Shown here piece after piece: positions 1 to 64,000 of a DNA stretch of 64,000 nt. The stretch comes from Chryseobacterium gallinarum (GTDB lineage: Bacteria; Bacteroidota; Bacteroidia; Flavobacteriales; Weeksellaceae): the NCBI RefSeq assembly GCF_001021975.1, contig NZ_CP009928.1:372001-436000 (forward strand). The letters are read 5' to 3'. The stretch's first letter is position 1, and each line of letters starts with the position of its first letter. A program made the position numbers and the translations under genes. The notes below the pieces were generated by a model that saw only the letters and a list, made by a program, of their open reading frames with translations, had not been told where the DNA came from and searched no databases.

Positions 1-12
1 AAATTCATAAGC

Positions 13-1242
13 TTGAAATTTCCTTTATATTTCTCTAGAAAAATAGCATTTTCCAAAGATAACAAAAATAACCTTTCAAGGGTTATCATCTTCATTGGCA
101 GACTTTCTGTAGCTTTGGGGATCATTGTGTCCTTAATCACGGTGGCTACCGGTTTTGGTTCTAAAAAAGCTATTAAGGAAAGACTTGCGGATTTCAGCGG
201 TCATATTACTGTAAGGTCTACCCGGTCCAATTCTTCATACAACACTTCTGTTCTTGATAATCAGGGGTTAAATCTTCCTAAAATAAAAGAGCTCCCGGAT
301 GTGGAAAGTGTTCAGAAGTATGCAACAGTAACGGGAATTATGCGGAATGAGCATAGTTTTGCCGGAATTATTTTTAAAGGAATCGGGAAAGATTTTGACA
401 GTGCAAGGTTTAAAAAATTTCTCATTGCAGGAACTACTCCTAAGGTGACTGAAAAAGGATTCAATAACAATGTTACCATTTCACAAAAGGTGGCCAATGA
501 TCTTCATCTTAAACTTAACGACAGTATTGTTACCGTATTTTCAAAAACCGACCAGAAACCTATCTACCGGAAATTCAGGGTTATCGGAATTTTCAAGACC
601 GACATCAAAATGATAGATGATCAATTTGTCATTGGTGGTATCAATCACGTAAGAAAAATCCAGGATATGAAACCTGATGAAATCGGAGGTGTTGATATCT
701 TCCTTAAAAATGTCAATGACATTGATAAAGACTTCCCTGAAATTGAGAAACTGATCGGTTATAAAAACTATGCAGAGAAAGCCACTGAAAAATTCCCTCA
801 AATTACTGATTGGATCAGTATTTTCGATACCAATATTGCTTTGATTATCATTATTATGCTGATTGTTGTGGTAATTAATATTATTATGGTTCTTTTAATT
901 CTTATTATTGAAAGAACTAATTCTATTGGTCTTCTTAAAACTTTAGGGGCAAGCAATTCCCAGATTAGAGCAACTTTCATCAATTATACGCTGATCATCA
1001 TGATTCCGGGGCTTCTATACGGAAACGCCATTGGACTGGGACTTATCCTGATTCAGAAATTCTTTGGAATAATCAAACTCAATCCTGAAAATTATTATGT
1101 GAGTACGGTTCCTGTGGACCTCAACCCAATCGCTATTATTTCTATTTCCGTAGGGATCCTGATTATTTCCGGGCTGGCTCTGATCATTCCCAGCTATCTG
1201 ATCAGTAAGATTTCACCGGTAAAAGCCATTAAATATAATTAG
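13..1242 (+). CDS. FtsX/LolC-E-type ABC transporter permease
   Basis: Inner-membrane permease of the MacB/LolCDE class, which works with a separate ATPase to move lipoproteins or other envelope cargo. The 409-residue protein has one hydrophobic segment near residues 27-47, a large periplasmic domain, and three C-terminal membrane segments (about 276-305, 322-350 and 370-400). The motif ERTNSIGLLKTLGAS in the first C-terminal loop is typical of FtsX-domain permeases. The start used is a TTG at base 13, but the frame is open to base 1, so the true start may lie outside the window. No ATPase gene is next to it here; in related families it can be encoded elsewhere. The class is clear, the cargo is not. 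Confidence 0.85.
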   Translation: MKFPLYFSRKIAFSKDNKNNLSRVIIFIGRLSVALGIIVSLITVATGFGSKKAIKERLADFSGHITVRSTRSNSSYNTSVLDNQGLNLPKIKELPDVESVQKYATVTGIMRNEHSFAGIIFKGIGKDFDSARFKKFLIAGTTPKVTEKGFNNNVTISQKVANDLHLKLNDSIVTVFSKTDQKPIYRKFRVIGIFKTDIKMIDDQFVIGGINHVRKIQDMKPDEIGGVDIFLKNVNDIDKDFPEIEKLIGYKNYAEKATEKFPQITDWISIFDTNIALIIIIMLIVVVINIIMVLLILIIERTNSIGLLKTLGASNSQIRATFINYTLIIMIPGLLYGNAIGLGLILIQKFFGIIKLNPENYYVSTVPVDLNPIAIISISVGILIISGLALIIPSYLISKISPVKAIKYN

Positions 1243-1339
1243 AAATTAAAAACAGGCTGCTGTTAAATATTGTTGATCAATCCTCTTCAATATATAGCAT
1301 CCATCTATCAGTCTAAGGTATGGATAATTTTAAAAGCAT

Positions 1340-1347
1340 TATCTTTG
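1340..1347 (+). promoter_or_regulatory. Bacteroidota-type -7 element before the CBS-like gene
   Basis: TATCTTTG fits the TAnnTTTG -7 consensus and lies 19 bases before the ATG. No clear TTG -33 element stands at the expected spacing. Confidence 0.5.
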
Positions 1348-1366
1348 CACCGCATATAAAACATTT

Positions 1367-2365
1367 ATGAAATACGCAAAAAATATTCTTGAAACTATAG
1401 GAAATACACCCTTAGTACAACTTAACAAAGTATTGGGAGAAGATTTTCCTGCACTGGTTTTAGCAAAGGTAGAAACATTCAATCCCGGGAATTCCGTAAA
1501 GGACAGAATGGCTCTTAAAATGATAGAAGATGCCGAGAAAGATGGCAGACTAAAACCGGGAGGAACCATCATTGAAGGAACTTCCGGAAATACAGGAATG
1601 GGACTGGCACTGGCTGCTATCATCAAAGGATACAAATGTATTTTTGTGACCAATTCCAAGCAATCAAAAGAAAAATGTGATATTCTTCGTGCCGTAGGAG
1701 CTGAAGTAATCGTTTGTCCTACTGATGTAAAACCAACTGATCCGCGTTCTTATTATTCAGTTTCCAAAAGACTGGCTAAAGAAACGGAAAACGGATGGTA
1801 TGTAAATCAATATGATAATTTATCCAACAGAGCGGCTCATTATGAATCTACAGCACCTGAAATCTGGGAACAGACAGAAGGCAAGCTGACTCATTTTGTG
1901 GTAGGTGCCGGAACCGGAGGTACCATTACGGGATGTGGGACTTTTTTCAAAGAAAAAAATCCGGATATTAAGGTAATTGGAGTAGACACTTATGGTTCTA
2001 TTCTGAAAGAATTCCATGAAACCGGGGAACTGCATTATGATCATGCCTATACCTATATTACAGAAGGAATCGGGGAAGATATTATCCCTGAGAACTATGA
2101 TATGTCGGTGATTGATCATTTTGAAAAGGTAACAGATAAAGACGGAGCTATCTATGCAAGAAAGCTGGCAAAAGAAGAAGGAATTTTCTGTGGATATTCT
2201 GCCGGTAGTGCTATTGCTTCTCTTGTTCAGATGAAAGAGCAGTTTACCAAAGATGATGTCATTGTGGTTTTGCTTCATGACCATGGTTCCAGATACGTAG
2301 GAAAAATCTACAATGATGAGTGGATGAAGGAAATGGGCTGGCTGGAAGAAAGCAAGGAAGCCTAA
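1367..2365 (+). CDS. PLP-dependent cysteine synthase / cystathionine beta-synthase family
   Basis: Fold-type II PLP enzyme that makes cysteine or cystathionine by beta-replacement on a serine derivative. Seen in the 332-residue protein: NPGNSVKDR with the PLP lysine at K45, the substrate loop GTSGNTG at 71-77, and the phosphate-binding loop GAGTGGT at about 180-186. It lacks the C-terminal regulatory CBS domains of eukaryotic cystathionine beta-synthase. The window also carries a gamma-lyase/synthase-type partner at 50725-51864, so a role in transsulfuration is possible, but O-acetylserine sulfhydrylase activity cannot be excluded. Transcribed alone, with a hairpin terminator directly after it. 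Confidence 0.88.
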   Translation: MKYAKNILETIGNTPLVQLNKVLGEDFPALVLAKVETFNPGNSVKDRMALKMIEDAEKDGRLKPGGTIIEGTSGNTGMGLALAAIIKGYKCIFVTNSKQSKEKCDILRAVGAEVIVCPTDVKPTDPRSYYSVSKRLAKETENGWYVNQYDNLSNRAAHYESTAPEIWEQTEGKLTHFVVGAGTGGTITGCGTFFKEKNPDIKVIGVDTYGSILKEFHETGELHYDHAYTYITEGIGEDIIPENYDMSVIDHFEKVTDKDGAIYARKLAKEEGIFCGYSAGSAIASLVQMKEQFTKDDVIVVLLHDHGSRYVGKIYNDEWMKEMGWLEESKEA

Positions 2366-2413
2366 GAAAGCAGATAACGAATTATTATAGGCAAAAAGCC
2401 ATTCGTATATAAT

Positions 2414-2450
2414 AAAAAACGGGACAAAATTTTGTTCCGTTTTTATTTTT
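2414..2450. terminator. Bidirectional hairpin terminator
   Basis: ACGGGACAAAA pairs with TTTTGTTCCGT (one G-T wobble), with A-rich sequence on one side and T-rich sequence on the other. It lies between the convergent CBS-like gene and the membrane protein at 2449-2976. Confidence 0.8.
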
Positions 2451-2976
2451 ATTGTCTGATATTTTCTTTCAATGTTTTCTTGAGAAAACTGTATTCCTTA
2501 TCACTCATTGATTTCTTTGGAAACATGTAACTGTATTTTCCTTCGAGGGAAATAAATTTTTCATTAACCTCAAAATGCTCAAAATCTTTCCACTCACTGG
2601 TTTCTTTTTCTCCATCAATGTTGATGGTAAAAAAATTCTGATCAAACCTGATCTCATATATTGTACAGTTTTCAATGAGGTTCAGGTAATGATTAACCTG
2701 CTTTTTCCATCTTGAAACTTTGTTGATGCTTACAGAAAGAAAAACAGCGCAAAGTAAAAGTATAAAACTTAAAAAGTATAAAATACCTACATTATCTTTA
2801 CCTAAACTATCTTTAAATAGAAAGACGACCAGTACAACAACAGCTGCAGCAATAGTTGTTATCGTCTTGCTTTTTGTGGTAGGCGAAAAAAGCAGACTGC
2901 CCTGATTACCATTAAAATAAATATCTTCAAAATTCTTTCTGTCTGATTTTAGTCTGATCACCTTTTCCTCGCTCAT
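2449..2976 (-). CDS. YcxB-like two-TM membrane protein
   Basis: 175-residue protein with two hydrophobic segments (about residues 38-56 and 64-84), followed by a soluble domain with alternating strands containing YEIRFDQNFFTI and SEWKDFEHFEV. This arrangement resembles the YcxB-like family of small Gram-positive and Bacteroidota membrane proteins, whose function is unknown. It lies just downstream of the CbpA/CbpM genes on the same strand (39-base gap) and could be cotranscribed with them. The fold guess is by eye; no function is claimed. Confidence 0.7.
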   Translation of the reverse strand: MSEEKVIRLKSDRKNFEDIYFNGNQGSLLFSPTTKSKTITTIAAAVVVLVVFLFKDSLGKDNVGILYFLSFILLLCAVFLSVSINKVSRWKKQVNHYLNLIENCTIYEIRFDQNFFTINIDGEKETSEWKDFEHFEVNEKFISLEGKYSYMFPKKSMSDKEYSFLKKTLKENIRQ

Positions 2977-3015
2977 AGTTTGTATATAGTTTGTTGTAAA
3001 AGCTACAAAACTAAA

Positions 3016-3318
3016 CTAAATATCTTCATATTCATTATTTATGGCAGAAAGTTTATTCATCAGCTCTCTGTTTCTTCGTTTGAGAGCTTCCAGCTTTTTC
3101 AGCATATTATGAATTACTTCTAAACCAGGCAGGTTAATTTCAAGATCATAGTACCAATTCGCAAACTTCTCCAGCTCAGGTAAATCTTCATACATTAAAT
3201 AACGGATGTTATCTTCTGTCTGTACATGAAGCAGGCCGTAATCTACCAATTCGTCAAAAAAAGTGACTTCTATATTATATATTCTTACGAGTTCTTCCCG
3301 TGATATTCTTTCGCTCAT
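3016..3318 (-). CDS. Chaperone modulator CbpM-like protein
   Basis: 100-residue protein with a MerR-like winged-helix start (SREELVRIYNIEVTFFDELVDYGLL) and a C-terminal coiled coil (KKLEALKRRNRELMNKL). In other bacteria CbpM binds the J-domain of CbpA and blocks its stimulation of DnaK. The pairing is supported by context: it begins three bases after the stop of the CbpA-like gene on the same strand, the standard cbpA-cbpM order. Confidence 0.82.
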   Translation of the reverse strand: MSERISREELVRIYNIEVTFFDELVDYGLLHVQTEDNIRYLMYEDLPELEKFANWYYDLEINLPGLEVIHNMLKKLEALKRRNRELMNKLSAINNEYEDI

Positions 3319-3321
3319 GAC

Positions 3322-4242
3322 CTAGGAATTTTTCAATTGTTCAAAAAGTTCTTTCTGCTTTTCTGTAAGGTTGGTAGGCAGCTTTACTTCATAGGTTACA
3401 AATAAATCACCATACTGTCCTTCTTTTTTATAGACAGGAAACCCTTTTCCTTTCAATCTTACCGTAATCCCGGATTGGGTTTCCGGCTTCACTTTAAGAT
3501 TAACACTTCCTTCCAAAGTATTGACTTTAACCTCACCTCCTAAAACCGCTGTATATAAATCTATGGATACTTTCGTTTTCAGATCATCACCAATCCTTTC
3601 AAAATTGGGATCTACCGGAATGTTAAATGTGATATAGAGGTCTCCGTTCGGGCCACCGTTTACTCCCGGATTTCCGTGGCCTTTCAATTTGATCTGCTGG
3701 CCATCGTAAACTCCCGCAGGAATTGTGATTCTTACCTTTTTGCCATTGATCTCAAAAGTTTGCGGATGAGTTTTTGCGGCATCTCTTAAATTTAAATTCA
3801 ATTCAGCATGTATATCCTGTCCTTTGAATTTCCCTGAGGCACTTCCCCGGGAACTTCTGCCAAAGCCTCCGCCCGCACCCCCAAACATATTCTGGAAGAA
3901 ATCTGAAAAATCTTCACCTTCTCCAAAATCCGCTCCTGAGAATCCTCCTCCATAGTCATAGTGGCTTTGCTGCTGGTACTGTCTTTGTTGTTGCTGGGCT
4001 TTTTCATATTCCTCACCGTGTTTCCAATGTTCTCCGTACTTATCATATTTAGCACGGTTTTCGGGATTGCTGAGTACTTCATTAGCTTCGTTGAGTTCCT
4101 TAAATTTTCTTTCAGCTTCTTTGTCGTCAGGATTAAGGTCCGGATGCAGTTTTCTTGCCAGTTTTCGGTAGGCTTTTTTAATGTCATCCTGGGTTGCGCT
4201 TTTATCTACGCCTAAAATCTTATAGTAATCTATATAAGCCAT
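3322..4242 (-). CDS. DnaJ-class co-chaperone, CbpA-like
   Basis: Hsp40 of the type II (CbpA) class: it delivers clients to DnaK and stimulates its ATPase. The J-domain covers residues 4-70 with the HPD motif at 33-35. A Gln-rich then Gly/Phe-rich linker follows (about 83-135), and then two DnaJ C-terminal substrate-binding domains (about 140-300). The CxxCxGxG zinc-finger repeats of true DnaJ are absent, which separates it from the housekeeping dnaJ. It is first in a run with the CbpM-like gene. Length of 306 residues is normal for the family. Confidence 0.92.
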
Positions 4243-4313
4243 AGAAACGATGTTTACTCAAATTTATGAATTTTAGGTCTGAAAATTGTATAAAGAAATG
4301 TTAAAAATAAACC

Positions 4314-4321
4314 TATCTTTG
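4314..4321 (+). promoter_or_regulatory. -7 element of the symporter gene
   Basis: TATCTTTG, matching TAnnTTTG, 14 bases before the ATG of the DAACS symporter. The short distance suggests a very short 5' leader. Confidence 0.5.
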
Positions 4322-4335
4322 ATAAAAAGCCCTGC

Positions 4336-5535
4336 ATGAAAGAGGTATTAAAAAACTATTCCGGAATTATATTTTTACTATTAGGAATTATCGTTGGAAG
4401 CATTATTGGTATTGTAGCCCCAGGTTTTGTAGAATACATTAAGCCATTGGGAGACATTTTTCTTAATCTTCTTTTTGTAAGTGTAGTTCCTCTGGTATTT
4501 TTTGCCGTTTCCAATTCTATCGCTTCGCTGGAACAGCAATCTAAGTTTGGAAAAATCATCCTTGTGATGGCTCTTACATTTTTATTCTTTATTCTGACAG
4601 CTGCTATTTTTACAATTTGTGCTGTCTACCTGTTTCCTGTTTCGGGAGTTTCCGGCAGTTCAGAGTTAATAGCAGAAGCTGCCGACAATGATACGTGGGG
4701 AAACCGGATTGTAAGTTTCTTTACGGTAGGAGAATTCACGGAACTGTTCTCAAGGAGAAACATGCTGGCTCTTTTAGTATTTGCATTTTTAACAGGTTTT
4801 GCTGCCAGAAAAACCGGGGAGAAAGGAGAACCTTTCAGCGTTTTTATTGCTTCAGGATATGAAGTTATGAAGGAACTGCTTTTATTGGTTATGAAGCTTG
4901 CGCCTATTGGTTTGGGAGCTTATTTTGCTTATCAGGTTGCTACATTAGGTCCGCAGCTTTTTGGGTTTTATGCTAAACCGCTGGGGTTATATTATATTGC
5001 AGGAATTATCTACTTCATTGTCTTTTTTTCTATTTATGCATTCATGGCGAACGGTCAGAAAGGGGTTAAAAGTTTCTGGACAAATGCGATCTACCCTACC
5101 CTTACAGCTATCAGTACCTGCAGCAGCTTTGCCACAATGCCTGCAAACCTGCAAGCTGCCTCAAAAATAGGTATTCCAAGTTCAATAGCCAATCTGGTTA
5201 TTCCTATCGGGACAACACTTCATAAAAACGGATCTTCCATGTCTTCCATTATTAAAATTTATGTGGCATTTTTAATTATAGGGAAAGATTTTTTTGATCC
5301 GGCCAACCTGCTTTTAGCTTTAGGAATTACGGTTTTTGTGAGCATCGTAGCCGGTGGTATTCCTAATGGAGGTTATATTGGGGAAATGTTAATGATCTCA
5401 GTGTATAAGCTCCCTCAGGAGGCAATTCCCGCAGTTATGATCATCGGAACCTTGGTAGATCCCCTGGCTACAGTTTTGAATGCGGTAGGAGATGTTGTTG
5501 CCGCTATGTTTGTCAACCGGTTTGTGAAGGTCTGA
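4336..5535 (+). CDS. Dicarboxylate/amino acid:cation symporter (DAACS, GltP-like)
   Basis: Inner-membrane secondary transporter for glutamate/aspartate or C4-dicarboxylates, driven by protons or sodium. The 399-residue protein has about eight membrane helices and the two re-entrant signatures of the family: the serine-rich stretch ISTCSSFATMPANLQ and the helix motif PIGTTLHKNGSSM, which corresponds to PxGxTxNxDG in Glt homologs. The change of the usual NMDG-like ending to HKNG is typical of some Bacteroidota members, so substrate and coupling ion cannot be read off. It appears monocistronic. Confidence 0.9.
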   Translation: MKEVLKNYSGIIFLLLGIIVGSIIGIVAPGFVEYIKPLGDIFLNLLFVSVVPLVFFAVSNSIASLEQQSKFGKIILVMALTFLFFILTAAIFTICAVYLFPVSGVSGSSELIAEAADNDTWGNRIVSFFTVGEFTELFSRRNMLALLVFAFLTGFAARKTGEKGEPFSVFIASGYEVMKELLLLVMKLAPIGLGAYFAYQVATLGPQLFGFYAKPLGLYYIAGIIYFIVFFSIYAFMANGQKGVKSFWTNAIYPTLTAISTCSSFATMPANLQAASKIGIPSSIANLVIPIGTTLHKNGSSMSSIIKIYVAFLIIGKDFFDPANLLLALGITVFVSIVAGGIPNGGYIGEMLMISVYKLPQEAIPAVMIIGTLVDPLATVLNAVGDVVAAMFVNRFVKV

Positions 5536-5568
5536 CTTCTCTTGATTGTTTAACGGAAACTCTATTGC

Positions 5569-5705
5569 TTATTCGCTTCGCTGCATAGGTTCCAGGTTTT
5601 TATATTCTTTAGGCGTAAAAAGTCTGTAATGAATCTTAAATGTTTTGCCTAAAGGAGTTTCCAGTGAAAATCCGTCGGTCACATCCAGAGTAAAATGAGG
5701 GTAAA
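5569..5705 (-). pseudogene. C-terminal remnant of a DUF779-type gene
   Basis: On the minus strand this stretch reads YPHFTLDVTDGFSLETPLG followed by KTFKIHYRLFTPKEYKN, ending at a TAA. That looks like the last ~45 residues of DUF779 proteins (GFSLExPxG...FxxxxRLFT), small proteins often encoded beside aldehyde dehydrogenases. No start codon or N-terminal half exists, because the sequence runs straight into the AraC fragment at about 5690-5705. Family recognition is by memory of the motif. Confidence 0.55.
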
Positions 5706-5856
5706 CCGAGCGAAAGAATTACTTACCAGTAAGAACACCATCAAGGAAACTGTTTTTCTGACGGGATTTTCAGACACCAACTATTTTACGAGGGTATTTA
5801 AACAATGGGAGGGAGTAACCCCGAAAAGTTATCAGAAAAGAATAGCTCTGAGATAA
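5695..5856 (+). pseudogene. C-terminal HTH remnant of an AraC-family regulator
   Basis: A 53-codon frame reading RVNRAKELLTS, TIKETVFLTGFSDTNYFTRV and FKQWEGVTPKSYQKR. This is the second helix-turn-helix of an AraC/XylS DNA-binding domain, complete to its natural C-terminus. Everything upstream (sensor domain and first HTH) is missing, and an in-frame stop occurs at 5665. It could be translated from the ATG at 5695, but a single half-HTH is unlikely to function. In many genomes AraC regulators sit next to aldehyde dehydrogenase/DUF779 genes, which fits the neighbouring fragment. Confidence 0.75.
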
Positions 5857-5878
5857 TTTGTTTAGAAAACATATATAT

Positions 5879-5914
5879 AAAAAGCCCCGAAGTAAAACTC
5901 CGGGGTTATTTTTA
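5879..5914. terminator. Bidirectional hairpin terminator
   Basis: CCCCG pairs with CGGGG, flanked by A-rich sequence before and TTATTTTT after. It serves the SusC/SusD operon on the minus strand and would also stop transcripts leaving the AraC remnant. Confidence 0.75.
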
Positions 5915-5916
5915 AT

Positions 5917-6026
5917 AATGATTAGTAACCATCATTTTGTTTTACATTCGGGTTAGCCGAAATTTCCTTAAAATGATTAGTAACCATCATTTTGTTTTAC
6001 ATTCGGGTTAGCCGAAATTTCCTTAA
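5917..6026. repeat. 55-bp perfect tandem duplication over the susD stop codon
   Basis: Bases 5917-5971 and 5972-6026 are identical by eye, each starting AATGATTAGTAACCATC and ending TTTCCTTAA. On the minus strand each copy encodes the SusD ending KEISANPNVKQNDGY plus a stop. Only the copy at 5972-6026 is read as the protein end; the other lies after the stop codon as untranslated DNA. Confidence 0.92.
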
Positions 6027-7659
6027 TTGGAATAGGTAATGTATATCGGTAATCACCATTTACAAGGTTTTTAACCGGGATGATATCATCCGTGTCATTT
6101 CTGTCCATGCTAGCATTAGCCAATCCCCCAAGTCTCTTAAGGTCAATGAAACGATGTCCTTCCAGTGCCAATTCAATTCTACGCTCTTTCAAGATATCAG
6201 CATAAGCTAATTGTGCAGTTGAATAAGCAGGTGTTATCGCTGCTCCCTTGAAATTTCTTGCCTCTCTCACTTGTTGGATTTTATCATGAGCTGCCGTAAG
6301 GTTTCCTGCTGCCACCTCAGCTTCTGCTATAATGAAATACATCTCTGACAATCTGAAAACTTTAATGTCATTTCTGGTTGATGTACTTAGTTTTCCCGGG
6401 TACTTGTCAATCACCAATGCATCATCTCTGGTAGCTCCCGCTGCTGCATTAGCGTAATCAGTATTTGGTTTTGATGAAGGATCAACGTAGGCATACTTTC
6501 TGATATCACCAGGAATATTCTGGAACAAGTTATATAAATTTCTTCCCCAGAACCACATTGGAGATCCCTTAATGTTGGACTGGTTTGTATTCCACTTCCC
6601 ACCAATAGCAGCACCGGCTCCTAGAGGAAGTCTGTTAAGAGAGAAGATAGTCTCACCGTTATCCGAATCAGCCCACATTCTTCTGTATGGGTTGAAAGAT
6701 CCTCCTACAATACCATTTCCAGTTTTTTCATCAATTCCTCCGTAGAATGCAATATCCCATTTGTCAGTAGTCTCCGGTTCAGTAAAATCTCCGGATTGGA
6801 AAACAGAACCATCAGCTTCAGTAACTGGAACTTGAGCATTGGTTCCTGTAATTGGTCCTGCTGCCGTAAGAGAAAGGCCTGAGCCGCTGATTACCAATTC
6901 TGCATATTTCTTTGCTAACGCCATCTCTCCTCTGTAAAGGTTAAAACGAGCAGCAACAGCATTTACAAAACTCTTATCAGCAAAATATCTTCTTGGAGTT
7001 GTAGCGTTGCTTAAGATCTCTCTTGCATAATCTAAATCAGCATTAATGAAGTCATATACTTCCTGGTTTTTCGCTCTTGGTAACTGAGCTTCTGTAGATG
7101 GTATATCTTTCAGAAGAATAACTCCTAAAGCATTAGGGTTTTTCATGTCACTAGAAAAATATGCCTCTAACTGTACATAGCAATATGCTCTGATTGCTCT
7201 TGCCTGCGCAAGAATTTCATTATATTGTTTTTGCTCTGTTGCAGAAGCAGGTGTAATTTTCTTTGCCCCTTCCAGTAGTCTGTTCACTCTGTTGATTACT
7301 CTGTAATTGTTCAACCAGATTCCATCACTTGCAACGGTACCTACTGTACCTCCTGTTATAACAGGGCTGGAAGGATCAAGGAAATGTCTGTGCAGTGTAT
7401 ATTCCTGTCCTCCACTACCAGATCCCGGCTTTACTTCGTCTGTAAATACAGCGGTAAAATAAATTTCATCAATCGGATCCAACTGAGCGTATACAGATCC
7501 GTTTAAAACTTCATTAAGGTTAGCAACACTGGTATACAGGTCTTGTTCCTGTAACTCTCCCGGCTGCTTTATATCCAATGCATCCTGACAGCTGGTTAAT
7601 GCAAATGATGCAGAGGATAAGGTGGCTACAACTAATATTGTGTTTATAATTCTTTTCAT
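5977..7659 (-). CDS. RagB/SusD-family outer-membrane nutrient-binding lipoprotein
   Basis: Surface lipoprotein that forms a lid on its SusC partner and captures an oligosaccharide or other ligand. I place the start at the ATG at 7659 (MKRIINTIL), four codons inside the longest frame, because it gives a clean lipoprotein signal with lipobox LTSC and Cys24. The 560-residue protein shows the SusD features: N-terminal TPR-like helices, the middle stretch with IRAYCYVQLEAYF, the RLSEMYFIIAEAE motif, and the late segment ILKERRIELALEGHRFIDLKRLG. It follows the SusC gene by 12 bases, the usual susC-susD order. The ligand is unknown; no glycoside hydrolase or sensor gene is adjacent. Confidence 0.93.
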   Translation of the reverse strand: MKRIINTILVVATLSSASFALTSCQDALDIKQPGELQEQDLYTSVANLNEVLNGSVYAQLDPIDEIYFTAVFTDEVKPGSGSGGQEYTLHRHFLDPSSPVITGGTVGTVASDGIWLNNYRVINRVNRLLEGAKKITPASATEQKQYNEILAQARAIRAYCYVQLEAYFSSDMKNPNALGVILLKDIPSTEAQLPRAKNQEVYDFINADLDYAREILSNATTPRRYFADKSFVNAVAARFNLYRGEMALAKKYAELVISGSGLSLTAAGPITGTNAQVPVTEADGSVFQSGDFTEPETTDKWDIAFYGGIDEKTGNGIVGGSFNPYRRMWADSDNGETIFSLNRLPLGAGAAIGGKWNTNQSNIKGSPMWFWGRNLYNLFQNIPGDIRKYAYVDPSSKPNTDYANAAAGATRDDALVIDKYPGKLSTSTRNDIKVFRLSEMYFIIAEAEVAAGNLTAAHDKIQQVREARNFKGAAITPAYSTAQLAYADILKERRIELALEGHRFIDLKRLGGLANASMDRNDTDDIIPVKNLVNGDYRYTLPIPIKEISANPNVKQNDGY

Positions 7660-7671
7660 AATTCTTCTCAA

Positions 7672-10518
7672 TTAAAAATCAACATTTAAACCTACAGATA
7701 CGGTTCTTGGGTTAGGATAAACATTTAGTGAATACGAAGTAATCGGCTCCGGATCAAATCCTTTCCAATCTGTCCATGTGTAAAGGTTTTCTGCCTGAAC
7801 GAATACTTTAATACCTCTTACCGGCAATTTACCTAATTGATCTTTGCTAAAGTTATATCCTACAGTAATATTCTTCAGTCTTATGAAATCTGATCTGTGT
7901 AAGAATCTGTCTGAAGAACCTAAGCTTAGGTTACTCGCTTTCAAGGCAGGTACATCCGTGTCTCTGTTATCAGGAGTCCAGGCGTTCAGTAAGTCAGCAG
8001 AAAGGTTTCTGTTGGCAGCAGCACTTGGGTCCATAATCCATGATTGTAAGTTGTCATAGATCCATCCTCCTTGCTGGAAAGAGAATAATGTGTCAAGGAA
8101 CCATCCTTTATGTTGGAAATTGAATCCGAAACCTCCTGTAAACTTAGCATATCTTGATTTTCCTGTTAACACTCTGTCTGCAGAGGTTGGAGCTTCAGTA
8201 ATGTTTCCGTTTTTGTCAAGGAACTGTAAGTTTCCGTTATCACGATTTACCCCAACATAGGTATATAACTGATATTGTCCGGCAGGTCCACCAATAGCAT
8301 TTACCACATCTCCTGCAAGGTTTTCGCTATTCATGGAAACAATCTTGTTCGAGTTGTATGCTGCGTTGGCGAAAATAGATAGTTTGGTATCCTGGTTTCT
8401 GATCACATTATATTTGATCAATCCTTCAATCCCTTTGTTATCAAGGACTCCGTCGTTACCTCTGATTGAGTAGTATCCAGTAACTGATGATTTCTGAAGA
8501 TCATTGAACATTCTTGATGTTCTTTTCTGATAGTAATCAACACTACCTTCAATCAATCCTTTATAGTTGAAATCTAATCCGATATTGCTTTGTTTCACCT
8601 GCTCCCACTCTAAGTAAGGGTTTGATAAGTTAACAAAATTATACCCTAACATATTCTGATATCCTGAGAAACCGTTATATAAGTCAAGGAAGTTATTTGG
8701 AAGTAAAGCTAACGGGTTACCGTTATCCGTAGCAATTCCTAAATTCTGGTTACCGGTAGTACCGATCGATGCTCTTAACTTAAGCAATCTGAATCCTGAA
8801 TTCGCCATGAAATCTTCTTTGTCGATATTCCATCTTGCTGCTACTGACCAGAAAGTCTCCCATCTGTTGGTAGGAAGGAAACGGTAAGAACCATCTCTTC
8901 TTACAACTCCACTTACCCCATATTTATCTTGGAAGTCATAGTCCACTGTTGCAAAGTAAGCTAATGTACCGGCTGTTACTTTTGAAGCACTGTTAGAAGG
9001 TCTGTAAATGTTTGGTGTATCGGGATTAAAAGGAATATAACCTGTTCCTGCACCAAACTCCCACTGTAATGGATTCAGACCATTTTGTCTCTGAGAAGTT
9101 GTACTGACATGAGCTTTGATATAATCCAAGTACGCAGCAGCAGTAATGGTATGATCTCCAAAAGATTTATTGAATGTAATATTCGTAATACTGTTGAATG
9201 TTAAATCTCTTGTTGTAGTGAAGTCTTCATTCCCTCCATATCTGGATCCATCTGAATTAGCAACACTGATAGAAAGGTATCCTAGTGGAGATCTTGCAAA
9301 AATTCTCTCATACTGTTTATACTCGATTCCTGTTCTGTTTCCAACGCTCAAGTAGTCTGTAATTTTATAGTTTACGTTAGCGTTAGCAGAGATACTTAAT
9401 TCTGTAAACCTGTTTCTGATTCCACCATTGATGTTATCCTGAAGAATCCACTGTCTGTTGTTAGACGCATCTCCTTTGATAGCGTTATATAACTCCTGTC
9501 CATTAGCATAGGGAGATGGTCCGATATATGGTCTTGAAAGAACTCCCCCGAATAAAGGGTTCTGAAGCGTGTTATTGGCAATACCTGTATTGGTTTCATC
9601 ATCCAGCTGGTTTCTTTTCGAATATCCTAACCCCATGATAGCCCCGAAGGATAATTTTCCATCTTTAGACTTACCGTTAAGGTTGTTTCTCATGGTAAAC
9701 CTTTTGAAGTCTGTAGACCTTACCGTACCTTCACTATCAAGATATCCTAAAGATAAAAAGTTATTGATGTTTTCGCCACCTCCGGTAATTGACAAGTTAT
9801 GTTGTTGGGAAATACCAATACGGGTAAACTGTTTGTTCCAGTCTGTATCTACTCCCCAGTTGTTAATCTCATCACGAGATAAGGTTTTTCCTAAACCGGT
9901 TTGTAAGTTCTTTTGAAGATGTAACAATTGCTGAGCATTTGCCATATTGTAGTCCGCATTAGGTAGCTTACTGAAAGAACTCAAAGCGTCATAAGAAACT
10001 TTTAGCCCGGAATTAAACTTCCCACCTTTTGTTGTAATAACCACTACTCCATTCGCAGCTCTGTTTCCATATATTGCTGTTGCCTGAGCATCTTTCAGGA
10101 TACTGAATGTTTCAATATCATAAGAGTTTAAGTTTCTAAACTGGGATCCGGAAGTGATCACCCCATCCACAACATACAAAGGATCTGTAGAACCATTCAG
10201 GGAACTGGCACCTCTGATCAGGATATTGAATTTACCAGAACCCGGAGACCCTGATGCTGAATTCACTACAATCCCCGGAGCAGTACCCTGGATTGAGTTT
10301 AGCACAGAGATATTCGGTCTGTTTTCTAAAGTTTCAGCACCCACTGTTACCGAAGATGTTGTAGTTTTAGCTTTCGTAGCCGTTTTGCTATATCCTAACA
10401 CCACTACTTCCTCAATTTTAGTCTCCTTGTCTTTCTTAGAGTCTTTTTCCTGAGCGAATGCAGCCTGTCCTGTAAAAAACAAAACTCCGGCTGTCAAAAC
10501 ACGTAACTTCACATTCAT
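7672..10518 (-). CDS. SusC/RagA-family TonB-linked outer-membrane transporter
   Basis: TonB-dependent importer in the outer membrane paired with the downstream SusD. The start is taken at the ATG at 10518 (MNVKLRVL), giving a signal peptide ending AAFAQ; the longest frame adds eight doubtful residues. After a charged linker comes the TonB box EEVVVLGYSK, then the plug with DPLYVVDGV, LKDAQATAIYGNRAANGVVVITTK (quoted in parts), and a beta-barrel ending in Phe. The N-terminal CarboxypepD-like domain common in long SusC proteins is absent, as in many Weeksellaceae members. Its promoter/leader is nearly the same as that of the second SusC at 12699-15533. Confidence 0.94.
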   Translation of the reverse strand: MNVKLRVLTAGVLFFTGQAAFAQEKDSKKDKETKIEEVVVLGYSKTATKAKTTTSSVTVGAETLENRPNISVLNSIQGTAPGIVVNSASGSPGSGKFNILIRGASSLNGSTDPLYVVDGVITSGSQFRNLNSYDIETFSILKDAQATAIYGNRAANGVVVITTKGGKFNSGLKVSYDALSSFSKLPNADYNMANAQQLLHLQKNLQTGLGKTLSRDEINNWGVDTDWNKQFTRIGISQQHNLSITGGGENINNFLSLGYLDSEGTVRSTDFKRFTMRNNLNGKSKDGKLSFGAIMGLGYSKRNQLDDETNTGIANNTLQNPLFGGVLSRPYIGPSPYANGQELYNAIKGDASNNRQWILQDNINGGIRNRFTELSISANANVNYKITDYLSVGNRTGIEYKQYERIFARSPLGYLSISVANSDGSRYGGNEDFTTTRDLTFNSITNITFNKSFGDHTITAAAYLDYIKAHVSTTSQRQNGLNPLQWEFGAGTGYIPFNPDTPNIYRPSNSASKVTAGTLAYFATVDYDFQDKYGVSGVVRRDGSYRFLPTNRWETFWSVAARWNIDKEDFMANSGFRLLKLRASIGTTGNQNLGIATDNGNPLALLPNNFLDLYNGFSGYQNMLGYNFVNLSNPYLEWEQVKQSNIGLDFNYKGLIEGSVDYYQKRTSRMFNDLQKSSVTGYYSIRGNDGVLDNKGIEGLIKYNVIRNQDTKLSIFANAAYNSNKIVSMNSENLAGDVVNAIGGPAGQYQLYTYVGVNRDNGNLQFLDKNGNITEAPTSADRVLTGKSRYAKFTGGFGFNFQHKGWFLDTLFSFQQGGWIYDNLQSWIMDPSAAANRNLSADLLNAWTPDNRDTDVPALKASNLSLGSSDRFLHRSDFIRLKNITVGYNFSKDQLGKLPVRGIKVFVQAENLYTWTDWKGFDPEPITSYSLNVYPNPRTVSVGLNVDF

Positions 10519-10546
10519 ATTAACACATTTTAATATATTCAAGTGA

Positions 10547-10577
10547 CAAATATGTTAATAAATATCTACAACATCAA
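10547..10577 (-). promoter_or_regulatory. Promoter of the first susC-susD operon
   Basis: On the minus strand: TTG (10577-10575), a 20-base spacer, then CATATTTG (10554-10547), one mismatch from TAnnTTTG. The same two elements at the same spacing precede the second SusC gene. Confidence 0.6.
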
Positions 10578-11147
10578 TTTATTAAAAGCCCAAAACCCGC
10601 ATCTACAAAGGGAATATTCACAACGATCTCAAAAAAAACGTAAAGAATACATTTTATTATATTTAAAAAATTAACAAAAAATAAAGCATTTGGAATATTA
10701 ATAGAATTTTAAGAAAAAGTAAAATTAAAATTAAAATACGTTATTTTTTTGAAAAGATAAAAAAAAATTAACTCAAAATGCCTTATTTATAAAAAAAATG
10801 AACTAAAATCATTTCAAATTTTAGCTTAAAAAGAGAAATATAAAGCCTAATTTTAGTTAAAAGGGAAAGTAAAAAGCTTAAAAAATCGCACTTTAAAGAA
10901 ACATACTAAAGTTTACTTTAAATTTTTATTAATTATTCAACTATATTGATATATTTATTCTATTAGTTTCTGATAGTGAAACAGAAAGAGAAATTCGTAT
11001 CAAGAAATATTATTATTGGAGTGTGGATAAATTCAAAGTTACAGCGATAGTACATGTCCTTATTTAGGTACGTTTAATTAATAATATAGGTTGAGAATCA
11101 TTTAAATGAAAGTCCTTCTTATATAGTTAGGCTACAGAAAATTCCAT
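10578..11147. other. AT-rich intergenic region between the two SusCD operons
   Basis: About 570 bases with long A and T runs (especially 10610-10900) and no frame that looks coding. I see no tRNA, no sigma or anti-sigma gene and no repeat. The part at 10970-11130 is less AT-rich but I recognise nothing in it. Confidence 0.5.
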
Positions 11148-11185
11148 AAAAAAGGCCGTTTTCACGAATTATGATACGGCCTCAG
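11148..11185 (-). terminator. Terminator of the second SusCD operon
   Basis: AGGCCGT (11153-11159) pairs with ACGGCCT (11176-11182). On the minus strand the hairpin is followed by a run of Ts. It lies just after the second susD stop. Confidence 0.8.
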
Positions 11186-11209
11186 TTTTATTATATGTTA
11201 GTATAGTTA

Positions 11210-12679
11210 TTAATAATTAGGATTTTGTACTATATTGGGATTTAAATTTATAGCATCTTGGGGAATAGGCAATACAAACCTAAAGTTATTAGCTGGGAGT
11301 GTTTTTAATGATCCAGTAGGAACATCTGTTCCTCCCCCATTAGCTAATGAACCATAATCAGACCTCACAACAGGCTGTCCTAATCTCTTAATAGTCCAGA
11401 AACGATCATTTTCAAAGGCTAATTCTAATCTTCTTTCCAAATAAATAGCATTTAATAAATCTGTTCCCGTTTCTGTACCTAGCACATACGATGCATCATA
11501 TCTTTGAACTCTCAATGCATTTAGTAATTGTAATGCTCTTACAGGATTGGCTGTTGATGATTTCATATAAGCCTCTGCCACATTAAGATAAACTTCTGCC
11601 GATCTAAGAAATTTAATATCAACTACTCCTCTCACTGTTGAACCCGTTCTAACTCTATACTTTACAACATTATTATATGGTGTAGATCCAAAATTAGCAG
11701 TAAGAATATAAGCTGTTTTTCTAACGTCAGTATCTTTATATTTAGTAAACAAATCATAATTTATGTTATGTTCAGAACGAATACCTGATACATCCTGACT
11801 ATAAGCCACTCCAACATTAACATTATCAGCAGAAACATTAGAGTTTAGAATGGTAAATAATTCTCCATCATCAGACGCATCTCTCCATATATTTATAAAA
11901 TTATCCCTACTACCTACAGATGGATAAGCTGATATGCATTTTTCCCCATATTCTATAGCTTTTGAATAATCCCCCTTATACAAATATACTCTCGATAGAA
12001 AACCTAATATTGAAGTCTTATTCAGCCTTCCAATGCTTCCATTTGTAGTATTAATTTTATCTAAAGCATCTAGTAAATCAGCAATGATCTTATCATAAGT
12101 TACAATAACAGAAGCATCTCTTGTTGGCTTAATAGCTGGATTAAAAGTTGTAACATAAGCAATTCCTAAAGAAGATGAAGCATCAACGCTCTGGGTAGGA
12201 ATCTTAGAATAAGCTCTGACCAAATCAAAGTGCGCTATTGCTCTAATAGCCTTTGCTTCAGCCTCAATATTCTTCATATAGTTAGTATAAGGAACCTTAT
12301 TTAGGTTATCTAACACGAGGTTTGCTCTAGAAATAACAAAATATGCAGAAGCATATAGAGATGTGACATCTGAAGATTGTGGAGTGAAAGACCATTCATA
12401 GGCAGCTTTGTTAGTTTGCCTTCCCTCTGTATTTAAAATAAGATTATCAGCAAGCACGTCTCCAAGGATAATAGAACTCCCTGTATCTCCATTATAATAA
12501 GTAGGACTTTTAAATGCATCATAAGCACCATCTACAACAACTCTATAATTAGTTTCAGAAGTAAATATTGTTTCAGGAGAATCCTGATCATTAGGAAGAA
12601 CGTTAAACCTATCATCGCTACATCCTATCAACCAGAAGGACGCAAATGAAAATACTGCTATATTAATTATTTTTTTCAT
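11210..12679 (-). CDS. SusD/RagB-family lipoprotein (second pair)
   Basis: 489-residue surface lipoprotein with signal peptide and lipobox LIGC (Cys20), followed by the SusD helical fold: AKAIRAIAHFDLVRAYSK in the TPR region, FLRSAEVYLNVAEAYMK, then YLERRLELAFENDRFWTIKRLG near the C-terminus. It should bind the ligand imported by its upstream SusC. It differs in length and sequence from the SusD at 5977-7659, so ligand specificity probably differs. It begins 19 bases after the SusC stop. Confidence 0.93.
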   Translation of the reverse strand: MKKIINIAVFSFASFWLIGCSDDRFNVLPNDQDSPETIFTSETNYRVVVDGAYDAFKSPTYYNGDTGSSIILGDVLADNLILNTEGRQTNKAAYEWSFTPQSSDVTSLYASAYFVISRANLVLDNLNKVPYTNYMKNIEAEAKAIRAIAHFDLVRAYSKIPTQSVDASSSLGIAYVTTFNPAIKPTRDASVIVTYDKIIADLLDALDKINTTNGSIGRLNKTSILGFLSRVYLYKGDYSKAIEYGEKCISAYPSVGSRDNFINIWRDASDDGELFTILNSNVSADNVNVGVAYSQDVSGIRSEHNINYDLFTKYKDTDVRKTAYILTANFGSTPYNNVVKYRVRTGSTVRGVVDIKFLRSAEVYLNVAEAYMKSSTANPVRALQLLNALRVQRYDASYVLGTETGTDLLNAIYLERRLELAFENDRFWTIKRLGQPVVRSDYGSLANGGGTDVPTGSLKTLPANNFRFVLPIPQDAINLNPNIVQNPNY

Positions 12680-12698
12680 ATTTCTAATATCTTAATCA

Positions 12699-15533
12699 TT
12701 AAAATTCTAATTCAATTCCAAATAAATATGTTTTCACAGCCGGATAACTATAAAGAGCAAAGGCTCCATTAATAAACGTTTGTCCTGCTCCTGTCTGGTT
12801 TTCTCCTGATCCAACAGACACCTCAGGGTCTCCTTCAAACTTTGTCCAAGTAGCTAAGTTTTGTCCTGTTAATGAAAATCGTATTTTATTTATAGGAAGC
12901 GACTCTCCAATTGTTTTCTTATCAATTGTATATCCTATACTTACATTTCTAAGTCTGATAAATGAAGCATCCTGTAAAAACCGATCCGTAATCTGTACTC
13001 CAGTAATACCACCTGGAGCATTAGTTGGATTATTCGGTCTCGGTAATACATTTGTTTGTCCAGGTGTCATCCAATAATTAGCAGCATCAGACCTCATATT
13101 ACTTGTTGTTCCATTATTATAATTTAACATATTACGAGCCATATAGTTATAGGTATAATTTCCAGATTTATAAGTAAAGTCGGCTTGCAGATCAAAACTT
13201 TTATAAGACAAAGTGGTACCAAATCCACCAAAAAATTTAGGCAGTGGAGATTTATTATCTATTAAAACAGCGTCATTAGAATTATAGATTTCCGTTGTTC
13301 CTCCATCTTTAGTATAATATATTTCATTTCCATTAGCAGGATTTATTCCTGCACTCTTAACCAGAAAGAAAGAAAACGGCTCATAACCTTCTCTCAAAAT
13401 ATTAATTCCATAAATCCTTTCCATTTCACCATCTCTTAATTTTTTGAGTTTGTAGCTCATAATACTTGTATTAGCCCGTATGCTCCAATTAAAGTTGCTT
13501 GTTTTTATTACATCTGCAGACAAACTAATTTCTAATCCTTTATTAGAAAGATCACCAGCATTAATATTTGTTGAATATCCTCCGCCTTCTGAACTGAAAT
13601 TAGGGACTGATAAAATAAAATCTTTCTTTTGATCAATAAAATAGTCTATTGTACCTCGTACTCTATTTCTTAAGAAACCGAATTCTGCACCATAATTTTG
13701 AGATTTAGTTACTTCCCATTTTAAATCAGGATTCCCATAATTACTATTAGCTACTATAGTTGGAAATGTACCATAAACACCTCCTGACATCAAAAAATTA
13801 TTTAAATTGAGGCCAATGTTATTATATCCCCTTGTCCCTATTGAAGCTCTAAGCTTAAGCAAAGACACGACTTTGCCACTTTTAAAAAAATCCTCGTTTG
13901 TTACATTCCATGCTCCACTTAAAGACCAAAAAGGTTCTGAAGAAACATTATTTCGACCGAAACGAGAGTCTTTATCTTGCCTGATAGAAGCTGTTAAGAT
14001 ATATTTTTTAGAAAAGTCATAAGTTAAGAATGCACCATAAGAAAATGTTCTGTATAATTCATCATATCCTGCTATTGCAAAAGGAATAGAAGCATTGCCC
14101 AATTCACTTAAAGATGGTGAAGAAAAGTTCCGTCCTGTGCCGCTTATATAGTCATTTCTAAACTCAGTATATTCAACTAAAGCTAATAAATCAAAGTTAT
14201 GATTGCCAAATGACTTTACGTAGTTTAATGTATTTGAGGTTGTATACCTGAAACGATTTTGATTTTGTTCTACTACACTTCCATTAATACCTAAGATAGT
14301 ATCTAAAAATGATCCTCTCAAAGTTTTAGAAGTTCTCCTTATGTTATTATAGTAACCTCCTAGCTGAGTTTTGAAGTTCAATCCTTCGACAATTTTATAC
14401 TGGGCAAATATATTTCCATCAATAATTAAAGAGTTTATATTTTCAGGGTTGTTTTTAAGAGCTTCTAATATAGGAAAACCTTGCCGCGTTGGATTATAAC
14501 TCCCATTCGGCATATATACAGGTTCGAAGCTATTATAATCATACATCGCCCTGAAAGGATTTTGAGTATTATTCCGATCCCTTATTTCCTGAGATGAAGT
14601 ATAGTTAACTCCCATTGAAGCACCGAAACTTAATCTATCCGTAGGATTAGCCTCATATTTCATCCTTCCTGTATATCTTTTATAGGCATGAATATTTCTA
14701 ACAATACCATTATCCGAATCATAACCTAATGAAATTGTATACTTTGATTTTTCATTTCCTCCTCTAATACCTACTTGATATGACTCAATAGATGAAGTTC
14801 TTAAAATATCTTTTTGCCAGTTATGATCTAATTCTAAAGCTGACTGTGTTGCTTGATCAGTCCATTGATTATATCCCGGAATTCCCAAAGCAAACATTTG
14901 TTTTTCATAACTAATTTTTTCAGCAGCATTCATCATACGAAAATTAATATCTTTAATTTTCTCAGAAAATCCAATACGTGAACTAAAAGTAATAACAGGC
15001 CTTCCTGATTTACCACTTTTAGTCGTTAAAACGATTACTCCATTTGCTCCTTGTGAACCATAAATAGCTGCTGCCGCTGCATCTTTTAACACAGAAATAT
15101 TTTCATAATCACTCGGGTTTATCGAATTAAATACATCTTGTGCTCTTTGATCATTTCCTACAATAAAACCATCAATGACAAACAAAGGATTAGATGCCCC
15201 AAGTGAAGTTGTAATATTACCAAGTCCTCTAATATTAATTGCTGATCCACCACCTGGTTTCCCATTCAATGCTGCAATATTTACTCCTGCTGCTTTTCCC
15301 TGTAAAGCATTAGTCCCCATTGTAGAAGATGAAAAATTTGACAAAGACTTACCCGAAACAACAGTAATTGCAGAAGTAACATCATCTTTATTTTTTTTCT
15401 GATAACCTGTAACAACAATTTCATCAATCTCATTCTCTTTAGGAATAGTATCCCTCTCGATTTTCTGCGCCCATGCAGCCTGCCCAATAAAGAACAAGGC
15501 ACCGACACTTAGTACTTTTAATTTCACATTCAT
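12699..15533 (-). CDS. SusC/RagA-family TonB-linked transporter (second pair)
   Basis: 944-residue outer-membrane TonB-dependent transporter. Signal peptide MNVKLKVLSVGALFFIGQAA is nearly the same as that of the first SusC. The TonB box region EIDEIVVTGYQKK follows, then the plug with NPLFVIDGFIVG and AAAAAIYGSQGANGVIVLTTK (quoted in parts), and the barrel ending in Phe. Like its paralog it has no CarboxypepD-like N-terminal extension. The barrel sequences of the two SusCs are clearly different, while promoter, leader and signal peptide are alike, which suggests shared control but different substrates. Confidence 0.94.
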   Translation of the reverse strand: MNVKLKVLSVGALFFIGQAAWAQKIERDTIPKENEIDEIVVTGYQKKNKDDVTSAITVVSGKSLSNFSSSTMGTNALQGKAAGVNIAALNGKPGGGSAINIRGLGNITTSLGASNPLFVIDGFIVGNDQRAQDVFNSINPSDYENISVLKDAAAAAIYGSQGANGVIVLTTKSGKSGRPVITFSSRIGFSEKIKDINFRMMNAAEKISYEKQMFALGIPGYNQWTDQATQSALELDHNWQKDILRTSSIESYQVGIRGGNEKSKYTISLGYDSDNGIVRNIHAYKRYTGRMKYEANPTDRLSFGASMGVNYTSSQEIRDRNNTQNPFRAMYDYNSFEPVYMPNGSYNPTRQGFPILEALKNNPENINSLIIDGNIFAQYKIVEGLNFKTQLGGYYNNIRRTSKTLRGSFLDTILGINGSVVEQNQNRFRYTTSNTLNYVKSFGNHNFDLLALVEYTEFRNDYISGTGRNFSSPSLSELGNASIPFAIAGYDELYRTFSYGAFLTYDFSKKYILTASIRQDKDSRFGRNNVSSEPFWSLSGAWNVTNEDFFKSGKVVSLLKLRASIGTRGYNNIGLNLNNFLMSGGVYGTFPTIVANSNYGNPDLKWEVTKSQNYGAEFGFLRNRVRGTIDYFIDQKKDFILSVPNFSSEGGGYSTNINAGDLSNKGLEISLSADVIKTSNFNWSIRANTSIMSYKLKKLRDGEMERIYGINILREGYEPFSFFLVKSAGINPANGNEIYYTKDGGTTEIYNSNDAVLIDNKSPLPKFFGGFGTTLSYKSFDLQADFTYKSGNYTYNYMARNMLNYNNGTTSNMRSDAANYWMTPGQTNVLPRPNNPTNAPGGITGVQITDRFLQDASFIRLRNVSIGYTIDKKTIGESLPINKIRFSLTGQNLATWTKFEGDPEVSVGSGENQTGAGQTFINGAFALYSYPAVKTYLFGIELEF

Positions 15534-15561
15534 AATTAACAGATTTTAATATATTCAGAAA

Positions 15562-15592
15562 CAAATATGTTAATTAATATTAACAATTTCAA
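15562..15592 (-). promoter_or_regulatory. Promoter of the second susC-susD operon
   Basis: Minus-strand TTG (15592-15590), 20-base spacer, CATATTTG (15569-15562). Spacing and sequence match the first operon's promoter. Confidence 0.6.
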
Positions 15593-15895
15593 TTTACAAA
15601 GCATTGAAATACAATTAATTAAACAGTATGATTTCCGTTAAAAATCAATAAGAATGCTCAACAAAGAAGTGATATATTGTAAAAAAACAAAAAATTTCTT
15701 CGTTAAAAGATATTAACAGAATTTTAAGAAGTTTTAAAAATTTTAAGAAGTATCATAGAACTCGAAAAAAATATGAAAAAAAATAACAATAATAGAAATC
15801 TTAATAAATAAAATCCTTAACTCAATATCATAAAACCACAAATAAACAGCAAAAATTATATCAATTCAGTAACAAATGAGCCACAAAAACATAAA
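15593..15895. other. AT-rich intergenic region upstream of the second SusCD operon
   Basis: About 300 very AT-rich bases with poly-A and poly-T runs. No coding frame, no RNA gene and no dyad other than the terminator that follows at 15896. Confidence 0.5.
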
Positions 15896-15930
15896 AAAAA
15901 TAAAGCACTTCAACATGAGAAGTGCTTTTA
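15896..15930 (-). terminator. Hairpin near the mvaS 3' end and the SusC upstream region
   Basis: AAAGCACTT (15902-15910) pairs with AAGTGCTTT (15920-15928). On the minus strand the hairpin is followed by a T-run, so it terminates the mvaS transcript. Confidence 0.8.
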
Positions 15931-15951
15931 ATCATTTTTAAGTAATAAATA

Positions 15952-17280
15952 TCAACCTTTACAGTGATAATATCTGGCGCCCGTTAAAACAGGATTTTCC
16001 ATTTCTATAGAAGTTAACCCAAATCCTTTATAATCCGGATTTACAGATTGCTTCAGCTGCTTTCTATGCAATCTTTCATAGGTCTCAAAATTGATGGCTA
16101 TTCTCTTGTTTAAATTTTCAAATAAGTTCCATTTTTCAACTACCTTTTTCCAGTCCGGAGAGATTTTCCCAGAAAAAACCTTAGATTTTGAACCGCTCCC
16201 ATAGCCAAAGAATCCTATTTCTTCTCCGGACAATTCTTCATTTTCATTAAAAGAAATCTGTAAAGCAGAAAGTAATGCCATAAAAATAGAAGCAGTATAC
16301 ATATTCCCTATTTCAGAAGAAGCTCTTTGTGTCTTTTCAATTTTATGCTGAATCAGCTGAAGGTAATCTTCGGATTTGGCTATAGCTTTCTGCTCATCCG
16401 GAGACTCATAAGAAAGTCCGTTTTCAAGGCTGTAGATCTCTGTAAAAACTCTTTTCCCATGAAAAGCATAGGGAAGATGAAAGATCAGGTATCTCCAGGT
16501 TTCATAAGGTTTTACTTTTCCCGTTATTTCTTTATAATGATTGTAAGCTTCCCTTATTCTATCCTGGTAACATTGGTTGGAATACTGACCATCAAAAACA
16601 GGCTCATCGGTAAAAATTTCAATGCTATCCGGATAGGTGGCCGGAGCATTTTTTAAATCGTCTTTTTTATATGATCTTCTTGGCTTAAAAAAGTCAAAAA
16701 CACTTTCTGATGCTACTCCCCAATTATTTTCAATTTCCAATAAATCCGGTTTTGAAGAAACCAGCAAAGCTACAGCTCCGCCTCCCTGTGTATACTCACC
16801 TGAGGAAGCCAGTTCGTATTTTGCATAATCACTGGCGATGACCACAGCTTTTTTATCCGGATTTACCCTTACAAAATCCAGGGAGTTGTGCAAAGCATCT
16901 ACCCCTCCTACACAGGCAAAAGTCATATCCACAACATCACAATTTTTAAAGCATCTTTCTCCAAACTCTTTCTCCAGGACTTTTTCCACCATTTGTACAG
17001 CATAAGATGCTGTAGGTTTTGCTGCATCCAGCGCACTTTCCGTTCCCAGATACACCCTTGCAATTTCTTTCGGATTGATGTTATAATCTTTAATAAGTTT
17101 CAGTAATGCTTCCGCTGCAAAGGTTGCTGCATCTTCATGTACATCCGGTAATCCCATTTTATGCAATCCCAATCCTTTTTCCAATTTCGCCGGTTCTATT
17201 CCTCTTTTCTCTGCCAAATCATTGATCTCCAAATACAAACCAGGCACATAATAGCTTGCTGCCTCAATTCCAAAAGTCAT
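15952..17280 (-). CDS. mvaS: Hydroxymethylglutaryl-CoA synthase (mevalonate pathway)
   Basis: Condenses acetyl-CoA with acetoacetyl-CoA to HMG-CoA, the step before HMG-CoA reductase in the mevalonate route to isoprenoids. In the 442-residue protein the nucleophilic cysteine is C123 (TFACVGGVDAL), the general base glutamate is E81 (YLGTESALDAAKP), and the catalytic histidine lies in FHLPYAFHGKR. The decarboxylative thiolase fold and length fit bacterial MvaS rather than the shorter KAS III. No other mevalonate gene lies next to it. Confidence 0.93.
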   Translation of the reverse strand: MTFGIEAASYYVPGLYLEINDLAEKRGIEPAKLEKGLGLHKMGLPDVHEDAATFAAEALLKLIKDYNINPKEIARVYLGTESALDAAKPTASYAVQMVEKVLEKEFGERCFKNCDVVDMTFACVGGVDALHNSLDFVRVNPDKKAVVIASDYAKYELASSGEYTQGGGAVALLVSSKPDLLEIENNWGVASESVFDFFKPRRSYKKDDLKNAPATYPDSIEIFTDEPVFDGQYSNQCYQDRIREAYNHYKEITGKVKPYETWRYLIFHLPYAFHGKRVFTEIYSLENGLSYESPDEQKAIAKSEDYLQLIQHKIEKTQRASSEIGNMYTASIFMALLSALQISFNENEELSGEEIGFFGYGSGSKSKVFSGKISPDWKKVVEKWNLFENLNKRIAINFETYERLHRKQLKQSVNPDYKGFGLTSIEMENPVLTGARYYHCKG

Positions 17281-17381
17281 TCTATATAAATTTTTATACG
17301 AATTTATAAAATGTAGCCTGAATAACCTTTTAATATGACCACTTTTTAAGTCCTTGTTAATAACTCTACTTTTTCAACAAC

Positions 17382-17418
17382 AAAAAACAGCATTACAAGT
17401 CTGCAATGCTGTTTTTAT
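17382..17418 (-). terminator. Terminator downstream of the M1 aminopeptidase
   Basis: AACAGCATT (17386-17394) pairs with AATGCTGTT (17405-17413), followed by a T-run on the minus strand. It lies about 150 bases beyond the M1 stop. The remaining sequence between 17419 and 17564 shows nothing recognisable. Confidence 0.8.
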
Positions 17419-17564
17419 TTATCTGTGCCTGGGTTAACAAAGTAAGACTGTGGAAGATCAACAAAGAGGTTGAAGTTACTTTAGTTAATTATTGACAGTC
17501 ATGCTACAATTGATTTTACTCCTAAAGAAGATAAAAATTATCTTTGATCTTCATAACTTCCAGC

Positions 17565-20075
17565 TTATTTAAAATTTTCAATCGCCTTATTCAAAGCATC
17601 GATTTGTTTGTTGATACTTTCTGCTTTCTGTGGATTTTGTTTCAGTAATTCCATTTTTTTGCTTAATCCGTCTTTCAGCATCTGGACAATCATCATTTTG
17701 GCCTGTGGATTATCTGCCATCTGGTTTTTGGCATAACCTAGCATTTTAGTAATGCTTTCAACCGCTTTCAGGTTATCTGAACTCATAATCCAGTTATATC
17801 CTTCTTCTGCCGTTTTTCCCAATTCAGGATTCTGGAATTTAACAAAGGGATAAAATGCAGCTAAAGGCGCAATATAGGTCATCTGGGAAGTAATTTTATT
17901 TTTAACAACAACGGGAAGGAAAAGTGCCAGTAATTCATCTGACGCTCCATTCAAATCAATCTTATCTGCCAGGCTATTGGCTCTTGATGGATCGATACCC
18001 AATATTGCACTTAAAGAATTTCCTCTCACAGCATTGGAAACGGCATTGACTCCTTTTTCAAAGACCGGAAGGTATTTTTTATCTTTTGTTTTCGCCAGAG
18101 CTCCGATAGCAGCTGCCTGTACCAATGTTTTGGGATCATTGGCTGCCAGCTTTTCTACTTCTGCTCCCAGTGCTTTCATCTGCTCGGAATTGGTAAGATC
18201 CGTCAGTTCCAGTGCTTTAATTCTTATCCTAAAGAATGGATCCTTCAATGCTGCTGCTAATAACTTTGTAGCAGCAGGGCTTTTTCCAACCTGATCTTTT
18301 ATTCCTGTTAAGGCTTTATACCTGCTCTTAAACTCTTTAGAATTTGTAAACTGCAGTAAATTCTGTTCAGGAGTTTTGGTATCTGTAATATCTGCCAGTA
18401 AAACTCCATCTGCATTAATGTTCACCAGATCCGGAGCTTTCGAAACGTCAAAATTAAATGTATTTCTGGCTTCTGCATTTACCCATACATTGTACCTCTT
18501 CGGTTTTCCATTATCATATACATCAATAGCCAAAGGAAACTCGAACAGCTGATCCTGGGTTTGGTTAATCGTTACTGCAACCTGCTTTTTCACCGGTTCA
18601 AAAGTAAATGAGTAATTGATCTTTGGATTTCCACTTCCAAAATACCATTGGTTAAAGAACCAGTTCAGGTCTTTTCCGGAAACTTTCTCAAAAGAAAGTC
18701 TCAATTGATGAGCCTCTGCATTCTGATACTCATAGGTTTTGAGATAATCATTCATTCCGGCAAAGAAGGCATCATCACCCAGATAGTTTCTCAACATATT
18801 CAGGATTCCTCCTCCTTTCTGGTAAGTCACCAGATCAAACACATCTTCCCGGGAATCATAGTTGAATCTTACCAGGTTTTTCTTGAAATCAGATGGATTA
18901 TGAATGTATGAGTTCACATCAGACATCAGGTGATAATCTGCCTGATCTTTCCCATATTTATATTCGTTCCATAGATATTCGGAATAGTTGGCAAAAGATT
19001 CATTTACGGTAAGGTTGCTCCAGCTTTCTGCGGTAACCAGATCTCCAAACCAATGATGGAACAATTCGTGGGCAATGGTATCTTCCCATGTATTTTCATC
19101 AATAAGCTGTCCCGGTTTTTGAAGAATATCACTTCCGTGGAGTGTTGCCGTTGTATTCTCCATAGCTCCACTCACATAATTTCTTCCTGAAATCTGTGCA
19201 TATTTGGCCCATGGATAATCATAGTTCAGTTTTTTAGAAAAGAATTCAATCATTTCCGGAGTATTTCCATAAATCTGCTTTGCATAAGGCTCGTATTCCT
19301 TTTCTATATAATAGTCAACCGGAATATTTTTCCATTTATCTTTTACAATAGCATACTCTCCTACTCCCATGAAGAAAAGATAGGTGGAATGTCTTTTATC
19401 CATCACCCAGTGGTCTGTTCTAAGTCCGTTTGGTTCTTTCTGTGACCCTTTCAAAACCCCGTTAGAAAGGGTCACATATTTGTCAGGAACGGTCATATAG
19501 ATTTCCTGGGTTGTCTTCTGGTTGGGTTTATCAATAGTCGGGAACCATGCAGAAGAAGATTCCGTTTCTCCCTGGGTCCAGATTTGTGTAGGTATATCAG
19601 GTTCTTTTCCCTGAGCATTAATAAAGTAAAGTCCTTTTGCATCATTAATTGCCATACTTCCTTTTTGCTTCACTTCATTCGGGCGGGCCGTATATTTAAT
19701 ATATACAGTATAATCCTGATTTTTCTGATAGGTTTTATCAAGACTGATCTTTAAAGTTTCGTCTTTATAGTCGTACTTCAAGGGAGATTTTTTGCCATTG
19801 CTTTCAAGAGCCACCTCATGGATCAGCATGCCTTTGGCATCCAGTATCAGTTCATTGGCAGGGTAAAAATAGGGTGAGGCGGTAAGCCATTCTTCCCCAT
19901 TCATCTGCTCTTTCTGATAATCAAAACTTACTTTCAGCTTGGTATGCTTTAGTTCCGTTACTTTGGTATGAGTAGCTCTGTATATTTTCTCTCTTCCTGA
20001 AGTCTCGGTTTGTGCTGCTACGTTGGCGGAAAATAAAATTCCAAGGATTGCAATCGATAAAATGGCCTTTCTCAT
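17565..20075 (-). CDS. Secreted M1-family zinc aminopeptidase
   Basis: Exported metallopeptidase that trims N-terminal residues from peptides. Signal peptide ends near ANVAAQ (about residue 22). The exopeptidase motif is GAMENTT (303-309), and the zinc site is HELFHH (336-341) plus E359 in NLTVNESFANY. An N-terminal saddle domain (about 35-240), the thermolysin-like domain (240-480), a beta domain, and a HEAT-like helical C-terminal domain (about 590-836) are visible. Length of 836 residues is usual for Bacteroidota M1 enzymes. The small gene at 20099-20317 lies 23 bases upstream on the same strand. Confidence 0.93.
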   Translation of the reverse strand: MRKAILSIAILGILFSANVAAQTETSGREKIYRATHTKVTELKHTKLKVSFDYQKEQMNGEEWLTASPYFYPANELILDAKGMLIHEVALESNGKKSPLKYDYKDETLKISLDKTYQKNQDYTVYIKYTARPNEVKQKGSMAINDAKGLYFINAQGKEPDIPTQIWTQGETESSSAWFPTIDKPNQKTTQEIYMTVPDKYVTLSNGVLKGSQKEPNGLRTDHWVMDKRHSTYLFFMGVGEYAIVKDKWKNIPVDYYIEKEYEPYAKQIYGNTPEMIEFFSKKLNYDYPWAKYAQISGRNYVSGAMENTTATLHGSDILQKPGQLIDENTWEDTIAHELFHHWFGDLVTAESWSNLTVNESFANYSEYLWNEYKYGKDQADYHLMSDVNSYIHNPSDFKKNLVRFNYDSREDVFDLVTYQKGGGILNMLRNYLGDDAFFAGMNDYLKTYEYQNAEAHQLRLSFEKVSGKDLNWFFNQWYFGSGNPKINYSFTFEPVKKQVAVTINQTQDQLFEFPLAIDVYDNGKPKRYNVWVNAEARNTFNFDVSKAPDLVNINADGVLLADITDTKTPEQNLLQFTNSKEFKSRYKALTGIKDQVGKSPAATKLLAAALKDPFFRIRIKALELTDLTNSEQMKALGAEVEKLAANDPKTLVQAAAIGALAKTKDKKYLPVFEKGVNAVSNAVRGNSLSAILGIDPSRANSLADKIDLNGASDELLALFLPVVVKNKITSQMTYIAPLAAFYPFVKFQNPELGKTAEEGYNWIMSSDNLKAVESITKMLGYAKNQMADNPQAKMMIVQMLKDGLSKKMELLKQNPQKAESINKQIDALNKAIENFK

Positions 20076-20098
20076 CTGTCTACTTTATTATTTTTAAA

Positions 20099-20317
20099 TT
20101 ATTTTTTTATGATGATATCAAAAATATCGTTAACAAGGGTTTCGTAATCTCCTTTTTTCAACTGTTCTTTTGTTTTGGCAAAAGCTTTTTTCAGTTCACT
20201 TTCAGGATTTTCTTCGTCTATAATGTCTACAGAAGCAATTCCTTTAATCTGAAGTAAAATTTCTTTCAGTTTTTCTGCATCTGTATTTTTTTCAATACTA
20301 ATTTTAAGTGATTTCAT
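20099..20317 (-). CDS. Small hypothetical protein
   Basis: 72-residue protein starting MKSLKISIEKNTDAEKLKEILLQIKGI, with a predicted strand-helix-strand start and a long amphipathic helical C-terminal half ending IIIKK. It resembles the pattern of small DUF2683-type or heavy-metal-associated ferredoxin-like folds, but no metal-binding CxxC is present and I do not recognise the family with confidence. It lies 23 bases upstream of the M1 peptidase and may be cotranscribed with it. Confidence 0.6.
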   Translation of the reverse strand: MKSLKISIEKNTDAEKLKEILLQIKGIASVDIIDEENPESELKKAFAKTKEQLKKGDYETLVNDIFDIIIKK

Positions 20318-20349
20318 GATAAATAGGTAGAAAATTCGTTCTTAAAGTT

Positions 20350-20380
20350 ACAAAAAAAGTGGAGTTTATAGCTCCACTTC
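20350..20380 (-). terminator. thyA terminator
   Basis: AGTGGAG (20358-20364) pairs with CTCCACT (20372-20378). On the minus strand the hairpin is followed by seven Ts. Confidence 0.85.
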
Positions 20381-20399
20381 CTTATATTATATATTGATA

Positions 20400-21194
20400 T
20401 TAGACCGCTACAGGAGCTTTAATCCCCGGATACGGATCATAATTCTCCAACGTAAAATCTTCAAAACCGAAATCGAAGATATTTTTAACCTCAGGATTCA
20501 ACTTCATTACCGGAAGCGGTTTAGGCTCTCTTGAAAGTTGTTTTTTTACCTGTTCAAAATGATTGTTATAAATGTGAACATCTCCAAAGCTGTGAACATA
20601 ATCTCCAACTTCCAGCTCACAAACCTGTGCTACCATCATCAGTAATAAAGCATAGCTTGCAATATTGAACGGAACTCCAAGGAAGACGTCTGCACTTCTC
20701 TGATACAACTGTAAAGACAATTTTCCATCGGCTACATAAAACTGGAATAAGGCGTGGCAAGGAGCCAGGGCCATATTCGGAATTTCAGCTACATTCCATG
20801 CTGAAACAATAAGTCTTCTTGAATCCGGATTTTTTTTAATCTGGTCAATAACTTCCGTAATCTGGTCTACAATTTTCCCGTCAGCTCCGATCCAGCTTCT
20901 CCATTGCGCTCCATATACAGGGCCTAAGTCTCCGTTTTCATCTGCCCATTCGTCCCAGATACTTACTCCGTTATCTTTAAGATATTTGATGTTGGTGTCT
21001 CCTTTCAGAAACCAAAGCAACTCATAGATAATCGATTTCAAATGCACTTTCTTAGTGGTTACCAGGGGAAAACCTTTTGACAGGTCATATCTCAACTGAT
21101 ATCCGAATACACTTCTTGTACCGGTACCGGTTCTGTCTGTTTTATCGGTTCCGTTGTCTAAGATATGTTGTAAAAGATCTAAGTAGTTTTGCAT
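20400..21194 (-). CDS. thyA: Thymidylate synthase
   Basis: Methylates dUMP to dTMP with methylenetetrahydrofolate. The 264-residue protein has the same length as the E. coli enzyme and places the catalytic cysteine at the same position, C146 in [12 protein letters not shown]. The phosphate-binding arginine pair [10 protein letters not shown], the [13 protein letters not shown] motif and the C-terminal PGIKAPVAV are intact. It appears monocistronic, with its own -7 element and terminator. Confidence 0.97.
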
Positions 21195-21213
21195 GTAAGG
21201 AAATTTTATGGTC

Positions 21214-21221
21214 CAAATTTA
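21214..21221 (-). promoter_or_regulatory. thyA -7 element
   Basis: Minus-strand TAAATTTG matches TAnnTTTG, 19 bases before the thyA ATG. No clear -33 TTG at the expected spacing. Confidence 0.5.
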
Positions 21222-21232
21222 CTAAAAAGGAT

Positions 21233-21262
21233 CAAAAAAAGCATCCCTTTTTATGAATGCTT
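21233..21262 (-). terminator. Terminator after the repeat-protein gene
   Basis: AAAGCAT pairs with ATGCTTT (one flank AGCATCC against GAATGCT is imperfect), followed by a T-run on the minus strand. A second short dyad, CGGGAA/TTCCCG, lies at 21317-21330. Confidence 0.6.
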
Positions 21263-21340
21263 TATATGCAAGGGATACTCATTTTCTATTAGATGTCTGA
21301 GTATCTGATCCCTGCGGGAAAGTTCCCGATAATAATATAT

Positions 21341-21991
21341 CTACAGTACAGATACACTCACATCTTTACTATTTCCCTGAATCAACTTTAGCTGTCCGTA
21401 TTTGTTTTTATCTATAAACTTATCATCCGAGTAATCCAGCTTCACCGGACCAAATTTTATAAGCTTCTTGAATCTGCTTTGATCAATGATATCCTTCGTT
21501 CCGTAATCTATAGAAATATCACCTATTGTTTTTAATTTTCCCCACCTGCTGTTATCCATGATATCGTCACCCCAGTAATCTACATTAAGGTTTCCTATTT
21601 TCTTCACCTTACCAGCCTTTTCCCTGGTAAACGCCGAATCATCCCAATAGTCAACAGTAATATTTCCTATGCTTTTCAGTTTGCCGGCTCGTTCATTATT
21701 AAAAGCTGAATCCTCCCAATAATCTATTTTTACACCACCTATACTTTTAAGCTTCCCGTATTTAATTTTATCAAAAACGGCATCGTCATAATATTCAACT
21801 TTCCCGTTCAGATCGGGAGCGCTGAAATCGGAAATTGATCCGTCAGCATTCAGGGTAATAACAAAACCTTCTACAGTAAGCTTTACCATTTCCAGATCGT
21901 AGGTTTTTCCTGAAACGGTAGCACGAACCTGGGCATTGATTGCGAGACTGCCCAATACAAAGGCAAAAAGAAGTAAATTTTTAAGTTTCAT
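21341..21991 (-). CDS. Secreted protein with five 24-residue repeats
   Basis: 216-residue protein with a signal peptide (MKLKNLLLFAFVLGSLAINA). Residues 79-198 are five consecutive repeats of exactly 24 residues with the pattern GKLKxIGxIxVDYWxDxAFxxxR: 79-102, 103-126, 127-150, 151-174 and 175-198. A partial repeat precedes (62-78) and another follows (199-204). Each unit has a Lys/Ile strand followed by an acidic DYWxD patch, as expected for a beta-solenoid or stacked hairpin. I recognise no known domain and no catalytic motif. The GreA/B-like gene lies 11 bases upstream on the same strand. Confidence 0.8.
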   Translation of the reverse strand: MKLKNLLLFAFVLGSLAINAQVRATVSGKTYDLEMVKLTVEGFVITLNADGSISDFSAPDLNGKVEYYDDAVFDKIKYGKLKSIGGVKIDYWEDSAFNNERAGKLKSIGNITVDYWDDSAFTREKAGKVKKIGNLNVDYWGDDIMDNSRWGKLKTIGDISIDYGTKDIIDQSRFKKLIKFGPVKLDYSDDKFIDKNKYGQLKLIQGNSKDVSVSVL

Positions 21992-22002
21992 ATTTCTGAG
22001 AT

Positions 22003-22443
22003 TTACCAGATATTCTCAATATTCTGAGTCATATTGTTGATGGTAAATGTCTCTCCCATTTTCTTGCCAAACATGGCTTTAATAAGAGGGGATTCTGCAG
22101 AAACGGTCATGATCTTTTGGTTTTCAAACATAATTTCTCCCATAGAAGCGGAAACATAAAACAATCCTTTATTGGTTTTCACGATAGCCCCATTCTGAAC
22201 TTTCTCAGCGGGGCCTGCATTTATTTTTTGCAGCACAGCATATTGACTCAAAACCTCATTAAGCTGACGCTGAAGATTATTGATTTCCTGTTGAAGCATT
22301 TCACGCCCTGTTTCATACTTATCTCCCATTGAGCTTTTTGTATCATTATTGGAAGCCCGGGTTCCGGCAATGAGATTTTCAAAGTACTGAATTTTATCCC
22401 TGATTTTTATGGTAACAATGTTTAATATGTCCTGTTTGTTCAT
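22003..22443 (-). CDS. GreA/GreB-like protein
   Basis: 146-residue protein with an N-terminal helical hairpin (about residues 1-75, including EMLQQEINNLQRQLNEVLSQ) and a C-terminal FKBP-like half with VQNGAIVKTNKGLFYVS and SPLIKAMFGKKMGETF. The latter resembles the SPLAxAllGkkxGD ending of Gre transcript-cleavage factors. True GreA has acidic residues at the coiled-coil tip; here the tip region reads NDTKSSMGDKYETGREM, with one acidic cluster, so catalytic support of RNA polymerase is uncertain. Some databases label such flavobacterial proteins 3-oxoacyl-ACP synthase, for which there is no sequence basis. Confidence 0.7.
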   Translation of the reverse strand: MNKQDILNIVTIKIRDKIQYFENLIAGTRASNNDTKSSMGDKYETGREMLQQEINNLQRQLNEVLSQYAVLQKINAGPAEKVQNGAIVKTNKGLFYVSASMGEIMFENQKIMTVSAESPLIKAMFGKKMGETFTINNMTQNIENIW

Positions 22444-22513
22444 TGCAGCTGTGGTTTTATTTCGGCAGAATTAGCCTAACTATCATAGAGCCAAAATTGT
22501 AATAATTTTGAAT

Positions 22514-23863
22514 TTATTTTTCAAATACGGCATAATCTGAAACCTGGAAGTTGAAATCTTTTCCTTCGTTGAAATTTCTTTTAGTTTTTTCAAAAACATT
22601 CCTGAAGGTTCCTGATACATGCTCATCTTCAATGCTAAAGCTGACAGCTTCTTTCGACATATTCAGGACAACCAGTACTTCATCTTTCCCGTTCTTTCTC
22701 ACATAAGCCAGAATCTTATCATTAGCTGTTGTATTCAGCAGATAAGTGGTAACATTGATATCACCTCCTCTTAAAGCCGGGTTACATGCCTTCAGGTCCA
22801 GCAATGTTTTATAGAATGCTGCCATCTGGTAAGTATTGCTCCATTTAATAGCATCTTTTTCAAAGAACTCCAGCCGTTTCATATTGGGAAGTTCCTGACC
22901 TGAGTAAAGTAGCGGAACCCCATTCCATGTTGCAGAAAATACAGCCATAGGTTTTGTAATGACCCCATATTTTTCATATTCGGTACCATTCCAGGAATTT
23001 TCATCATGATTCGTTGTAAACCATGCTCTCATAGAGGCATCTCCGATATTGGAATATTGCACCAGTAAATCTTTTAACTCCTGAAGAGGTTCATTCTTTT
23101 TGTAATAATCTTCGGATTTATGCATCCATTTCCAGGAATAGCTAGCATCAAAAACTTTCCCATATTCAGGACTTTCCAATTCATCGAATTCTCCTAACCA
23201 GAAAAGGGGTTTTAGTTGTTCCACCTCAGGACGGGCCTGTTCCCAGAAGTCTACTTCCACCCAAGAAGCAAGATCACACCTGAAGCCATCAATATCGGTT
23301 TCTTTTACCCAAAACTTCATAGCGTCTATCATCTCCTGACGCATTTCCTGGTTTTTATAGTCCAATTCGATGATATCGTCCATTCCGGACGCCCTGTGGA
23401 AGCTTCCGTCCGGATCTTTTAAATAAAACTCCGGATGTGTCCTGGTCCAAATATGGTCCCAGCCGGTATGATTGGCAACCCAGTCAATAATCACTTTAAA
23501 GCCCAGGCGATGAGCTTCGTTAACCATGGCTTTAAAATCCTCTAATGTCCCGAATTCCGGATTAATAGAAGTATAATCAGCTGCTGCATACGGGCTTCCT
23601 AAGCTTCCTTTTTTATTCTGCTGGGCAATAGGAGTAATAGGCATAAACCAAAGGGTTTTCACTCCCATCGATTTCAGCCGGGGCATTTCTTTTGCAAAAG
23701 CTTTGAAAGTTCCTTCCTGAGTATATTGTCTTATGTTTACTTCATAGATATTAGTAGTATGTTTCCATTCTTTTGGCAACTCTGTCATTTTCCTTCTTTT
23801 TTTCTGAGTGGTACAGGAAACAATTCCCAGACCAATGATAGCTAATAAAATTAATTTTTTCAT
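22514..23863 (-). CDS. GH13 alpha-amylase-family lipoprotein
   Basis: Glycoside hydrolase of the alpha-amylase family, acting on alpha-glucans. A lipoprotein signal (MKKLILLAIIGLGIVSC, Cys17) places it in the envelope, probably the periplasm or outer membrane. The four family regions are visible: DWVANHTGWDH (127-137), GFRCDLASW with nucleophile D197, WLGEFDE with acid/base E225, and TTNHDENSW with transition-state aspartate D287. A short beta-domain follows at 370-449. No SusCD or other starch gene is adjacent, so the natural substrate is not shown by context. Confidence 0.92.
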   Translation of the reverse strand: MKKLILLAIIGLGIVSCTTQKKRRKMTELPKEWKHTTNIYEVNIRQYTQEGTFKAFAKEMPRLKSMGVKTLWFMPITPIAQQNKKGSLGSPYAAADYTSINPEFGTLEDFKAMVNEAHRLGFKVIIDWVANHTGWDHIWTRTHPEFYLKDPDGSFHRASGMDDIIELDYKNQEMRQEMIDAMKFWVKETDIDGFRCDLASWVEVDFWEQARPEVEQLKPLFWLGEFDELESPEYGKVFDASYSWKWMHKSEDYYKKNEPLQELKDLLVQYSNIGDASMRAWFTTNHDENSWNGTEYEKYGVITKPMAVFSATWNGVPLLYSGQELPNMKRLEFFEKDAIKWSNTYQMAAFYKTLLDLKACNPALRGGDINVTTYLLNTTANDKILAYVRKNGKDEVLVVLNMSKEAVSFSIEDEHVSGTFRNVFEKTKRNFNEGKDFNFQVSDYAVFEK

Positions 23864-23945
23864 TAATCTATTTTTAACAAAAGTAAGGATTGTTTTTCAG
23901 GCAAAAAGCAAAAATCTTTCAACTTTCTATATTCACCTTGCACCA

Positions 23946-23976
23946 TAAAAAAGCCCCGGGTTAAAAACCCGGGGCC
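23946..23976 (-). terminator. Terminator of the PRiA4-ORF3 gene
   Basis: GCCCCGGGTT (23953-23962) pairs perfectly with AACCCGGGGC (23966-23975), with a three-base loop, and a T-run on the minus strand. Confidence 0.9.
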
Positions 23977-23989
23977 AATATTTGGTTGA

Positions 23990-24586
23990 TTATCTTTCAT
24001 CATCATTGTCATCTTCATCATCAAAGACATCATCATTGTAGTCTTCTTCTTCCTCATCATCGAAGCTGTCATCTTCATCTACAAAATTTCCTCCTGTTAC
24101 AAAGTCATCGTCGAAACCAAACTCATCATCTACCAAAGGCATTGCTGACTTCTTTTTACCTCCGCCGGCACTTCCGTTTTTGCTAGGAGCCTTTAAAGGG
24201 ACATTTCCAAACCTGTATACCGTAATTGGATAATTAACTCCTTTAGTTTCTTCAATTACTTCTACAAGCTCACAGAAGAACTCCCAAAGATCAAGAAGTC
24301 CATATTGAAACTGTGCTTTGTTACCTACACTTTCAAAAGCCTCATCAATATAAATATCCGACATAATCTCCCCATCACCATCATCACTCATATCTTCCAA
24401 TGGCACGCTTTTCACTATTGTTCCGTCATCCTCTAACAGATTAAAAGTAGAAAGCTCGTCTCCCTGCAGACTGAATGCGCTTTTAATTCCTAAATGTAAG
24501 TTCCATAACGTTTGTTTTCCCTTGACTTCAATATCACGGAAAATATCCTCTTTCGCATCTAATATTACGCGGATTTTGTAAACCAT
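23990..24586 (-). CDS. PRiA4-ORF3-like protein with acidic tail
   Basis: 198-residue protein. Residues 1-150 resemble the plasmid pRiA4b ORF-3 / IS1096 passenger domain (start KIRVILDAKEDIFRDIEVKG, then WNLHLGIKSAF). The last ~45 residues are almost only Asp, Glu and Asn, ending DDEDDNDDER. The domain is common in chromosomes as a standalone protein of unknown function and is not by itself evidence of a plasmid or insertion sequence. Own -7 element and terminator suggest a single-gene unit. Confidence 0.8.
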   Translation of the reverse strand: MVYKIRVILDAKEDIFRDIEVKGKQTLWNLHLGIKSAFSLQGDELSTFNLLEDDGTIVKSVPLEDMSDDGDGEIMSDIYIDEAFESVGNKAQFQYGLLDLWEFFCELVEVIEETKGVNYPITVYRFGNVPLKAPSKNGSAGGGKKKSAMPLVDDEFGFDDDFVTGGNFVDEDDSFDDEEEEDYNDDVFDDEDDNDDER

Positions 24587-24639
24587 ATCAGTTTCTTAAA
24601 TTACTTTTTTGCCTTTATAATTATGATAAATCTCTGGTG

Positions 24640-24647
24640 CAAATATA
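24640..24647 (-). promoter_or_regulatory. -7 element before the PRiA4-ORF3-like gene
   Basis: Minus-strand TATATTTG matches TAnnTTTG, 53 bases before the start codon. Confidence 0.45.
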
Positions 24648-24720
24648 TAATAAATGACATGTGACAAAAAAATATTTCTGAATTTTTTAAAATATTTTTT
24701 TTTCTTACATTTTGCCGGAA

Positions 24721-25752
24721 TTATTTACTTTTTTCAAGCATAAAACTGAACTTGGTACCTTCAAGGTAAACACTTTCTACGGTAATGTTTTCGTTATGAG
24801 CTTCAAGGATATGCTTCACAATAGCCAATCCTAACCCGGAACCGCCTTCCCTCCTGCTCCGGCTGGTTTCCACACGATAAAACCTTTCGAAAATTCTTGG
24901 CAGGATTTCAGGTTTTATTCCCATCCCGTTGTCTATAACTTCTATCAGAACTTTATTTTTCAAAACACTGGTTTTTACGATCACCTTAGCTTCCTGCCTG
25001 TTGGCATAATGAATCGCATTGGAAATAAGATTAATAAAAACCTGGGAAATCTTTTGTTTATCGGCTTCTACAAAAATCTGCGGATGGAGGGTCTGAATCT
25101 GTAGTGTAGTATTGCGTTTTTCAGCCTCAAGGTCAAGAAGGTCAAAAATTTCTTTAATCAGCAGGTTGACATCAAATTTTGAAATAGTAAGATTGATTTC
25201 CCCCGCTTCCAGCCTGTTGATCATATCAAGATCGGTAACAATGGCAATAAGCCTTTCAACGGACTTGTCAATCCTTTCCAGGTATTTATCCCTGATGGTA
25301 AGGTTATCTACTCCTCCGTCTCTTAAGGTTTCCACGTATCCCTGGATAGAAAATAAAGGGGTTTTAAGCTCATGGGAAACGTTTCCGATATATTCTTTAC
25401 GGTAACTTTCCATCTCCTTCATCATATCAATTTCCGTTACTTTCTGCTGGTTCAGGTCTGAGAAGCGCTCTCCTAATTCTTTGATGGTAATATTTTCATC
25501 GCTGTTATTAACGATTCCTTGGGGAAGAATTTCTGAAAGTCCTTTAACCTGTTTTCTGCCGTAATAATTGAAGAGGAGCTCCAATACGACACAATTGATA
25601 ATAAAGATCAGGATAACGCAGATTAAAAGTCCTGTTTTAAACTGGGGAGTTTCGTAATAGATATCTTTTAGTGAGTCAAAAATGACCACCAGAAAAAGCA
25701 TTACCAATGTCAGCAGACAAGAGGCAACGAGAGTAAGCCTGTAAAATTTCAA
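24721..25752 (-). CDS. Sensor histidine kinase, PhoR/ResE-like
   Basis: Membrane sensor of a two-component system. In the 343-residue protein two transmembrane helices (about 7-27 and 40-61) are separated by only a dozen residues, so there is almost no periplasmic sensor; the signal is probably sensed in the membrane or through a partner. The dimerisation domain carries the phospho-acceptor H127 (NVSHELKTPL), followed by the ATPase domain with NLISNAIHYA, DNGMGI, RFYRVETSRSR and GSGLGLAIVKH. It starts 48 bases after the stop of the response regulator gene on the same strand. Confidence 0.92.
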   Translation of the reverse strand: MKFYRLTLVASCLLTLVMLFLVVIFDSLKDIYYETPQFKTGLLICVILIFIINCVVLELLFNYYGRKQVKGLSEILPQGIVNNSDENITIKELGERFSDLNQQKVTEIDMMKEMESYRKEYIGNVSHELKTPLFSIQGYVETLRDGGVDNLTIRDKYLERIDKSVERLIAIVTDLDMINRLEAGEINLTISKFDVNLLIKEIFDLLDLEAEKRNTTLQIQTLHPQIFVEADKQKISQVFINLISNAIHYANRQEAKVIVKTSVLKNKVLIEVIDNGMGIKPEILPRIFERFYRVETSRSRREGGSGLGLAIVKHILEAHNENITVESVYLEGTKFSFMLEKSK

Positions 25753-25800
25753 TTTTACAAAGTTTTAATTATTGAACGTAAAGTTAGGATTTTAAAATGA

Positions 25801-26478
25801 TTAAACGATAAGCTTATATCCTATTCCTTTTAAGGTCTGAATAGTATTGATTCCCAGCTTTTCCCTCAATCTCCTGATGTGGACATCAATAGTTCTCTCT
25901 CCTACAATCACATCGTTACCCCAGACTTTCTCCAGGATTTCTTCTCTTTTGAAAACTTTTTCCGTATTGGAGGCCAGAAGATAAAGTAAATCAAATTCTT
26001 TTTTAGGCAGGAGAAACTGTTGCCCGCTTTTAGATACCCTGAAGTTATCTTTATCGATTACCAGGTCACCGATCTCAATCAGTTTCGCATTATCAGAGAC
26101 CTGAGAGGTCAGCTGTAACAAAGCATTTACTTTGGAAATAAGGATTTTCGGTTTGATCAGCTTTACGATATAGTCGTTGGCACCTGCCTGAAATCCTGCC
26201 AATTGGGAAAACTCTTCGCTTCTTGCAGAAAGGAAAACGATAAGTGTTTTTTGTAGCTCTTTCACTTTACGAAGTTCCTGACAGGTTTCAATACCATCTT
26301 TCTCCGGCATCATGACATCCAGTAAGATAAGATCCGGAATAATTTCCTTTGCTTTTTCTATACCTTCATTACCATTGGTAGCCGTATAAATATCATAACC
26401 TTCTTTTTCTAAATTGTAAGACAGAATCTCTAAAATATCCAGTTCATCGTCTATCAAGAGTATTTTCTTTTGGCTCAT
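25801..26478 (-). CDS. OmpR/PhoB-family response regulator
   Basis: Transcription regulator with a receiver domain (residues 1-120; acidic pair D10/D11, phospho-acceptor D54 in LILLDVMMPEKDG, conserved K near 107) and a winged-helix DNA-binding domain (about 130-225, KEFDLLYLLASN, GERTIDVHIRRLREKLG). First gene of the regulator-kinase operon. It is divergent from a TonB-dependent receptor across a 198-base spacer, which makes that receptor a likely target. Confidence 0.93.
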   Translation of the reverse strand: MSQKKILLIDDELDILEILSYNLEKEGYDIYTATNGNEGIEKAKEIIPDLILLDVMMPEKDGIETCQELRKVKELQKTLIVFLSARSEEFSQLAGFQAGANDYIVKLIKPKILISKVNALLQLTSQVSDNAKLIEIGDLVIDKDNFRVSKSGQQFLLPKKEFDLLYLLASNTEKVFKREEILEKVWGNDVIVGERTIDVHIRRLREKLGINTIQTLKGIGYKLIV

Positions 26479-26676
26479 TTCAAATTTTTACTGTTTCAAA
26501 GTTAATCATTTTTGAATGATAGATTAATAATTTAATTATCGTTCACATAAAGTTAACAATAATAGCTCATTCTTAATGTTTAGTTAAAAAAAAATTAAAT
26601 TTTACTAAACCATTTACCCCATCAATCTTTTATTCCTTTGCACCGAAAGAATCTAGTAAATAAAGTAAGTAAAAGA
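26479..26676. promoter_or_regulatory. Divergent control region of the two-component system and receptor
   Basis: 198 AT-rich bases between the regulator (minus) and receptor (plus) starts. A possible -7 element for the receptor is TTCCTTTG at 26633-26640, one mismatch from TAnnTTTG. Several GTTAA/TTAAC words occur (for example AAGTTAAC near 26550 and TAGTTAAA near 26580) and could be regulator half-sites, but no clean spaced repeat is visible. Confidence 0.4.
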
Positions 26677-29307
26677 ATGAAAATTAATAAACTTAGCATT
26701 GCAGTCTTATTTTTATCTGGATCAGTGTTTTATGCTCAGGAAACGAAGCAGGACACGATCACTAAGGAGAAAAAAATTGATGGTGTTGTTATCCAGGGAA
26801 GCAGTAATAAGAAAACGGAAACTGCCGTATTAGGAGAACAAAAGAAAGCGATTATTCAGAAACAGGCTGTGAGTGCTGAAGAGATTTCCAGAAAAGGGAT
26901 CTCCAACGTAGAGCAGGGACTTACCAAAGTAACGGGGATCACTACGGTAGAAGGAAGAGGGCTTTTCGTAAGAGGGCTTGAAGAGCGATACAACTATTTA
27001 TTAATTAATGGCCTTGGCTCCCCTTCCAACAACCCTTTCCAGAAAATTATTGCTTTAAAGCAGTTTCCAACGGATGTTGTAGGTAAATTGAATATTTACA
27101 AGACTTTCAACTCCAACCTTTACGGAGATTTTGCAGGTGCTACGTTTGATATTGAAACGCTTACGATTGATAAACCGTTTACAAAGGTGGAATTTGGTAT
27201 TGGAGTAAATACCGTAAGTACTTTCAAAGACGGATTTAAGGTTTCAGAAGGAGCAGATGGATTTACTGGTTATCTTGGACTGAACTCCAGGGACAAAAAA
27301 CTTCCTTCAGCTATTAGAAATTCAAGACCTAGTAACTACAGATTCTCAGGAGAAGAATCATTATCTCAGTTTAAAGATAGCTGGAATGTAGACAATGTAA
27401 AATCAATGCCTAATACAAGTATTGGTTTCACTACAGTGCAAAAAATGAAAGCCGGGGAAAACGGAAATCTTGGATTCTTATTTTCATTAAATCAAAGTTC
27501 GGAATTTTCCTATAAAGAAGGAGCAAAAAATCAATTTAAAGACTTCGGAGGTATCATCAATCTGAATAACGACCTGTTAAGAAAGCAATATAACTATCAG
27601 ATAGAATCATCCGCATTATTAGGGATAGGCTATAAGAACAGAGGTACAGCAATTAATTTGAACGCCATGTATCTTCAGAATGTTAATAATATTATTGAAG
27701 ATTATTACGGATATAAAAATAATCAGGTTCAGAATAAAAACATCGGGTTTTTCCGTACCAACCAACAGGATTTATCCAGATTTCTTAATATACAGCTAAC
27801 CGGTTCCCAGAAAATTGGTGAAAGACATCAGGTAAAAGCCGGAGGAAGTTATGTAATCAATAATTATCAGCAGCCTGACAGAAAAATTCTGGAAGGAAGC
27901 CGTTTAGACTTGAATGGGAATGCCTTACCAGATAATCAACTACTTTTAGCCTATGGAGGGAATAACATTATCCGACAGTACCTGGATGTAAATTCAAGAT
28001 TCTATGGCTCGGCATATGGCGAGTACTCTGTATTCCTGGGAGAAAAAGGGGACAAAAAAGACTTCCCAATGCAGCTATCCATTGGATATAACGGTTTTGC
28101 AGATCTTAGAAAAACGTCTTACCGATTCCTTTTCGGAAAACCTAATGGTACTGCGGGACAAAGTTTTATCATTGATAAAGACTCTCCACAGGCCAAGTTT
28201 AATCAGGATTTGGCAAACAACAGATTCTTTTTCCAGGAAGAAACTGATGCCTCCAGCTTCTTCACAAGTATGTATCAGTTTGTTAATGCAGGATATATTA
28301 ACTTTAACTACAAGCCTTCGGAAACATGGGACATTCTCATCGGAGGAAGATATGAAAACGATATGACGTTAATTCGTTTCTCTGAGCAGGGAGCGGCCCG
28401 AAAAACAAACTTGGATAAAGAAAGAAACCTTTTCTTACCCTCTCTTTCCATCAAAAAAGCACTTAATACAAAGAACAATTTAAGATTTTCTTTCAGTAAA
28501 ACAGTAACCCGTCCTGTCTTAATTGAAACGATGGAAATTTCATATATCAACCCTGATAACGAAACTATCAAAGGTAATCCGGATATTAAACTGAGTGACA
28601 ACTATAATTTTGATTTAAAATGGGAATACTTCCCTACAAACAAGGAGTTGTTTGCAGTAAACTTATTTGCAAAAAGAATTAACAACGCTATCGAAAGATC
28701 TTTTGTTTCTTCGGGAGATGCAAACGGAGTTACCGTTACTTTCTATAATGCTAAAAAGGCTGATCTGGCCGGAATTGAATTGGAAGGAATCGTAAGCCTG
28801 GGAAGAATATCTGAGTCTCTGGATAAATTTACATTAGGTGCAAACGCCACCTTTATGTATACCAATGTTGAAAGAAGTGAAGACCAATTAAAACTCGAAC
28901 AACCCAATCCGAATTTTTATACAGGAAAGCTGGAAAAAAGAGGACTTCAGGGTGCTTCACCTTACACCATCAATGCAGACTTAAAATATGAAACAAAAAC
29001 CAAAAATAATTTAAGCAGAACTTTATCTCTTGTATATAATGTTTCCGGCTCCAAAATCTATGCTGTAGGAACATCAGGATCTGATAATTTCTATGAAAAA
29101 CCTTTCCATCAGCTTGATTTCGTCTACCAGGAACAAATTACTAAAAACTGGAACATAAAATTAGGTGTCCGAAATATTTTAAATAACAGATACCGAATTC
29201 TTTTAGGAGACAAGAGCTATTATAATGTACAAACGAACGGAATCAATACGTATACAGACTATTTCAGAGGGGTGACCTTTAATATGACTGTAGGATATAC
29301 GTTCTAA
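26677..29307 (+). CDS. TonB-dependent outer-membrane receptor
   Basis: Outer-membrane transporter with signal peptide MKINKLSIAVLFLSGSVFYA. I start it at the ATG at 26677; the longer frame begins at a TTG inside the likely promoter. A TonB box-like DGVVIQG follows, then a plug with GISNVEQGLTKVTGI, GRGLFVRGLEERYNYLLING and GATFDIETL, and a barrel ending in GYTF. It is not of the SusC type and has no SusD partner. The plug sequence resembles receptors often found with a beta-helix lipoprotein, as here. Control by the divergent PhoB-like regulator is inferred from position only; the substrate is unknown. Confidence 0.92.
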   Translation: MKINKLSIAVLFLSGSVFYAQETKQDTITKEKKIDGVVIQGSSNKKTETAVLGEQKKAIIQKQAVSAEEISRKGISNVEQGLTKVTGITTVEGRGLFVRGLEERYNYLLINGLGSPSNNPFQKIIALKQFPTDVVGKLNIYKTFNSNLYGDFAGATFDIETLTIDKPFTKVEFGIGVNTVSTFKDGFKVSEGADGFTGYLGLNSRDKKLPSAIRNSRPSNYRFSGEESLSQFKDSWNVDNVKSMPNTSIGFTTVQKMKAGENGNLGFLFSLNQSSEFSYKEGAKNQFKDFGGIINLNNDLLRKQYNYQIESSALLGIGYKNRGTAINLNAMYLQNVNNIIEDYYGYKNNQVQNKNIGFFRTNQQDLSRFLNIQLTGSQKIGERHQVKAGGSYVINNYQQPDRKILEGSRLDLNGNALPDNQLLLAYGGNNIIRQYLDVNSRFYGSAYGEYSVFLGEKGDKKDFPMQLSIGYNGFADLRKTSYRFLFGKPNGTAGQSFIIDKDSPQAKFNQDLANNRFFFQEETDASSFFTSMYQFVNAGYINFNYKPSETWDILIGGRYENDMTLIRFSEQGAARKTNLDKERNLFLPSLSIKKALNTKNNLRFSFSKTVTRPVLIETMEISYINPDNETIKGNPDIKLSDNYNFDLKWEYFPTNKELFAVNLFAKRINNAIERSFVSSGDANGVTVTFYNAKKADLAGIELEGIVSLGRISESLDKFTLGANATFMYTNVERSEDQLKLEQPNPNFYTGKLEKRGLQGASPYTINADLKYETKTKNNLSRTLSLVYNVSGSKIYAVGTSGSDNFYEKPFHQLDFVYQEQITKNWNIKLGVRNILNNRYRILLGDKSYYNVQTNGINTYTDYFRGVTFNMTVGYTF

Positions 29308-29343
29308 AAATTAATTAAAAAATAAAGTATAAAAAGTATAAAA

Positions 29344-30564
29344 ATGAAAAGAAGAGTTTTATCATTACTATCGTTAACTGCTATGTTAACATTAGCCTTA
29401 AATTCATGTACTATTGATGTTAATGATGGATTAGGAGATGGTACTCCCGTTACTCCCGGAACTACTGAAAGCGTATTAAGCGGAAGTGGAACTTTATCAG
29501 GAACTATTACAAAGGATATTCTTATTAAGAAAGGAAATTACACCCTGGACGGAATTGTAAAAATAACAAATAATGCTACCATCACTATTGAGGCAGGAGC
29601 AACTTTCAATGTTTCTACTTCTAAAACAAGTGGTCTTGTAGTTCTTCAGGACGGAAAAATCAACGCTGTTGGTACTGCATCTGAACCAATTGTATTCACA
29701 ACTTCTACTAAGACTCCTGGTGATTGGGGAGGTATCACATTATATGGAAATGCTCCAATCAAGGCAATCAATGGAAATACACAAGCACTTTCTGAAGATG
29801 GTAATAATGTATATTATGGAGGAACAGATCCAAATTCCAATTCAGGAACAATGAAGTTTGTACGAGTAGAATATGCAGGTAAAAAAATAGGGGACGGTAC
29901 TTCTGAGACTAACTCTATGACATTCTATGCTGTAGGTGCAGGAACAACTTTAGAAAACCTTGTTACTTATAAAGGAACAGATGACGGGTATGAATTCTTC
30001 GGAGGAACTGTAAGTGCCAAAAACATTGTATCTTATGGTAATTATGATGATTCATTCGATTGGCAAGATGCATGGAGCGGACAAAACAATACAAATTGGT
30101 ATGCATTTCAAACAGGTGTTGGAAACTTCGGAATGGAAATTGAAGCTTCCAGCAACGTAGATAATACAGCTCCGAAAATTTCCAATATTACATTGATCAG
30201 AGATGCTAATACAAATCCGGAAGTAGCCAATTCTCCAGAAATTTCAGCCATTCAGTTTAAAAAGCAGGGAACGGGTATTTTCTCCAATGTTTACATCAGT
30301 GGATATAAAAATATCGGTACTCAAAAAGCATATTCTGTATTAATTCAGGATGCTCCTACAGAGACCAGTCAGTTTAATACAGGAAAAATAAAAGTGGAAC
30401 CGCTTACCTACTTAAATTCTGATAATGCTGGAGTTTGGGGATATGCGTATACACCTGCCAGTGTAAAAACATTCACAAACACTGCAACAGTTACCAAAGT
30501 TTCTCTGGTACCGGGAGCCTGGGCTACCGTAGACGGAGTAAATCTTTTAGCAGCTTTACAATAA
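29344..30564 (+). CDS. Right-handed beta-helix lipoprotein, partner of the receptor
   Basis: 406-residue lipoprotein with lipobox LNSC (Cys22) and a Gly/Thr-rich linker. The body shows beta-helix signatures: ITIEAGATFNVSTS, LVVLQDGKINAVGTASEPIVFTT (quoted in parts), DWGGITLYGNAP and DDSFDWQDAWSGQNNTNWYA. The same EAGATF...W-G-G pattern occurs in secreted Bacteroidota proteins of unclear role. It starts 36 bases after the receptor stop and before a strong terminator, so receptor and lipoprotein form one operon. A role as surface ligand-binding partner is inference by analogy to SusD and BtuG. No T9SS sorting domain is present. Confidence 0.8.
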   Translation: MKRRVLSLLSLTAMLTLALNSCTIDVNDGLGDGTPVTPGTTESVLSGSGTLSGTITKDILIKKGNYTLDGIVKITNNATITIEAGATFNVSTSKTSGLVVLQDGKINAVGTASEPIVFTTSTKTPGDWGGITLYGNAPIKAINGNTQALSEDGNNVYYGGTDPNSNSGTMKFVRVEYAGKKIGDGTSETNSMTFYAVGAGTTLENLVTYKGTDDGYEFFGGTVSAKNIVSYGNYDDSFDWQDAWSGQNNTNWYAFQTGVGNFGMEIEASSNVDNTAPKISNITLIRDANTNPEVANSPEISAIQFKKQGTGIFSNVYISGYKNIGTQKAYSVLIQDAPTETSQFNTGKIKVEPLTYLNSDNAGVWGYAYTPASVKTFTNTATVTKVSLVPGAWATVDGVNLLAALQ

Positions 30565-30585
30565 CTAGTTTCTTTATTTCAATAG

Positions 30586-30618
30586 AAAAGCCATCAGAAC
30601 GTTTCTGATGGCTTTTTT
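30586..30618 (+). terminator. Terminator of the receptor/beta-helix operon
   Basis: AAAAGCCATCAGAA pairs with TTCTGATGGCTTTT over 14 positions with a short loop and T-run. Confidence 0.92.
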
Positions 30619-30633
30619 GATTTTATCTGGAAT

Positions 30634-30660
30634 TAAAAAGCCACCGGAAATACCGATGGC
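30634..30660 (-). terminator. Terminator of the cytoplasmic amidohydrolase gene
   Basis: GCCACCGG pairs with CCGATGGC (one mismatch), T-run on the minus strand. Confidence 0.7.
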
Positions 30661-30702
30661 AATTACAAAAAACAAGTGTATAAAAAATATATACTATATG
30701 AT

Positions 30703-31941
30703 TTACTTTCTCCAGAACAGGTTCCCGTCATGCATCAGGGCCTTTATTTCAGACATTCTGGAAACTGCTTCTGCTGAACATGAGGCATCTGCTAAAACAA
30801 CAGCAGCTTCATCTCCCGCTTTTGGCCATTGCTGGTTTCCTTTATCATCCAGAGGAAGAATGCTTTGAGTCGCAAACTGTAAAGCTCTTGATAATGCAAA
30901 TTCTGTTGCATAACCATACAATTCAGCAATAAGATTGGCTTTCTGCAGCATATTTCCTGACCCGAAAGTACTCCAGTAATCCTGTACATTATCATTTCCG
31001 ATCAGAACATTTACCCCATATTTTTTCAACACAGGAACAGGCATTATAGTTTTTTTAAATGGTACGGAAGAGACAATACCTACTTTTCCTTGTGCCAGTC
31101 TTTCAGCGATCTGCTCTGTTTCTTTTGAGGTAAGATGTGCCAAAGCAAAAGCATGGCTTACAAAGGTTTTCCCCTGAAGTTCCGGATTTTCAATGGTTTT
31201 ATCAATCAGATAGTTAATCGTTTTCATCCCGGATTCACCTATCTCATGCAGGTGTATATCAATTCCTTTTTTATGGTCTAAAGCCAGCTGAACCGTAAAA
31301 TCCATTACTTTTTCGATACTTCCATCGATGCTTAACGGATCCAGTCCACCGATAAAACTTACGCTTTTCAGTTTTGCAGCCTCTTTCATTAAAGGTGCCG
31401 ATTCTGTATAGTAAACTCCATGCTGAGGAAAGGCAACAAGCTCTGCTTTGAAAGAATCCTTCTTATTTTCAAGGGCCTGTTCAAGATGTTCAAGCGATTT
31501 CAATCCTGAAGTAGGATCAATATTGAAATGGGTTCTTGCAAAATGGGTCCCGTAATGTTGTTGGAGGCTGATCAGCTGCTCTGCCCTTTCTACTGATGTT
31601 TTTAACAGTTCAGGAATGATTTCCTGCTCATAAGCGATCATATCTTTCACCGTTTTTCTTTTGGGAGAAAGTGCCTGCCATGGAAGACCGTATAAAGTTT
31701 TATCCAGATGGATATGCATATCTCTAAACGCCGGAAGCATCAGAAAACCTTTAGCATCTATTGCATTGGAAGCGGGGTCGTTTACTTTTACCGATTTGAT
31801 TTTTCCGTCTTCAATTTCAATACTGAAAAGGCCTGTTTTTGTTCCGGTTACCTCTTCATTTTCGTATTCAAAACCTGTTTCCAGGCGTACATTTTTCAGG
31901 GAGTATTTTCCTTTTGCAGTTAATTGATAGGGAAATTGCAT
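30703..31941 (-). CDS. Cytosine-deaminase-like amidohydrolase, no signal peptide
   Basis: Metal-dependent hydrolase of the amidohydrolase superfamily, CodA/AtzB-like subgroup. In the 412-residue protein the metal-binding pair is in MHIHLDKT (about residue 74-81). The CodA-like motifs ARTHFNID, ELVAFPQHG, DIHLHEIGESG, FVSHAFALA and LIGNDNV follow in the expected order. CodA has GHDD in the last motif; here it is GNDN, keeping the aspartate ligand but changing its neighbours, so the substrate is probably not cytosine. No signal peptide is seen. An AraC-type regulator lies 80 bases upstream on the same strand, and a paralog with an export signal lies at 33858-35192. Confidence 0.85.
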   Translation of the reverse strand: MQFPYQLTAKGKYSLKNVRLETGFEYENEEVTGTKTGLFSIEIEDGKIKSVKVNDPASNAIDAKGFLMLPAFRDMHIHLDKTLYGLPWQALSPKRKTVKDMIAYEQEIIPELLKTSVERAEQLISLQQHYGTHFARTHFNIDPTSGLKSLEHLEQALENKKDSFKAELVAFPQHGVYYTESAPLMKEAAKLKSVSFIGGLDPLSIDGSIEKVMDFTVQLALDHKKGIDIHLHEIGESGMKTINYLIDKTIENPELQGKTFVSHAFALAHLTSKETEQIAERLAQGKVGIVSSVPFKKTIMPVPVLKKYGVNVLIGNDNVQDYWSTFGSGNMLQKANLIAELYGYATEFALSRALQFATQSILPLDDKGNQQWPKAGDEAAVVLADASCSAEAVSRMSEIKALMHDGNLFWRK

Positions 31942-32021
31942 GATTTAATTTTTTAACAATACAAAATTACATCGGCTTCTGTTCAAAACCGGTGTATCAA
32001 TTATGTCTTGTGTTGTATAAA

Positions 32022-32867
32022 TTATTCCTTGAACTGAGACGGGGTCATTCCTGTTTGGGCCTTAAAGAATTTTGAAAAGCTGGCATGATCATAAAAGCCG
32101 AGGTCATAGACAATATCTTTTACCGACATCTCGGAAACCTTCAAAAGGCGCTTGGCTTCCAGCAAAATACGATCCTGAATCAGTGAGGATGCAGAAGTAT
32201 TAAGGTTCTTTTTGCAGACAATATTCAGATAATTGGCAGATATATTGAGTTTATCCGCATAGAAGGAGACTGATCTTTCTGTTTTAAAGTGTTCATCAAT
32301 AAGATGTAAAAATTTGGAAATAATAGGATTCGAATTGTATACTTCAAAATCCTTAAAAGCGCCTTCTACAGATTGGCTTACCAGCAAACCTATCAGTTCG
32401 CTTCTTTTCTGAATCAGTTCCCAAAAGATTTTCCCGCCTTTTAATTCCTTTTGAATCGCCCGGAACTCATATAAAAAGGTTTCAAAAACTTCTCTGGAAA
32501 GATTAATTACAGGATGGTTTTGATAATAAGATGCCGAAAAGCGTAATGAGGGTAAAAAACTTTCAAACCAATCCCTGCTGATCATCAGCTGGTAGCCTAC
32601 CGTTTCTTTTTCAATGATCCATTGATGAACCTGATCCGGAAAAACGAGATGAATCTGATGGTCTTTCACCTGATATTCGGTGAAATCTATGGTATGGGAA
32701 CCTACTCCGTGTTCAAAAAGATTGATAATAAAAAAGTCATGTTTATGGGGATCATCAATAGAACGCGCTCCGTGAAGTTCGTTAAACAGCAAATGACAGC
32801 CGCTAAGCTGGTTCTCACTAAACTCCTGGATTCCTAAAATGGGAAAATAATCTGTATGATAACTCAC
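32022..32867 (-). CDS. AraC-family transcriptional regulator
   Basis: 281-residue regulator with an N-terminal cupin-like sensor (residues 1-160; HKHDFFIINLFEHG and HLVFPDQVHQW) and a C-terminal AraC DNA-binding domain with both HTH units: SFYADKLNISANYLNIVCKK and VKDIVYDLGFYDHASFSKFF, then TGMTPSQFKE. It is upstream of the amidohydrolase at 30703-31941 in the same orientation, so it may control that gene and itself. Confidence 0.9.
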   Translation of the reverse strand: MSYHTDYFPILGIQEFSENQLSGCHLLFNELHGARSIDDPHKHDFFIINLFEHGVGSHTIDFTEYQVKDHQIHLVFPDQVHQWIIEKETVGYQLMISRDWFESFLPSLRFSASYYQNHPVINLSREVFETFLYEFRAIQKELKGGKIFWELIQKRSELIGLLVSQSVEGAFKDFEVYNSNPIISKFLHLIDEHFKTERSVSFYADKLNISANYLNIVCKKNLNTSASSLIQDRILLEAKRLLKVSEMSVKDIVYDLGFYDHASFSKFFKAQTGMTPSQFKE

Positions 32868-33172
32868 GCTACCTGAATTTCTCCTAAAATTAATAAATTC
32901 CCGGGAGAAAAAATTAAAACAACCACAAAAGAAACAATATTGAATCTTTTGTGGTTAAAAAACACAACTAAATTATATCTCTGAATTATATCCTATTCAA
33001 ATATGGTTTGAAAATAAAAATTTCATTTGTGGTACCATATTATTTTATGTTGTCCCGCTGATTTTGCAGCTTACATAGATTTTATATTTATCGGCCTTAT
33101 GTCCTGGATCTGCGAGAATTTTTTAATCTTACTGAATACATTTGCTTCCCAATATTTACAATAGAGGTCTCT
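32868..33172. other. Intergenic region between the AraC and ankyrin genes
   Basis: 305 bases without a gene. It contains a strong terminator hairpin at 32912-32956 and is otherwise AT-rich; no other structure is seen. Confidence 0.6.
32912..32956 (-). terminator. Terminator of the exported amidohydrolase/ankyrin operon
   Basis: AACCACAAAAG (32921-32931) pairs perfectly with CTTTTGTGGTT (32946-32956), followed on the minus strand by GTTTTAATTTTTT. Confidence 0.85.
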
Positions 33173-33844
33173 TTATGATTTTAAAATCCTGGCAATCTCC
33201 TTAAATCCTAATTCTTCCGCATGCTGCAAGGGAGTTTTCCCCGAATGATCCGGGATATTGATATCCGCTCCGTTGTCTTTTAAAATCCGTACGATATCCT
33301 GATATTTTTGCGTCCCGTTTCCAAGAATGACCGCTTCCATTAAGGCAGTCCATCCCAAACGGTTTACATGATTAACCGGAAAACCTTTTGTTTTCACTAA
33401 AACTTTCACCGTTTCCACATGTCCGCGTTCACATGCCGGAATCAAAGCGGTACCATTGTATCGGTTGAACACATCAAAACGGGCCCCGTTTTCCAGAAAT
33501 AATTTCACCAATTCCGTCTGCCCACTTGCCCCGGCGTATAAAAACGGGCTATCCAGTTGATTGTCCTGAAGGTTCACATCTGCTTTATGAGATACAAGCA
33601 GCTTTACCATTTCGACCTGTTTTCCTATTGTTGCAATCAGCAGTAAAGAACGTCCTCTTTTATCCTGGGTATTGATGTCTGCACCAGTATTCAAAGCAGA
33701 TTTTACGGCAACAATATCATTTTTCTTTACCAGATTGACAATATCTTTTTCCTGCATCCTATTTACTTTTGAGTGGTTAGCGGACTTCTTTTCACAGGCA
33801 CCCAGGCTTCCAAATGCCAGGAGAAACAATAAGACTTTCATCAT
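33173..33844 (-). CDS. Ankyrin-repeat lipoprotein
   Basis: The frame is open further upstream, but the start is placed at the ATG at 33844 because the next residues form a lipoprotein signal (VLLFLLAFGSLGAC) and the upstream part merely overlaps the preceding gene in another frame. The resulting protein has about 223 residues with five to six ankyrin repeats (for example GADINTQDKRGRSLLLIATI, ADVNLQDNQLDSPFLYAG and DHSGKTPLQHAEELGF). Ankyrin repeats mediate protein binding. It starts 13 bases after the exported amidohydrolase, so the two are probably made together and may interact in the periplasm. Confidence 0.87.
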   Translation of the reverse strand: MMKVLLFLLAFGSLGACEKKSANHSKVNRMQEKDIVNLVKKNDIVAVKSALNTGADINTQDKRGRSLLLIATIGKQVEMVKLLVSHKADVNLQDNQLDSPFLYAGASGQTELVKLFLENGARFDVFNRYNGTALIPACERGHVETVKVLVKTKGFPVNHVNRLGWTALMEAVILGNGTQKYQDIVRILKDNGADINIPDHSGKTPLQHAEELGFKEIARILKS

Positions 33845-33857
33845 TTTTCCATTTGAA

Positions 33858-35192
33858 TTAAAAGACAATATTTCCGTTATGCACCAATGATTCCACATTT
33901 GAAATTCTGGATACTGCTTCAGCAGAGCAGCTTGCATCCAATAACACAAAATTGGCCTGATCACCTGCCTTAGGCCACTGCTGCGTTCCTTTATCATCCA
34001 GCGGAAGTATATTTCCCGTTGCCAGCTTGAGGCTTCTTGACAATAAAAACTCTGTTGAATACCCATACAACTGTGCCATCAGGTTAGCTTTCTGAAGGAC
34101 ACTCCCCGTTCCGAAGGTATTCCAATGGTCTACAATACTGTCATTCCCTGTTAATACCGTTACATTATGTTTATATAAGGTTGGGATCGGCATGATCAAT
34201 CTCCCGAAAGGAATCGTAGAAACAACTCCGATCTGGGATTCTCCTAATTTTTCAGCAATTTCTTCTTGCTTTGCCGCTTCTAATTTGGCTAAAATAAAAC
34301 AGTGGCTTAAGTATGTTTTCCCCTTCAAAGAAGGATTCTCACTGACTTTTTTAATCAGGTATTCTACGGTTTTCAATCCTGAATCCCCTGTCTCATGCAA
34401 ATGGATATCTATTCCTTTTTTATGATCTAAAGCCAGTTGGATTGTAAAGTCTATTACTTTTTCAATAGTACCATCCACATTGAATGGATCTACTCCGCCA
34501 ATGAAGTCAATATCCATTTTTGCAGCCTCTTTCAGATAAGGTACTGAATCTGTATAAAAAACTCCGTGTTGTGGAAAAGCCACCAGTTCAGCTTCGAAAC
34601 CTTTCTTTTTATTTTCTAAAGCCTTTTGAAGATTTTTTAATGACTGCAGTTTTGAAGTAGGCTCAATATTCACATGGCTTCTGGCGTAGGAAGTTCCTTT
34701 TGACTGCAATAGTTCAATCATTTTTTCAGCTTTGAATGTTGAATTTTTCAGCATTTCGGGAAGCATTTTCTGTTCCAGCTCTATCATTCCCTTTACTCCT
34801 CCTGTTCTTTTTCTCACAGCCTGCCATTTATCTCCATAAAAGGTTTTATCCAGGTGAATATGCATATCTTTAAATGCCGGAAGCATCAGGAAACCTTTTG
34901 CGTCTATTGCTTTTGCATCAGGTTCATTAGGAGAAACCTTTGTAATTTTTCCATTATCAACTTCTATATAAAACAGACCGGTTTTCGTTGCTGTAACTTC
35001 TCCTTCCTCATATTCAAATCCTGTCTCAAGACGAACATTCTTAAGGCTTAATTTTCCTTTTGTCAAACTATTTTTCTCATTAAAAAGTGGTGATGCTGTC
35101 ATAATACCAGGTATTAAAGTTAATCCGGCCATTGCCAACGCTGAATGTTTGATAAAATCCTTACGTGATATGCTATTGTCTGAGGTCTTCAT
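33858..35192 (-). CDS. Exported cytosine-deaminase-like amidohydrolase
   Basis: Paralog of the protein at 30703-31941 with the same motif order (MHIHLDKT, ARSHVNIE, ELVAFPQHG, DIHLHETGDSG, LSHCFILA, LTGNDS) and much identical sequence in between. It differs by an N-terminal extension: from the ATG at 35192 it reads MKTSDNSISRKDFIKHSALA followed by a hydrophobic stretch, which resembles a Tat signal (SRKDF in place of SRRxF, as often seen in Bacteroidota). It should act in the periplasm. The longer frame from 35237 adds 15 residues and is less likely. Operon with the ankyrin lipoprotein. Confidence 0.85.
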   Translation of the reverse strand: MKTSDNSISRKDFIKHSALAMAGLTLIPGIMTASPLFNEKNSLTKGKLSLKNVRLETGFEYEEGEVTATKTGLFYIEVDNGKITKVSPNEPDAKAIDAKGFLMLPAFKDMHIHLDKTFYGDKWQAVRKRTGGVKGMIELEQKMLPEMLKNSTFKAEKMIELLQSKGTSYARSHVNIEPTSKLQSLKNLQKALENKKKGFEAELVAFPQHGVFYTDSVPYLKEAAKMDIDFIGGVDPFNVDGTIEKVIDFTIQLALDHKKGIDIHLHETGDSGLKTVEYLIKKVSENPSLKGKTYLSHCFILAKLEAAKQEEIAEKLGESQIGVVSTIPFGRLIMPIPTLYKHNVTVLTGNDSIVDHWNTFGTGSVLQKANLMAQLYGYSTEFLLSRSLKLATGNILPLDDKGTQQWPKAGDQANFVLLDASCSAEAVSRISNVESLVHNGNIVF

Positions 35193-35328
35193 TTCCAAAC
35201 TATTTATGACAAAATTAAAAAGAACTGCCATCAACAAAGTGTACGGTTTATTACAAAATCTGTATGATTTATATTTCTTTATTCCATAAAAGTAGCTGTT
35301 CAGGATTTAAGATATTTTACATAATCTT

Positions 35329-35336
35329 TATTTTTG
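35329..35336 (+). promoter_or_regulatory. -7 element before the small secreted protein
   Basis: TATTTTTG matches TAnnTTTG, 13 bases before the ATG at 35350. Confidence 0.45.
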
Positions 35337-35349
35337 CAAAAAAAATTCT

Positions 35350-35703
35350 ATGAAAAACATTTTAAGCATTATTTCAATATGTACATTCTCTTTTTTATCT
35401 GCACAAACAGGCATTAATACGGATAAACCTAAAGCTACCCTTGACATTACTGCCAAAAAAGAAGTTTTAACTATTGACGGATTATTGCCCCCGAGATTGA
35501 CACTTGCAGAACTTACAATGAAAGGTAATCATTTATATGGAATGGAACAGGATGGTATAATACTCTATATCACGAATACTTCCGGAGGAGACAAGCTAAG
35601 TCAAAGAGAGTATATTGAAAGCAAAGGGCTTTATATCTTCGATGCTGAGGCGGCCAATGGAGAAGGACGATGGATGTGCCTGTTTTGCTATGGTACTTTA
35701 TAA
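35350..35703 (+). CDS. Small secreted flavobacterial protein
   Basis: 117 residues with a signal peptide (MKNILSIISICTFSFLSA) followed by QTGINTDKPKATLDI, a signature seen at the N-terminus of many secreted Chryseobacterium proteins (GIN(T)xxPxATLDI). Normally this opens a much longer surface protein; here the protein ends soon after with RWMCLFCYGTL and contains a CxxC. It is flanked by its own -7 element and a perfect terminator, so it looks like a real short gene rather than a truncation. Function unknown. Confidence 0.7.
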   Translation: MKNILSIISICTFSFLSAQTGINTDKPKATLDITAKKEVLTIDGLLPPRLTLAELTMKGNHLYGMEQDGIILYITNTSGGDKLSQREYIESKGLYIFDAEAANGEGRWMCLFCYGTL

Positions 35704-35727
35704 CAGTTTTACAGACCAATAATAAAT

Positions 35728-35757
35728 AATGGCTGTATCGAAGAAGATACAGCCATT
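35728..35757. terminator. Bidirectional terminator
   Basis: AATGGCTGTATC pairs perfectly with GATACAGCCATT around a six-base loop, between the convergent small secreted gene and hemL. Confidence 0.88.
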
Positions 35758-35775
35758 ATAGTTCTCAATATTTTA

Positions 35776-37065
35776 TTATTTATTTGAATATTCAAATTTT
35801 CTTACGGCTTCCATTGTCATATCAATTTCTTTATCTTTGATAGCATCACTGATGAAGTATGTTTCATAGCCGCTTGGCGGAAGATACACTCCGTTGGTCA
35901 GCATCTGATGGAAGAAATTATTGAACAATGAATGGTTGGCTTCCTGGGCTTCATCAAAGTTGGAAACTCTGTTGATATGGAAGAATACAGACATCATTGA
36001 TCCTTTTCTATTGATTTTATGAGCAATTCCTTTTTCATTTAAAATTTTTCCGATTTCAAAATCCAGAGTTTCTGTAGTTTTATTCAATCTGTTGAAAAAT
36101 TCAGGATCATTTTTAATCAATTGGAGGGTTTTTAATCCTGCTCTCATCGCCAATGGATTTCCACTTAAGGTTCCTGCCTGATATACCCCACCTTTTGGAG
36201 CCAGGTGGTCCATAATTTCATTTCTTCCGGCAAAAGCTCCTACAGGAAGCCCTCCACCGATTACTTTTCCGTAAGTTACCAAATCAGCTTTCACATTGAA
36301 AAGCTCCTGTGCTCCTCCGAATGCTAATCTGAAACCTGTCATTACTTCATCGAAAATCAATAAAGCCCCGTTTTCATCACAGATTTTTCTCAGGCTTTGC
36401 AGGAAATTGTTCTCAGGAAGCACACATCCCATGTTTCCGGCTACAGGCTCAATGATTACTGCTGCAATCTCTCCCGGATTATGCCGGAACAAATCTTCCA
36501 CCTGTTCAAAATCGTTATAACGGGCTAATAATGTATCTTTAGCTGTTCCCTGTGTTACCCCCGGGGAATTCGGATTACCAAACGTTGCCGCTCCACTTCC
36601 TGCTTTAATCAGGAATGAATCTGAATGCCCATGATAACATCCCTCAAATTTTACAATTTTATCTCTTCCCGTATATCCCCTTGCCAATCTGATAGCGCTC
36701 ATACATGCTTCTGTACCGGAAGAAACCATTCTGATCTGGTCAATATTCGGAACATTTTCGATAATGAACTTAGCAATTTCAGTTTCCAGTTCTGTAGGAG
36801 CCCCGAAAGAGAACCCTTTTTCAGCCTGGATTTTCAGTTCTTCCAGAACTTCAGGATGCGTATGCCCCAAGATGGCAGGCCCCCAGGAATTGATGTAATC
36901 AATATAAGTGTTATCATCCGCATCAGTAAGGTAAGCTCCTTTTGCTGATTTCATAAAAACAGGGACTCCCCCTACTGATTTAAACGCCCGAACCGGGGAA
37001 TTTACTCCACCCGGAATGTATTTGTAGGCTTCATCAAATAAAGCCGAACTTCTTTGGTATTTCAT
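35776..37065 (-). CDS. hemL: Glutamate-1-semialdehyde 2,1-aminomutase
   Basis: PLP enzyme that converts glutamate-1-semialdehyde to 5-aminolevulinate in heme and corrinoid precursor synthesis. In the 429-residue protein the PLP lysine is K267 ([16 protein letters not shown]). Other family motifs are [16 protein letters not shown] (116-130), YHGHSD and FDEVMTGFR. Length is normal. It is last in a run with the glucosaminidase and the ACC-deaminase-like gene; the 68-base gap before it holds the inverted repeat TTGACAGTT/AACTGTCAA (37084-37114). Confidence 0.96.
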
Positions 37066-37133
37066 ATATACTTTAGTTGTGGATTGACAGTTGTAGTTGG
37101 CAGCTAACTGTCAACAAAACTCTCAACAAAAAA

Positions 37134-38192
37134 TTAGTTTCTTGGTTTTTTATCTATTAAATAAATCAATTGCCCTGCAGAAGGCTGTTGTCCTTCATCC
37201 ATTCTGTTTTTGGCATATAATTTATGTAATTTGATTCCGAATTTTTGAGCGATATCATGCATATTTTCGCCTGATTCCGCTTTGTAAGTAGCCGTATTTC
37301 CTGAAGAGTTTTTGGATTCAAGAAAAATAATATCGTTTTTCTTCAGGATATTTCCCTGCAGTTCATTCCATTTGATCAGTCTGCTTTCGCTTACTTTGAA
37401 TTTATTGGCAATAAACTGTACGTTGGTATCTTCAGGAATGATGATATATTTCAAACCATCGTTCGGATGGCTTTTGATAAGAATGGAATTGAGAATCTCA
37501 GCTTTTGTTTTGATTCTTTCCACTCTTTTCTGCTGTTGTGCATAAGAAGTCTGTTTGTAAGGAACTTCCACCGTTACAGGTTCTTTAGTTTTTTTTACCG
37601 TTTTTGACGGGTCTAACTGCGCCATGAAAGTCCTGTCATCCTTCAGATCAGGATACATTTTAAGAACAGCATATAGTACTTCATTAGAACTGGTATTGTC
37701 GAATTCGTATAGTCTGTATTTTTCAATTTTGGAAATCAGAATGGAAGCGTAACGCGGATTGGTTGCATATCCCGCTTTTTTCAAACCATGGGCCCATGCC
37801 TTGTAATCTTTCATATCAAGCTTAAAAAGATTAGCATAGTATTTTCTGGTGGTTAAAAATATAGAATGATCTTCATAAGACTGCCTTGGGTCTTCATATA
37901 CACGGAAGCATTCATTAGGGGCATCATCCGTATGCTTCATTGTTTTCCCCGTCCAGTCTTCTTTACATTTTATACCGAAGTGGTTTTTCCCTTCCAGAGC
38001 TAGTCTGCTTTGCCCGCCGCCGGTCTCCAAAAGACCTTGTGCAAGGGTAATAGAAGCAGGAATCTTGTATTTTTCCATTTCTTCTACAGCGTACTTTGCA
38101 AATTTTTGGATATACTGATCTTCAGTTGCCCACGTTTGGGCTGAAAATTTTGATAAAACTAAAAGGCTTATTGATAGGAAAAGTCTTTTCAT
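37134..38192 (-). CDS. Glucosaminidase (GH73) with LysM repeats
   Basis: Secreted peptidoglycan hydrolase. From the ATG at 38192 (MKRLFLSISLL; the longer frame uses a TTG) there is a signal peptide ending FSAQ. A GH73-type domain covers about residues 25-165, with the catalytic-glutamate region ITLAQGLLETGGGQSRLA and the motif HFGIKC. Two C-terminal LysM peptidoglycan-binding modules follow (about 235-280 and 300-350). It starts 14 bases after the upstream gene. Probable role in cell-wall remodelling. Confidence 0.9.
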   Translation of the reverse strand: MKRLFLSISLLVLSKFSAQTWATEDQYIQKFAKYAVEEMEKYKIPASITLAQGLLETGGGQSRLALEGKNHFGIKCKEDWTGKTMKHTDDAPNECFRVYEDPRQSYEDHSIFLTTRKYYANLFKLDMKDYKAWAHGLKKAGYATNPRYASILISKIEKYRLYEFDNTSSNEVLYAVLKMYPDLKDDRTFMAQLDPSKTVKKTKEPVTVEVPYKQTSYAQQQKRVERIKTKAEILNSILIKSHPNDGLKYIIIPEDTNVQFIANKFKVSESRLIKWNELQGNILKKNDIIFLESKNSSGNTATYKAESGENMHDIAQKFGIKLHKLYAKNRMDEGQQPSAGQLIYLIDKKPRN

Positions 38193-38206
38193 GTTTTTCA
38201 ATTTAC

Positions 38207-39115
38207 TTATATAATTAAATTTCTATATTGTTTTTCTAAAAGCAGATTAGCCCCCTCAATCCCTTGTAATCCACCTGTATGAAAGCATAAAATCCTGCTG
38301 TTTTCAGGAAAATAATTTTCATCAATCAGCTCAAAAACCTTTTGCATCATTTTTCCTGTATAAACCGGTTCTAAAGGAATGTTATATTTCTCTTTGAAAT
38401 CGTTGATAAAACTAACATTCTCATCACTTATTTTACCGTAACCGCCAAAACCTGAATCTATTAGATTGAAATTCCGTTTCAAAGTTAATTCAAATATTTT
38501 ATTTTCCAATGATGAGTCATCAACTGCCTTAAACCCTATAACTTTCTGATTTTCTTCACAAAATTTTGAAATTCCGGCAATAGTTCCCCCCGTTCCGACT
38601 GCAGTGCAAAGATAGTCAAAATCTTTTGTTTGCTCATTGAGCATCATTTTGACGCCTTCCACGGCCTCCGGGTTGGTTCCCCCTTCCGGAATGATCAGTG
38701 CCTCGGGGAATTCGTGTTGTAAAAATTCGGTTAACTTTTCTTTATGGCGGTATTCTTCCCGGGTGACAAATTTCAGGTTCATCCCGTTTCTCTTGGCAAA
38801 AAGCAAGGTTGGATTATCGCGCCATTTATGCTGTAGCTCTTCTCCCCTGATAATTCCCAAGGTGGGAATATGTGCCAGATTCCCTACTGCTGAAACAGCT
38901 GCAATATGATTGGAAAATGCCCCTCCGAAGGTAATTATATAAGGGCTTTCAGGATTTTGATTCAGATAATTATTGACATTATAAAACAGTTTCCAATATT
39001 TATTCCCTGAAATACTGGGATGAATAAGGTCTTCCCTTTTCATAAAGAGCCTCACATTTTTGTCGATGGGTATTTCCTGGATGGGAATGGTTTCTGTCGG
39101 GAGTTGTAATAGCAT
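38207..39115 (-). CDS. ACC deaminase / D-cysteine desulfhydrase-family PLP enzyme
   Basis: Fold-type II PLP enzyme of 302 residues. The PLP lysine is K39 in SISGNKYWKL, with GGAFSNHIAAVSAVG and GTGGTIAGISKF forming the cofactor pocket. True ACC deaminases have longer sequences with specific Glu and Leu active-site residues, and many short members such as this one act as D-cysteine desulfhydrases. The activity is therefore open. First gene of the run leading to the glucosaminidase and hemL. Confidence 0.85.
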   Translation of the reverse strand: MLLQLPTETIPIQEIPIDKNVRLFMKREDLIHPSISGNKYWKLFYNVNNYLNQNPESPYIITFGGAFSNHIAAVSAVGNLAHIPTLGIIRGEELQHKWRDNPTLLFAKRNGMNLKFVTREEYRHKEKLTEFLQHEFPEALIIPEGGTNPEAVEGVKMMLNEQTKDFDYLCTAVGTGGTIAGISKFCEENQKVIGFKAVDDSSLENKIFELTLKRNFNLIDSGFGGYGKISDENVSFINDFKEKYNIPLEPVYTGKMMQKVFELIDENYFPENSRILCFHTGGLQGIEGANLLLEKQYRNLII

Positions 39116-39224
39116 TGTAACTTTGTCTGCTGATAATTATTATTGCAAAATTAACAAAAGATTATTTGCGGAAAATATTGCTTATTATAATGATTTTATG
39201 ATGATGAATTTTGGGTTAAGTTCA

Positions 39225-39295
39225 GGTTTTGCTAAAGCCAGAAGTATTTTCATATTTTTATTTATTTGAGCGGGCTAAAGCCACTCCTATTGACG
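39225..39295 (+). repeat. REP-like paired palindrome, copy 1
   Basis: Contains TTTTGCTAAAGCCA (39227-39240), a 30-base AT-rich spacer, then AGCGGGCTAAAGCC and CTCCTATTGA (39269-39293). Same two-part layout and ending as the copies beside the transposase at 53.1 kb. Confidence 0.8.
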
Positions 39296-39320
39296 TTCAT
39301 CAAAAATATTATCTGTCAGT

Positions 39321-39647
39321 CTAAAGGTATTTTCTGAAGTTCCAGAATTTTCTTTTCCTGAGGTAGCTCAAATCTCGTTCTTTGGCATAGGCTTCTCTTT
39401 CAAAAGAAATTCTTTGATAAGCCCTATCTGCGTTTTTAAGTTTGAAAAACCAATAATAATATTCAATAACATAAAAAATGTAGAAGAAAATAATAAGCAT
39501 CTCGAGCTGTTGTCTCAAATGGATTTTTTCATGATTGATAAGTATTTTATTTTCCTTATCTTCGGGTTTCCTAACGAAGATAAAGGGAAAGAGAGCAATG
39601 CCATTAATTTTTAGCTTTTTTAATGGCTTTTGGCATACAATTATCAT
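39321..39647 (-). CDS. Small M56-like membrane protein with HExxH
   Basis: 108-residue protein carrying NHEKIHLRQQLE, a zinc-metallopeptidase HExxH motif, immediately followed by a hydrophobic helix (MLIIFFYIFYVIEYYYWFF) and a basic C-terminus. This resembles the catalytic core of BlaR1/M56 membrane peptidases, but the multi-helix membrane domains before and after are missing. It recurs as a stand-alone short protein in this group, so it may be a real small family. Activity is not shown. Confidence 0.65.
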   Translation of the reverse strand: MIIVCQKPLKKLKINGIALFPFIFVRKPEDKENKILINHEKIHLRQQLEMLIIFFYIFYVIEYYYWFFKLKNADRAYQRISFEREAYAKERDLSYLRKRKFWNFRKYL

Positions 39648-39684
39648 ACTAACAAATATAAAAAGTTTTTTGACTTACGTTTAA

Positions 39685-39870
<186 letters not shown>

Positions 39871-39871
39871 A

Positions 39872-40399
39872 ATGAAAAAATATATTTTTATTTTGTTGGC
39901 AGCAGCTACATTAGGTTTAACGTCATGTAGCCCTTTTCAGGTACGTTCAGATTATGCTGAAACAGCCAATTTCAATTCTTATAAAACGTATAAAATAAGA
40001 ATTGATGATTTAAAATTGAATGATATTGATAAAGACAGGGTTTTGAATGAGCTTTCAAGACAACTTCAAAGTAAGGGACTGCAGTCCGGAGAAAACCCGG
40101 ATCTTATTGTTAACGTAAAAGCTAATCATAAAAAAATCACAGATATCACTTCCAGTTCTCCTTATGGAATGTGGGGCTGGGGTGGCCCTTTCGGATGGGG
40201 TATTGGTATGAACAGAACCTGGACCAGCAATTATAATGAAGGGGCATTGGTTGTAGATCTTATCGATGCGAAAACCAACAAATTGGTATGGCAGGGCATC
40301 GGAAGCGGGATCTCCGTAGATTCACCAAGAGCGAAACAAAGACAGATTCCCGAAATCATGGCCGAAATTATGAAAAATTATCCGCCTCAAAGAAAATAA
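39872..40399 (+). CDS. DUF4136-family lipoprotein
   Basis: 175-residue lipoprotein from the ATG at 39872 (MKKYIFILLAAATLG), lipobox LTSC. The motif order SDYAETANFNSYKTYKI, NPDLIVNVKA, GALVVDLIDAKTNKLVWQG and IPEIMAEIMKNYPP fits DUF4136, a family of outer-membrane-associated lipoproteins without known function. A Gly/Trp-rich loop (GMWGWGGPFGWGIG) is typical. It follows the DUF5522 gene by one base. Confidence 0.88.
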   Translation: MKKYIFILLAAATLGLTSCSPFQVRSDYAETANFNSYKTYKIRIDDLKLNDIDKDRVLNELSRQLQSKGLQSGENPDLIVNVKANHKKITDITSSSPYGMWGWGGPFGWGIGMNRTWTSNYNEGALVVDLIDAKTNKLVWQGIGSGISVDSPRAKQRQIPEIMAEIMKNYPPQRK

Positions 40400-40417
40400 A
40401 ACTGACCATTATTATAG

Positions 40418-40448
40418 ATGCCGATGCAATTTGTATCGGCATTTTTTA
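40418..40448 (+). terminator. Terminator of the DUF5522/DUF4136 operon
   Basis: ATGCCGAT pairs with ATCGGCAT, followed by TTTTTATTT. Confidence 0.88.
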
Positions 40449-40500
40449 TTTGCCTAAAATAGCTATGGCAAACTTTGATGTGTTATGAATATTGTTGTAA

Positions 40501-40568
40501 GCTTTAGCTAAAGCCAATGGAATTTTGATCTATTTATTTAAGCGGGCTAAAACCCTCTCCTATTGATC
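40501..40568 (+). repeat. REP-like paired palindrome, copy 2
   Basis: TTAGCTAAAGCCAATGG, AT-rich spacer, then AGCGGGCTAAAACCC and CTCCTATTGATC. Second palindrome has one base changed (AAAACCC). Confidence 0.78.
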
Positions 40569-40623
40569 ATCTACATTATGCTGAAAACCGGCAAAGATGC
40601 TGTAAAATAAATTCAGGCTCTAT

Positions 40624-40653
40624 CTATAGGGCTGAAGCTCACTCCTATTGATG
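40624..40653 (+). repeat. REP-like half module, copy 3 (degenerate)
   Basis: AGGGCTGAAGCTC followed by ACTCCTATTGATG: only the second half of the module, with two changed bases. It is followed by AACAAAAATATCA, also seen after copy 1. Confidence 0.6.
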
Positions 40654-40768
40654 TTTAACAAAAATATCATTTATAATAGATCAACCGAAGTGTCCTACAT
40701 TTAAAATTAACCATAATGTAATTTTTTATTCATAAAAATGTAGTATTCTTGCTAAAAAGTATATTAAT

Positions 40769-42565
40769 ATGAAAAAAATTATCTTATTCTCTGTGTTTGT
40801 GGGACTTACGGGACTTGCCAATGCACAGGCTCCGGCAGGTTATTATAATTCTGCAAACGGACTAAGTGGTGCGGCACTCAAAACAGCATTAAGTACTATC
40901 ATTACCAACGGTCATATAGATAAAGGCTACAATGGTTTGTGGACCGCTTATAAAACAACTGATATTGATAAGAATTACGAAAACGACGGTTCTATTCTTG
41001 ATATCTATTCAGAAAAGCCTACAGGGCCTGATCCTTACCAATATACTCCGGGAAGTAATCAATGCGGGACTTATTCCACGGAAGGAAACTGCTACAACAG
41101 AGAACATATTATCCCTCAAAGTTTTTTCAGCAAGGCCGCTCCAATGGTCTCCGACATTCATTTTATCAGAGCTACCGACGGAAAGGTGAATGGCATGAGA
41201 AGCAATTATCCGTTTGGAAAAGTAGGATCAGCCACATTTACGTCAATGAATGGTTCAAAGCTTGGTACTTCTGCTTCTTCGGGATATTCAGGAACGGTTT
41301 TTGAGCCGATTGATGAGTTTAAAGGAGATGTAGCCCGTATGATTTTTTATTTCGTAACCCGCTACCAGAGTAAACTTTCAAGCTTTTCTTCAGGAAATAT
41401 GCTGGGAAGCACAGCCTTCCCGGGATTACAGACATGGGAACTGAATGTTCTTTTGGCATGGCATAATCAGGATCCTGTTTCGCAGGCAGAGATCAATAGA
41501 AATAATGCATCATATACTTATCAGGGTAACCGGAATCCTTTTATTGATAATCCAGGCTATGTAAATCTGATCTGGGGTTCTCAGCAACCAAGCAATGATA
41601 CACAGGCTCCAACTGCAGCTACCGCTTTACATGTAACCGGAAAGACATCAAGCAGCATTTCCCTTTCCTGGACTGCCGCTACGGATAATGTAGGAGTTAC
41701 TTCTTATGCCGTCTACATGAATGGCAGTCTGAAAACTACGGTAAGTTCTCCTTCTGCAACCATTTCTGGCCTAGCCCCTTCTACAACTTATAATTTCTAT
41801 GTTGTGGCAAAAGATGCTGCTGGAAATTCGTCTCCGAACAGTTCTGCCGTTTCAGCAACTACTGATTCAGGAACGACGATTCCGTCTACAGGTTGTGTGA
41901 ATGAAACTTTTGAAACCATTCCTACAGCCAGCACTTCTTCATATTTAACAAGAACATGGAGCAACGGAGGAATTTCATGGACAGCAACAGATGCCAGAAC
42001 CGATCAGACGATCAGCAATAAAGCAATCACTGTGAGAAGCGGTTCTTTAACTTCAGGCAATTCCGGCAATGGAATCGGTTCTTTAACTGTTACCACTCAA
42101 CTGAAGTTTTCCGGTAATAACGGAACTTTCGACGTGAAAGTAAATGGGACGACAGTAGGAACCATTCCTTACAGTGCAACAGTAACAACAACTACAATTA
42201 ATAATATAAATGTTTCCGGTAATGTAACGGTAAGCCTGGTTAATAATTCCACAAGCAACAGGGTGGCTATTGATGATCTTAAATGGACCTGCTACTCAGG
42301 AACGGCTGCAAGACAGGCTCAGACAATTGCCCCGGAAACGGCTACTTATAAAATCTCTCCCAATCCGATCTCAAACCAGGAAATTTTTGTAAAAGGTGAT
42401 GTTCAGGGTATCAAAAAAGCAGAGATCTACAATCTGCAGGGAAAGGCGCTTCAATCTATCGACAGACCTTTCAGGAATGGAAATTCCATCAAAATTAAAA
42501 ATCTTGAACAGGGAATTTATATTTTGAAACTGGATAATGCTACAATGCAGTTTATCGTAAAATAA
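40769..42565 (+). CDS. T9SS-secreted endonuclease I with FN3 domain
   Basis: 598-residue secreted nuclease. After a signal peptide (ends LANAQ) comes an endonuclease I domain (about 25-270) with the His-metal signature GNCYNREHIIPQSFF (107-120) and a following DIHFIRATDGKVNGMRSNYPFG. A fibronectin type III domain lies at about 278-365, then a jelly-roll-like region (390-510). The last ~75 residues are a type A T9SS sorting domain (YKISPNPISNQEIFVKG ... QGIYILKLD). It should therefore be released or attached at the surface, where it degrades nucleic acid for nutrition or biofilm turnover. Confidence 0.92.
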   Translation: MKKIILFSVFVGLTGLANAQAPAGYYNSANGLSGAALKTALSTIITNGHIDKGYNGLWTAYKTTDIDKNYENDGSILDIYSEKPTGPDPYQYTPGSNQCGTYSTEGNCYNREHIIPQSFFSKAAPMVSDIHFIRATDGKVNGMRSNYPFGKVGSATFTSMNGSKLGTSASSGYSGTVFEPIDEFKGDVARMIFYFVTRYQSKLSSFSSGNMLGSTAFPGLQTWELNVLLAWHNQDPVSQAEINRNNASYTYQGNRNPFIDNPGYVNLIWGSQQPSNDTQAPTAATALHVTGKTSSSISLSWTAATDNVGVTSYAVYMNGSLKTTVSSPSATISGLAPSTTYNFYVVAKDAAGNSSPNSSAVSATTDSGTTIPSTGCVNETFETIPTASTSSYLTRTWSNGGISWTATDARTDQTISNKAITVRSGSLTSGNSGNGIGSLTVTTQLKFSGNNGTFDVKVNGTTVGTIPYSATVTTTTINNINVSGNVTVSLVNNSTSNRVAIDDLKWTCYSGTAARQAQTIAPETATYKISPNPISNQEIFVKGDVQGIKKAEIYNLQGKALQSIDRPFRNGNSIKIKNLEQGIYILKLDNATMQFIVK

Positions 42566-42579
42566 ATAAGCATTTTAAT

Positions 42580-42618
42580 AAAAAAAGACTGGTCTCTGAG
42601 TAAGGACCAGTCTTTTTT
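42580..42618. terminator. Bidirectional terminator
   Basis: AAAAAAGACTGGTC pairs with GACCAGTCTTTTTT, between the convergent endonuclease and TssD genes. Confidence 0.92.
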
Positions 42619-42637
42619 ATTCTTTATAATAAGAGGC

Positions 42638-43042
42638 TTAGCCTAATGGCCAAAACCCTTCATAATAGGAACTCCCGTAACGGATGCTTTCTGCACTCAC
42701 CACAAAGCTGATCAGCATATTATTGCTATCGATAGCATCAAAATCCACTTCATGTTGGATTACATATCCGTTTTCCCATTTCAGGGAGATCAATGTTCCT
42801 TCTTCGTGGGATTTATTGAAATTAATTTCTCCGGTAGTCGGTTTGTATTTACTGTTGAGTAAGGTTTCCAGAATATCAGATTTCTCTGTTGCTTCAATTG
42901 TTATTTTAATAAGTGCGTTTGACGGGTCAGATGCTACACGTCCTGAAACATCTGTAGCTCTTGAAACACTGTAATTAAGTTTTAATAACTTCTGACCTTC
43001 TCCTCCATTGAATTTTAAGATTCCTCTTGAATTTCCTGCCAT
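42638..43042 (-). CDS. Type VI secretion tube protein TssD (Hcp-like), orphan
   Basis: 134-residue protein starting MAGNSRGILKFNGGEGQKLL and ending FWPLG, with the alternating strands of the Hcp tube fold (YSVSRATDVSGRVASDP, ITIEATEKSDILETLL). This matches the Bacteroidota-type T6SS(iii) TssD family. The protein forms hexameric rings that stack into the secretion tube. No sheath, baseplate, TssJ-like or ClpV gene is near, so this is an isolated copy; it may feed a T6SS encoded elsewhere or carry effectors. Confidence 0.85.
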   Translation of the reverse strand: MAGNSRGILKFNGGEGQKLLKLNYSVSRATDVSGRVASDPSNALIKITIEATEKSDILETLLNSKYKPTTGEINFNKSHEEGTLISLKWENGYVIQHEVDFDAIDSNNMLISFVVSAESIRYGSSYYEGFWPLG

Positions 43043-43213
43043 ATTTCTTAAATTTATCCTTAATGATTTCTTCCTGTATAGATTATAAAGTGTTATCTAA
43101 CAAAGATAGACTTCAGGATCCGGTTTTTAAAATTTTCTGACCATTGTTTTATAAATTGTCGTAATTCTACGATTATTCCAGTGCTGAGTCATGTGAAAAA
43201 TTAAAAAGCATGG

Positions 43214-43492
43214 TCAGTAATGCTTATAAAAATAAGAAGTTATCATAATAACAAGATTGATGGTAATTATTATCCATAAAACGGAACCATATTTCCTTTT
43301 CCTGTCAATGAAGCTTAACGCCAATATTCCGAAGAACAGTAATAATGTATACACCGCGGGATACATTTTAAACGCTTCATAAAACTTTCCTTCAAAGACC
43401 AGCAAAATGGCTCTCTGAGCACCACACCCAAGACATTCTATCCCCAGATATTTCTTACTGGGGCAGGTCAGCATGAAATCTTCAATCTCCAT
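43214..43492 (-). CDS. DUF2752 membrane protein
   Basis: 92-residue protein with CPSKKYLGIECLGCGAQRAI, the DUF2752 signature (C-P ... G-I-x-C-x-G-C-G-x-x-R), then two hydrophobic helices (about 45-63 and 70-90). Function unknown. It starts 20 bases after the old-yellow-enzyme gene on the same strand and is probably cotranscribed. Confidence 0.88.
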   Translation of the reverse strand: MEIEDFMLTCPSKKYLGIECLGCGAQRAILLVFEGKFYEAFKMYPAVYTLLLFFGILALSFIDRKRKYGSVLWIIITINLVIMITSYFYKHY

Positions 43493-43512
43493 TTCTATAC
43501 TGTTTTATTCCA

Positions 43513-44565
43513 TTATGAAGAAATTTTAGCTCTGGTATACTGATGAGGGAAAAAGCAGTTTTCTTTCATTTCAAATGAGCCTTGTACGGCAAGGTAGGGA
43601 TTTCTTAGAATTTCCCTTGCCACGAAGATCAAATCGGCCTCTCCGTTTTGAAGAATTTCTTCTGCCTGTTCTGCTGTGGTAATTAAACCTACCGCTCCTG
43701 TTTTAACGGAAGCTTCATTTTTTACCTGTGAAGAAAAAGGAACCTGATATCCATCAAAAACAGAAATTTTCGCTCCATGTATATTTCCTCCACTTGATAC
43801 ATCTACCAGGTCTACGCCATGTTCTTTTAAAACTTTAGCCAATGTTACACTACTTTCAAGGTCCCAGCCATTCTCCGCATATTCTGTTCCCGAAATTCTT
43901 ACAAAGAGTGCTGTATTTTCATTCAGTTCTTCATTGACGGCATCTACAATTTCAATCAGAAATCTGATTCTGTTTTCAAAACTTCCGCCATATTCATCCG
44001 TTCTGATATTGGATAATGGTGATAGAAACTGATGGATAAGATATCCGTGTGCTGCATGGATTTCAATAATATCAAAACCGGCTTTTACGGCTCTTCCAGC
44101 TGCTCTTTTAAAATTCAGGATCTGCTCTTTTACCTCATCGGTACTTAACGCGTGTGGAATCCTTTCTGCCGGATGATAAGGGATAGAACTCGGAGCGATG
44201 GTTTCCCAGCCCTCTTCAACGGAGATTTGCTTATTATTCCAGGTAGAACCTTTCCTTCCGGCATGGGCCAACTGGATTCCTATTTTACTTTCTGAATGTG
44301 CATGCACAAAATCTACAATTCTCTGCAGTTCCTGAGCTTGTTCATCATTCCAGATCCCCATACAATGGTTAGTAATCCTTCCTTTGGGCTCTACACCTGT
44401 TGCTTCTACCATGATTAATCCTGTTCCCCCTTGTGCCCTGCTTCCGTAATGTACAAAATGAAAGTCGTTAGCCAGGCCGTTTTCACAGGAATACATACAC
44501 ATAGGAGACATTACCCAACGGTTTTTCAACTCTACATTCCTGAATTGTATTGGTGTATATAGCAT
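43513..44565 (-). CDS. namA: NADH:flavin oxidoreductase, YqjM-like old yellow enzyme
   Basis: FMN-dependent ene-reductase that reduces activated C=C bonds with NAD(P)H. The 350-residue protein has the YqjM-type features: redox-sensing cysteine C26 in SPMCMYSCENG, QLAHAGRKGS, the substrate-binding pair EIHAAHGYLIHQFLSP and the C-terminal AREILRNPY. The physiological role of such enzymes is usually detoxification of electrophiles. Confidence 0.92.
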   Translation of the reverse strand: MLYTPIQFRNVELKNRWVMSPMCMYSCENGLANDFHFVHYGSRAQGGTGLIMVEATGVEPKGRITNHCMGIWNDEQAQELQRIVDFVHAHSESKIGIQLAHAGRKGSTWNNKQISVEEGWETIAPSSIPYHPAERIPHALSTDEVKEQILNFKRAAGRAVKAGFDIIEIHAAHGYLIHQFLSPLSNIRTDEYGGSFENRIRFLIEIVDAVNEELNENTALFVRISGTEYAENGWDLESSVTLAKVLKEHGVDLVDVSSGGNIHGAKISVFDGYQVPFSSQVKNEASVKTGAVGLITTAEQAEEILQNGEADLIFVAREILRNPYLAVQGSFEMKENCFFPHQYTRAKISS

Positions 44566-44668
44566 TTTATTTTTTTAAAAAAATTCAACATGATTTTCAG
44601 AAGAATAAAATAATTGCCTACTTCATTAAAAAGAAGTAATTTTACCCCCCTTTTTTAGTCTACAATAT

Positions 44669-45151
44669 ATGAAAAAAGACATACAGATCAGTTACGAATA
44701 TTTTAAAAATAGCAGTGAACTGAATGATATTGAAAATCAATTATTCGAAAGAGCAAAGGAAGCCCGTGAAAATGCGTATGCTCCTTACTCACAGTTTCTG
44801 GTAGGATGTTCCGTATTGCTTGAAAACGGAGAAATATACTCTGGCAACAATCAGGAAAATGCAGCTTTTCCTTCGGGTCTTTGTGCAGAAAGGACGACTC
44901 TCTTTTGGGTAGCAGCCAATTTTCCTAATGTTAAGGTGAAAAAAATCTTTGTCGTAGGTGGTCCGAAATCTTCTCACGAAAAAACACCACCAATTCCACC
45001 CTGCGGAGCATGCCGTCAAAGCTTGATTGAGTATGAAACGAAGCAGAATGAGAATATCGACCTTTATTTTTCAAGCATGAATGAAGAAGTGGTAAAGGTA
45101 CATGCTGTGAAAGACCTGCTTCCTTTTTATTTTGATTCGACATTTCTATAA
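44669..45151 (+). CDS. cdd: Cytidine deaminase
   Basis: Zinc enzyme converting cytidine and deoxycytidine to uridine forms in pyrimidine salvage. The 160-residue protein has the zinc/catalytic signature CAE (C72, E74 in SGLCAERTTLF) and the second zinc motif PCGACRQ (C112, C115). The substrate motif FLVGCSVLLENGEIYSGNN is intact. Length and layout fit the homotetrameric class. Confidence 0.95.
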   Translation: MKKDIQISYEYFKNSSELNDIENQLFERAKEARENAYAPYSQFLVGCSVLLENGEIYSGNNQENAAFPSGLCAERTTLFWVAANFPNVKVKKIFVVGGPKSSHEKTPPIPPCGACRQSLIEYETKQNENIDLYFSSMNEEVVKVHAVKDLLPFYFDSTFL

Positions 45152-45194
45152 CAGCGTGAAAAACAAATTGTAAAAAACGAATACCATCTGATCA

Positions 45195-45222
45195 AATCAG
45201 CGGAAATTCTGCTGTTTTTTTA
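45195..45222 (+). terminator. Possible cdd terminator
   Basis: CAGCGGAA/TTCTGCTG with one mismatch, followed by seven Ts. The loop is very short, so the hairpin is imperfect. Confidence 0.5.
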
Positions 45223-45271
45223 ATTTGTACACGAACTCACGAATCATTCCATCAGGCATTTGTGGCAAACA

Positions 45272-45306
45272 TAAAAAGAGATTGTTTCATTTTCAAACAA
45301 TCTCTC
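45272..45306 (-). terminator. Terminator of the barnase/barstar operon
   Basis: AGAGATTGTTT (45277-45287) pairs perfectly with AAACAATCTCT (45295-45305), with a T-run on the minus strand. Confidence 0.88.
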
Positions 45307-45328
45307 TATTTTATTTATCTGTTACTAA

Positions 45329-45637
45329 TTAATCCTCAGTTTCCGCATCTTCATCATCGTCTTCGTACTGTTCCAGATAATAGCTGAAGCTAAAATCTTC
45401 CACCTCCTCTTCAGCATCTTCCAGAGTTGTCAGCAGGTCTTCAAAAATTTCAAGCTGATCTACGGTCATATTAACGAATTCAAGGTGGAGGGGCATTTCC
45501 AGATCCCCGGTAATGGTATCAAAAAGTGCATCAAGATTATCACCAAAATGTTCAGGAAGCTGAATTTTTTCCTTTAATTGGGTATAAAAATCTTCATAAT
45601 CACCTATGTCTGTAAAATCTATATATATTGTCTTCAT
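45329..45637 (-). CDS. Barstar-family ribonuclease inhibitor
   Basis: 102-residue acidic protein. Residues 30-44 read HFGDNLDALFDTITG, closely matching the inhibitory helix of barstar (YYGENLDALWDCLTG); D36 and D40 correspond to barstar D35 and D39, which plug the barnase active site. The C-terminal ~20 residues are strongly acidic (DDDEDAETED), an extension absent in classical barstar. It lies 86 bases after the ribonuclease gene in the same orientation and so is the immunity partner. Confidence 0.93.
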   Translation of the reverse strand: MKTIYIDFTDIGDYEDFYTQLKEKIQLPEHFGDNLDALFDTITGDLEMPLHLEFVNMTVDQLEIFEDLLTTLEDAEEEVEDFSFSYYLEQYEDDDEDAETED

Positions 45638-45723
45638 ATCTCTTATATTTAATTATAGTCTCATTTGAGATTGCTTCATCTTTACTCAGCTATGTTCAAA
45701 GCCTTATAGTCATTCACAATAAT

Positions 45724-46233
45724 TTACTGCTTTTCAAAAGTTTTATAATGATTTTTAGTAAGGTAAACATCTCCGTTTTTAGTAAAGATTATTCTGTCTG
45801 CCTGTCTGCTGCCACAATGATAATTGACATCTGCCTCAAAATATTTTTCTCCCTCCGGCAATCTTTTTTCCCTGTTTCCGAATCTGTCGCCACCGATAGC
45901 TTTTCCGGGAAGTACCTCACAAAGGTTCCCTCTTGACGGGTTCCACCCTTGTCTTCTGGCCTCCCCTTTTGTGATATAATAATCCGGTAATCTGCGGTTT
46001 TGCTTTACATAATTGATCACGGTCTTTTCTTCCGTCAGTTTTTCAATGGAATCCGTATTTTCTGCGGTATGCTGATCTGAAGCCGCTGTACTTCCATAGT
46101 TCACTGTTTCTGTTTTTACAGTATTGGTCCGGCTATTTCTATCTTCAATAAAGTTTTTATAGACATACATCACAGACATCCCGAAAAGAAGCCCGAGAGA
46201 CATAAAAAGTACTGCTCTTATTTTATTGTTCAT
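45724..46233 (-). CDS. Barnase-family guanyl-specific ribonuclease, membrane-anchored
   Basis: 169-residue protein with an N-terminal hydrophobic segment (about residues 7-27) acting as signal peptide or anchor, a variable linker (30-70) and a C-terminal barnase domain (72-169). All catalytic residues of barnase are present by alignment: K89 (barnase K27), E133 (E73), R143 (R83), R147 (R87) and H162 (H102). The segments DYYITKGEARRQGW, GKAIGGDRFGNRE and YLTKNHYKTF are nearly the same. C105 and C140 could form a disulfide after export. Active ribonuclease is expected; the neighbour barstar protects the producer. Confidence 0.94.
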   Translation of the reverse strand: MNNKIRAVLFMSLGLLFGMSVMYVYKNFIEDRNSRTNTVKTETVNYGSTAASDQHTAENTDSIEKLTEEKTVINYVKQNRRLPDYYITKGEARRQGWNPSRGNLCEVLPGKAIGGDRFGNREKRLPEGEKYFEADVNYHCGSRQADRIIFTKNGDVYLTKNHYKTFEKQ

Positions 46234-46290
46234 AATAACAATTTATTAATATAACAGTCATGGTGTAAACTGTACATTGATCTGTTTATC

Positions 46291-47082
46291 CTAATCTCTC
46301 CATTCTTCCGGAATATCACAAACCGGAATAGGCTCCATTTTATGTTTTGCTGCTTTATGCATTCTGTCAAAGATTAAAAAGACTTCTTTGTCTCTGCCTT
46401 CATAATCTTCAGCAGCTTTAGTTCCGTATTCTTTTTGAATTTTTTCCAACTCCGGATAAGATGCCCCAATCTGTTGTTCGTCTGTTCTGTCCACATCCCA
46501 AAGCCCGTCTGTAGGGATGGCTTCCTGGATGCTTTTAATCAGATTCAAGCCTTTGGCAAGGGTATATACTTCAGTTTTATACAGGTCTGCAATTGGAGAA
46601 ACATCTACCCCGCCGTCTCCATATTTGGTATAAAAACCAATGCCGAAATCTTCTACTTTATTGCCTGTTCCACATACTAAAAGCCCGTTTAATTGTCCAT
46701 AATAATAAAGGGTCAGCATTCTCAAACGGGATCTGGTATTGGCAAAAGCCAGTTTCTCATTTGGATATACATCATCTTTCACATCAAAAGTTTTATAGAG
46801 TTCTTCAAAAGCCGGTGTCAGATCTACAGACATCATTTCTACATTGGAGAATCTTGCCTTCAGGTCGTTCATATGATCCTTTGCACGATCTACCTGATCT
46901 GCTTTCTGGCGGATCGGCATTTCGATCAGTAATGTTTTTAAACCTGTCATGGCTGCTAAGGTAGAAACCACACCGGAATCGACTCCTCCTGAAACACCTA
47001 TTACATATCCGTTTACTTTGGCCTTTGTTGCATAGTCCTTTAGCCATGCCACTATATGATCTATAACTTTTTGTGTCTGCAT
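46291..47082 (-). CDS. nadE: NAD(+) synthase, ammonia-dependent type
   Basis: Final step of NAD synthesis: amidation of deamido-NAD with ATP. In the 263-residue protein the ATP-pyrophosphatase P-loop is SGGVDS (31-36). Other conserved segments are ANTRSRLRMLTLYYYGQ, GTGNKVEDFGIGFYTKYGDGGVD (quoted in parts) and IPTDGLW. The absence of an N-terminal glutaminase domain means ammonia is the nitrogen source. It follows two acetyltransferase genes on the same strand. Confidence 0.95.
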   Translation of the reverse strand: MQTQKVIDHIVAWLKDYATKAKVNGYVIGVSGGVDSGVVSTLAAMTGLKTLLIEMPIRQKADQVDRAKDHMNDLKARFSNVEMMSVDLTPAFEELYKTFDVKDDVYPNEKLAFANTRSRLRMLTLYYYGQLNGLLVCGTGNKVEDFGIGFYTKYGDGGVDVSPIADLYKTEVYTLAKGLNLIKSIQEAIPTDGLWDVDRTDEQQIGASYPELEKIQKEYGTKAAEDYEGRDKEVFLIFDRMHKAAKHKMEPIPVCDIPEEWRD

Positions 47083-47096
47083 TATTGTTTATTTTT

Positions 47097-47630
47097 TTAA
47101 TCTATTCCAAATTCTTTAGGGTATTTTACTACACCTTTTACATTTTTCAACCCGTCTTTTACCAATTCTATTGCCATCCCGTTTTCTTCCGGAATTTCAA
47201 ATGAAAAAGAAATCCCAAAATTACTTGTTTTTTCGTAACCAAACCGCGGATAATAATTTTCATGTCCGATAAGAATTACTGATGTATACCCTAATTCTCT
47301 GGCTATCTGATGGCCATGAACAATTAATTTTCCTCCAACTCCCTGATTTTGGAAATCCGGTTTTACGGAAACAGGGGCTAGAGCCAGTGATTCAAAGGAT
47401 GATGTACCGTTTTCAATTTTAATTTTTGTAAATAAAATATGGCCGGCAATTTCTCCGTTTTCATCTTCTGCCACCAATGACAATTGCGGGATAAAAGCTT
47501 CAGAGTTTCTTAATTTTTCAACAAGAAAATGTTCCTGATGATCGGTATGTTCAATATTTCTGAAAGCTTCTTCTATAAGTTGAAAAACTTGCTGCTCATC
47601 TTTTTTTTCTTCCTGTCGTATTGTAATCAT
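47097..47630 (-). CDS. GNAT N-acetyltransferase, YhbS-like
   Basis: 177-residue acetyl-CoA-dependent transferase. The CoA-binding A motif is LAPVSVKPDFQNQGVGGKLI, followed by ILIGHENYYPRFGYE. The fold and the YPRFGYE motif resemble the YhbS/small-molecule group. Start at 47630 overlaps the end of the upstream acetyltransferase (stop at 47596) by 35 bases, so translation is probably coupled. Substrate unknown. Confidence 0.87.
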   Translation of the reverse strand: MITIRQEEKKDEQQVFQLIEEAFRNIEHTDHQEHFLVEKLRNSEAFIPQLSLVAEDENGEIAGHILFTKIKIENGTSSFESLALAPVSVKPDFQNQGVGGKLIVHGHQIARELGYTSVILIGHENYYPRFGYEKTSNFGISFSFEIPEENGMAIELVKDGLKNVKGVVKYPKEFGID

Positions 47631-48153
47631 TAGTTAAAAATTTTTCACGTTTTAATTCATACCAGAAACACTTTACACCGGCATCTTCAAATTCTCCAGT
47701 ATTTTCAAAGCCTAATTTTGTTAAAATATAATCAGATCCTGTATTTTCTGAATCAGCATAGGCATAAATAGTATCTGCCTCCAATTCGTTAAATCCATAA
47801 TCAAGGGATGCTATTGCTGTTTCCATTGCGTAGCCTTTACCCCAGAACTCAGGTATAAACCGATACCCGAGATCTAAAGTATTAACATACCCGTTAACAG
47901 GCTGTTTTAATAATTTTAATCCACTCCACCCTATCATCAGCCCGCTTTCTTTTTCAATGACCGCTAATCTTCCAACTCCGTTTTTTACATATTGTTTCCT
48001 GATCATCCTGATGGCTTCTTTTGATTCTTCAACGCTCGTTACGGGTTTACCAAGATATTTCATCACTTCAGGATCTGAATCCATGAGAAACATCCGTTCA
48101 AAATCAGTCTCTTCAAGTTCCCTTAAAATAAGTCTCTTAGTTTCTATCTTCAT
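47596..48153 (-). CDS. GNAT N-acetyltransferase, RimJ/RimL-like
   Basis: 185-residue protein from the ATG at 48153 (MKIETKRLILRELEETDFERMF), the typical RimJ-type opening; the longer frame adds four residues. The acetyl-CoA motif YRFIPEFWGKGYAMETA is intact. RimJ-type enzymes acetylate ribosomal-protein N-termini or small molecules; this member's substrate is unknown. It overlaps the next acetyltransferase gene by 35 bases. Confidence 0.87.
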   Translation of the reverse strand: MKIETKRLILRELEETDFERMFLMDSDPEVMKYLGKPVTSVEESKEAIRMIRKQYVKNGVGRLAVIEKESGLMIGWSGLKLLKQPVNGYVNTLDLGYRFIPEFWGKGYAMETAIASLDYGFNELEADTIYAYADSENTGSDYILTKLGFENTGEFEDAGVKCFWYELKREKFLTNDYNTTGRKKR

Positions 48154-48161
48154 GATACTTC

Positions 48162-48800
48162 TCATTCTCCTGTTCCAAAAATCGTGACATCTGTTTTCAT
48201 TCCTTTTCTGATGTCTGTTTCCTTCATTTTATTCCCTCCTACATTCAGGGTTTGCAGGGCAGGATTTCCGGAGATATCGATTTTCCGGATACTATTATGT
48301 TCAATATTTAATTTTCTTAAGTTTTTAAGCTGAGACACATCAATCGTCTTTAGCTGATTTAAAGATAATGTTAATTGATCAATTCTTGGAGTTTCTTTCA
48401 ATGAAATTCCCTGCAAAAGGTTGTTGTCCAGATACAGTGATGCCAGATTTTTTAAATTTCCTGCCTTGAATGAGGTTATTTTACAGCCTGTACACGAAAA
48501 CAATTCCAGTTTTTCCAGATTTTCTACCGCTATATCAGAAATCGTATTCTCATCCAGCACAATCATTTTAACATTCCTGAAAAAGTGAAGGTCATCCGCA
48601 GATGCAATTCCTTTCTGAACGAGAAATAAATTCGTAACCATTCCGGCTTCCACCTGCTCAAGTACTCCGTTTTTATTCACATCAAAATTTTCAAGAACAG
48701 CCTTTTCAAAGTTTTTATCTTTAAAATCAAGCTTTTGCCCGTAACCGGAAGAAAAAGCTGAAATAAAAAAAAGCCCGGCAAATATTTTAATTTTCATCAT
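48162..48800 (-). CDS. Secreted leucine-rich-repeat protein
   Basis: 212-residue protein with signal peptide (ends SSGYGQ), a short EF-hand-like stretch (DVNKNGVLEQVEAG, residues 40-53), and about six leucine-rich repeats (for example LKNLASLYLDNNLLQGISL, LRKLNIEHNSIRKIDISG and LQTLNVGGNKM). Likely a surface or periplasmic binding protein. It is the first gene of the run leading to the acetyltransferases and is divergent from gldB. Confidence 0.85.
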   Translation of the reverse strand: MMKIKIFAGLFFISAFSSGYGQKLDFKDKNFEKAVLENFDVNKNGVLEQVEAGMVTNLFLVQKGIASADDLHFFRNVKMIVLDENTISDIAVENLEKLELFSCTGCKITSFKAGNLKNLASLYLDNNLLQGISLKETPRIDQLTLSLNQLKTIDVSQLKNLRKLNIEHNSIRKIDISGNPALQTLNVGGNKMKETDIRKGMKTDVTIFGTGE

Positions 48801-48819
48801 GGATTGTGGTTTTAATCCT

Positions 48820-48827
48820 TATTTTTG
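48820..48827 (+). promoter_or_regulatory. gldB -7 element
   Basis: TATTTTTG matches TAnnTTTG, 25 bases before the gldB ATG. Confidence 0.45.
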
Positions 48828-48852
48828 TGTGTTTAATTTCCATGTAAAAATA

Positions 48853-49839
48853 ATGAAGATTTTTAGATTTGTTACGCTTTATTCTATTTTAGTTTTAGGA
48901 CTGTCTTCCTGTAAAAAAGAACCTGAAAACCAATGGAAGGTAGAAATAAAAAATTCTCCTGAAAAAGTTCAGATAACTGATATATCCAAAGAGTTTTACA
49001 ATACTGAAGTACCTTTGGATCAGTTTAAAGCCCGGTTCCCATGGTTCCAGGGAACAGTTTCAGATACAGATTTTGAAAAAAGAAGGGCGGATGCAGACGA
49101 AATCAAAATTTATAGAGAAGCCATTGGAAAAATAGATCAGACCAAGCTGCAAAAAGAGCTGCAGGGATTATTTTCTCACATCCAGTATTATTTTCCTCAG
49201 TTTAAAAATCCTAAAGTTTATCTGTTTTCATCAGCTTTACAGATGGCTCAGGATCCCGTTTTTTATGATCAGAAGGGCAATCTTTTGTTTATTGACGTAT
49301 CTGGATTTATGGGAGATGGAAATTCCTATTACAAAGGGCTGGAACTGTATTTTCAAAAATCTATGAATCCTCAGAATATTGTACCCAAGGTTTCTCAGAT
49401 TTTTGCTGAAAACATTGTCACAGAATCGGCTGATCACCAAAAATTCCTTGATCAGATGATACTGAACGGGAAAGTAATGATTCTCCAGGATGCTTTTTTA
49501 CCGGATTTTCCTGATTATCTAAAAATGAATTACACCCAGAAGCAATATGAATGGGCAAAATCCAATGAAGCTAATATCTGGAACTATTTTGTAGAAAACA
49601 ATCTTATTTTCGGAGATGACCCGAGATTAGGTGAACGCTTTATTACTCCGGGACCGTTCTCTAAGTTTTATACCGAAATTGATAATGAATCTTCACCACA
49701 GATCGGAATTTTTACCGGATGGCAGATTTGTAAAGCTTACCTGAAAGAAAAACCGGAAACAAAATTGACGGACTTCCTGAAAATGGATGCAACAACTATC
49801 TTTAACCAGTCCGGATATAAACCCACTATAGCAAAATAA
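48853..49839 (+). CDS. gldB: Gliding motility lipoprotein GldB
   Basis: Lipoprotein needed for gliding and T9SS function in Flavobacterium johnsoniae. From the ATG at 48853 (MKIFRFVTLY) the signal leads to lipobox LSSC (about Cys18). The longer frame adds an unlikely N-terminus. The body shows GldB-like segments: FPWFQGT, FSHIQYYFPQFKNPKVYLF, DPRLGERFITPGPFSKFYTE and GIFTGWQICKAYL. Length of 328 residues is normal. gldC follows 470 bases downstream on the same strand, but the gap contains remnants. Confidence 0.92.
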   Translation: MKIFRFVTLYSILVLGLSSCKKEPENQWKVEIKNSPEKVQITDISKEFYNTEVPLDQFKARFPWFQGTVSDTDFEKRRADADEIKIYREAIGKIDQTKLQKELQGLFSHIQYYFPQFKNPKVYLFSSALQMAQDPVFYDQKGNLLFIDVSGFMGDGNSYYKGLELYFQKSMNPQNIVPKVSQIFAENIVTESADHQKFLDQMILNGKVMILQDAFLPDFPDYLKMNYTQKQYEWAKSNEANIWNYFVENNLIFGDDPRLGERFITPGPFSKFYTEIDNESSPQIGIFTGWQICKAYLKEKPETKLTDFLKMDATTIFNQSGYKPTIAK

Positions 49840-49853
49840 TAAATCTCATACCA

Positions 49854-49890
49854 GAAGGCCTTTGTACTTTACAAAGGTCTTCTTCTTTTA
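49854..49890 (+). terminator. gldB terminator
   Basis: GAAGGCCTTTGTA pairs with TACAAAGGTCTTC (one G-T wobble), then a T-rich tail. It separates gldB from gldC. Confidence 0.85.
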
Positions 49891-50284
49891 ATATCATTAG
49901 CAAAGCCTGGCGAAGAGATTTTTGAGATTTCTGAGCCTGCGAAACAAAAAATCCTTACCATTACTATTTTCAATCTACAGCTTTCCATTCTGAAAGGTTC
50001 CATAAACGACACCAGGAGTAATCAATATCGTCATTATAGTAATATTCAATCATATCAATCAGTCCGGATAACATTCCATCCAAATATACTTAATGATCCG
50101 GAAACAAAAAATTCCAAAATCCTGTAATTCAGACTACGGGACGATAATACAGTTATACACACTGTGCAATTCAGTCTATTCCAATTGTGTTATGGTGAGC
50201 ACTGAGATCAAAATTTCCAACTTTAATACTCCACTTCCTGACAAAGATAACTTCACAGAAATTTTAGATAAGCTTAAGAAGTAT
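49891..50284. other. gldB-gldC spacer with possible gene debris
   Basis: Nearly 400 bases without a convincing gene. On the plus strand a 64-codon frame (50093-50287) ends with STEIKISNFNTPLPDKDNFT and LDKLKKY, which looks natural, but its N-terminal part does not. On the minus strand a short frame (49970-50074) also has protein-like composition. Neither has a recognisable start context. Probably the debris of lost genes. Confidence 0.5.
49970..50074 (-). pseudogene. Possible gene fragment
   Basis: A 34-codon frame ending DDIDYSWCRLWNLSEWKAVD. Its Trp/Tyr/Cys-rich composition is unlike random AT-rich sequence and looks like the end of a real protein. An in-frame stop lies just upstream of the ATG. 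Family not recognised. Confidence 0.3.
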
Positions 50285-50292
50285 TAACTTTG
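50285..50292 (+). promoter_or_regulatory. gldC -7 element
   Basis: TAACTTTG matches TAnnTTTG, 19 bases before the gldC ATG, which would make gldC a separate transcript from gldB. Confidence 0.5.
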
Positions 50293-50311
50293 CGGAAAAT
50301 TTTAGATTGAT

Positions 50312-50635
50312 ATGAGAAAAACTCAGATTACGATAGATGTAGAGCTGGATGAAAATCACATTCCTGAAAATATTACCTGGAATGCACAGGACGGGGGAAT
50401 TGAAAAGGAAGAAACAAAAGCAACGATGATCTCTGTATGGGATGATAAAGCAATGGAAGCCTTAAGAATTGACCTTTGGACAAAGGAAATGCCTGTAGAT
50501 CAAATGAAAATGTTTATTCACCAGATCTTAATTTCTTTAGGAAACACCTATCAGAGAGCTACCGGTGAAGAAGATGTGGCACAGTGGATGGAAGAAATTG
50601 CAGAAGAGTTTGCGGTAAAATCAGCAATAAAATAA
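50312..50635 (+). CDS. gldC: Gliding motility protein GldC
   Basis: 107-residue soluble protein beginning MRKTQITIDVELDENHIPENITWNAQDGG, the GldC opening, with DLWTKEMPVDQMKMFIHQIL and an acidic C-terminal half. In F. johnsoniae GldC supports gliding but is not fully essential; its biochemical role is unknown. It is next to gldB as in other gliders, here with a terminator and its own -7 element in between. Confidence 0.9.
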   Translation: MRKTQITIDVELDENHIPENITWNAQDGGIEKEETKATMISVWDDKAMEALRIDLWTKEMPVDQMKMFIHQILISLGNTYQRATGEEDVAQWMEEIAEEFAVKSAIK

Positions 50636-50724
50636 AAATGTAACGGGGTATCAATTTACCGATGTAACAATCCTGAAATATTGGTAACTTGGTACATTCT
50701 TACATTGAAAAATTATAAAATATT

Positions 50725-51864
50725 ATGAACTTTAATACCAAAGTAATTCACGGAGGGCAGCATCATGAGTCTGCAACAGGTTCTGTAAATGTTCCTGTAT
50801 TTTTGACCTCTACATTTGCACAAAAAAGCCCGGGAGTACATTCCGGATACGAATATTCAAGAGCTGCCAACCCTACAAGACAGGCGTTGGAAGATTCCCT
50901 GGCAAGCATTGAAAACGGAGCCAGAGGATTAGCTTTCGGGTCTGGTCTTGCCGCTATTGACTGTGTTTTGAAATTATTAAATCCCGGTGATGAAGTGATT
51001 GCTGTAGATGACCTTTACGGAGGAACATACAGAATGTTTACCCGCCTTTTTGAAAAGTATCAGCTGAAATTTACGTTTGTTAATTTTGATGATGCTTCCA
51101 AAATTGCCGAGGTAATCACAGATAAAACCAAACTGATCTGGGTAGAAACCCCTACGAATCCATTGATGAAACTTGTAGATATCAAAGCCGTAGTAGAGGT
51201 TGCTAAAGGAAAAGATATTTTAGTGGCAGTGGATAATACTTTTGCAACACCTTATATTCAAAGGCCTATTGATCTGGGCGCTGATATTGTGATGCATTCT
51301 GCGACAAAATATTTAGGAGGACATTCTGACGTTATTGCAGGTGCATTAATTGCTAAAGATGCTGAACTGGGAGAAAAACTTCACTTTATACAGTTTGCAA
51401 GTGGCGGTATTTTAGGACCTCATGATTCTTATCTTGTACTGAGAGGAATCAAAACATTGGCATTAAGAATGCAAAGACATTCCGACAATGGTCTTGCAGT
51501 AGCCCAATATCTTGAAACCCACCCTGCAGTAGATAAAGTAATCTATCCCGGATTAGAATCTCACCCTCAATATGAATTGGCGAAATCCCAGATGAAGGAG
51601 TCCGGAGGAATGGTATCTTTCACTTTCAAATCCGGAAAAAAAGAAGATGCTATTAAATTCTTAGAAAAGGTAAGAGTATTTACTTTAGCTGAATCTTTAG
51701 GAGGTGTGGAATCCTTAGCCAATCACCCTGCTTTAATGACTCACGCTTCCATCCCTGCTGAAAAACGTGCCGAGCTTGGTATTACTGATGATTTGGTTCG
51801 TTTAAGTGTAGGTATTGAAGACGCTGAAGATCTTATTGCAGATTTAGAAAAAGCTTTTTCTTAA
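50725..51864 (+). CDS. Cystathionine gamma-synthase/lyase-type PLP enzyme
   Basis: Fold-type I PLP enzyme of the Cys/Met metabolism family, 379 residues. The PLP lysine is K195 (HSATKYLGGHSDV). Other motifs are YEYSRAANPTR, FGSGLAAI and VETPTNPLMKLVDI, with the C-terminal LSVGIEDAEDLIADLE. The protein resembles gamma-lyases and gamma-synthases about equally. The cystathionine beta-synthase-like enzyme at 1367-2365 would supply cystathionine if it runs in the lyase direction. It is preceded by gldC by about 90 bases. Confidence 0.9.
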   Translation: MNFNTKVIHGGQHHESATGSVNVPVFLTSTFAQKSPGVHSGYEYSRAANPTRQALEDSLASIENGARGLAFGSGLAAIDCVLKLLNPGDEVIAVDDLYGGTYRMFTRLFEKYQLKFTFVNFDDASKIAEVITDKTKLIWVETPTNPLMKLVDIKAVVEVAKGKDILVAVDNTFATPYIQRPIDLGADIVMHSATKYLGGHSDVIAGALIAKDAELGEKLHFIQFASGGILGPHDSYLVLRGIKTLALRMQRHSDNGLAVAQYLETHPAVDKVIYPGLESHPQYELAKSQMKESGGMVSFTFKSGKKEDAIKFLEKVRVFTLAESLGGVESLANHPALMTHASIPAEKRAELGITDDLVRLSVGIEDAEDLIADLEKAFS

Positions 51865-51929
51865 AAAACAAAAATAATGAGAGGGGGATTAATAAAATAT
51901 CCCTTCTCTTTTATCATACCACCAATTAC

Positions 51930-52376
51930 ATGAAAAATACAAGGAAGGCAATCCTTTCCGATTTGCCGGAACTCGCAAAACTCTTCGACCAATACAGAGT
52001 TTTTTACCATAAGCCATCTGATATCCCTGCTGCAGAGAATTTTATCCGGGAAAGAATTGAAAATAAAGATTCCGAAATTTTTGTTGCGGAAGAAAATGGA
52101 AAGCTGACAGGTTTTGTACAGTTATACCCTATATTTTCATCTACCAGAATGCAGCGTTACTGGCTGCTCAATGACTTGTATGTCAATGAGAATTATAGAG
52201 GCAAAGGCTATTCTAAAGAACTGATTAACGAATCTAAAGAATTGTGCAGATCATCCAAAGCCTGCGGTATGTTACTGGAAACAGCTAAAAGCAATGAGGT
52301 CGGAAACCAACTATATCCGGCTTGTGGCTTTGAACTTTATGATTCTGTAAATTTTTACGAGTGGAGCAATTCATAA
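51930..52376 (+). CDS. GNAT N-acetyltransferase
   Basis: 148-residue acetyltransferase with LNDLYVNENYRGKGYSKELI (acetyl-CoA motif A) and the C-terminal ETAKSNEVGNQLYPACGFE. Small-molecule or amine substrates are typical; unknown here. It overlaps or abuts the reading frame of the DinB gene and may be cotranscribed with it. Confidence 0.87.
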   Translation: MKNTRKAILSDLPELAKLFDQYRVFYHKPSDIPAAENFIRERIENKDSEIFVAEENGKLTGFVQLYPIFSSTRMQRYWLLNDLYVNENYRGKGYSKELINESKELCRSSKACGMLLETAKSNEVGNQLYPACGFELYDSVNFYEWSNS

Positions 52377-52420
52377 GCGCAAATTTCCCTTGTATTTTTA
52401 ACTTATCCCCTAAAAACAAC

Positions 52421-52933
52421 ATGACAGATTTTCAAAAATATATCCAAAGATATTTAGACCAGATTCCATCCGGAGATTGGCTAGCTGAATTAAAAATTTC
52501 AGAAGAAAAAACAGTAGGAATTTACTCCAACCTTACTGAAGAACAATCCAGATTCGCTTATGCTGAAGGGAAATGGACCCTTAAAGGACTGTTGCTACAT
52601 CTATCAGATACGGAAAGGGTATTTCAGTACAGAATATTAGCCTTTGCAAGAGGTGACAAAAACAATCTGCCGGGATTTGATGAAAATGAATATGCAGACC
52701 ATTCTTTTGCTGATGAAAGAACTTTAGAATCTTTGCTGGAAGAATATAAGCTTGTAAGAAAATCCTCTCGGATTCTCCTGGAAACCCTTCACCCTTCTGC
52801 TTTACAAAATACGGGTATTGCCAATGGTCATGAAATTTCCGTAGAAACCATTGCAAAGTTGATTATAGGCCACAATTATCACCACCTGAATATTATTGAG
52901 GAAAGATATTTATCAAAATTGGGATGGATGTGA
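52421..52933 (+). CDS. DinB-family protein
   Basis: 170-residue protein from the ATG at 52421 (MTDFQKYIQRYLDQ); the longer frame begins inside the previous gene's tail. Four-helix-bundle DinB features are visible: a metal-binding histidine in GLLLHLSDTERVFQYR and two more in IGHNYHHLNIIEERYL. These proteins are metal-dependent, often thiol-transferase-like or of unknown function. Confidence 0.87.
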   Translation: MTDFQKYIQRYLDQIPSGDWLAELKISEEKTVGIYSNLTEEQSRFAYAEGKWTLKGLLLHLSDTERVFQYRILAFARGDKNNLPGFDENEYADHSFADERTLESLLEEYKLVRKSSRILLETLHPSALQNTGIANGHEISVETIAKLIIGHNYHHLNIIEERYLSKLGWM

Positions 52934-52943
52934 GAATCAAAAT

Positions 52944-53090
52944 AAGTTTTGGCTAAAGGCCATTTCTATTGTTATGATAACACAATCATTCATTATTTTT
53001 GATATAAATCAATATATTAAACATTATTAGGAGCGGGCTTTAGCCCGCTTTTCATTAAATTAACCATCCATTGGCTTCAGCCAAAACTTA
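52944..53090. repeat. REP-like palindromic pair flanking the transposase (left)
   Basis: Two modules facing each other. First: AAGTTTTGGCTAAAGGCC (52944-52961), which looks like the module with its middle deleted, then TTCTATTG. After a spacer with ATAACACAATCATTCATT the second module is inverted: GAGCGGGCTTTAGCCCGC (53031-53048), a 22-base spacer, then CCATTGGCTTCAGCCAAAAC (53068-53087). The right flank has the same pair and spacer words. Confidence 0.85.
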
Positions 53091-53121
53091 AAAGTTGTTA
53101 TTTTTGATAAAAACAACACAA

Positions 53122-53550
53122 ATGTCTTTTATCAAAATTTATATCCATCTTGTTTTCTCAACGAAAAACAGAGAATCACTACTTTCTACTTCTAACTTAA
53201 GAATAAAAGTTTGGAAACACATTAAGGAATATGCTACGGAAAAAGGAATTTTTCTGGATATGATTAATGATTACTCAGATCATTGTCATTGTTTGATTTC
53301 TTTAAGGTCTGATCAAAATATAGAAAAAGTTGTACAGTTATTAAAAGGTGAATCTTCTTATTGGATCAATAAAAATCAATTGACAAGAGGAAAATTTTCT
53401 TGGCAGGATGAATATTTTGCTGTTTCTGTTTCAGAGTCGATGATAGGTTCCGTGAGGAATTATATTAAAAATCAGGAAAAACATCATCAAAGGAAAAGTT
53501 TTATGGACGAATACAAGGGATTTATTGAAAAATACAATTTCAAAATATAA
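53122..53550 (+). mobile_element. HUH/Y1 transposase, IS200 / REP-associated (RAYT) type
   Basis: 142-residue single-domain Y1 transposase from the ATG at 53122 (MSFIKIYIHLVFSTKNRESL); the longer frame starts at a TTG and is unlikely. The HUH motif is H54-C55-H56 (DHCHCLISL) and the catalytic tyrosine is Y114 (RNYIKNQEKHH). The ending FMDEYKGFIEKYNFKI matches the IS200-like family. No TnpB accessory gene is next to it. It is bracketed at both ends by paired palindromes whose core recurs elsewhere in the window. This is how REP-associated tyrosine transposases are arranged, so it may be a domesticated copy-spreading enzyme rather than an active insertion sequence. Confidence 0.88.
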
Positions 53551-53551
53551 T

Positions 53552-53742
53552 AAGTTTTGGCTAAAGCCAATGCATATATGATTTTTATTTAATGGGCTAA
53601 AGCCCATTTCTATTGATACGAATAACACAATATTCATTTATTTTTTCATGTATTTACACCAACAATATTAACTATCAATAGGAGCGCGGGCTTTAGCCCG
53701 CTTTTCATTTAAATAACCATCCATTGGCTTTAGCCAAAATTT
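53552..53742. repeat. REP-like palindromic pair flanking the transposase (right)
   Basis: Direct module: AAGTTTTGGCTAAAGCCAAT (53553-53572), an AT-rich spacer, ATGGGCTAAAGCCCAT (53592-53607) and TTCTATTGAT. After ATAACACAATATTCATTTATT comes the inverted module: ATCAATAGGAGCGCGGGC with TTTAGCCCGC (53674-53701), then CCATTGGCTTTAGCCAAAAT (53721-53740). It starts one base after the transposase stop codon. Confidence 0.88.
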
Positions 53743-53829
53743 AAAAACACACCGACATTTATATCTTAATTTTTTGCCTGAAAAACACAGATTCTCTACC
53801 TTTATCCATTCGTTTGAACCAATACAATT

Positions 53830-54378
53830 ATGGAACATATTATCGAGATATTAAAATCCGGCGGAACTATTCTTTACCCTACAGATACCATCTGGGGAAT
53901 TGGCTGTGATGCTACCAATACAGAGGCTGTCAATAAAATATTTGACATTAAAAAACGTGAAAAAAACAAATCCATGATCATTTTGGTGGAGTCTGAGAAG
54001 AGGCTTCAGGATTTGGTGGATGTCCCTGAAATGGCGTGGGAGATTATTGACCTTAGTGAAAAACCGGTAACTATTGTTTACGAAAATCCGAGAGGCCTTC
54101 CTAAAGAATTACTTGCAGAAGACGGCAGTATCGGAATCCGACTGGTAAAGAATGATTTCTGCAAAAAACTGATAACCAAACTGAATAAGCCTTTGGTTTC
54201 AACATCAGCTAATTTCAGCGGTGAAAAAAGTCCGTTACGATTTTCTGACATTTCCCCTGAAATGATTAAACTTGTTGACTATGCCGTAGAAGAAGACAGG
54301 GATAAAGTTTCAAAGTATTCAGGCTCTTCGGTGATTAAAATATGGAGTGATAACAGGATTAAAGTTCTTCGGGAATAA
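53830..54378 (+). CDS. tsaC: L-threonylcarbamoyladenylate synthase (Sua5/YrdC family)
   Basis: Makes threonylcarbamoyl-AMP for the t6A37 modification of tRNA. The 182-residue protein has the YrdC fold: GGTILYPTDTIWGIGCDATN, IKKREKNKSMIILV (KRxxNK), VSTSANFSGEKSP and the C-terminal SSVIKIWSDNRIKVLRE. Single-domain, so TsaC-like rather than the two-domain Sua5. Start chosen at the first ATG after the repeats. Confidence 0.92.
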   Translation: MEHIIEILKSGGTILYPTDTIWGIGCDATNTEAVNKIFDIKKREKNKSMIILVESEKRLQDLVDVPEMAWEIIDLSEKPVTIVYENPRGLPKELLAEDGSIGIRLVKNDFCKKLITKLNKPLVSTSANFSGEKSPLRFSDISPEMIKLVDYAVEEDRDKVSKYSGSSVIKIWSDNRIKVLRE

Positions 54379-54449
54379 AAATTCTACATTGATTCTTGCA
54401 TTTTTGAGGTCTTGTCAGTTCATATCGGCAGGATTTCTTTTTTTAGTTC

Positions 54450-54457
54450 TATCTTTG
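54450..54457 (+). promoter_or_regulatory. -7 element before the SnoaL-like gene
   Basis: TATCTTTG, 27 bases before the ATG at 54485. Confidence 0.5.
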
Positions 54458-54484
54458 CAAAACTTCAACTATAAAACAGATGTT

Positions 54485-54829
54485 ATGAACCATCAAGATT
54501 TTGCCCGTGAGTGGATTTCTGTCTGGAATTCTCATGATTTGGAAAGTATCCTCTCTCACTATTCTGATGATATTGAAATTACAACTCCTATGATTGCGAT
54601 GGCAACGGGGGGTAAAGAAAGTTCATTAAAGGGAAAAAATACTGTTCGTGATTACTGGCAGAAAGCTTTGGATAAATTTCCGGATCTCCATTTCGAATTG
54701 ATACAATCAACAGCAGGAGTAGGTTCAGTTGCATTATTTTATAAATCTATTATGGATAAACATGCTGTTGAAGTTATGTTTTTTAATGAAGAAGGTAAAA
54801 TTAACAGAATGTATGCCCATTACGATTAA
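54485..54829 (+). CDS. SnoaL/NTF2-like small protein
   Basis: 114-residue protein from the ATG at 54485 (MNHQDFAREWISVWNSHDLE); the longer frame would begin inside the tsaC end and includes the promoter. It has the SnoaL-like pattern WNSHDLESILSHYSDDIEI, then RDYWQKALDKFPDLHFEL. This is a common cone-shaped fold with enzymes and binding proteins; function is not predictable. The following cca gene starts 37 bases downstream. Confidence 0.83.
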   Translation: MNHQDFAREWISVWNSHDLESILSHYSDDIEITTPMIAMATGGKESSLKGKNTVRDYWQKALDKFPDLHFELIQSTAGVGSVALFYKSIMDKHAVEVMFFNEEGKINRMYAHYD

Positions 54830-54866
54830 ATGAGCAGCAAGATAGAAATTGACGCTATTACTAACG

Positions 54867-56285
54867 ATGAAAATTAATCTTAATCAAAACAAAAATTTAA
54901 AACTTTTCAAAATAATTTCTGAGGCTGCAGACAGGAATAACCAGTCTGTATATATTGTTGGAGGCTACGTACGGGATCTTCTGATGAAAAGAAAAGCTTC
55001 TACGGATATTGATTTTGTAACCGAGCAAAACGGTATTGAACTGGCCCAGGCTGTTGCCCATGATATTGATCCCAAGTTAAAAGTTTCCGTATTCAAAACC
55101 TATGGAACGGCTATGATCAAATACAAGGAACTTGATCTTGAATTTGTAGGGGCAAGAAAAGAAAGTTATACTGAAAATAGCAGGAAACCGGAGGTAGAAG
55201 GCGGAACACTGGAAGATGACCAGAAAAGAAGAGACTTCACCATTAATGCGATGGCTATTTCTCTGAATAAGGATAATTTCGGCGAATTAATTGATCCGTT
55301 CAATGGTGTTGAAGACCTGGAAAAAGAAATCCTGAGAACACCTTTGGAACCTGCACAGACTTATTCTGATGATCCTTTGAGGATGATGAGAGCCGTTCGT
55401 TTTGCTTCGACCTTACATTTTAATATTGAAGAAAAGTCACTACAGGCCATTCGGCAGGAAGCAGAAAGAATCAAAATTGTCTCCATGGAAAGAATCATGG
55501 TTGAATTCAATAAAATCATGTTGTCTGAAAAACCTTCTGCAGGATTAAAGCTGATGGAACAAACCGGTCTTTTAAAACTGATTATTCCTGAACTGATAGA
55601 CCTTAAAGGAGTAGAAGAAGTGGAAGGGCAAACCCATAAAGATAATTTTTACCACACTCTGGAAGTTGTAGATAATATTTCTGAAAATACAGACAATCTT
55701 TGGCTGCGCTGGGCTGCACTTCTCCACGACATAGGGAAAGCTCCCACAAAGAAATTTGTTGAAGGAACCGGATGGACATTCCACGGACATGAATTTCTGG
55801 GCTCAAAAATGGTAAAAACACTTTTTCAAAGATTGAAACTGCCACTGGGAAGTGATATGAAATATGTCCAGAAAATGGTAAAGCTTTCATCCCGCCCTAT
55901 TGCCCTTATCACGGATGACGCTTCAGATTCAGCATTAAGGAGATTGCTTTTTGATGCCGGAGAAAACCTTGAGGATTTATTTACTCTTTGCAAAGCAGAT
56001 ATCACCACCAAAAACTCTAAGAAACAGGAGAAATTTAAAAAGAATTTCGAATACGTAGCAGTAAAAATCAGAGAGGTTGAGGAAAAAGACCAGGTAAGGA
56101 ACTTTCAGCCTCCTATCTCCGGGGAAGAGATTATGGAGATGTTTAATCTTAAACCGGGACGCGAGATCGGTATTTTAAAAGAGAAAGTAAAAGAAGCCAT
56201 TCTTGAAGGAGAAATTCCTAATGAAAAGGAAGAAGCTACAAAATTTGTGATTGCTGAAGCTGAAAAATTAGGATTGACCATATAA
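54867..56285 (+). CDS. cca: CCA tRNA nucleotidyltransferase with HD domain
   Basis: Adds or repairs the 3'-CCA end of tRNAs. The ATG at 54867 (MKINLNQNKNLK) is preferred to an upstream TTG. The 472-residue protein has the class II nucleotidyltransferase core VGGYVRDLLMKR (31-42) with the metal-binding DID (47-49), RRDFTINAMAI, and DDPLRMMRAVRFA. A C-terminal HD phosphohydrolase domain follows, with LLHDIGKAPT and HGHEFLG. It could also be a poly(A) polymerase relative, but the CCA type is the usual one in this group. Confidence 0.92.
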   Translation: MKINLNQNKNLKLFKIISEAADRNNQSVYIVGGYVRDLLMKRKASTDIDFVTEQNGIELAQAVAHDIDPKLKVSVFKTYGTAMIKYKELDLEFVGARKESYTENSRKPEVEGGTLEDDQKRRDFTINAMAISLNKDNFGELIDPFNGVEDLEKEILRTPLEPAQTYSDDPLRMMRAVRFASTLHFNIEEKSLQAIRQEAERIKIVSMERIMVEFNKIMLSEKPSAGLKLMEQTGLLKLIIPELIDLKGVEEVEGQTHKDNFYHTLEVVDNISENTDNLWLRWAALLHDIGKAPTKKFVEGTGWTFHGHEFLGSKMVKTLFQRLKLPLGSDMKYVQKMVKLSSRPIALITDDASDSALRRLLFDAGENLEDLFTLCKADITTKNSKKQEKFKKNFEYVAVKIREVEEKDQVRNFQPPISGEEIMEMFNLKPGREIGILKEKVKEAILEGEIPNEKEEATKFVIAEAEKLGLTI

Positions 56286-56308
56286 TCTTTAACATTATAA
56301 CGAAATAT

Positions 56309-56340
56309 ACAACTGCCGGATGTTCTCATCCGGCAGTTGT
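56309..56340. terminator. Perfect 14-bp hairpin after cca
   Basis: ACAACTGCCGGATG pairs with CATCCGGCAGTTGT around loop TTCT. The T-tail is weak on both strands, but it sits between convergent cca and the beta-propeller gene. Confidence 0.7.
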
Positions 56341-56369
56341 ATTGAGGCTTTCATCCAAGTAAGGAACAA

Positions 56370-56400
56370 AGCCGGCCGGCTTCTACGAAGCCGGCCGGAA
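56370..56400. repeat. GC-rich perfect palindrome
   Basis: CCGGCCGGCTTC (56372-56383) pairs with GAAGCCGGCCGG (56387-56398), three-base loop TAC. Very GC-rich in a low-GC region. It may be a terminator for the beta-propeller gene (minus strand), although no long T-run follows; an extra protein- or RNA-binding role is possible. Confidence 0.6.
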
Positions 56401-56460
56401 AAAAACACAAATGATGAAAAAAATAAAAAATTATATTTTTATACTGTATTGTACCTTATG

Positions 56461-57531
56461 CTATGGATTTACTACAGCACTATTAGCTCCTAAACCGCCT
56501 GTGTTAAAAGAGGATATTTTAGCTCCTGTAGCTGCGGAATATACTGACATTTCGCTATTGGCTTTAAAGCCTTTAACATCTGAGGTAAAAATTCTGCCAT
56601 CAACAACTGAAAAACCATATAATACAAAATAAGCAGGTCCATTATCCTGAACTGTAATAAACGCATTAGCAGGAACTGTTGGAGCCGTTACGCTTGTTGT
56701 ATAAATCTTATTTCCTGAACTGAAATAGAATTTACCATTATCAATCTGAAGATTTGTCCCGTTTGCAATACCTGTTAATGTGATCACCGGACTAAGGGCT
56801 CCTGTACTTGAGATCTTATAGATATAAGAATCTGTTGCTGTTCCTGAAATCGTATACACATCAGAATTATAGGAAACTGTTCTACCAATCTGCCCGTTTG
56901 GAATGGTAATTTCCGTTTTAGCATCATTGGAAGTGTTGATATAGGTAATTTTGTTTCCATATCCTGATGAAGCATTCTGAACGAAAACATTACCTCCCGC
57001 TTCTACAATTTTATCAGCCACCTCGGTGAAATCCATCTTGCTTACAAATGAAAAGTCAGAGATTTTATATTTCGTTACACTATATACTCCTGTCGAGAAA
57101 TTCGTATTGGAAACGTAGATAAATCCATTGGCAAAAGTAATCCCTCTTGGATTATTGATTTGATCAGTGATTACGGCTACCTTTTTAAAAGTGATACGGT
57201 CTACCACCACAATTTTGTTTGAATTGTTGACAACCAGATAAGCGTATTTTCCATTAATAGCTATCGTTTGAAGAACATCTCCCAATATTTCATTGGAATT
57301 GTTCCCGGTCTTGTTGTTAAAACCATAAATATCATCCTGCTTTAACGCCAAGTCTCTTGTAAGAAACATTACGTTAGCACCATTGCTGTTAAAATTTCCT
57401 TCGTTGGCAATAAAGTATCCGTTCTGATACGTTAACTGAGGTACCGGAATCTCATTACTATCGCTGCTACATGAAATGTTGAACAATAGTACAAATGCAA
57501 AAAATACAGTTAAAAGTCTGGTTAGTTTCAT
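56461..57531 (-). CDS. Beta-propeller surface lipoprotein, BtuG-like
   Basis: 356-residue lipoprotein (lipobox NISC, about Cys21), then a body of four-stranded YncE-like blades: NGYFIANEGNFNSNGANVMF, NGKYAYLVVNNSNKIVVVD, INNPRGITFANGFIYVSN, GRTVSYNSDVYTI and YGFSVVDGRIFTSDVKG. The fold and position match BtuG of Bacteroides, a surface lipoprotein that binds corrinoids and hands them to BtuB. It starts 18 bases after the receptor gene under the same cobalamin riboswitch. BtuG identity is inferred; binding residues cannot be checked by eye. Confidence 0.85.
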   Translation of the reverse strand: MKLTRLLTVFFAFVLLFNISCSSDSNEIPVPQLTYQNGYFIANEGNFNSNGANVMFLTRDLALKQDDIYGFNNKTGNNSNEILGDVLQTIAINGKYAYLVVNNSNKIVVVDRITFKKVAVITDQINNPRGITFANGFIYVSNTNFSTGVYSVTKYKISDFSFVSKMDFTEVADKIVEAGGNVFVQNASSGYGNKITYINTSNDAKTEITIPNGQIGRTVSYNSDVYTISGTATDSYIYKISSTGALSPVITLTGIANGTNLQIDNGKFYFSSGNKIYTTSVTAPTVPANAFITVQDNGPAYFVLYGFSVVDGRIFTSDVKGFKANSEMSVYSAATGAKISSFNTGGLGANSAVVNP

Positions 57532-57549
57532 ATATATTCAATTTTAATT

Positions 57550-59376
57550 TTAAAAATTTATTGCGGCATACACACTGTAATTTCTTTTAGGCAAAGGGTA
57601 AAAAGAAACCGTTTTATAATAAGTATCGGTAACATTATTCACTTTGAACCCTAAAGTATATTTCTTAGAAATCGTTGCTGACATTCCCGCATTTAAAATA
57701 AAATAGGGGTCAATCGCTGTTTTCCGCTCTTCATCACTGGTTGTATAGGTAAGACCATTTATTAATCCCTGTGCAAAAAATCTGAAGAAACCGTACTCAT
57801 AATCAATACCCGCCATTCCTCTGTGCATTGGAATATAAGGTCTCTGTTTCTGAGTTTCCTTATCAATTGATCTTGCATAATAATAGCCTGCGTTGGCTTT
57901 GATCCTATGCTTACCAAATTGCTGATAAAAAGACAGATGGGATTCCAGTCCGTAAGATTCTGCTTTATTAACATTAAAGGCCTGCCAATATCCATTGGCA
58001 GTAGGCAGCCAGACAATGAGATCCGTAATGTTCATATAATAAGGCGTCACATTAAGCTTAAAACTTCCAATTTTAAACTCATTGTTCATATCCACCTGGG
58101 TAGAAATTTCCGGTCTTAAATCTTTATTACCTCCCGGCTCATAATATATATCATTAAAGGAAGGATACCTGAAATTTTTTGAAAAGTTAAGTCCCAGATT
58201 ATACCAGTGAGAGGTATTCCATTTCCCTGAAAATGAATACATGACCGGAGAAGTGACATTTTCCACAAAATCTTTTTTAAATCCTCCTTCAAAACGCAGG
58301 TTCTTTGTAGCAAAATACCTTAATAATCCGGAAACGGAACCTACGTTTCTGCTTACATCAGAAATTCCGCTTTTATAGCCTTCTCCTTTGTTCACCTGAA
58401 ATTCCCCGATAAGGTTAATGTTCCATTTTGAATTCAGAAAATAATTAAAATCATTTTTCAAAATATAATTTTTTCCTGTACCACCACTGGATTTGGGAAG
58501 GTCCAACGCTCCGAAATACTGAAAGTTTTCTTCTGTATAGGCTGCTTTGAAGGCGTTGCTGAACTTTATTGCATTCCAGTCCCAGGCGATCAGGCTCCTT
58601 ATGCTTTGGGTCTTATATTTTGTCTTTGTTGCGGTTTCTTCAAATACGGGATAATGCTGTGAAGAGTCAAAAAACTGACTTTGCCACGAAATCTTGTGAT
58701 CATCCGTTATTTTATAGGACGCACCTACATTGAAGGTTGTATTATAGTAATTACCGTTTCTGTTGATATAATCCAGATCACTGACTTCATAATCGTTCTG
58801 GCTTACAGAATAGTTTCCGGATGCCTTAAAGCTGAATCTTTCATTGCTGTAAGAACCTTTCACAAAATTATTAAAGGTATTAAAGGATGCTACTTCTGAA
58901 AATACCGAACCATGAAAACCTTTATTAAAATCCAGGATATTATTCAGGTGAATACTCCCTCCGATCGCTCCACTTCCATAGACTACACTACCGCCACCTG
59001 CTTTTATACCAATCTGGTCATATCCGAACAGGGGTATATTATTGATATCTCCCTGTCCCAGAAAATTAGAATTGATATTGATTCCGTTCCATACAAAAGC
59101 AGTCTGCTGGGCAGAAGTTCCTCTGAACGCCGGAGAAGAAACCGCACCACGTCCGTTTTCTTTGATATAAACCTGTGATTGAAACCTTAATAATTCTGAA
59201 AGGTTGGTAGAATTTCTATCCACCTCTTCAGCTGAGATGGTATTTACCGGGTGAAAAAGCTTCACCCTGTTCATCTGGTTGTCGAAGACATAAATAGTAT
59301 CAATACTTTTTTCCTGTGCCAGAAGAAGGCAGCCATAAGACGAAAAAAGCAGTACTAAAGATCGTTTTATACCCAT
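57550..59376 (-). CDS. btuB: TonB-dependent corrinoid receptor, BtuB-like
   Basis: 608-residue outer-membrane TonB receptor: signal peptide (ends CLLLAQ), a TonB-box-like segment IDTIYVFD, and a plug with LLRFQSQVYIKENGRGAVSS and GGSVVYGSGAIGGSIHLNN, followed by a 22-strand barrel. The corrinoid assignment rests on the cobalamin riboswitch in its leader (59410-59574), not on the barrel itself. Its neighbour downstream is the BtuG-like lipoprotein, so they form a B12 import pair. Size matches E. coli BtuB. Confidence 0.9.
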   Translation of the reverse strand: MGIKRSLVLLFSSYGCLLLAQEKSIDTIYVFDNQMNRVKLFHPVNTISAEEVDRNSTNLSELLRFQSQVYIKENGRGAVSSPAFRGTSAQQTAFVWNGININSNFLGQGDINNIPLFGYDQIGIKAGGGSVVYGSGAIGGSIHLNNILDFNKGFHGSVFSEVASFNTFNNFVKGSYSNERFSFKASGNYSVSQNDYEVSDLDYINRNGNYYNTTFNVGASYKITDDHKISWQSQFFDSSQHYPVFEETATKTKYKTQSIRSLIAWDWNAIKFSNAFKAAYTEENFQYFGALDLPKSSGGTGKNYILKNDFNYFLNSKWNINLIGEFQVNKGEGYKSGISDVSRNVGSVSGLLRYFATKNLRFEGGFKKDFVENVTSPVMYSFSGKWNTSHWYNLGLNFSKNFRYPSFNDIYYEPGGNKDLRPEISTQVDMNNEFKIGSFKLNVTPYYMNITDLIVWLPTANGYWQAFNVNKAESYGLESHLSFYQQFGKHRIKANAGYYYARSIDKETQKQRPYIPMHRGMAGIDYEYGFFRFFAQGLINGLTYTTSDEERKTAIDPYFILNAGMSATISKKYTLGFKVNNVTDTYYKTVSFYPLPKRNYSVYAAINF

Positions 59377-59409
59377 ACTTTTTACTTTTCCTCCGAAAGC
59401 ATTATATTT

Positions 59410-59574
59410 TGATTATCATTCTGGCAGGTCTCCTGACTTTCGCTTTCTGCACCTTCCCGTTATTACACAGTGGTTCAAAGCAGAAACTTTTATTGCGATT
59501 TACAGTTGCGGGGACAGTCCGGGAGTTACACCCGATTCCCTTTTCATTCCAATATACTGGAAACCAAAATTTTT
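59410..59574 (-). promoter_or_regulatory. Cobalamin (B12) riboswitch
   Basis: On the minus strand the leader contains, in order, GGGAATCGGGTGTAACTCCC, GACTGTCCCCGCAACTGTAA (the B12-box-like core) and AGTCAGGAGACCTGCC near the receptor start. These are the conserved elements of the AdoCbl/cobalamin riboswitch. It covers about 165 bases of the leader, from just after the -7 element to about 35 bases before the ATG. Corrinoid binding should repress the operon. Confidence 0.93.
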
Positions 59575-59576
59575 TG

Positions 59577-59606
59577 CAAAGATAGCTTTTTAAATGTATT
59601 GCACAA
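59577..59606 (-). promoter_or_regulatory. Promoter of the B12 operon
   Basis: Minus-strand TTTTG, a 19-base spacer, then TATCTTTG (59584-59577), an exact TAnnTTTG match. Transcription would begin right at the riboswitch 5' end. Confidence 0.65.
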
Positions 59607-59632
59607 AAACCGGAATTGTTGCAAAAAGGTCT

Positions 59633-59672
59633 TTTAATAAAAAAGCAGCTTCCGGTATTGAAAGCTGCTTTT
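59633..59672 (-). terminator. pafA terminator
   Basis: AAAAGCAGCTT (59641-59651) pairs perfectly with AAGCTGCTTTT (59662-59672), followed by a T-run on the minus strand. Confidence 0.88.
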
Positions 59673-59693
59673 GCCGTATGATAATACAGTTGA

Positions 59694-61340
59694 TTATTTT
59701 CCCATAACCTCTGTAATAGGATTTCCAACATTTCCACTCGGGAACTGGATTTTTAACAATGAAGAAACTGTAGGGGCAATATCCGTCATATGATACGCTT
59801 TATTACTTTCTCCATGCTGAACTCCCCACCCCATAAAGATCAATGGAATGTGTGAGTCATAAGAATTCCATACACTGTGTGTGGTTCCGGTTTTAGAATA
59901 CGGAGGAAGCATAGAATCGTGGGAAATCAACTGGATATCCCCACTTCTCTGTCTGTTGATCCCGTTGATAATTCTCTGCCTGATAGGCTCCGGAATACTG
60001 GATTCCTGAACCTTGTCTACCGAAACAGCGTATAGAACAGTTGGGTCTTTTTCGAGTTCCTTAACAGTGAAGTTTCTTACATCATCCAACTCAAGTTTAG
60101 AATCTGCCAAAACTTTCCTGTCAAAATAAATCTGATAATTATCAATTGCATTGATCAGTTTATCGGCTCCAAATTTATCTTTAAGTTTCTGGTTTAGATT
60201 TTTTTCAGCTCCTTCTCCGAAAAAACCTGTAGGAATTTTATGTTCTTTAAGGAATCCTACAGAATGAGCACCTCCATGATCAGCAGAAAGGAAAACGGTG
60301 TACTCTCCTTTACCCACTTTAGAATCCAGGTATTTGAAAAACTCTGCCAGGTCCTGATCCAGTCTGATATAAACATCTTCTACTTCGATTGAATTAGGCC
60401 CGAATTTATGCCCGGCATAATCTGTTGAAGCCAGGTTGATAGCTAAAAAGTCAGTAATAGCATCTCCACCCAGTTTTTCACCTTCTACAGAAGCTTCCGC
60501 CAGCTTCAACGTCAATGTATTTCCAAAAGGGGTATAACGGATATTATCTTTTTTAGCCTGATAATCTTTGGCTAGATCATTGTAAGGGAATGTAGGGGTT
60601 TTCGCACTTCCCAATAATCCTTCCCAAGGGGAATTGTCTGGTGCGCTTTCCGTATACTGATTAATCGGAAGCAAGGTATTCCAGCCGTTTGCAACTAATT
60701 TCTCAGGTAAGTTCTGAGCGTTGAATGATTTTACCCACTGAGGCAGATCATTCATATACCATGTACTGGTGATAAAGTTTCCGGTGCTGTCATCAAACCA
60801 GAAAGCCCCGTTAGGAGTGTGTCCTGCCGGAAGAATAGAAGCCCGGTCTTTCAAGGAAACCCCGATTACTTTTCCCTGGAAATTGGTTGCCAACCTCAAC
60901 TCATCGGTTACCGTTGTAGACCAAAGGTTTTTCGGAGAGTGGCTTCCGGTTTTGGTATTGGTAGTTCCTACCGGCTGAACGCTCTCATCAGCAGTACAGT
61001 ATACCCCTTTACCTGTTTCCTTATCTGTCCAGTCATTTCCTGCAATACCGTGGATTGCCGGAACAGATCCCGTATAGATACATGTATGTCCTAAAGCGGT
61101 AATGGTAGGAACATAAGGAATGTGTACATTATTTAAAGAATATCCTGTATTCAAGAGTCTTTTGAAACCGTCGTTCCCGTATTTACCATAAAAACGGTAT
61201 AAATAGTCCCAACGCATCTGGTCTACAACCAGGCCTACTACCAATTTAGGTCTTTCTAATTGAGAATTTTTGTTCTTCTGCGCATTGATTGTAATTACGG
61301 ACAAGAAAGTAGCTGCCGCAATTGAAATATTCCTAAGCAT
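59694..61340 (-). CDS. pafA: PafA-type alkaline phosphatase
   Basis: Periplasmic or secreted monoesterase of the alkaline phosphatase superfamily, 548 residues with a signal peptide (ends ITINAQ). All active-site residues known for PafA of Elizabethkingia are found two positions later here: metal ligand D40, nucleophile T81 (PTITALGHT), N102, K164 and R166 (SLKDR), and ligands in DYAGHKFGP, SADHGG and THSVWNSYD. PafA does not depend on calcium and is often active without phosphate starvation. It is the last gene in a single-gene unit. Confidence 0.95.
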   Translation of the reverse strand: MLRNISIAAATFLSVITINAQKNKNSQLERPKLVVGLVVDQMRWDYLYRFYGKYGNDGFKRLLNTGYSLNNVHIPYVPTITALGHTCIYTGSVPAIHGIAGNDWTDKETGKGVYCTADESVQPVGTTNTKTGSHSPKNLWSTTVTDELRLATNFQGKVIGVSLKDRASILPAGHTPNGAFWFDDSTGNFITSTWYMNDLPQWVKSFNAQNLPEKLVANGWNTLLPINQYTESAPDNSPWEGLLGSAKTPTFPYNDLAKDYQAKKDNIRYTPFGNTLTLKLAEASVEGEKLGGDAITDFLAINLASTDYAGHKFGPNSIEVEDVYIRLDQDLAEFFKYLDSKVGKGEYTVFLSADHGGAHSVGFLKEHKIPTGFFGEGAEKNLNQKLKDKFGADKLINAIDNYQIYFDRKVLADSKLELDDVRNFTVKELEKDPTVLYAVSVDKVQESSIPEPIRQRIINGINRQRSGDIQLISHDSMLPPYSKTGTTHSVWNSYDSHIPLIFMGWGVQHGESNKAYHMTDIAPTVSSLLKIQFPSGNVGNPITEVMGK

Positions 61341-61362
61341 CCAAGTAAATTTTTATTGACCA

Positions 61363-61370
61363 CAAATTTA
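61363..61370 (-). promoter_or_regulatory. pafA -7 element
   Basis: Minus-strand TAAATTTG matches TAnnTTTG, 22 bases before the pafA ATG. Confidence 0.5.
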
Positions 61371-61568
61371 GGGGTTTTGAAAGTTTTAGAGTATGAAATT
61401 TTACTTAATTTTGATTATTATATAAATTTATCAATCTACAGCTGTGATTCAGAAGTATCCTGAGCCTAGATTTCCTGAAGATGACTGTCATCACAGTTTT
61501 TTTACAAGATATAGATAACATGCCAATAATGTTGTTAAACTATTGGTAAAATCAATAATACCTTTTCT

Positions 61569-62105
61569 ATGGATATAAAAAAACTACTGAAACTAACCGA
61601 TAATCCCAGCCTCACATGGGGACATAACGGTTATACAACAGACAGGATATATTCAGTTTCTTCCATCGAATATGCAGGGTCTTTTGAATTTTCATTAAGA
61701 GAAAAATCTTTCCCTTACACCAAAGTCTGGGAAACCGGTAGTGAAGATATTGAAGAGCTTAATCTTATCATTGAAAAAGGTCATTCTTTTGGTGCTTTTA
61801 TTAATAATGAACTGATAGGCTGGATCATCTGTGAGCAAAGAACATGGAATAACAGTTTCTATATTGAAAACATCCTGATTGACGAAAAATACAGGAGACT
61901 GGGAGTAGGAATACAGCTGATTAAAAATGCCGTAAAAGAAGCCAGGAAATTAAACTGTCGGGTTATAGAACTCGAAACCCAAAACACCAATTACCCCGCC
62001 ATACAGTTTTACAGAAGGATGGGTTTCAATATTACGGGGGTGAATACAAGGCTTTATGACAATGCGGAAGAAATAGCGCTTTTCATGACGTTAGATATAG
62101 AATAG
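61569..62105 (+). CDS. GNAT N-acetyltransferase
   Basis: 178-residue acetyltransferase with NILIDEKYRRLGVGIQLIKN (acetyl-CoA motif) and ELETQNTNYPAIQFYRRMGF. The N-terminal half is variable; substrate unknown, although the layout is like streptothricin- or aminoglycoside-type small-molecule acetyltransferases. The stop codon overlaps the start of the REP-like repeat by two bases. Confidence 0.88.
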   Translation: MDIKKLLKLTDNPSLTWGHNGYTTDRIYSVSSIEYAGSFEFSLREKSFPYTKVWETGSEDIEELNLIIEKGHSFGAFINNELIGWIICEQRTWNNSFYIENILIDEKYRRLGVGIQLIKNAVKEARKLNCRVIELETQNTNYPAIQFYRRMGFNITGVNTRLYDNAEEIALFMTLDIE

Positions 62106-62167
62106 TTTTGGCTATAGCGCGGATAATGTATGTATATTGGAAGCGGCTAAAGCCACTCCCTGTTGAT
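62104..62167 (+). repeat. REP-like paired palindrome, degenerate copy at 62.1 kb
   Basis: AGTTTTGGCTATAGCGC, AT-rich spacer, then AAGCGGCTAAAGCC and ACTCCCTGTTGATA. The first palindrome is damaged; the second and the ending are recognisable. It starts on the stop codon of the acetyltransferase. Confidence 0.72.
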
Positions 62168-62188
62168 ATTTCATAACATTTTTTTTAT

Positions 62189-63529
62189 TCACTTCACTTT
62201 CGGCACTACAATCAGGCTTTCATTTCCAGAAATGGTTACCGCTTGTACTGCAAAGAAATAATTATCTTTAGAATAAGGCAAACTGATGGAATTTTCTTTG
62301 GTAAAGGTTTTTTTCTGCCATATTGAGGCATCTGTTTCACGCATCAGCACATAATATCCTGCTACTTCTACCGATCGAGGTTTTTCCCAGGAAAGAGTTG
62401 TAAAGTTGGTAAGTTTATCCGCTTCAATCTTTACATTTTCAGGTTTTGAAGGTGACTTTGCCAGATTGGCCAGAACGGCAATATTGATCCCGACATTCTT
62501 TTTAAAATAATCAAAATCCATAAATTGCGGTAAATCTCCATACTGAACGCCATTCTCTTTTCTGATATCTTGATGCTGGTGGTTGAAGTTTTCGTTAAAC
62601 TCCGTCAGCCGTACTGCGGGGAATCCTTTTTCCACAAAAGGAGTATGGTCGCCGCCTCTCAGAAACCGATCATTTCTGTAAATCAATTTCACCTGGAAAT
62701 TATCTGTATAACGCTCCCCCACTTCTTTAATGTACCTTGCCAGTTGCCTGGAATCTCCGTCGTTCTCTAAACCGAATTTTCTGATTTCGGAAGCCTTTTT
62801 ATCCAGTTCATACTGAGGTAGTCCTTCTGAAAAGACTCTCAGCTGATATCCATTGATAAGATTTGTTTCACTGCTCAGATTGTTTGAAATCATATCATTA
62901 TTGAGCAGGGCTTCTAATTGCCAGCCTTCATTTTTCGCTTTTTCTGCCAGCATTTTTGATCCTAATAAGCCTTGTTCTTCCCCTGAAAAAGCCACCAATA
63001 CAATACTTGCCGGAAATTTAGAAGTACTCAATATCCTTGCGCTTTCTATAAGGGCGGCTACTCCGCTGCCGTCATCATTGGCACCAGGGGCATTATCTTT
63101 TATATTCATGACATCGGTTACTCTCGAATCCAGGTGTCCGCTCATCATAAACAACCGTTTATCATCGGGATTGGTCCCATGAATGATAGCGATAACATTT
63201 CCTAAATCGGTAGGACGATCGATTCTTTTGCCGTCAGGCTGGATCAGCTGGCTTTGCATAAAAATTTCCATTCTTCCTTCCGCATTTTTCGAATAATCCC
63301 TGAACTTTTTCAATACCCATTTTTTTGCGGCTCCGATCCCCCTTTTAGGATCTGTGGCAGAACTCATGGTATGCCTGGTTCCAAAGCTTACCAAAGCATT
63401 AATATGTGCCTTTAGTGAATCTGTATTAACCTGTGATACATATTTTACAATTTCCGGATCCTGACGAATAATTTGTTGAGCTTGAAATGTGATGGGAATG
63501 AGAGACAAAGTGAAAATTATTTTTTTCAT
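62189..63529 (-). CDS. Secreted M28-family zinc aminopeptidase
   Basis: 446-residue exported peptidase (signal peptide MKKIIFTLSLIPITFQA). The zinc ligands and catalytic residues of family M28 are visible: GHLDSR, NAPGANDDGSGVAALIE, and VAFSGEEQGLLGS (E-E pair); a later ligand lies in GGDHTPFVEKGFPAV. The C-terminal ~90 residues form an FN3-like domain (TTLSWEKPRSVEVAGYYVL). No T9SS sorting domain is seen. Probably acts in the periplasm or outside the cell on peptide N-termini. Confidence 0.92.
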   Translation of the reverse strand: MKKIIFTLSLIPITFQAQQIIRQDPEIVKYVSQVNTDSLKAHINALVSFGTRHTMSSATDPKRGIGAAKKWVLKKFRDYSKNAEGRMEIFMQSQLIQPDGKRIDRPTDLGNVIAIIHGTNPDDKRLFMMSGHLDSRVTDVMNIKDNAPGANDDGSGVAALIESARILSTSKFPASIVLVAFSGEEQGLLGSKMLAEKAKNEGWQLEALLNNDMISNNLSSETNLINGYQLRVFSEGLPQYELDKKASEIRKFGLENDGDSRQLARYIKEVGERYTDNFQVKLIYRNDRFLRGGDHTPFVEKGFPAVRLTEFNENFNHQHQDIRKENGVQYGDLPQFMDFDYFKKNVGINIAVLANLAKSPSKPENVKIEADKLTNFTTLSWEKPRSVEVAGYYVLMRETDASIWQKKTFTKENSISLPYSKDNYFFAVQAVTISGNESLIVVPKVK

Positions 63530-63683
63530 AATATAGTATCAATTAATCTTTTGTAATATGTTTTAGATCAATAAAATTAGGAAAAAAGACGGCAAATAAA
63601 TTGTTTTAATTACTACTTTCCTCAGTATTCTCTTATTTTTTTTGATACAATTTCAGTAATTTCGGAAAAAATAATCTTTACAG

Positions 63684-64000
63684 ATGGATACCAGAAAAAA
63701 TGTGTTAGAAAAAATGTCGGATCAGGAGCTTGAACAATATATAAAGCCAGACAGTAAATTTGTTCCACAAGCCATTCAATATGCTTATGAAATTTTACAA
63801 TCCAGAGGAAGATCATTTACCCATGACGAGCAGGAACACATCAATACCATACTTTCTATAACTGAAGGAAATAAAACAATAACAATACATCCTAACTATA
63901 CGAAAGCCTCCAATCTCATCTACTTATCGGGAGCTGCAGGAATTGCAAGCCTGATCTGGACATCGGAACAATTGAATTCAGGTCTGGCTATTGTTATTTC
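63684..64000 (+). CDS. Hypothetical membrane protein, cut by window end
   Basis: Frame from the ATG at 63684 (MDTRKNVLEKMSDQELEQYI) to the window edge, 105 codons. It begins with a helical segment rich in Glu and Gln (KMSDQELEQYIKPDSKFVPQ), then a stretch ending in a hydrophobic run (NLIYLSGAAGIASLIW) that could be a membrane helix. It continues beyond base 64000. The open frame on the opposite strand (63622-63816) is a shadow. Family not recognised. Confidence 0.6.
   Translation, partial: MDTRKNVLEKMSDQELEQYIKPDSKFVPQAIQYAYEILQSRGRSFTHDEQEHINTILSITEGNKTITIHPNYTKASNLIYLSGAAGIASLIWTSEQLNSGLAIVI

Follow-up and report, generated by a model that had tools for sequence, protein, structure and literature searches.

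The ends of IS200/IS605 elements bear hairpins of the same polarity. For two members of the family, IS608 and ISDra2, excision and insertion favor the lagging-strand template, and across the family the orientation of elements recapitulates the direction of replication (PMC5371812, in the part available to us). Among TnpA-Y1 enzymes, subclass 1.2 is marked by WQ and Y---Q--HH motifs; a table in the accessible portion of the survey enters “no” under REP for this subclass, and its members are said there to lack, as a rule, the terminal structures typical of IS200 (Quentin et al. 2018; PMC6006769). REPtrons, known for RAYT/TnpAREP groups 2 and 3 of Escherichia coli, Stenotrophomonas, and Pseudomonas, consist of a mostly single-copy, settled Y1 gene between inverted palindromic repeats, with many intergenic copies of the repeat and a GT[AG]G tag 5′ of the hairpin on the presumed active strand. 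Bertels and Rainey (2011; PMC3116915, as excerpted) regard inverted doublets as the live unit, the REPIN, and singlets as defunct. A passage of PMC8266576 describes the spread of REP sequences as an unresolved question. TIRYT/TIR elements, in the available part of their 2013 description (PMC3733652), combine a Y1 gene with long inverted flanks that recur elsewhere in the genome.

Literature searches on RAYT and REP in Bacteroidetes, Chryseobacterium, and Flavobacterium and on REP orientation with respect to replication returned, among the matches listed, no description of the modules reported below. In a 2024 paper on resistomes, a Chryseobacterium gene near abeS is called “RayT” and is interpreted as having inserted recently, in connection with clinical isolates; the available portion of that text nowhere uses the stem “palindrom” (PMC11194056). 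RepRanger gives REP counts for two Flavobacterium genomes, and “RAYT” is absent from the accessible part of the paper (PMC12306157).

We analyzed a stretch of 64,000 nucleotides of the Chryseobacterium gallinarum genome (here called the window), which corresponds to positions 372001 to 436000 of a 4.63-Mb single-contig genome (G000). An initial annotation of the window had noticed palindromes around a transposase gene and had read them as a flavobacterial REP/RAYT family with nonautonomous copies spread by the enzyme. The finding is confirmed, and the interpretation was right in kind but needs correction: the system is REPtron-like, but its enzyme is of a non-RAYT subclass, its unit is asymmetric, and the units are oriented with replication.

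As in REPtrons, a mostly single-copy, settled Y1 gene lies between inverted palindromic repeats, many more copies are intergenic, and a tag stands 5′ of the hairpin on the presumed active strand. Unlike in REPtrons, the enzyme scores below the RAYT model cutoff and carries a Y---Q--HH motif, the tag is (T)CAATAG rather than GT[AG]G, there is a second, fixed hairpin, and singles rather than inverted doublets form the largest class. The HUH/Y1 core, the two hairpins of the same polarity, and the replication-following orientation are shared with IS608, ISDra2, and the IS200/IS605 family generally (PMC5371812, same part), but here the gene is immobile and outside the mobile unit, which is presumed to be only ~70 nt long. 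Short, nonautonomous, intergenic palindromic units that sometimes occur as inverted pairs or tandem arrays are common to this system and to REPINs as excerpted in PMC3116915; the REPIN is an inverted doublet, whereas here singles are the largest class and are asymmetric. TIRYT/TIR elements share the Y1 gene and recurring inverted flanks but have other proteins and other TIR sequences, and no link to replication was seen in the available part of PMC3733652.

Two-hairpin modules bracket a Y1 transposase gene

Table 1. Position, strand, and character of the transposase gene, its neighbors, and all module copies discussed in the window
Feature	Position	Strand	Remarks
DinB_2-family neighbor	52421..52933	+	Synteny marker
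Left outer module	52943..52972	+	Truncated; deletion derivative, two hairpins fused
Left inner module	53023..53090	-	Two hairpins; directly upstream of transposase gene
tnpA-like HUH/Y1 transposase	53122..53550	+	142 aa; DHCH (53-56), WQ (94-95), YIKNQEKHH (114-122)
Right inner module	53551..53617	+	Begins right at the end of the transposase stop codon
Right outer module	53674..53743	-	Inverted partner of right inner module
Sua5/YciO/YrdC neighbor	53830..54378	+	Synteny marker
Solo module	39222..39294	+	Degenerate; intergenic
Solo module	40498..40567	+	AGCTTTAGCTAAAGCC..GGGCTAAAACCCTCTCCTATTGAT
Half module	40629..40652	+	Only second hairpin and tail
Solo module	62103..62167	+	Degenerate; starts at stop codon of GNAT gene, between convergent genes

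The annotation had proposed that inverted two-part palindromes with matching spacer words bracket the HUH/Y1 gene. Inspection of both flanks and comparison of the repeats bore this out (Table 1): the left inner module is inverted relative to the right inner module, and the spacer words belong to repeats that are 74% identical between 52951-53000 and 53595-53644 and 93% identical between 53033-53093 and 53686-53746. The far-left module, however, is a fused deletion derivative. The four solo places that had been listed all exist, but in a degraded state, the copies at 39222 and 62103 being degenerate and that at 40629 only half a module.

With up to 2 mismatches allowed, GGGCTAAAGCCC has 15 matches on the two strands of the window (three palindromic sites are counted twice), compared to a mean of 2.8 in shuffled sequences; none of 100 shuffles reached 15. 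The tail of the upstream copy is ATTATTAGG, not ATCAATAGG. A module is ~70 nt long and contains two hairpins of the same polarity. On the presumed active strand, the consensus reads 5′-WTCAATAG, a hairpin (GGGCTTTAGCCC plus three variable pairs), ~20 nt, a second hairpin (GGCTTTAGCC), and AAAACYTAA-3′. A similar hairpin occurs in the Haemophilus influenzae REP GTAGGGTGGGCTTTAGCCCACC (Nunvar 2010, in excerpt). Folded as single-stranded DNA (ssDNA), three gene-flanking modules each gave two separate hairpins, one module on both strands and two on one strand, with z-scores of -1.9 to -3.9; the degenerate solo copy at 40500 gave a z-score of only -0.6.

The modules have no GTAG tag. At the 5′ foot of the hairpin, where GT[AG]G would stand, the gene-flanking modules read (T)CAATAG; these modules, from the window and most of loci L028-L057, were located through the gene and not through the motif. 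When 43 distinct dispersed modules from two genomes were aligned, the end TTARGTTTTGGC was conserved even though it lies outside the search pattern, and conservation was lost past CTATTGAW. The CTATTGA tail itself belonged to the search pattern, and for the tail the dispersed copies are no independent test; it is also present in the gene-flanking copies, which were found via the gene. In some modules (at L155 and L195, and also at L030), another short palindromic repeat, of the CTTCGACTATGCTCAGGA type, lies within the second hairpin, as if that repeat family had inserted into the module family.

The pairs that extend the inner stem vary together. Across 261 distinct copies, retrieved by a search that fixed only the 12-base core and the tail, extension pairs -1, -2, and -3 were complementary in 94, 93, and 98% of copies, frequencies that common descent inflates, with many copies at one gene locus across species. 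The corresponding means after shuffling were 56, 66, and 78%, and the maxima were 64, 73, and 83%. Beyond the stem extension, pair -4 was not complementary in the same 261 copies. Eleven different complementary triplets were listed, and just two of them account for 177 of the 261 copies; the result stands when 83 distinct extension pairs are counted instead (86, 81, and 93% complementary). This pattern of covariation argues that the hairpins are under selection.

The transposase has IS200-type features and lies outside the classical RAYT class by its motifs

The protein matches Pfam Y1_Tnp with 94 bits and has, by sequence, an HUH motif and a single catalytic tyrosine. ISHp608 TnpA matches its residues 8 to 138 with an E value of 3e-6. 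Against the NCBIfam model for IS200 TnpA (NF033573) it scores 63.3 bits, above the cutoff of 55; against REP_Tyr_transpos it scores 32 bits, below the cutoff of 80, and it reads YIKNQEKHH instead of the YIxxNP of RAYTs. All 24 members of alignment A1 matched both NCBIfam models at an E value of ≤0.001, with scores set against cutoffs for the first of the 24 members only. H54, C55, W94, Q95, Y114, Q118, and H122 are invariant in all 79 sequences compared (the window protein and 78 of the 80 fetched loci), and H56 is kept in 78 of the 79.

Judged by these scores and motifs, the enzyme is outside the classical RAYT class (class 2). Its motifs largely fit TnpA-Y1 subclass 1.2, an assignment made from motifs, with the published members compared by description. 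The traits shared with that subclass, as described in the available part of PMC6006769, are the Y---Q--HH motif (here YIKNQ..HH), WQ, a length of ~148 aa, low copy number, and occurrence in Bacteroidetes. The enzyme differs in the middle residue of the HUH motif, which is Cys in 79 of 79 sequences (DHCH) rather than Ile or Val (DH[IV]H), and in being accompanied by flanking and dispersed two-hairpin modules. Database entries name the protein IS200/IS605 family transposase or “REP element-mobilizing transposase RayT” (best 120 of 5678).

Modules are dispersed between genes across the genus

A pattern made of the second hairpin and tail, with ≤3 mismatches, was found at 23 places in the genome of C. 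gallinarum, four of them in the window (two beside the gene and two solo); the pattern written backwards was found at 0. Module copies therefore recur above chance genome-wide. With ≤2 mismatches, the pattern was present in 144 of 148 Chryseobacterium genomes (an even draw from a larger group) with 4437 matches in total, and the backwards control was 0 in every genome. The shuffles and the backwards-pattern counts of 0 ruled out a chance origin of the modules. A search of Rfam gave one weak match, far under the gathering score.

None of 61 modules lay inside an open reading frame of at least 80 aa (61 of 70 modules outside the gene locus, those with the surrounding stretch fetched, inverted pairs included). 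Single modules accounted for 15 of 21 in the window's genome, where 3 had an inverted neighbor, and for 8 of 19 in strain S0630 (G148), where 6 did. In both genomes the largest class of dispersed copies was the single, asymmetric two-hairpin module rather than the inverted REPIN doublet. In Chryseobacterium rhizosphaerae (L069, 8899-9964), four tandem inverted module pairs, ~285 nt apart, lie upstream of the transposase gene.

The gene occupies one conserved locus

A Sua5-like gene is found ≤2.2 kb downstream on the same strand in 45 of the 80 fetched loci, namely, all 43 of L058-L100 together with L103 and L104. Among Weeksellaceae-labelled loci, 45 of 49 have this one conserved locus beside Sua5 (exceptions, L102, L106, L107, and L112); the total counts Halpernia, Kaistella, and Epilithonimonas, which we take to be Weeksellaceae. 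Hand sorting of the 148 genus genomes gave 61 with an intact ortholog, 11 with a broken, partial, or doubtful one, and 76 with none. There is mostly one ortholog per genome, with the exception of local tandem copies in G085 (two copies at C1:4432937-4434043) and fragments in G004, G014, and G060.

A gene set between inverted, dispersed, intergenic palindromic repeats has the layout of a REPtron, and by the locus and ortholog counts the gene is single copy and immobile. What stands of the REP/RAYT family first proposed is this REPtron-like layout, the intergenic dispersal, and the conserved locus; the classical RAYT enzyme and the GTAG tag do not. A gene-bearing element in several copies at varying sites, as expected of an insertion sequence, was not found. 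We consider it very improbable that the gene is an ordinary IS200/IS605 insertion sequence, with the modules as its decayed ends or MITEs. Such an element would suit the above-cutoff score for IS200 TnpA and the resemblance of two same-polarity hairpins to left and right IS ends, but not the single locus kept in 45 of 49 Weeksellaceae-labelled loci, the usual one ortholog per genome, the inverted modules as flanks, or a gene whose multiplication was seen only in local tandem or fragment cases.

Module number and gene presence were compared across the genus. The median module count was 21 in the 76 gene-less genomes and 34 in the 61 genomes with an intact ortholog (P = 0.0012, with kinship uncorrected). 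The association is only modest, and strict dependence of module count on the gene was rejected. The copies are dispersed, as the annotation had said of its nonautonomous elements; that this enzyme spread them is something we infer, gene-less genomes holding modules as well. Another enzyme, such as a class-2 RAYT or a subclass-1.2 paralog elsewhere, could move the modules, the flanks of the gene being mere landing sites. The many modules of gene-less genomes and the presence of three further Y1 loci in the window's genome speak for this possibility. However, those three loci have different flanking palindromes, and a pattern search placed modules on either side of the ortholog, no farther than 700 bp away, in 40 of the 43 loci L058-L100 (exceptions, L073, L080, and L092). 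Moreover, 8 of 20 gene-less genomes (G083, G070, G141, G047, G017, G124, G015, and G111) keep module motifs at the old locus, ≤1.5 kb upstream of Sua5. We regard movement by another enzyme as improbable. In two other genomes among the 20, G109 and G029, DinB and Sua5 lie close together and no module stands between them.

The orthologs at L102, L106, and L107 have no Sua5 neighbor, and their flanking sequence is alike in all three, which suggests that in these Epilithonimonas-like genomes the gene has settled at a second site. The ortholog described here, a syntenic gene that is missing in many genomes, may or may not be the RayT gene of PMC11194056. An open reading frame at 50312 was considered as an SMR pump, as in the abeS-RayT cluster of that 2024 paper. 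This proved wrong, the product being GldC-like, and nine further open reading frames examined included no member of the SMR family.

Most of the compared module sites are common to related species

The annotation had envisaged comparing synteny at sites with and without a copy. For 17 of 30 fetched loci of S0630, we looked at the corresponding sites in C. indologenes AA5 and C. cucumeris; of 34 possible comparisons, 30 were available. At none of these 17 sites did the two relatives reveal an empty counterpart that would mark a clean new insertion. Module-like hairpins were retained in 25 of the 30 comparisons, and where a site differed, its flanks were rearranged or had diverged. For the solo module at 62103, only one relative had both flanking genes, and it was too diverged for alignment. 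Since most compared sites are common to relatives and no clean insertion was seen, movement of the modules must be rare or past.

Module orientation follows replication

We determined the orientation of exact-motif modules in complete genomes relative to replichores, which were drawn from GC skew in 20 samples of 20 kb from each genome; the gene locus and inverted pairs were left out. In the three genomes for which the module listing was complete (G144, G020, and G126), 55 of 63 singles agreed with the GC-skew replichore (P ~1e-9), the individual genomes giving 23 of 28, 13 of 14, and 19 of 21; the skew switch points were set after the module positions were known, and the second switch point in G126 is weak. 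Agreement was 53 of 60 outside the uncertain zones and 52 of 60 once the part of G126 with weak mapping was removed. A local test, which takes the sign of the skew in the module's own 20-kb stretch and so avoids post hoc switch points, gave weaker agreement in the three genomes (43 of 54; P = 1.4e-5). In the window's own genome, 15 of 20 modules agreed with replication (P = 0.04), and the pooled figure for single modules in four genomes was 70 of 83. Two of the five misses in the window's genome, at 1.33-1.35 Mb, and the two at 2.46-2.47 Mb resemble opposite-orientation copies of each other. C. indologenes AA5 showed a similar two-zone orientation pattern, with skew sampled too thinly for a count.

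Because module orientation agrees with the replichores, the strand that reads 5′-WTCAATAG-hairpin is mostly the lagging-strand template, with origins placed by GC skew. This bias fits lagging-strand ssDNA transposition. A strand preference would be hidden in symmetric REPINs; the asymmetric module offers a genome-scale readout, one that favors replication-coupled single-strand movement. The readout comes from a transposase subclass catalogued as without REPs, and there are many related genomes for testing.

The bias could also reflect gene direction, if the modules were kept chiefly as transcription terminators or stabilizers of mRNA 3′ ends and had been spread once by a transposase that is now irrelevant. 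T-runs follow the first hairpin in several copies, on the strand starting ATCAATAG, the modules sit between genes and often near gene ends, and most compared sites are common to related species (25 of 30 comparisons), all of which agrees with such a role. Between convergent genes, however, where there is no preference of gene direction, 22 of 25 modules still follow replication (P = 1.6e-4, pairs included), and by hand count, 19 of 20 do so without inverted pairs and doubled copies. Moreover, a terminator requires neither a fixed second hairpin nor fixed ends. Where the flanking genes are opposed to the fork, the hand count was 5 versus 3 modules, too few to decide. We judge retention as terminators or 3′-end stabilizers to be unlikely as the main explanation.

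We consider it likely that the locus and its dispersed copies form a REPtron-like system on a TnpA-Y1 enzyme of “subclass 1.2” type, with the ~70-nt modules as minimal nonautonomous single-strand substrates. The HUH/single-tyrosine transposase gene would be settled (domesticated) and itself immobile. TnpA would bind both hairpins of a module on the lagging-strand template, cut near the conserved ends WTCAATAG and AAAACYTAA via Tyr114, and paste the module into ssDNA at another fork. Movement would be rare, and module copies could outlive the gene.

At ~1.33-1.35 Mb and 2.46-2.47 Mb in the window's genome, modules have near-identical flanks on opposite strands, which suggests an inverted segmental duplication. 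dnaA was rejected as an origin marker, the skew switch points lying elsewhere. In the window's genome and in G020, G126, and G144, dnaA is away from the GC-skew switch taken as the origin, so in this genus replication may start at a distance from dnaA.

Many related enzymes in other Bacteroidota have other modules

Orthologs in Flavobacterium, Algoriphagus, Lacihabitans, and other genera are mostly 64 to 70% identical. In many of these, the flanking units again have two hairpins, but the inner one differs; often the GGCTAAAGCC hairpin persists and the other has given way to a new sequence, such as CCTCCAGATAAATCTGGAGG with CAATTCAA as its tail. This account is descriptive, from a script search in which palindromes were left uncounted and some loci had none on one side. 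The Chryseobacterium pattern (≤2 mismatches) was found 31, 45, and 68 times in three Chryseobacterium genomes and 1, 0, 1, 0, 0, 3, and 0 times in seven others. The Flavobacterium-type pattern (≤3 mismatches) was found 0, 0, and 0 times in the former and 2, 1, 17, 9, 1, 1, and 1 times in the latter, with strong dispersal in only two of the seven. From these counts in ten genomes, we concluded that module types are group specific, each nearly absent from the genomes of the other group.

A broader reading, which we put forward tentatively, is that this REP system has an origin of its own. Its enzyme, IS200-like (subclass 1.2) and domesticated, would be present across the Bacteroidota, and the asymmetric substrates would in effect be IS200 elements reduced to a left and a right hairpin, the gene having been lost; their orientation would record fork direction and thereby reveal single-strand spread on the lagging-strand template. 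Such a system may be a step between IS200/IS605 elements and REPINs.

The three further Y1 loci in the window's genome are each flanked by different palindromes. The first (L024; G000:C1:3296280-3299618) encodes a subclass-1.2-like paralog with NHIH, WQ, and YIKNQRQHH motifs. Another palindrome unit (AGTCCCGAAGGGACGATTTAAC..) is repeated four times in tandem beside it, and two further copies of the unit occur elsewhere in the genome. The second (L027; G000:C1:2436949-2440308) encodes a 192-aa class-2-like RAYT with NHFH and YIHNNP motifs between AAACCTATGAGGTTT-type palindromes, and it is another enzyme-repeat pair in this genome. At the third (L026; G000:C1:4061164-4064316), a broken Y1 transposase gene is accompanied by GCTCCGTAGGAGC-type palindromes, followed by a CTRTTAAT-like tail.
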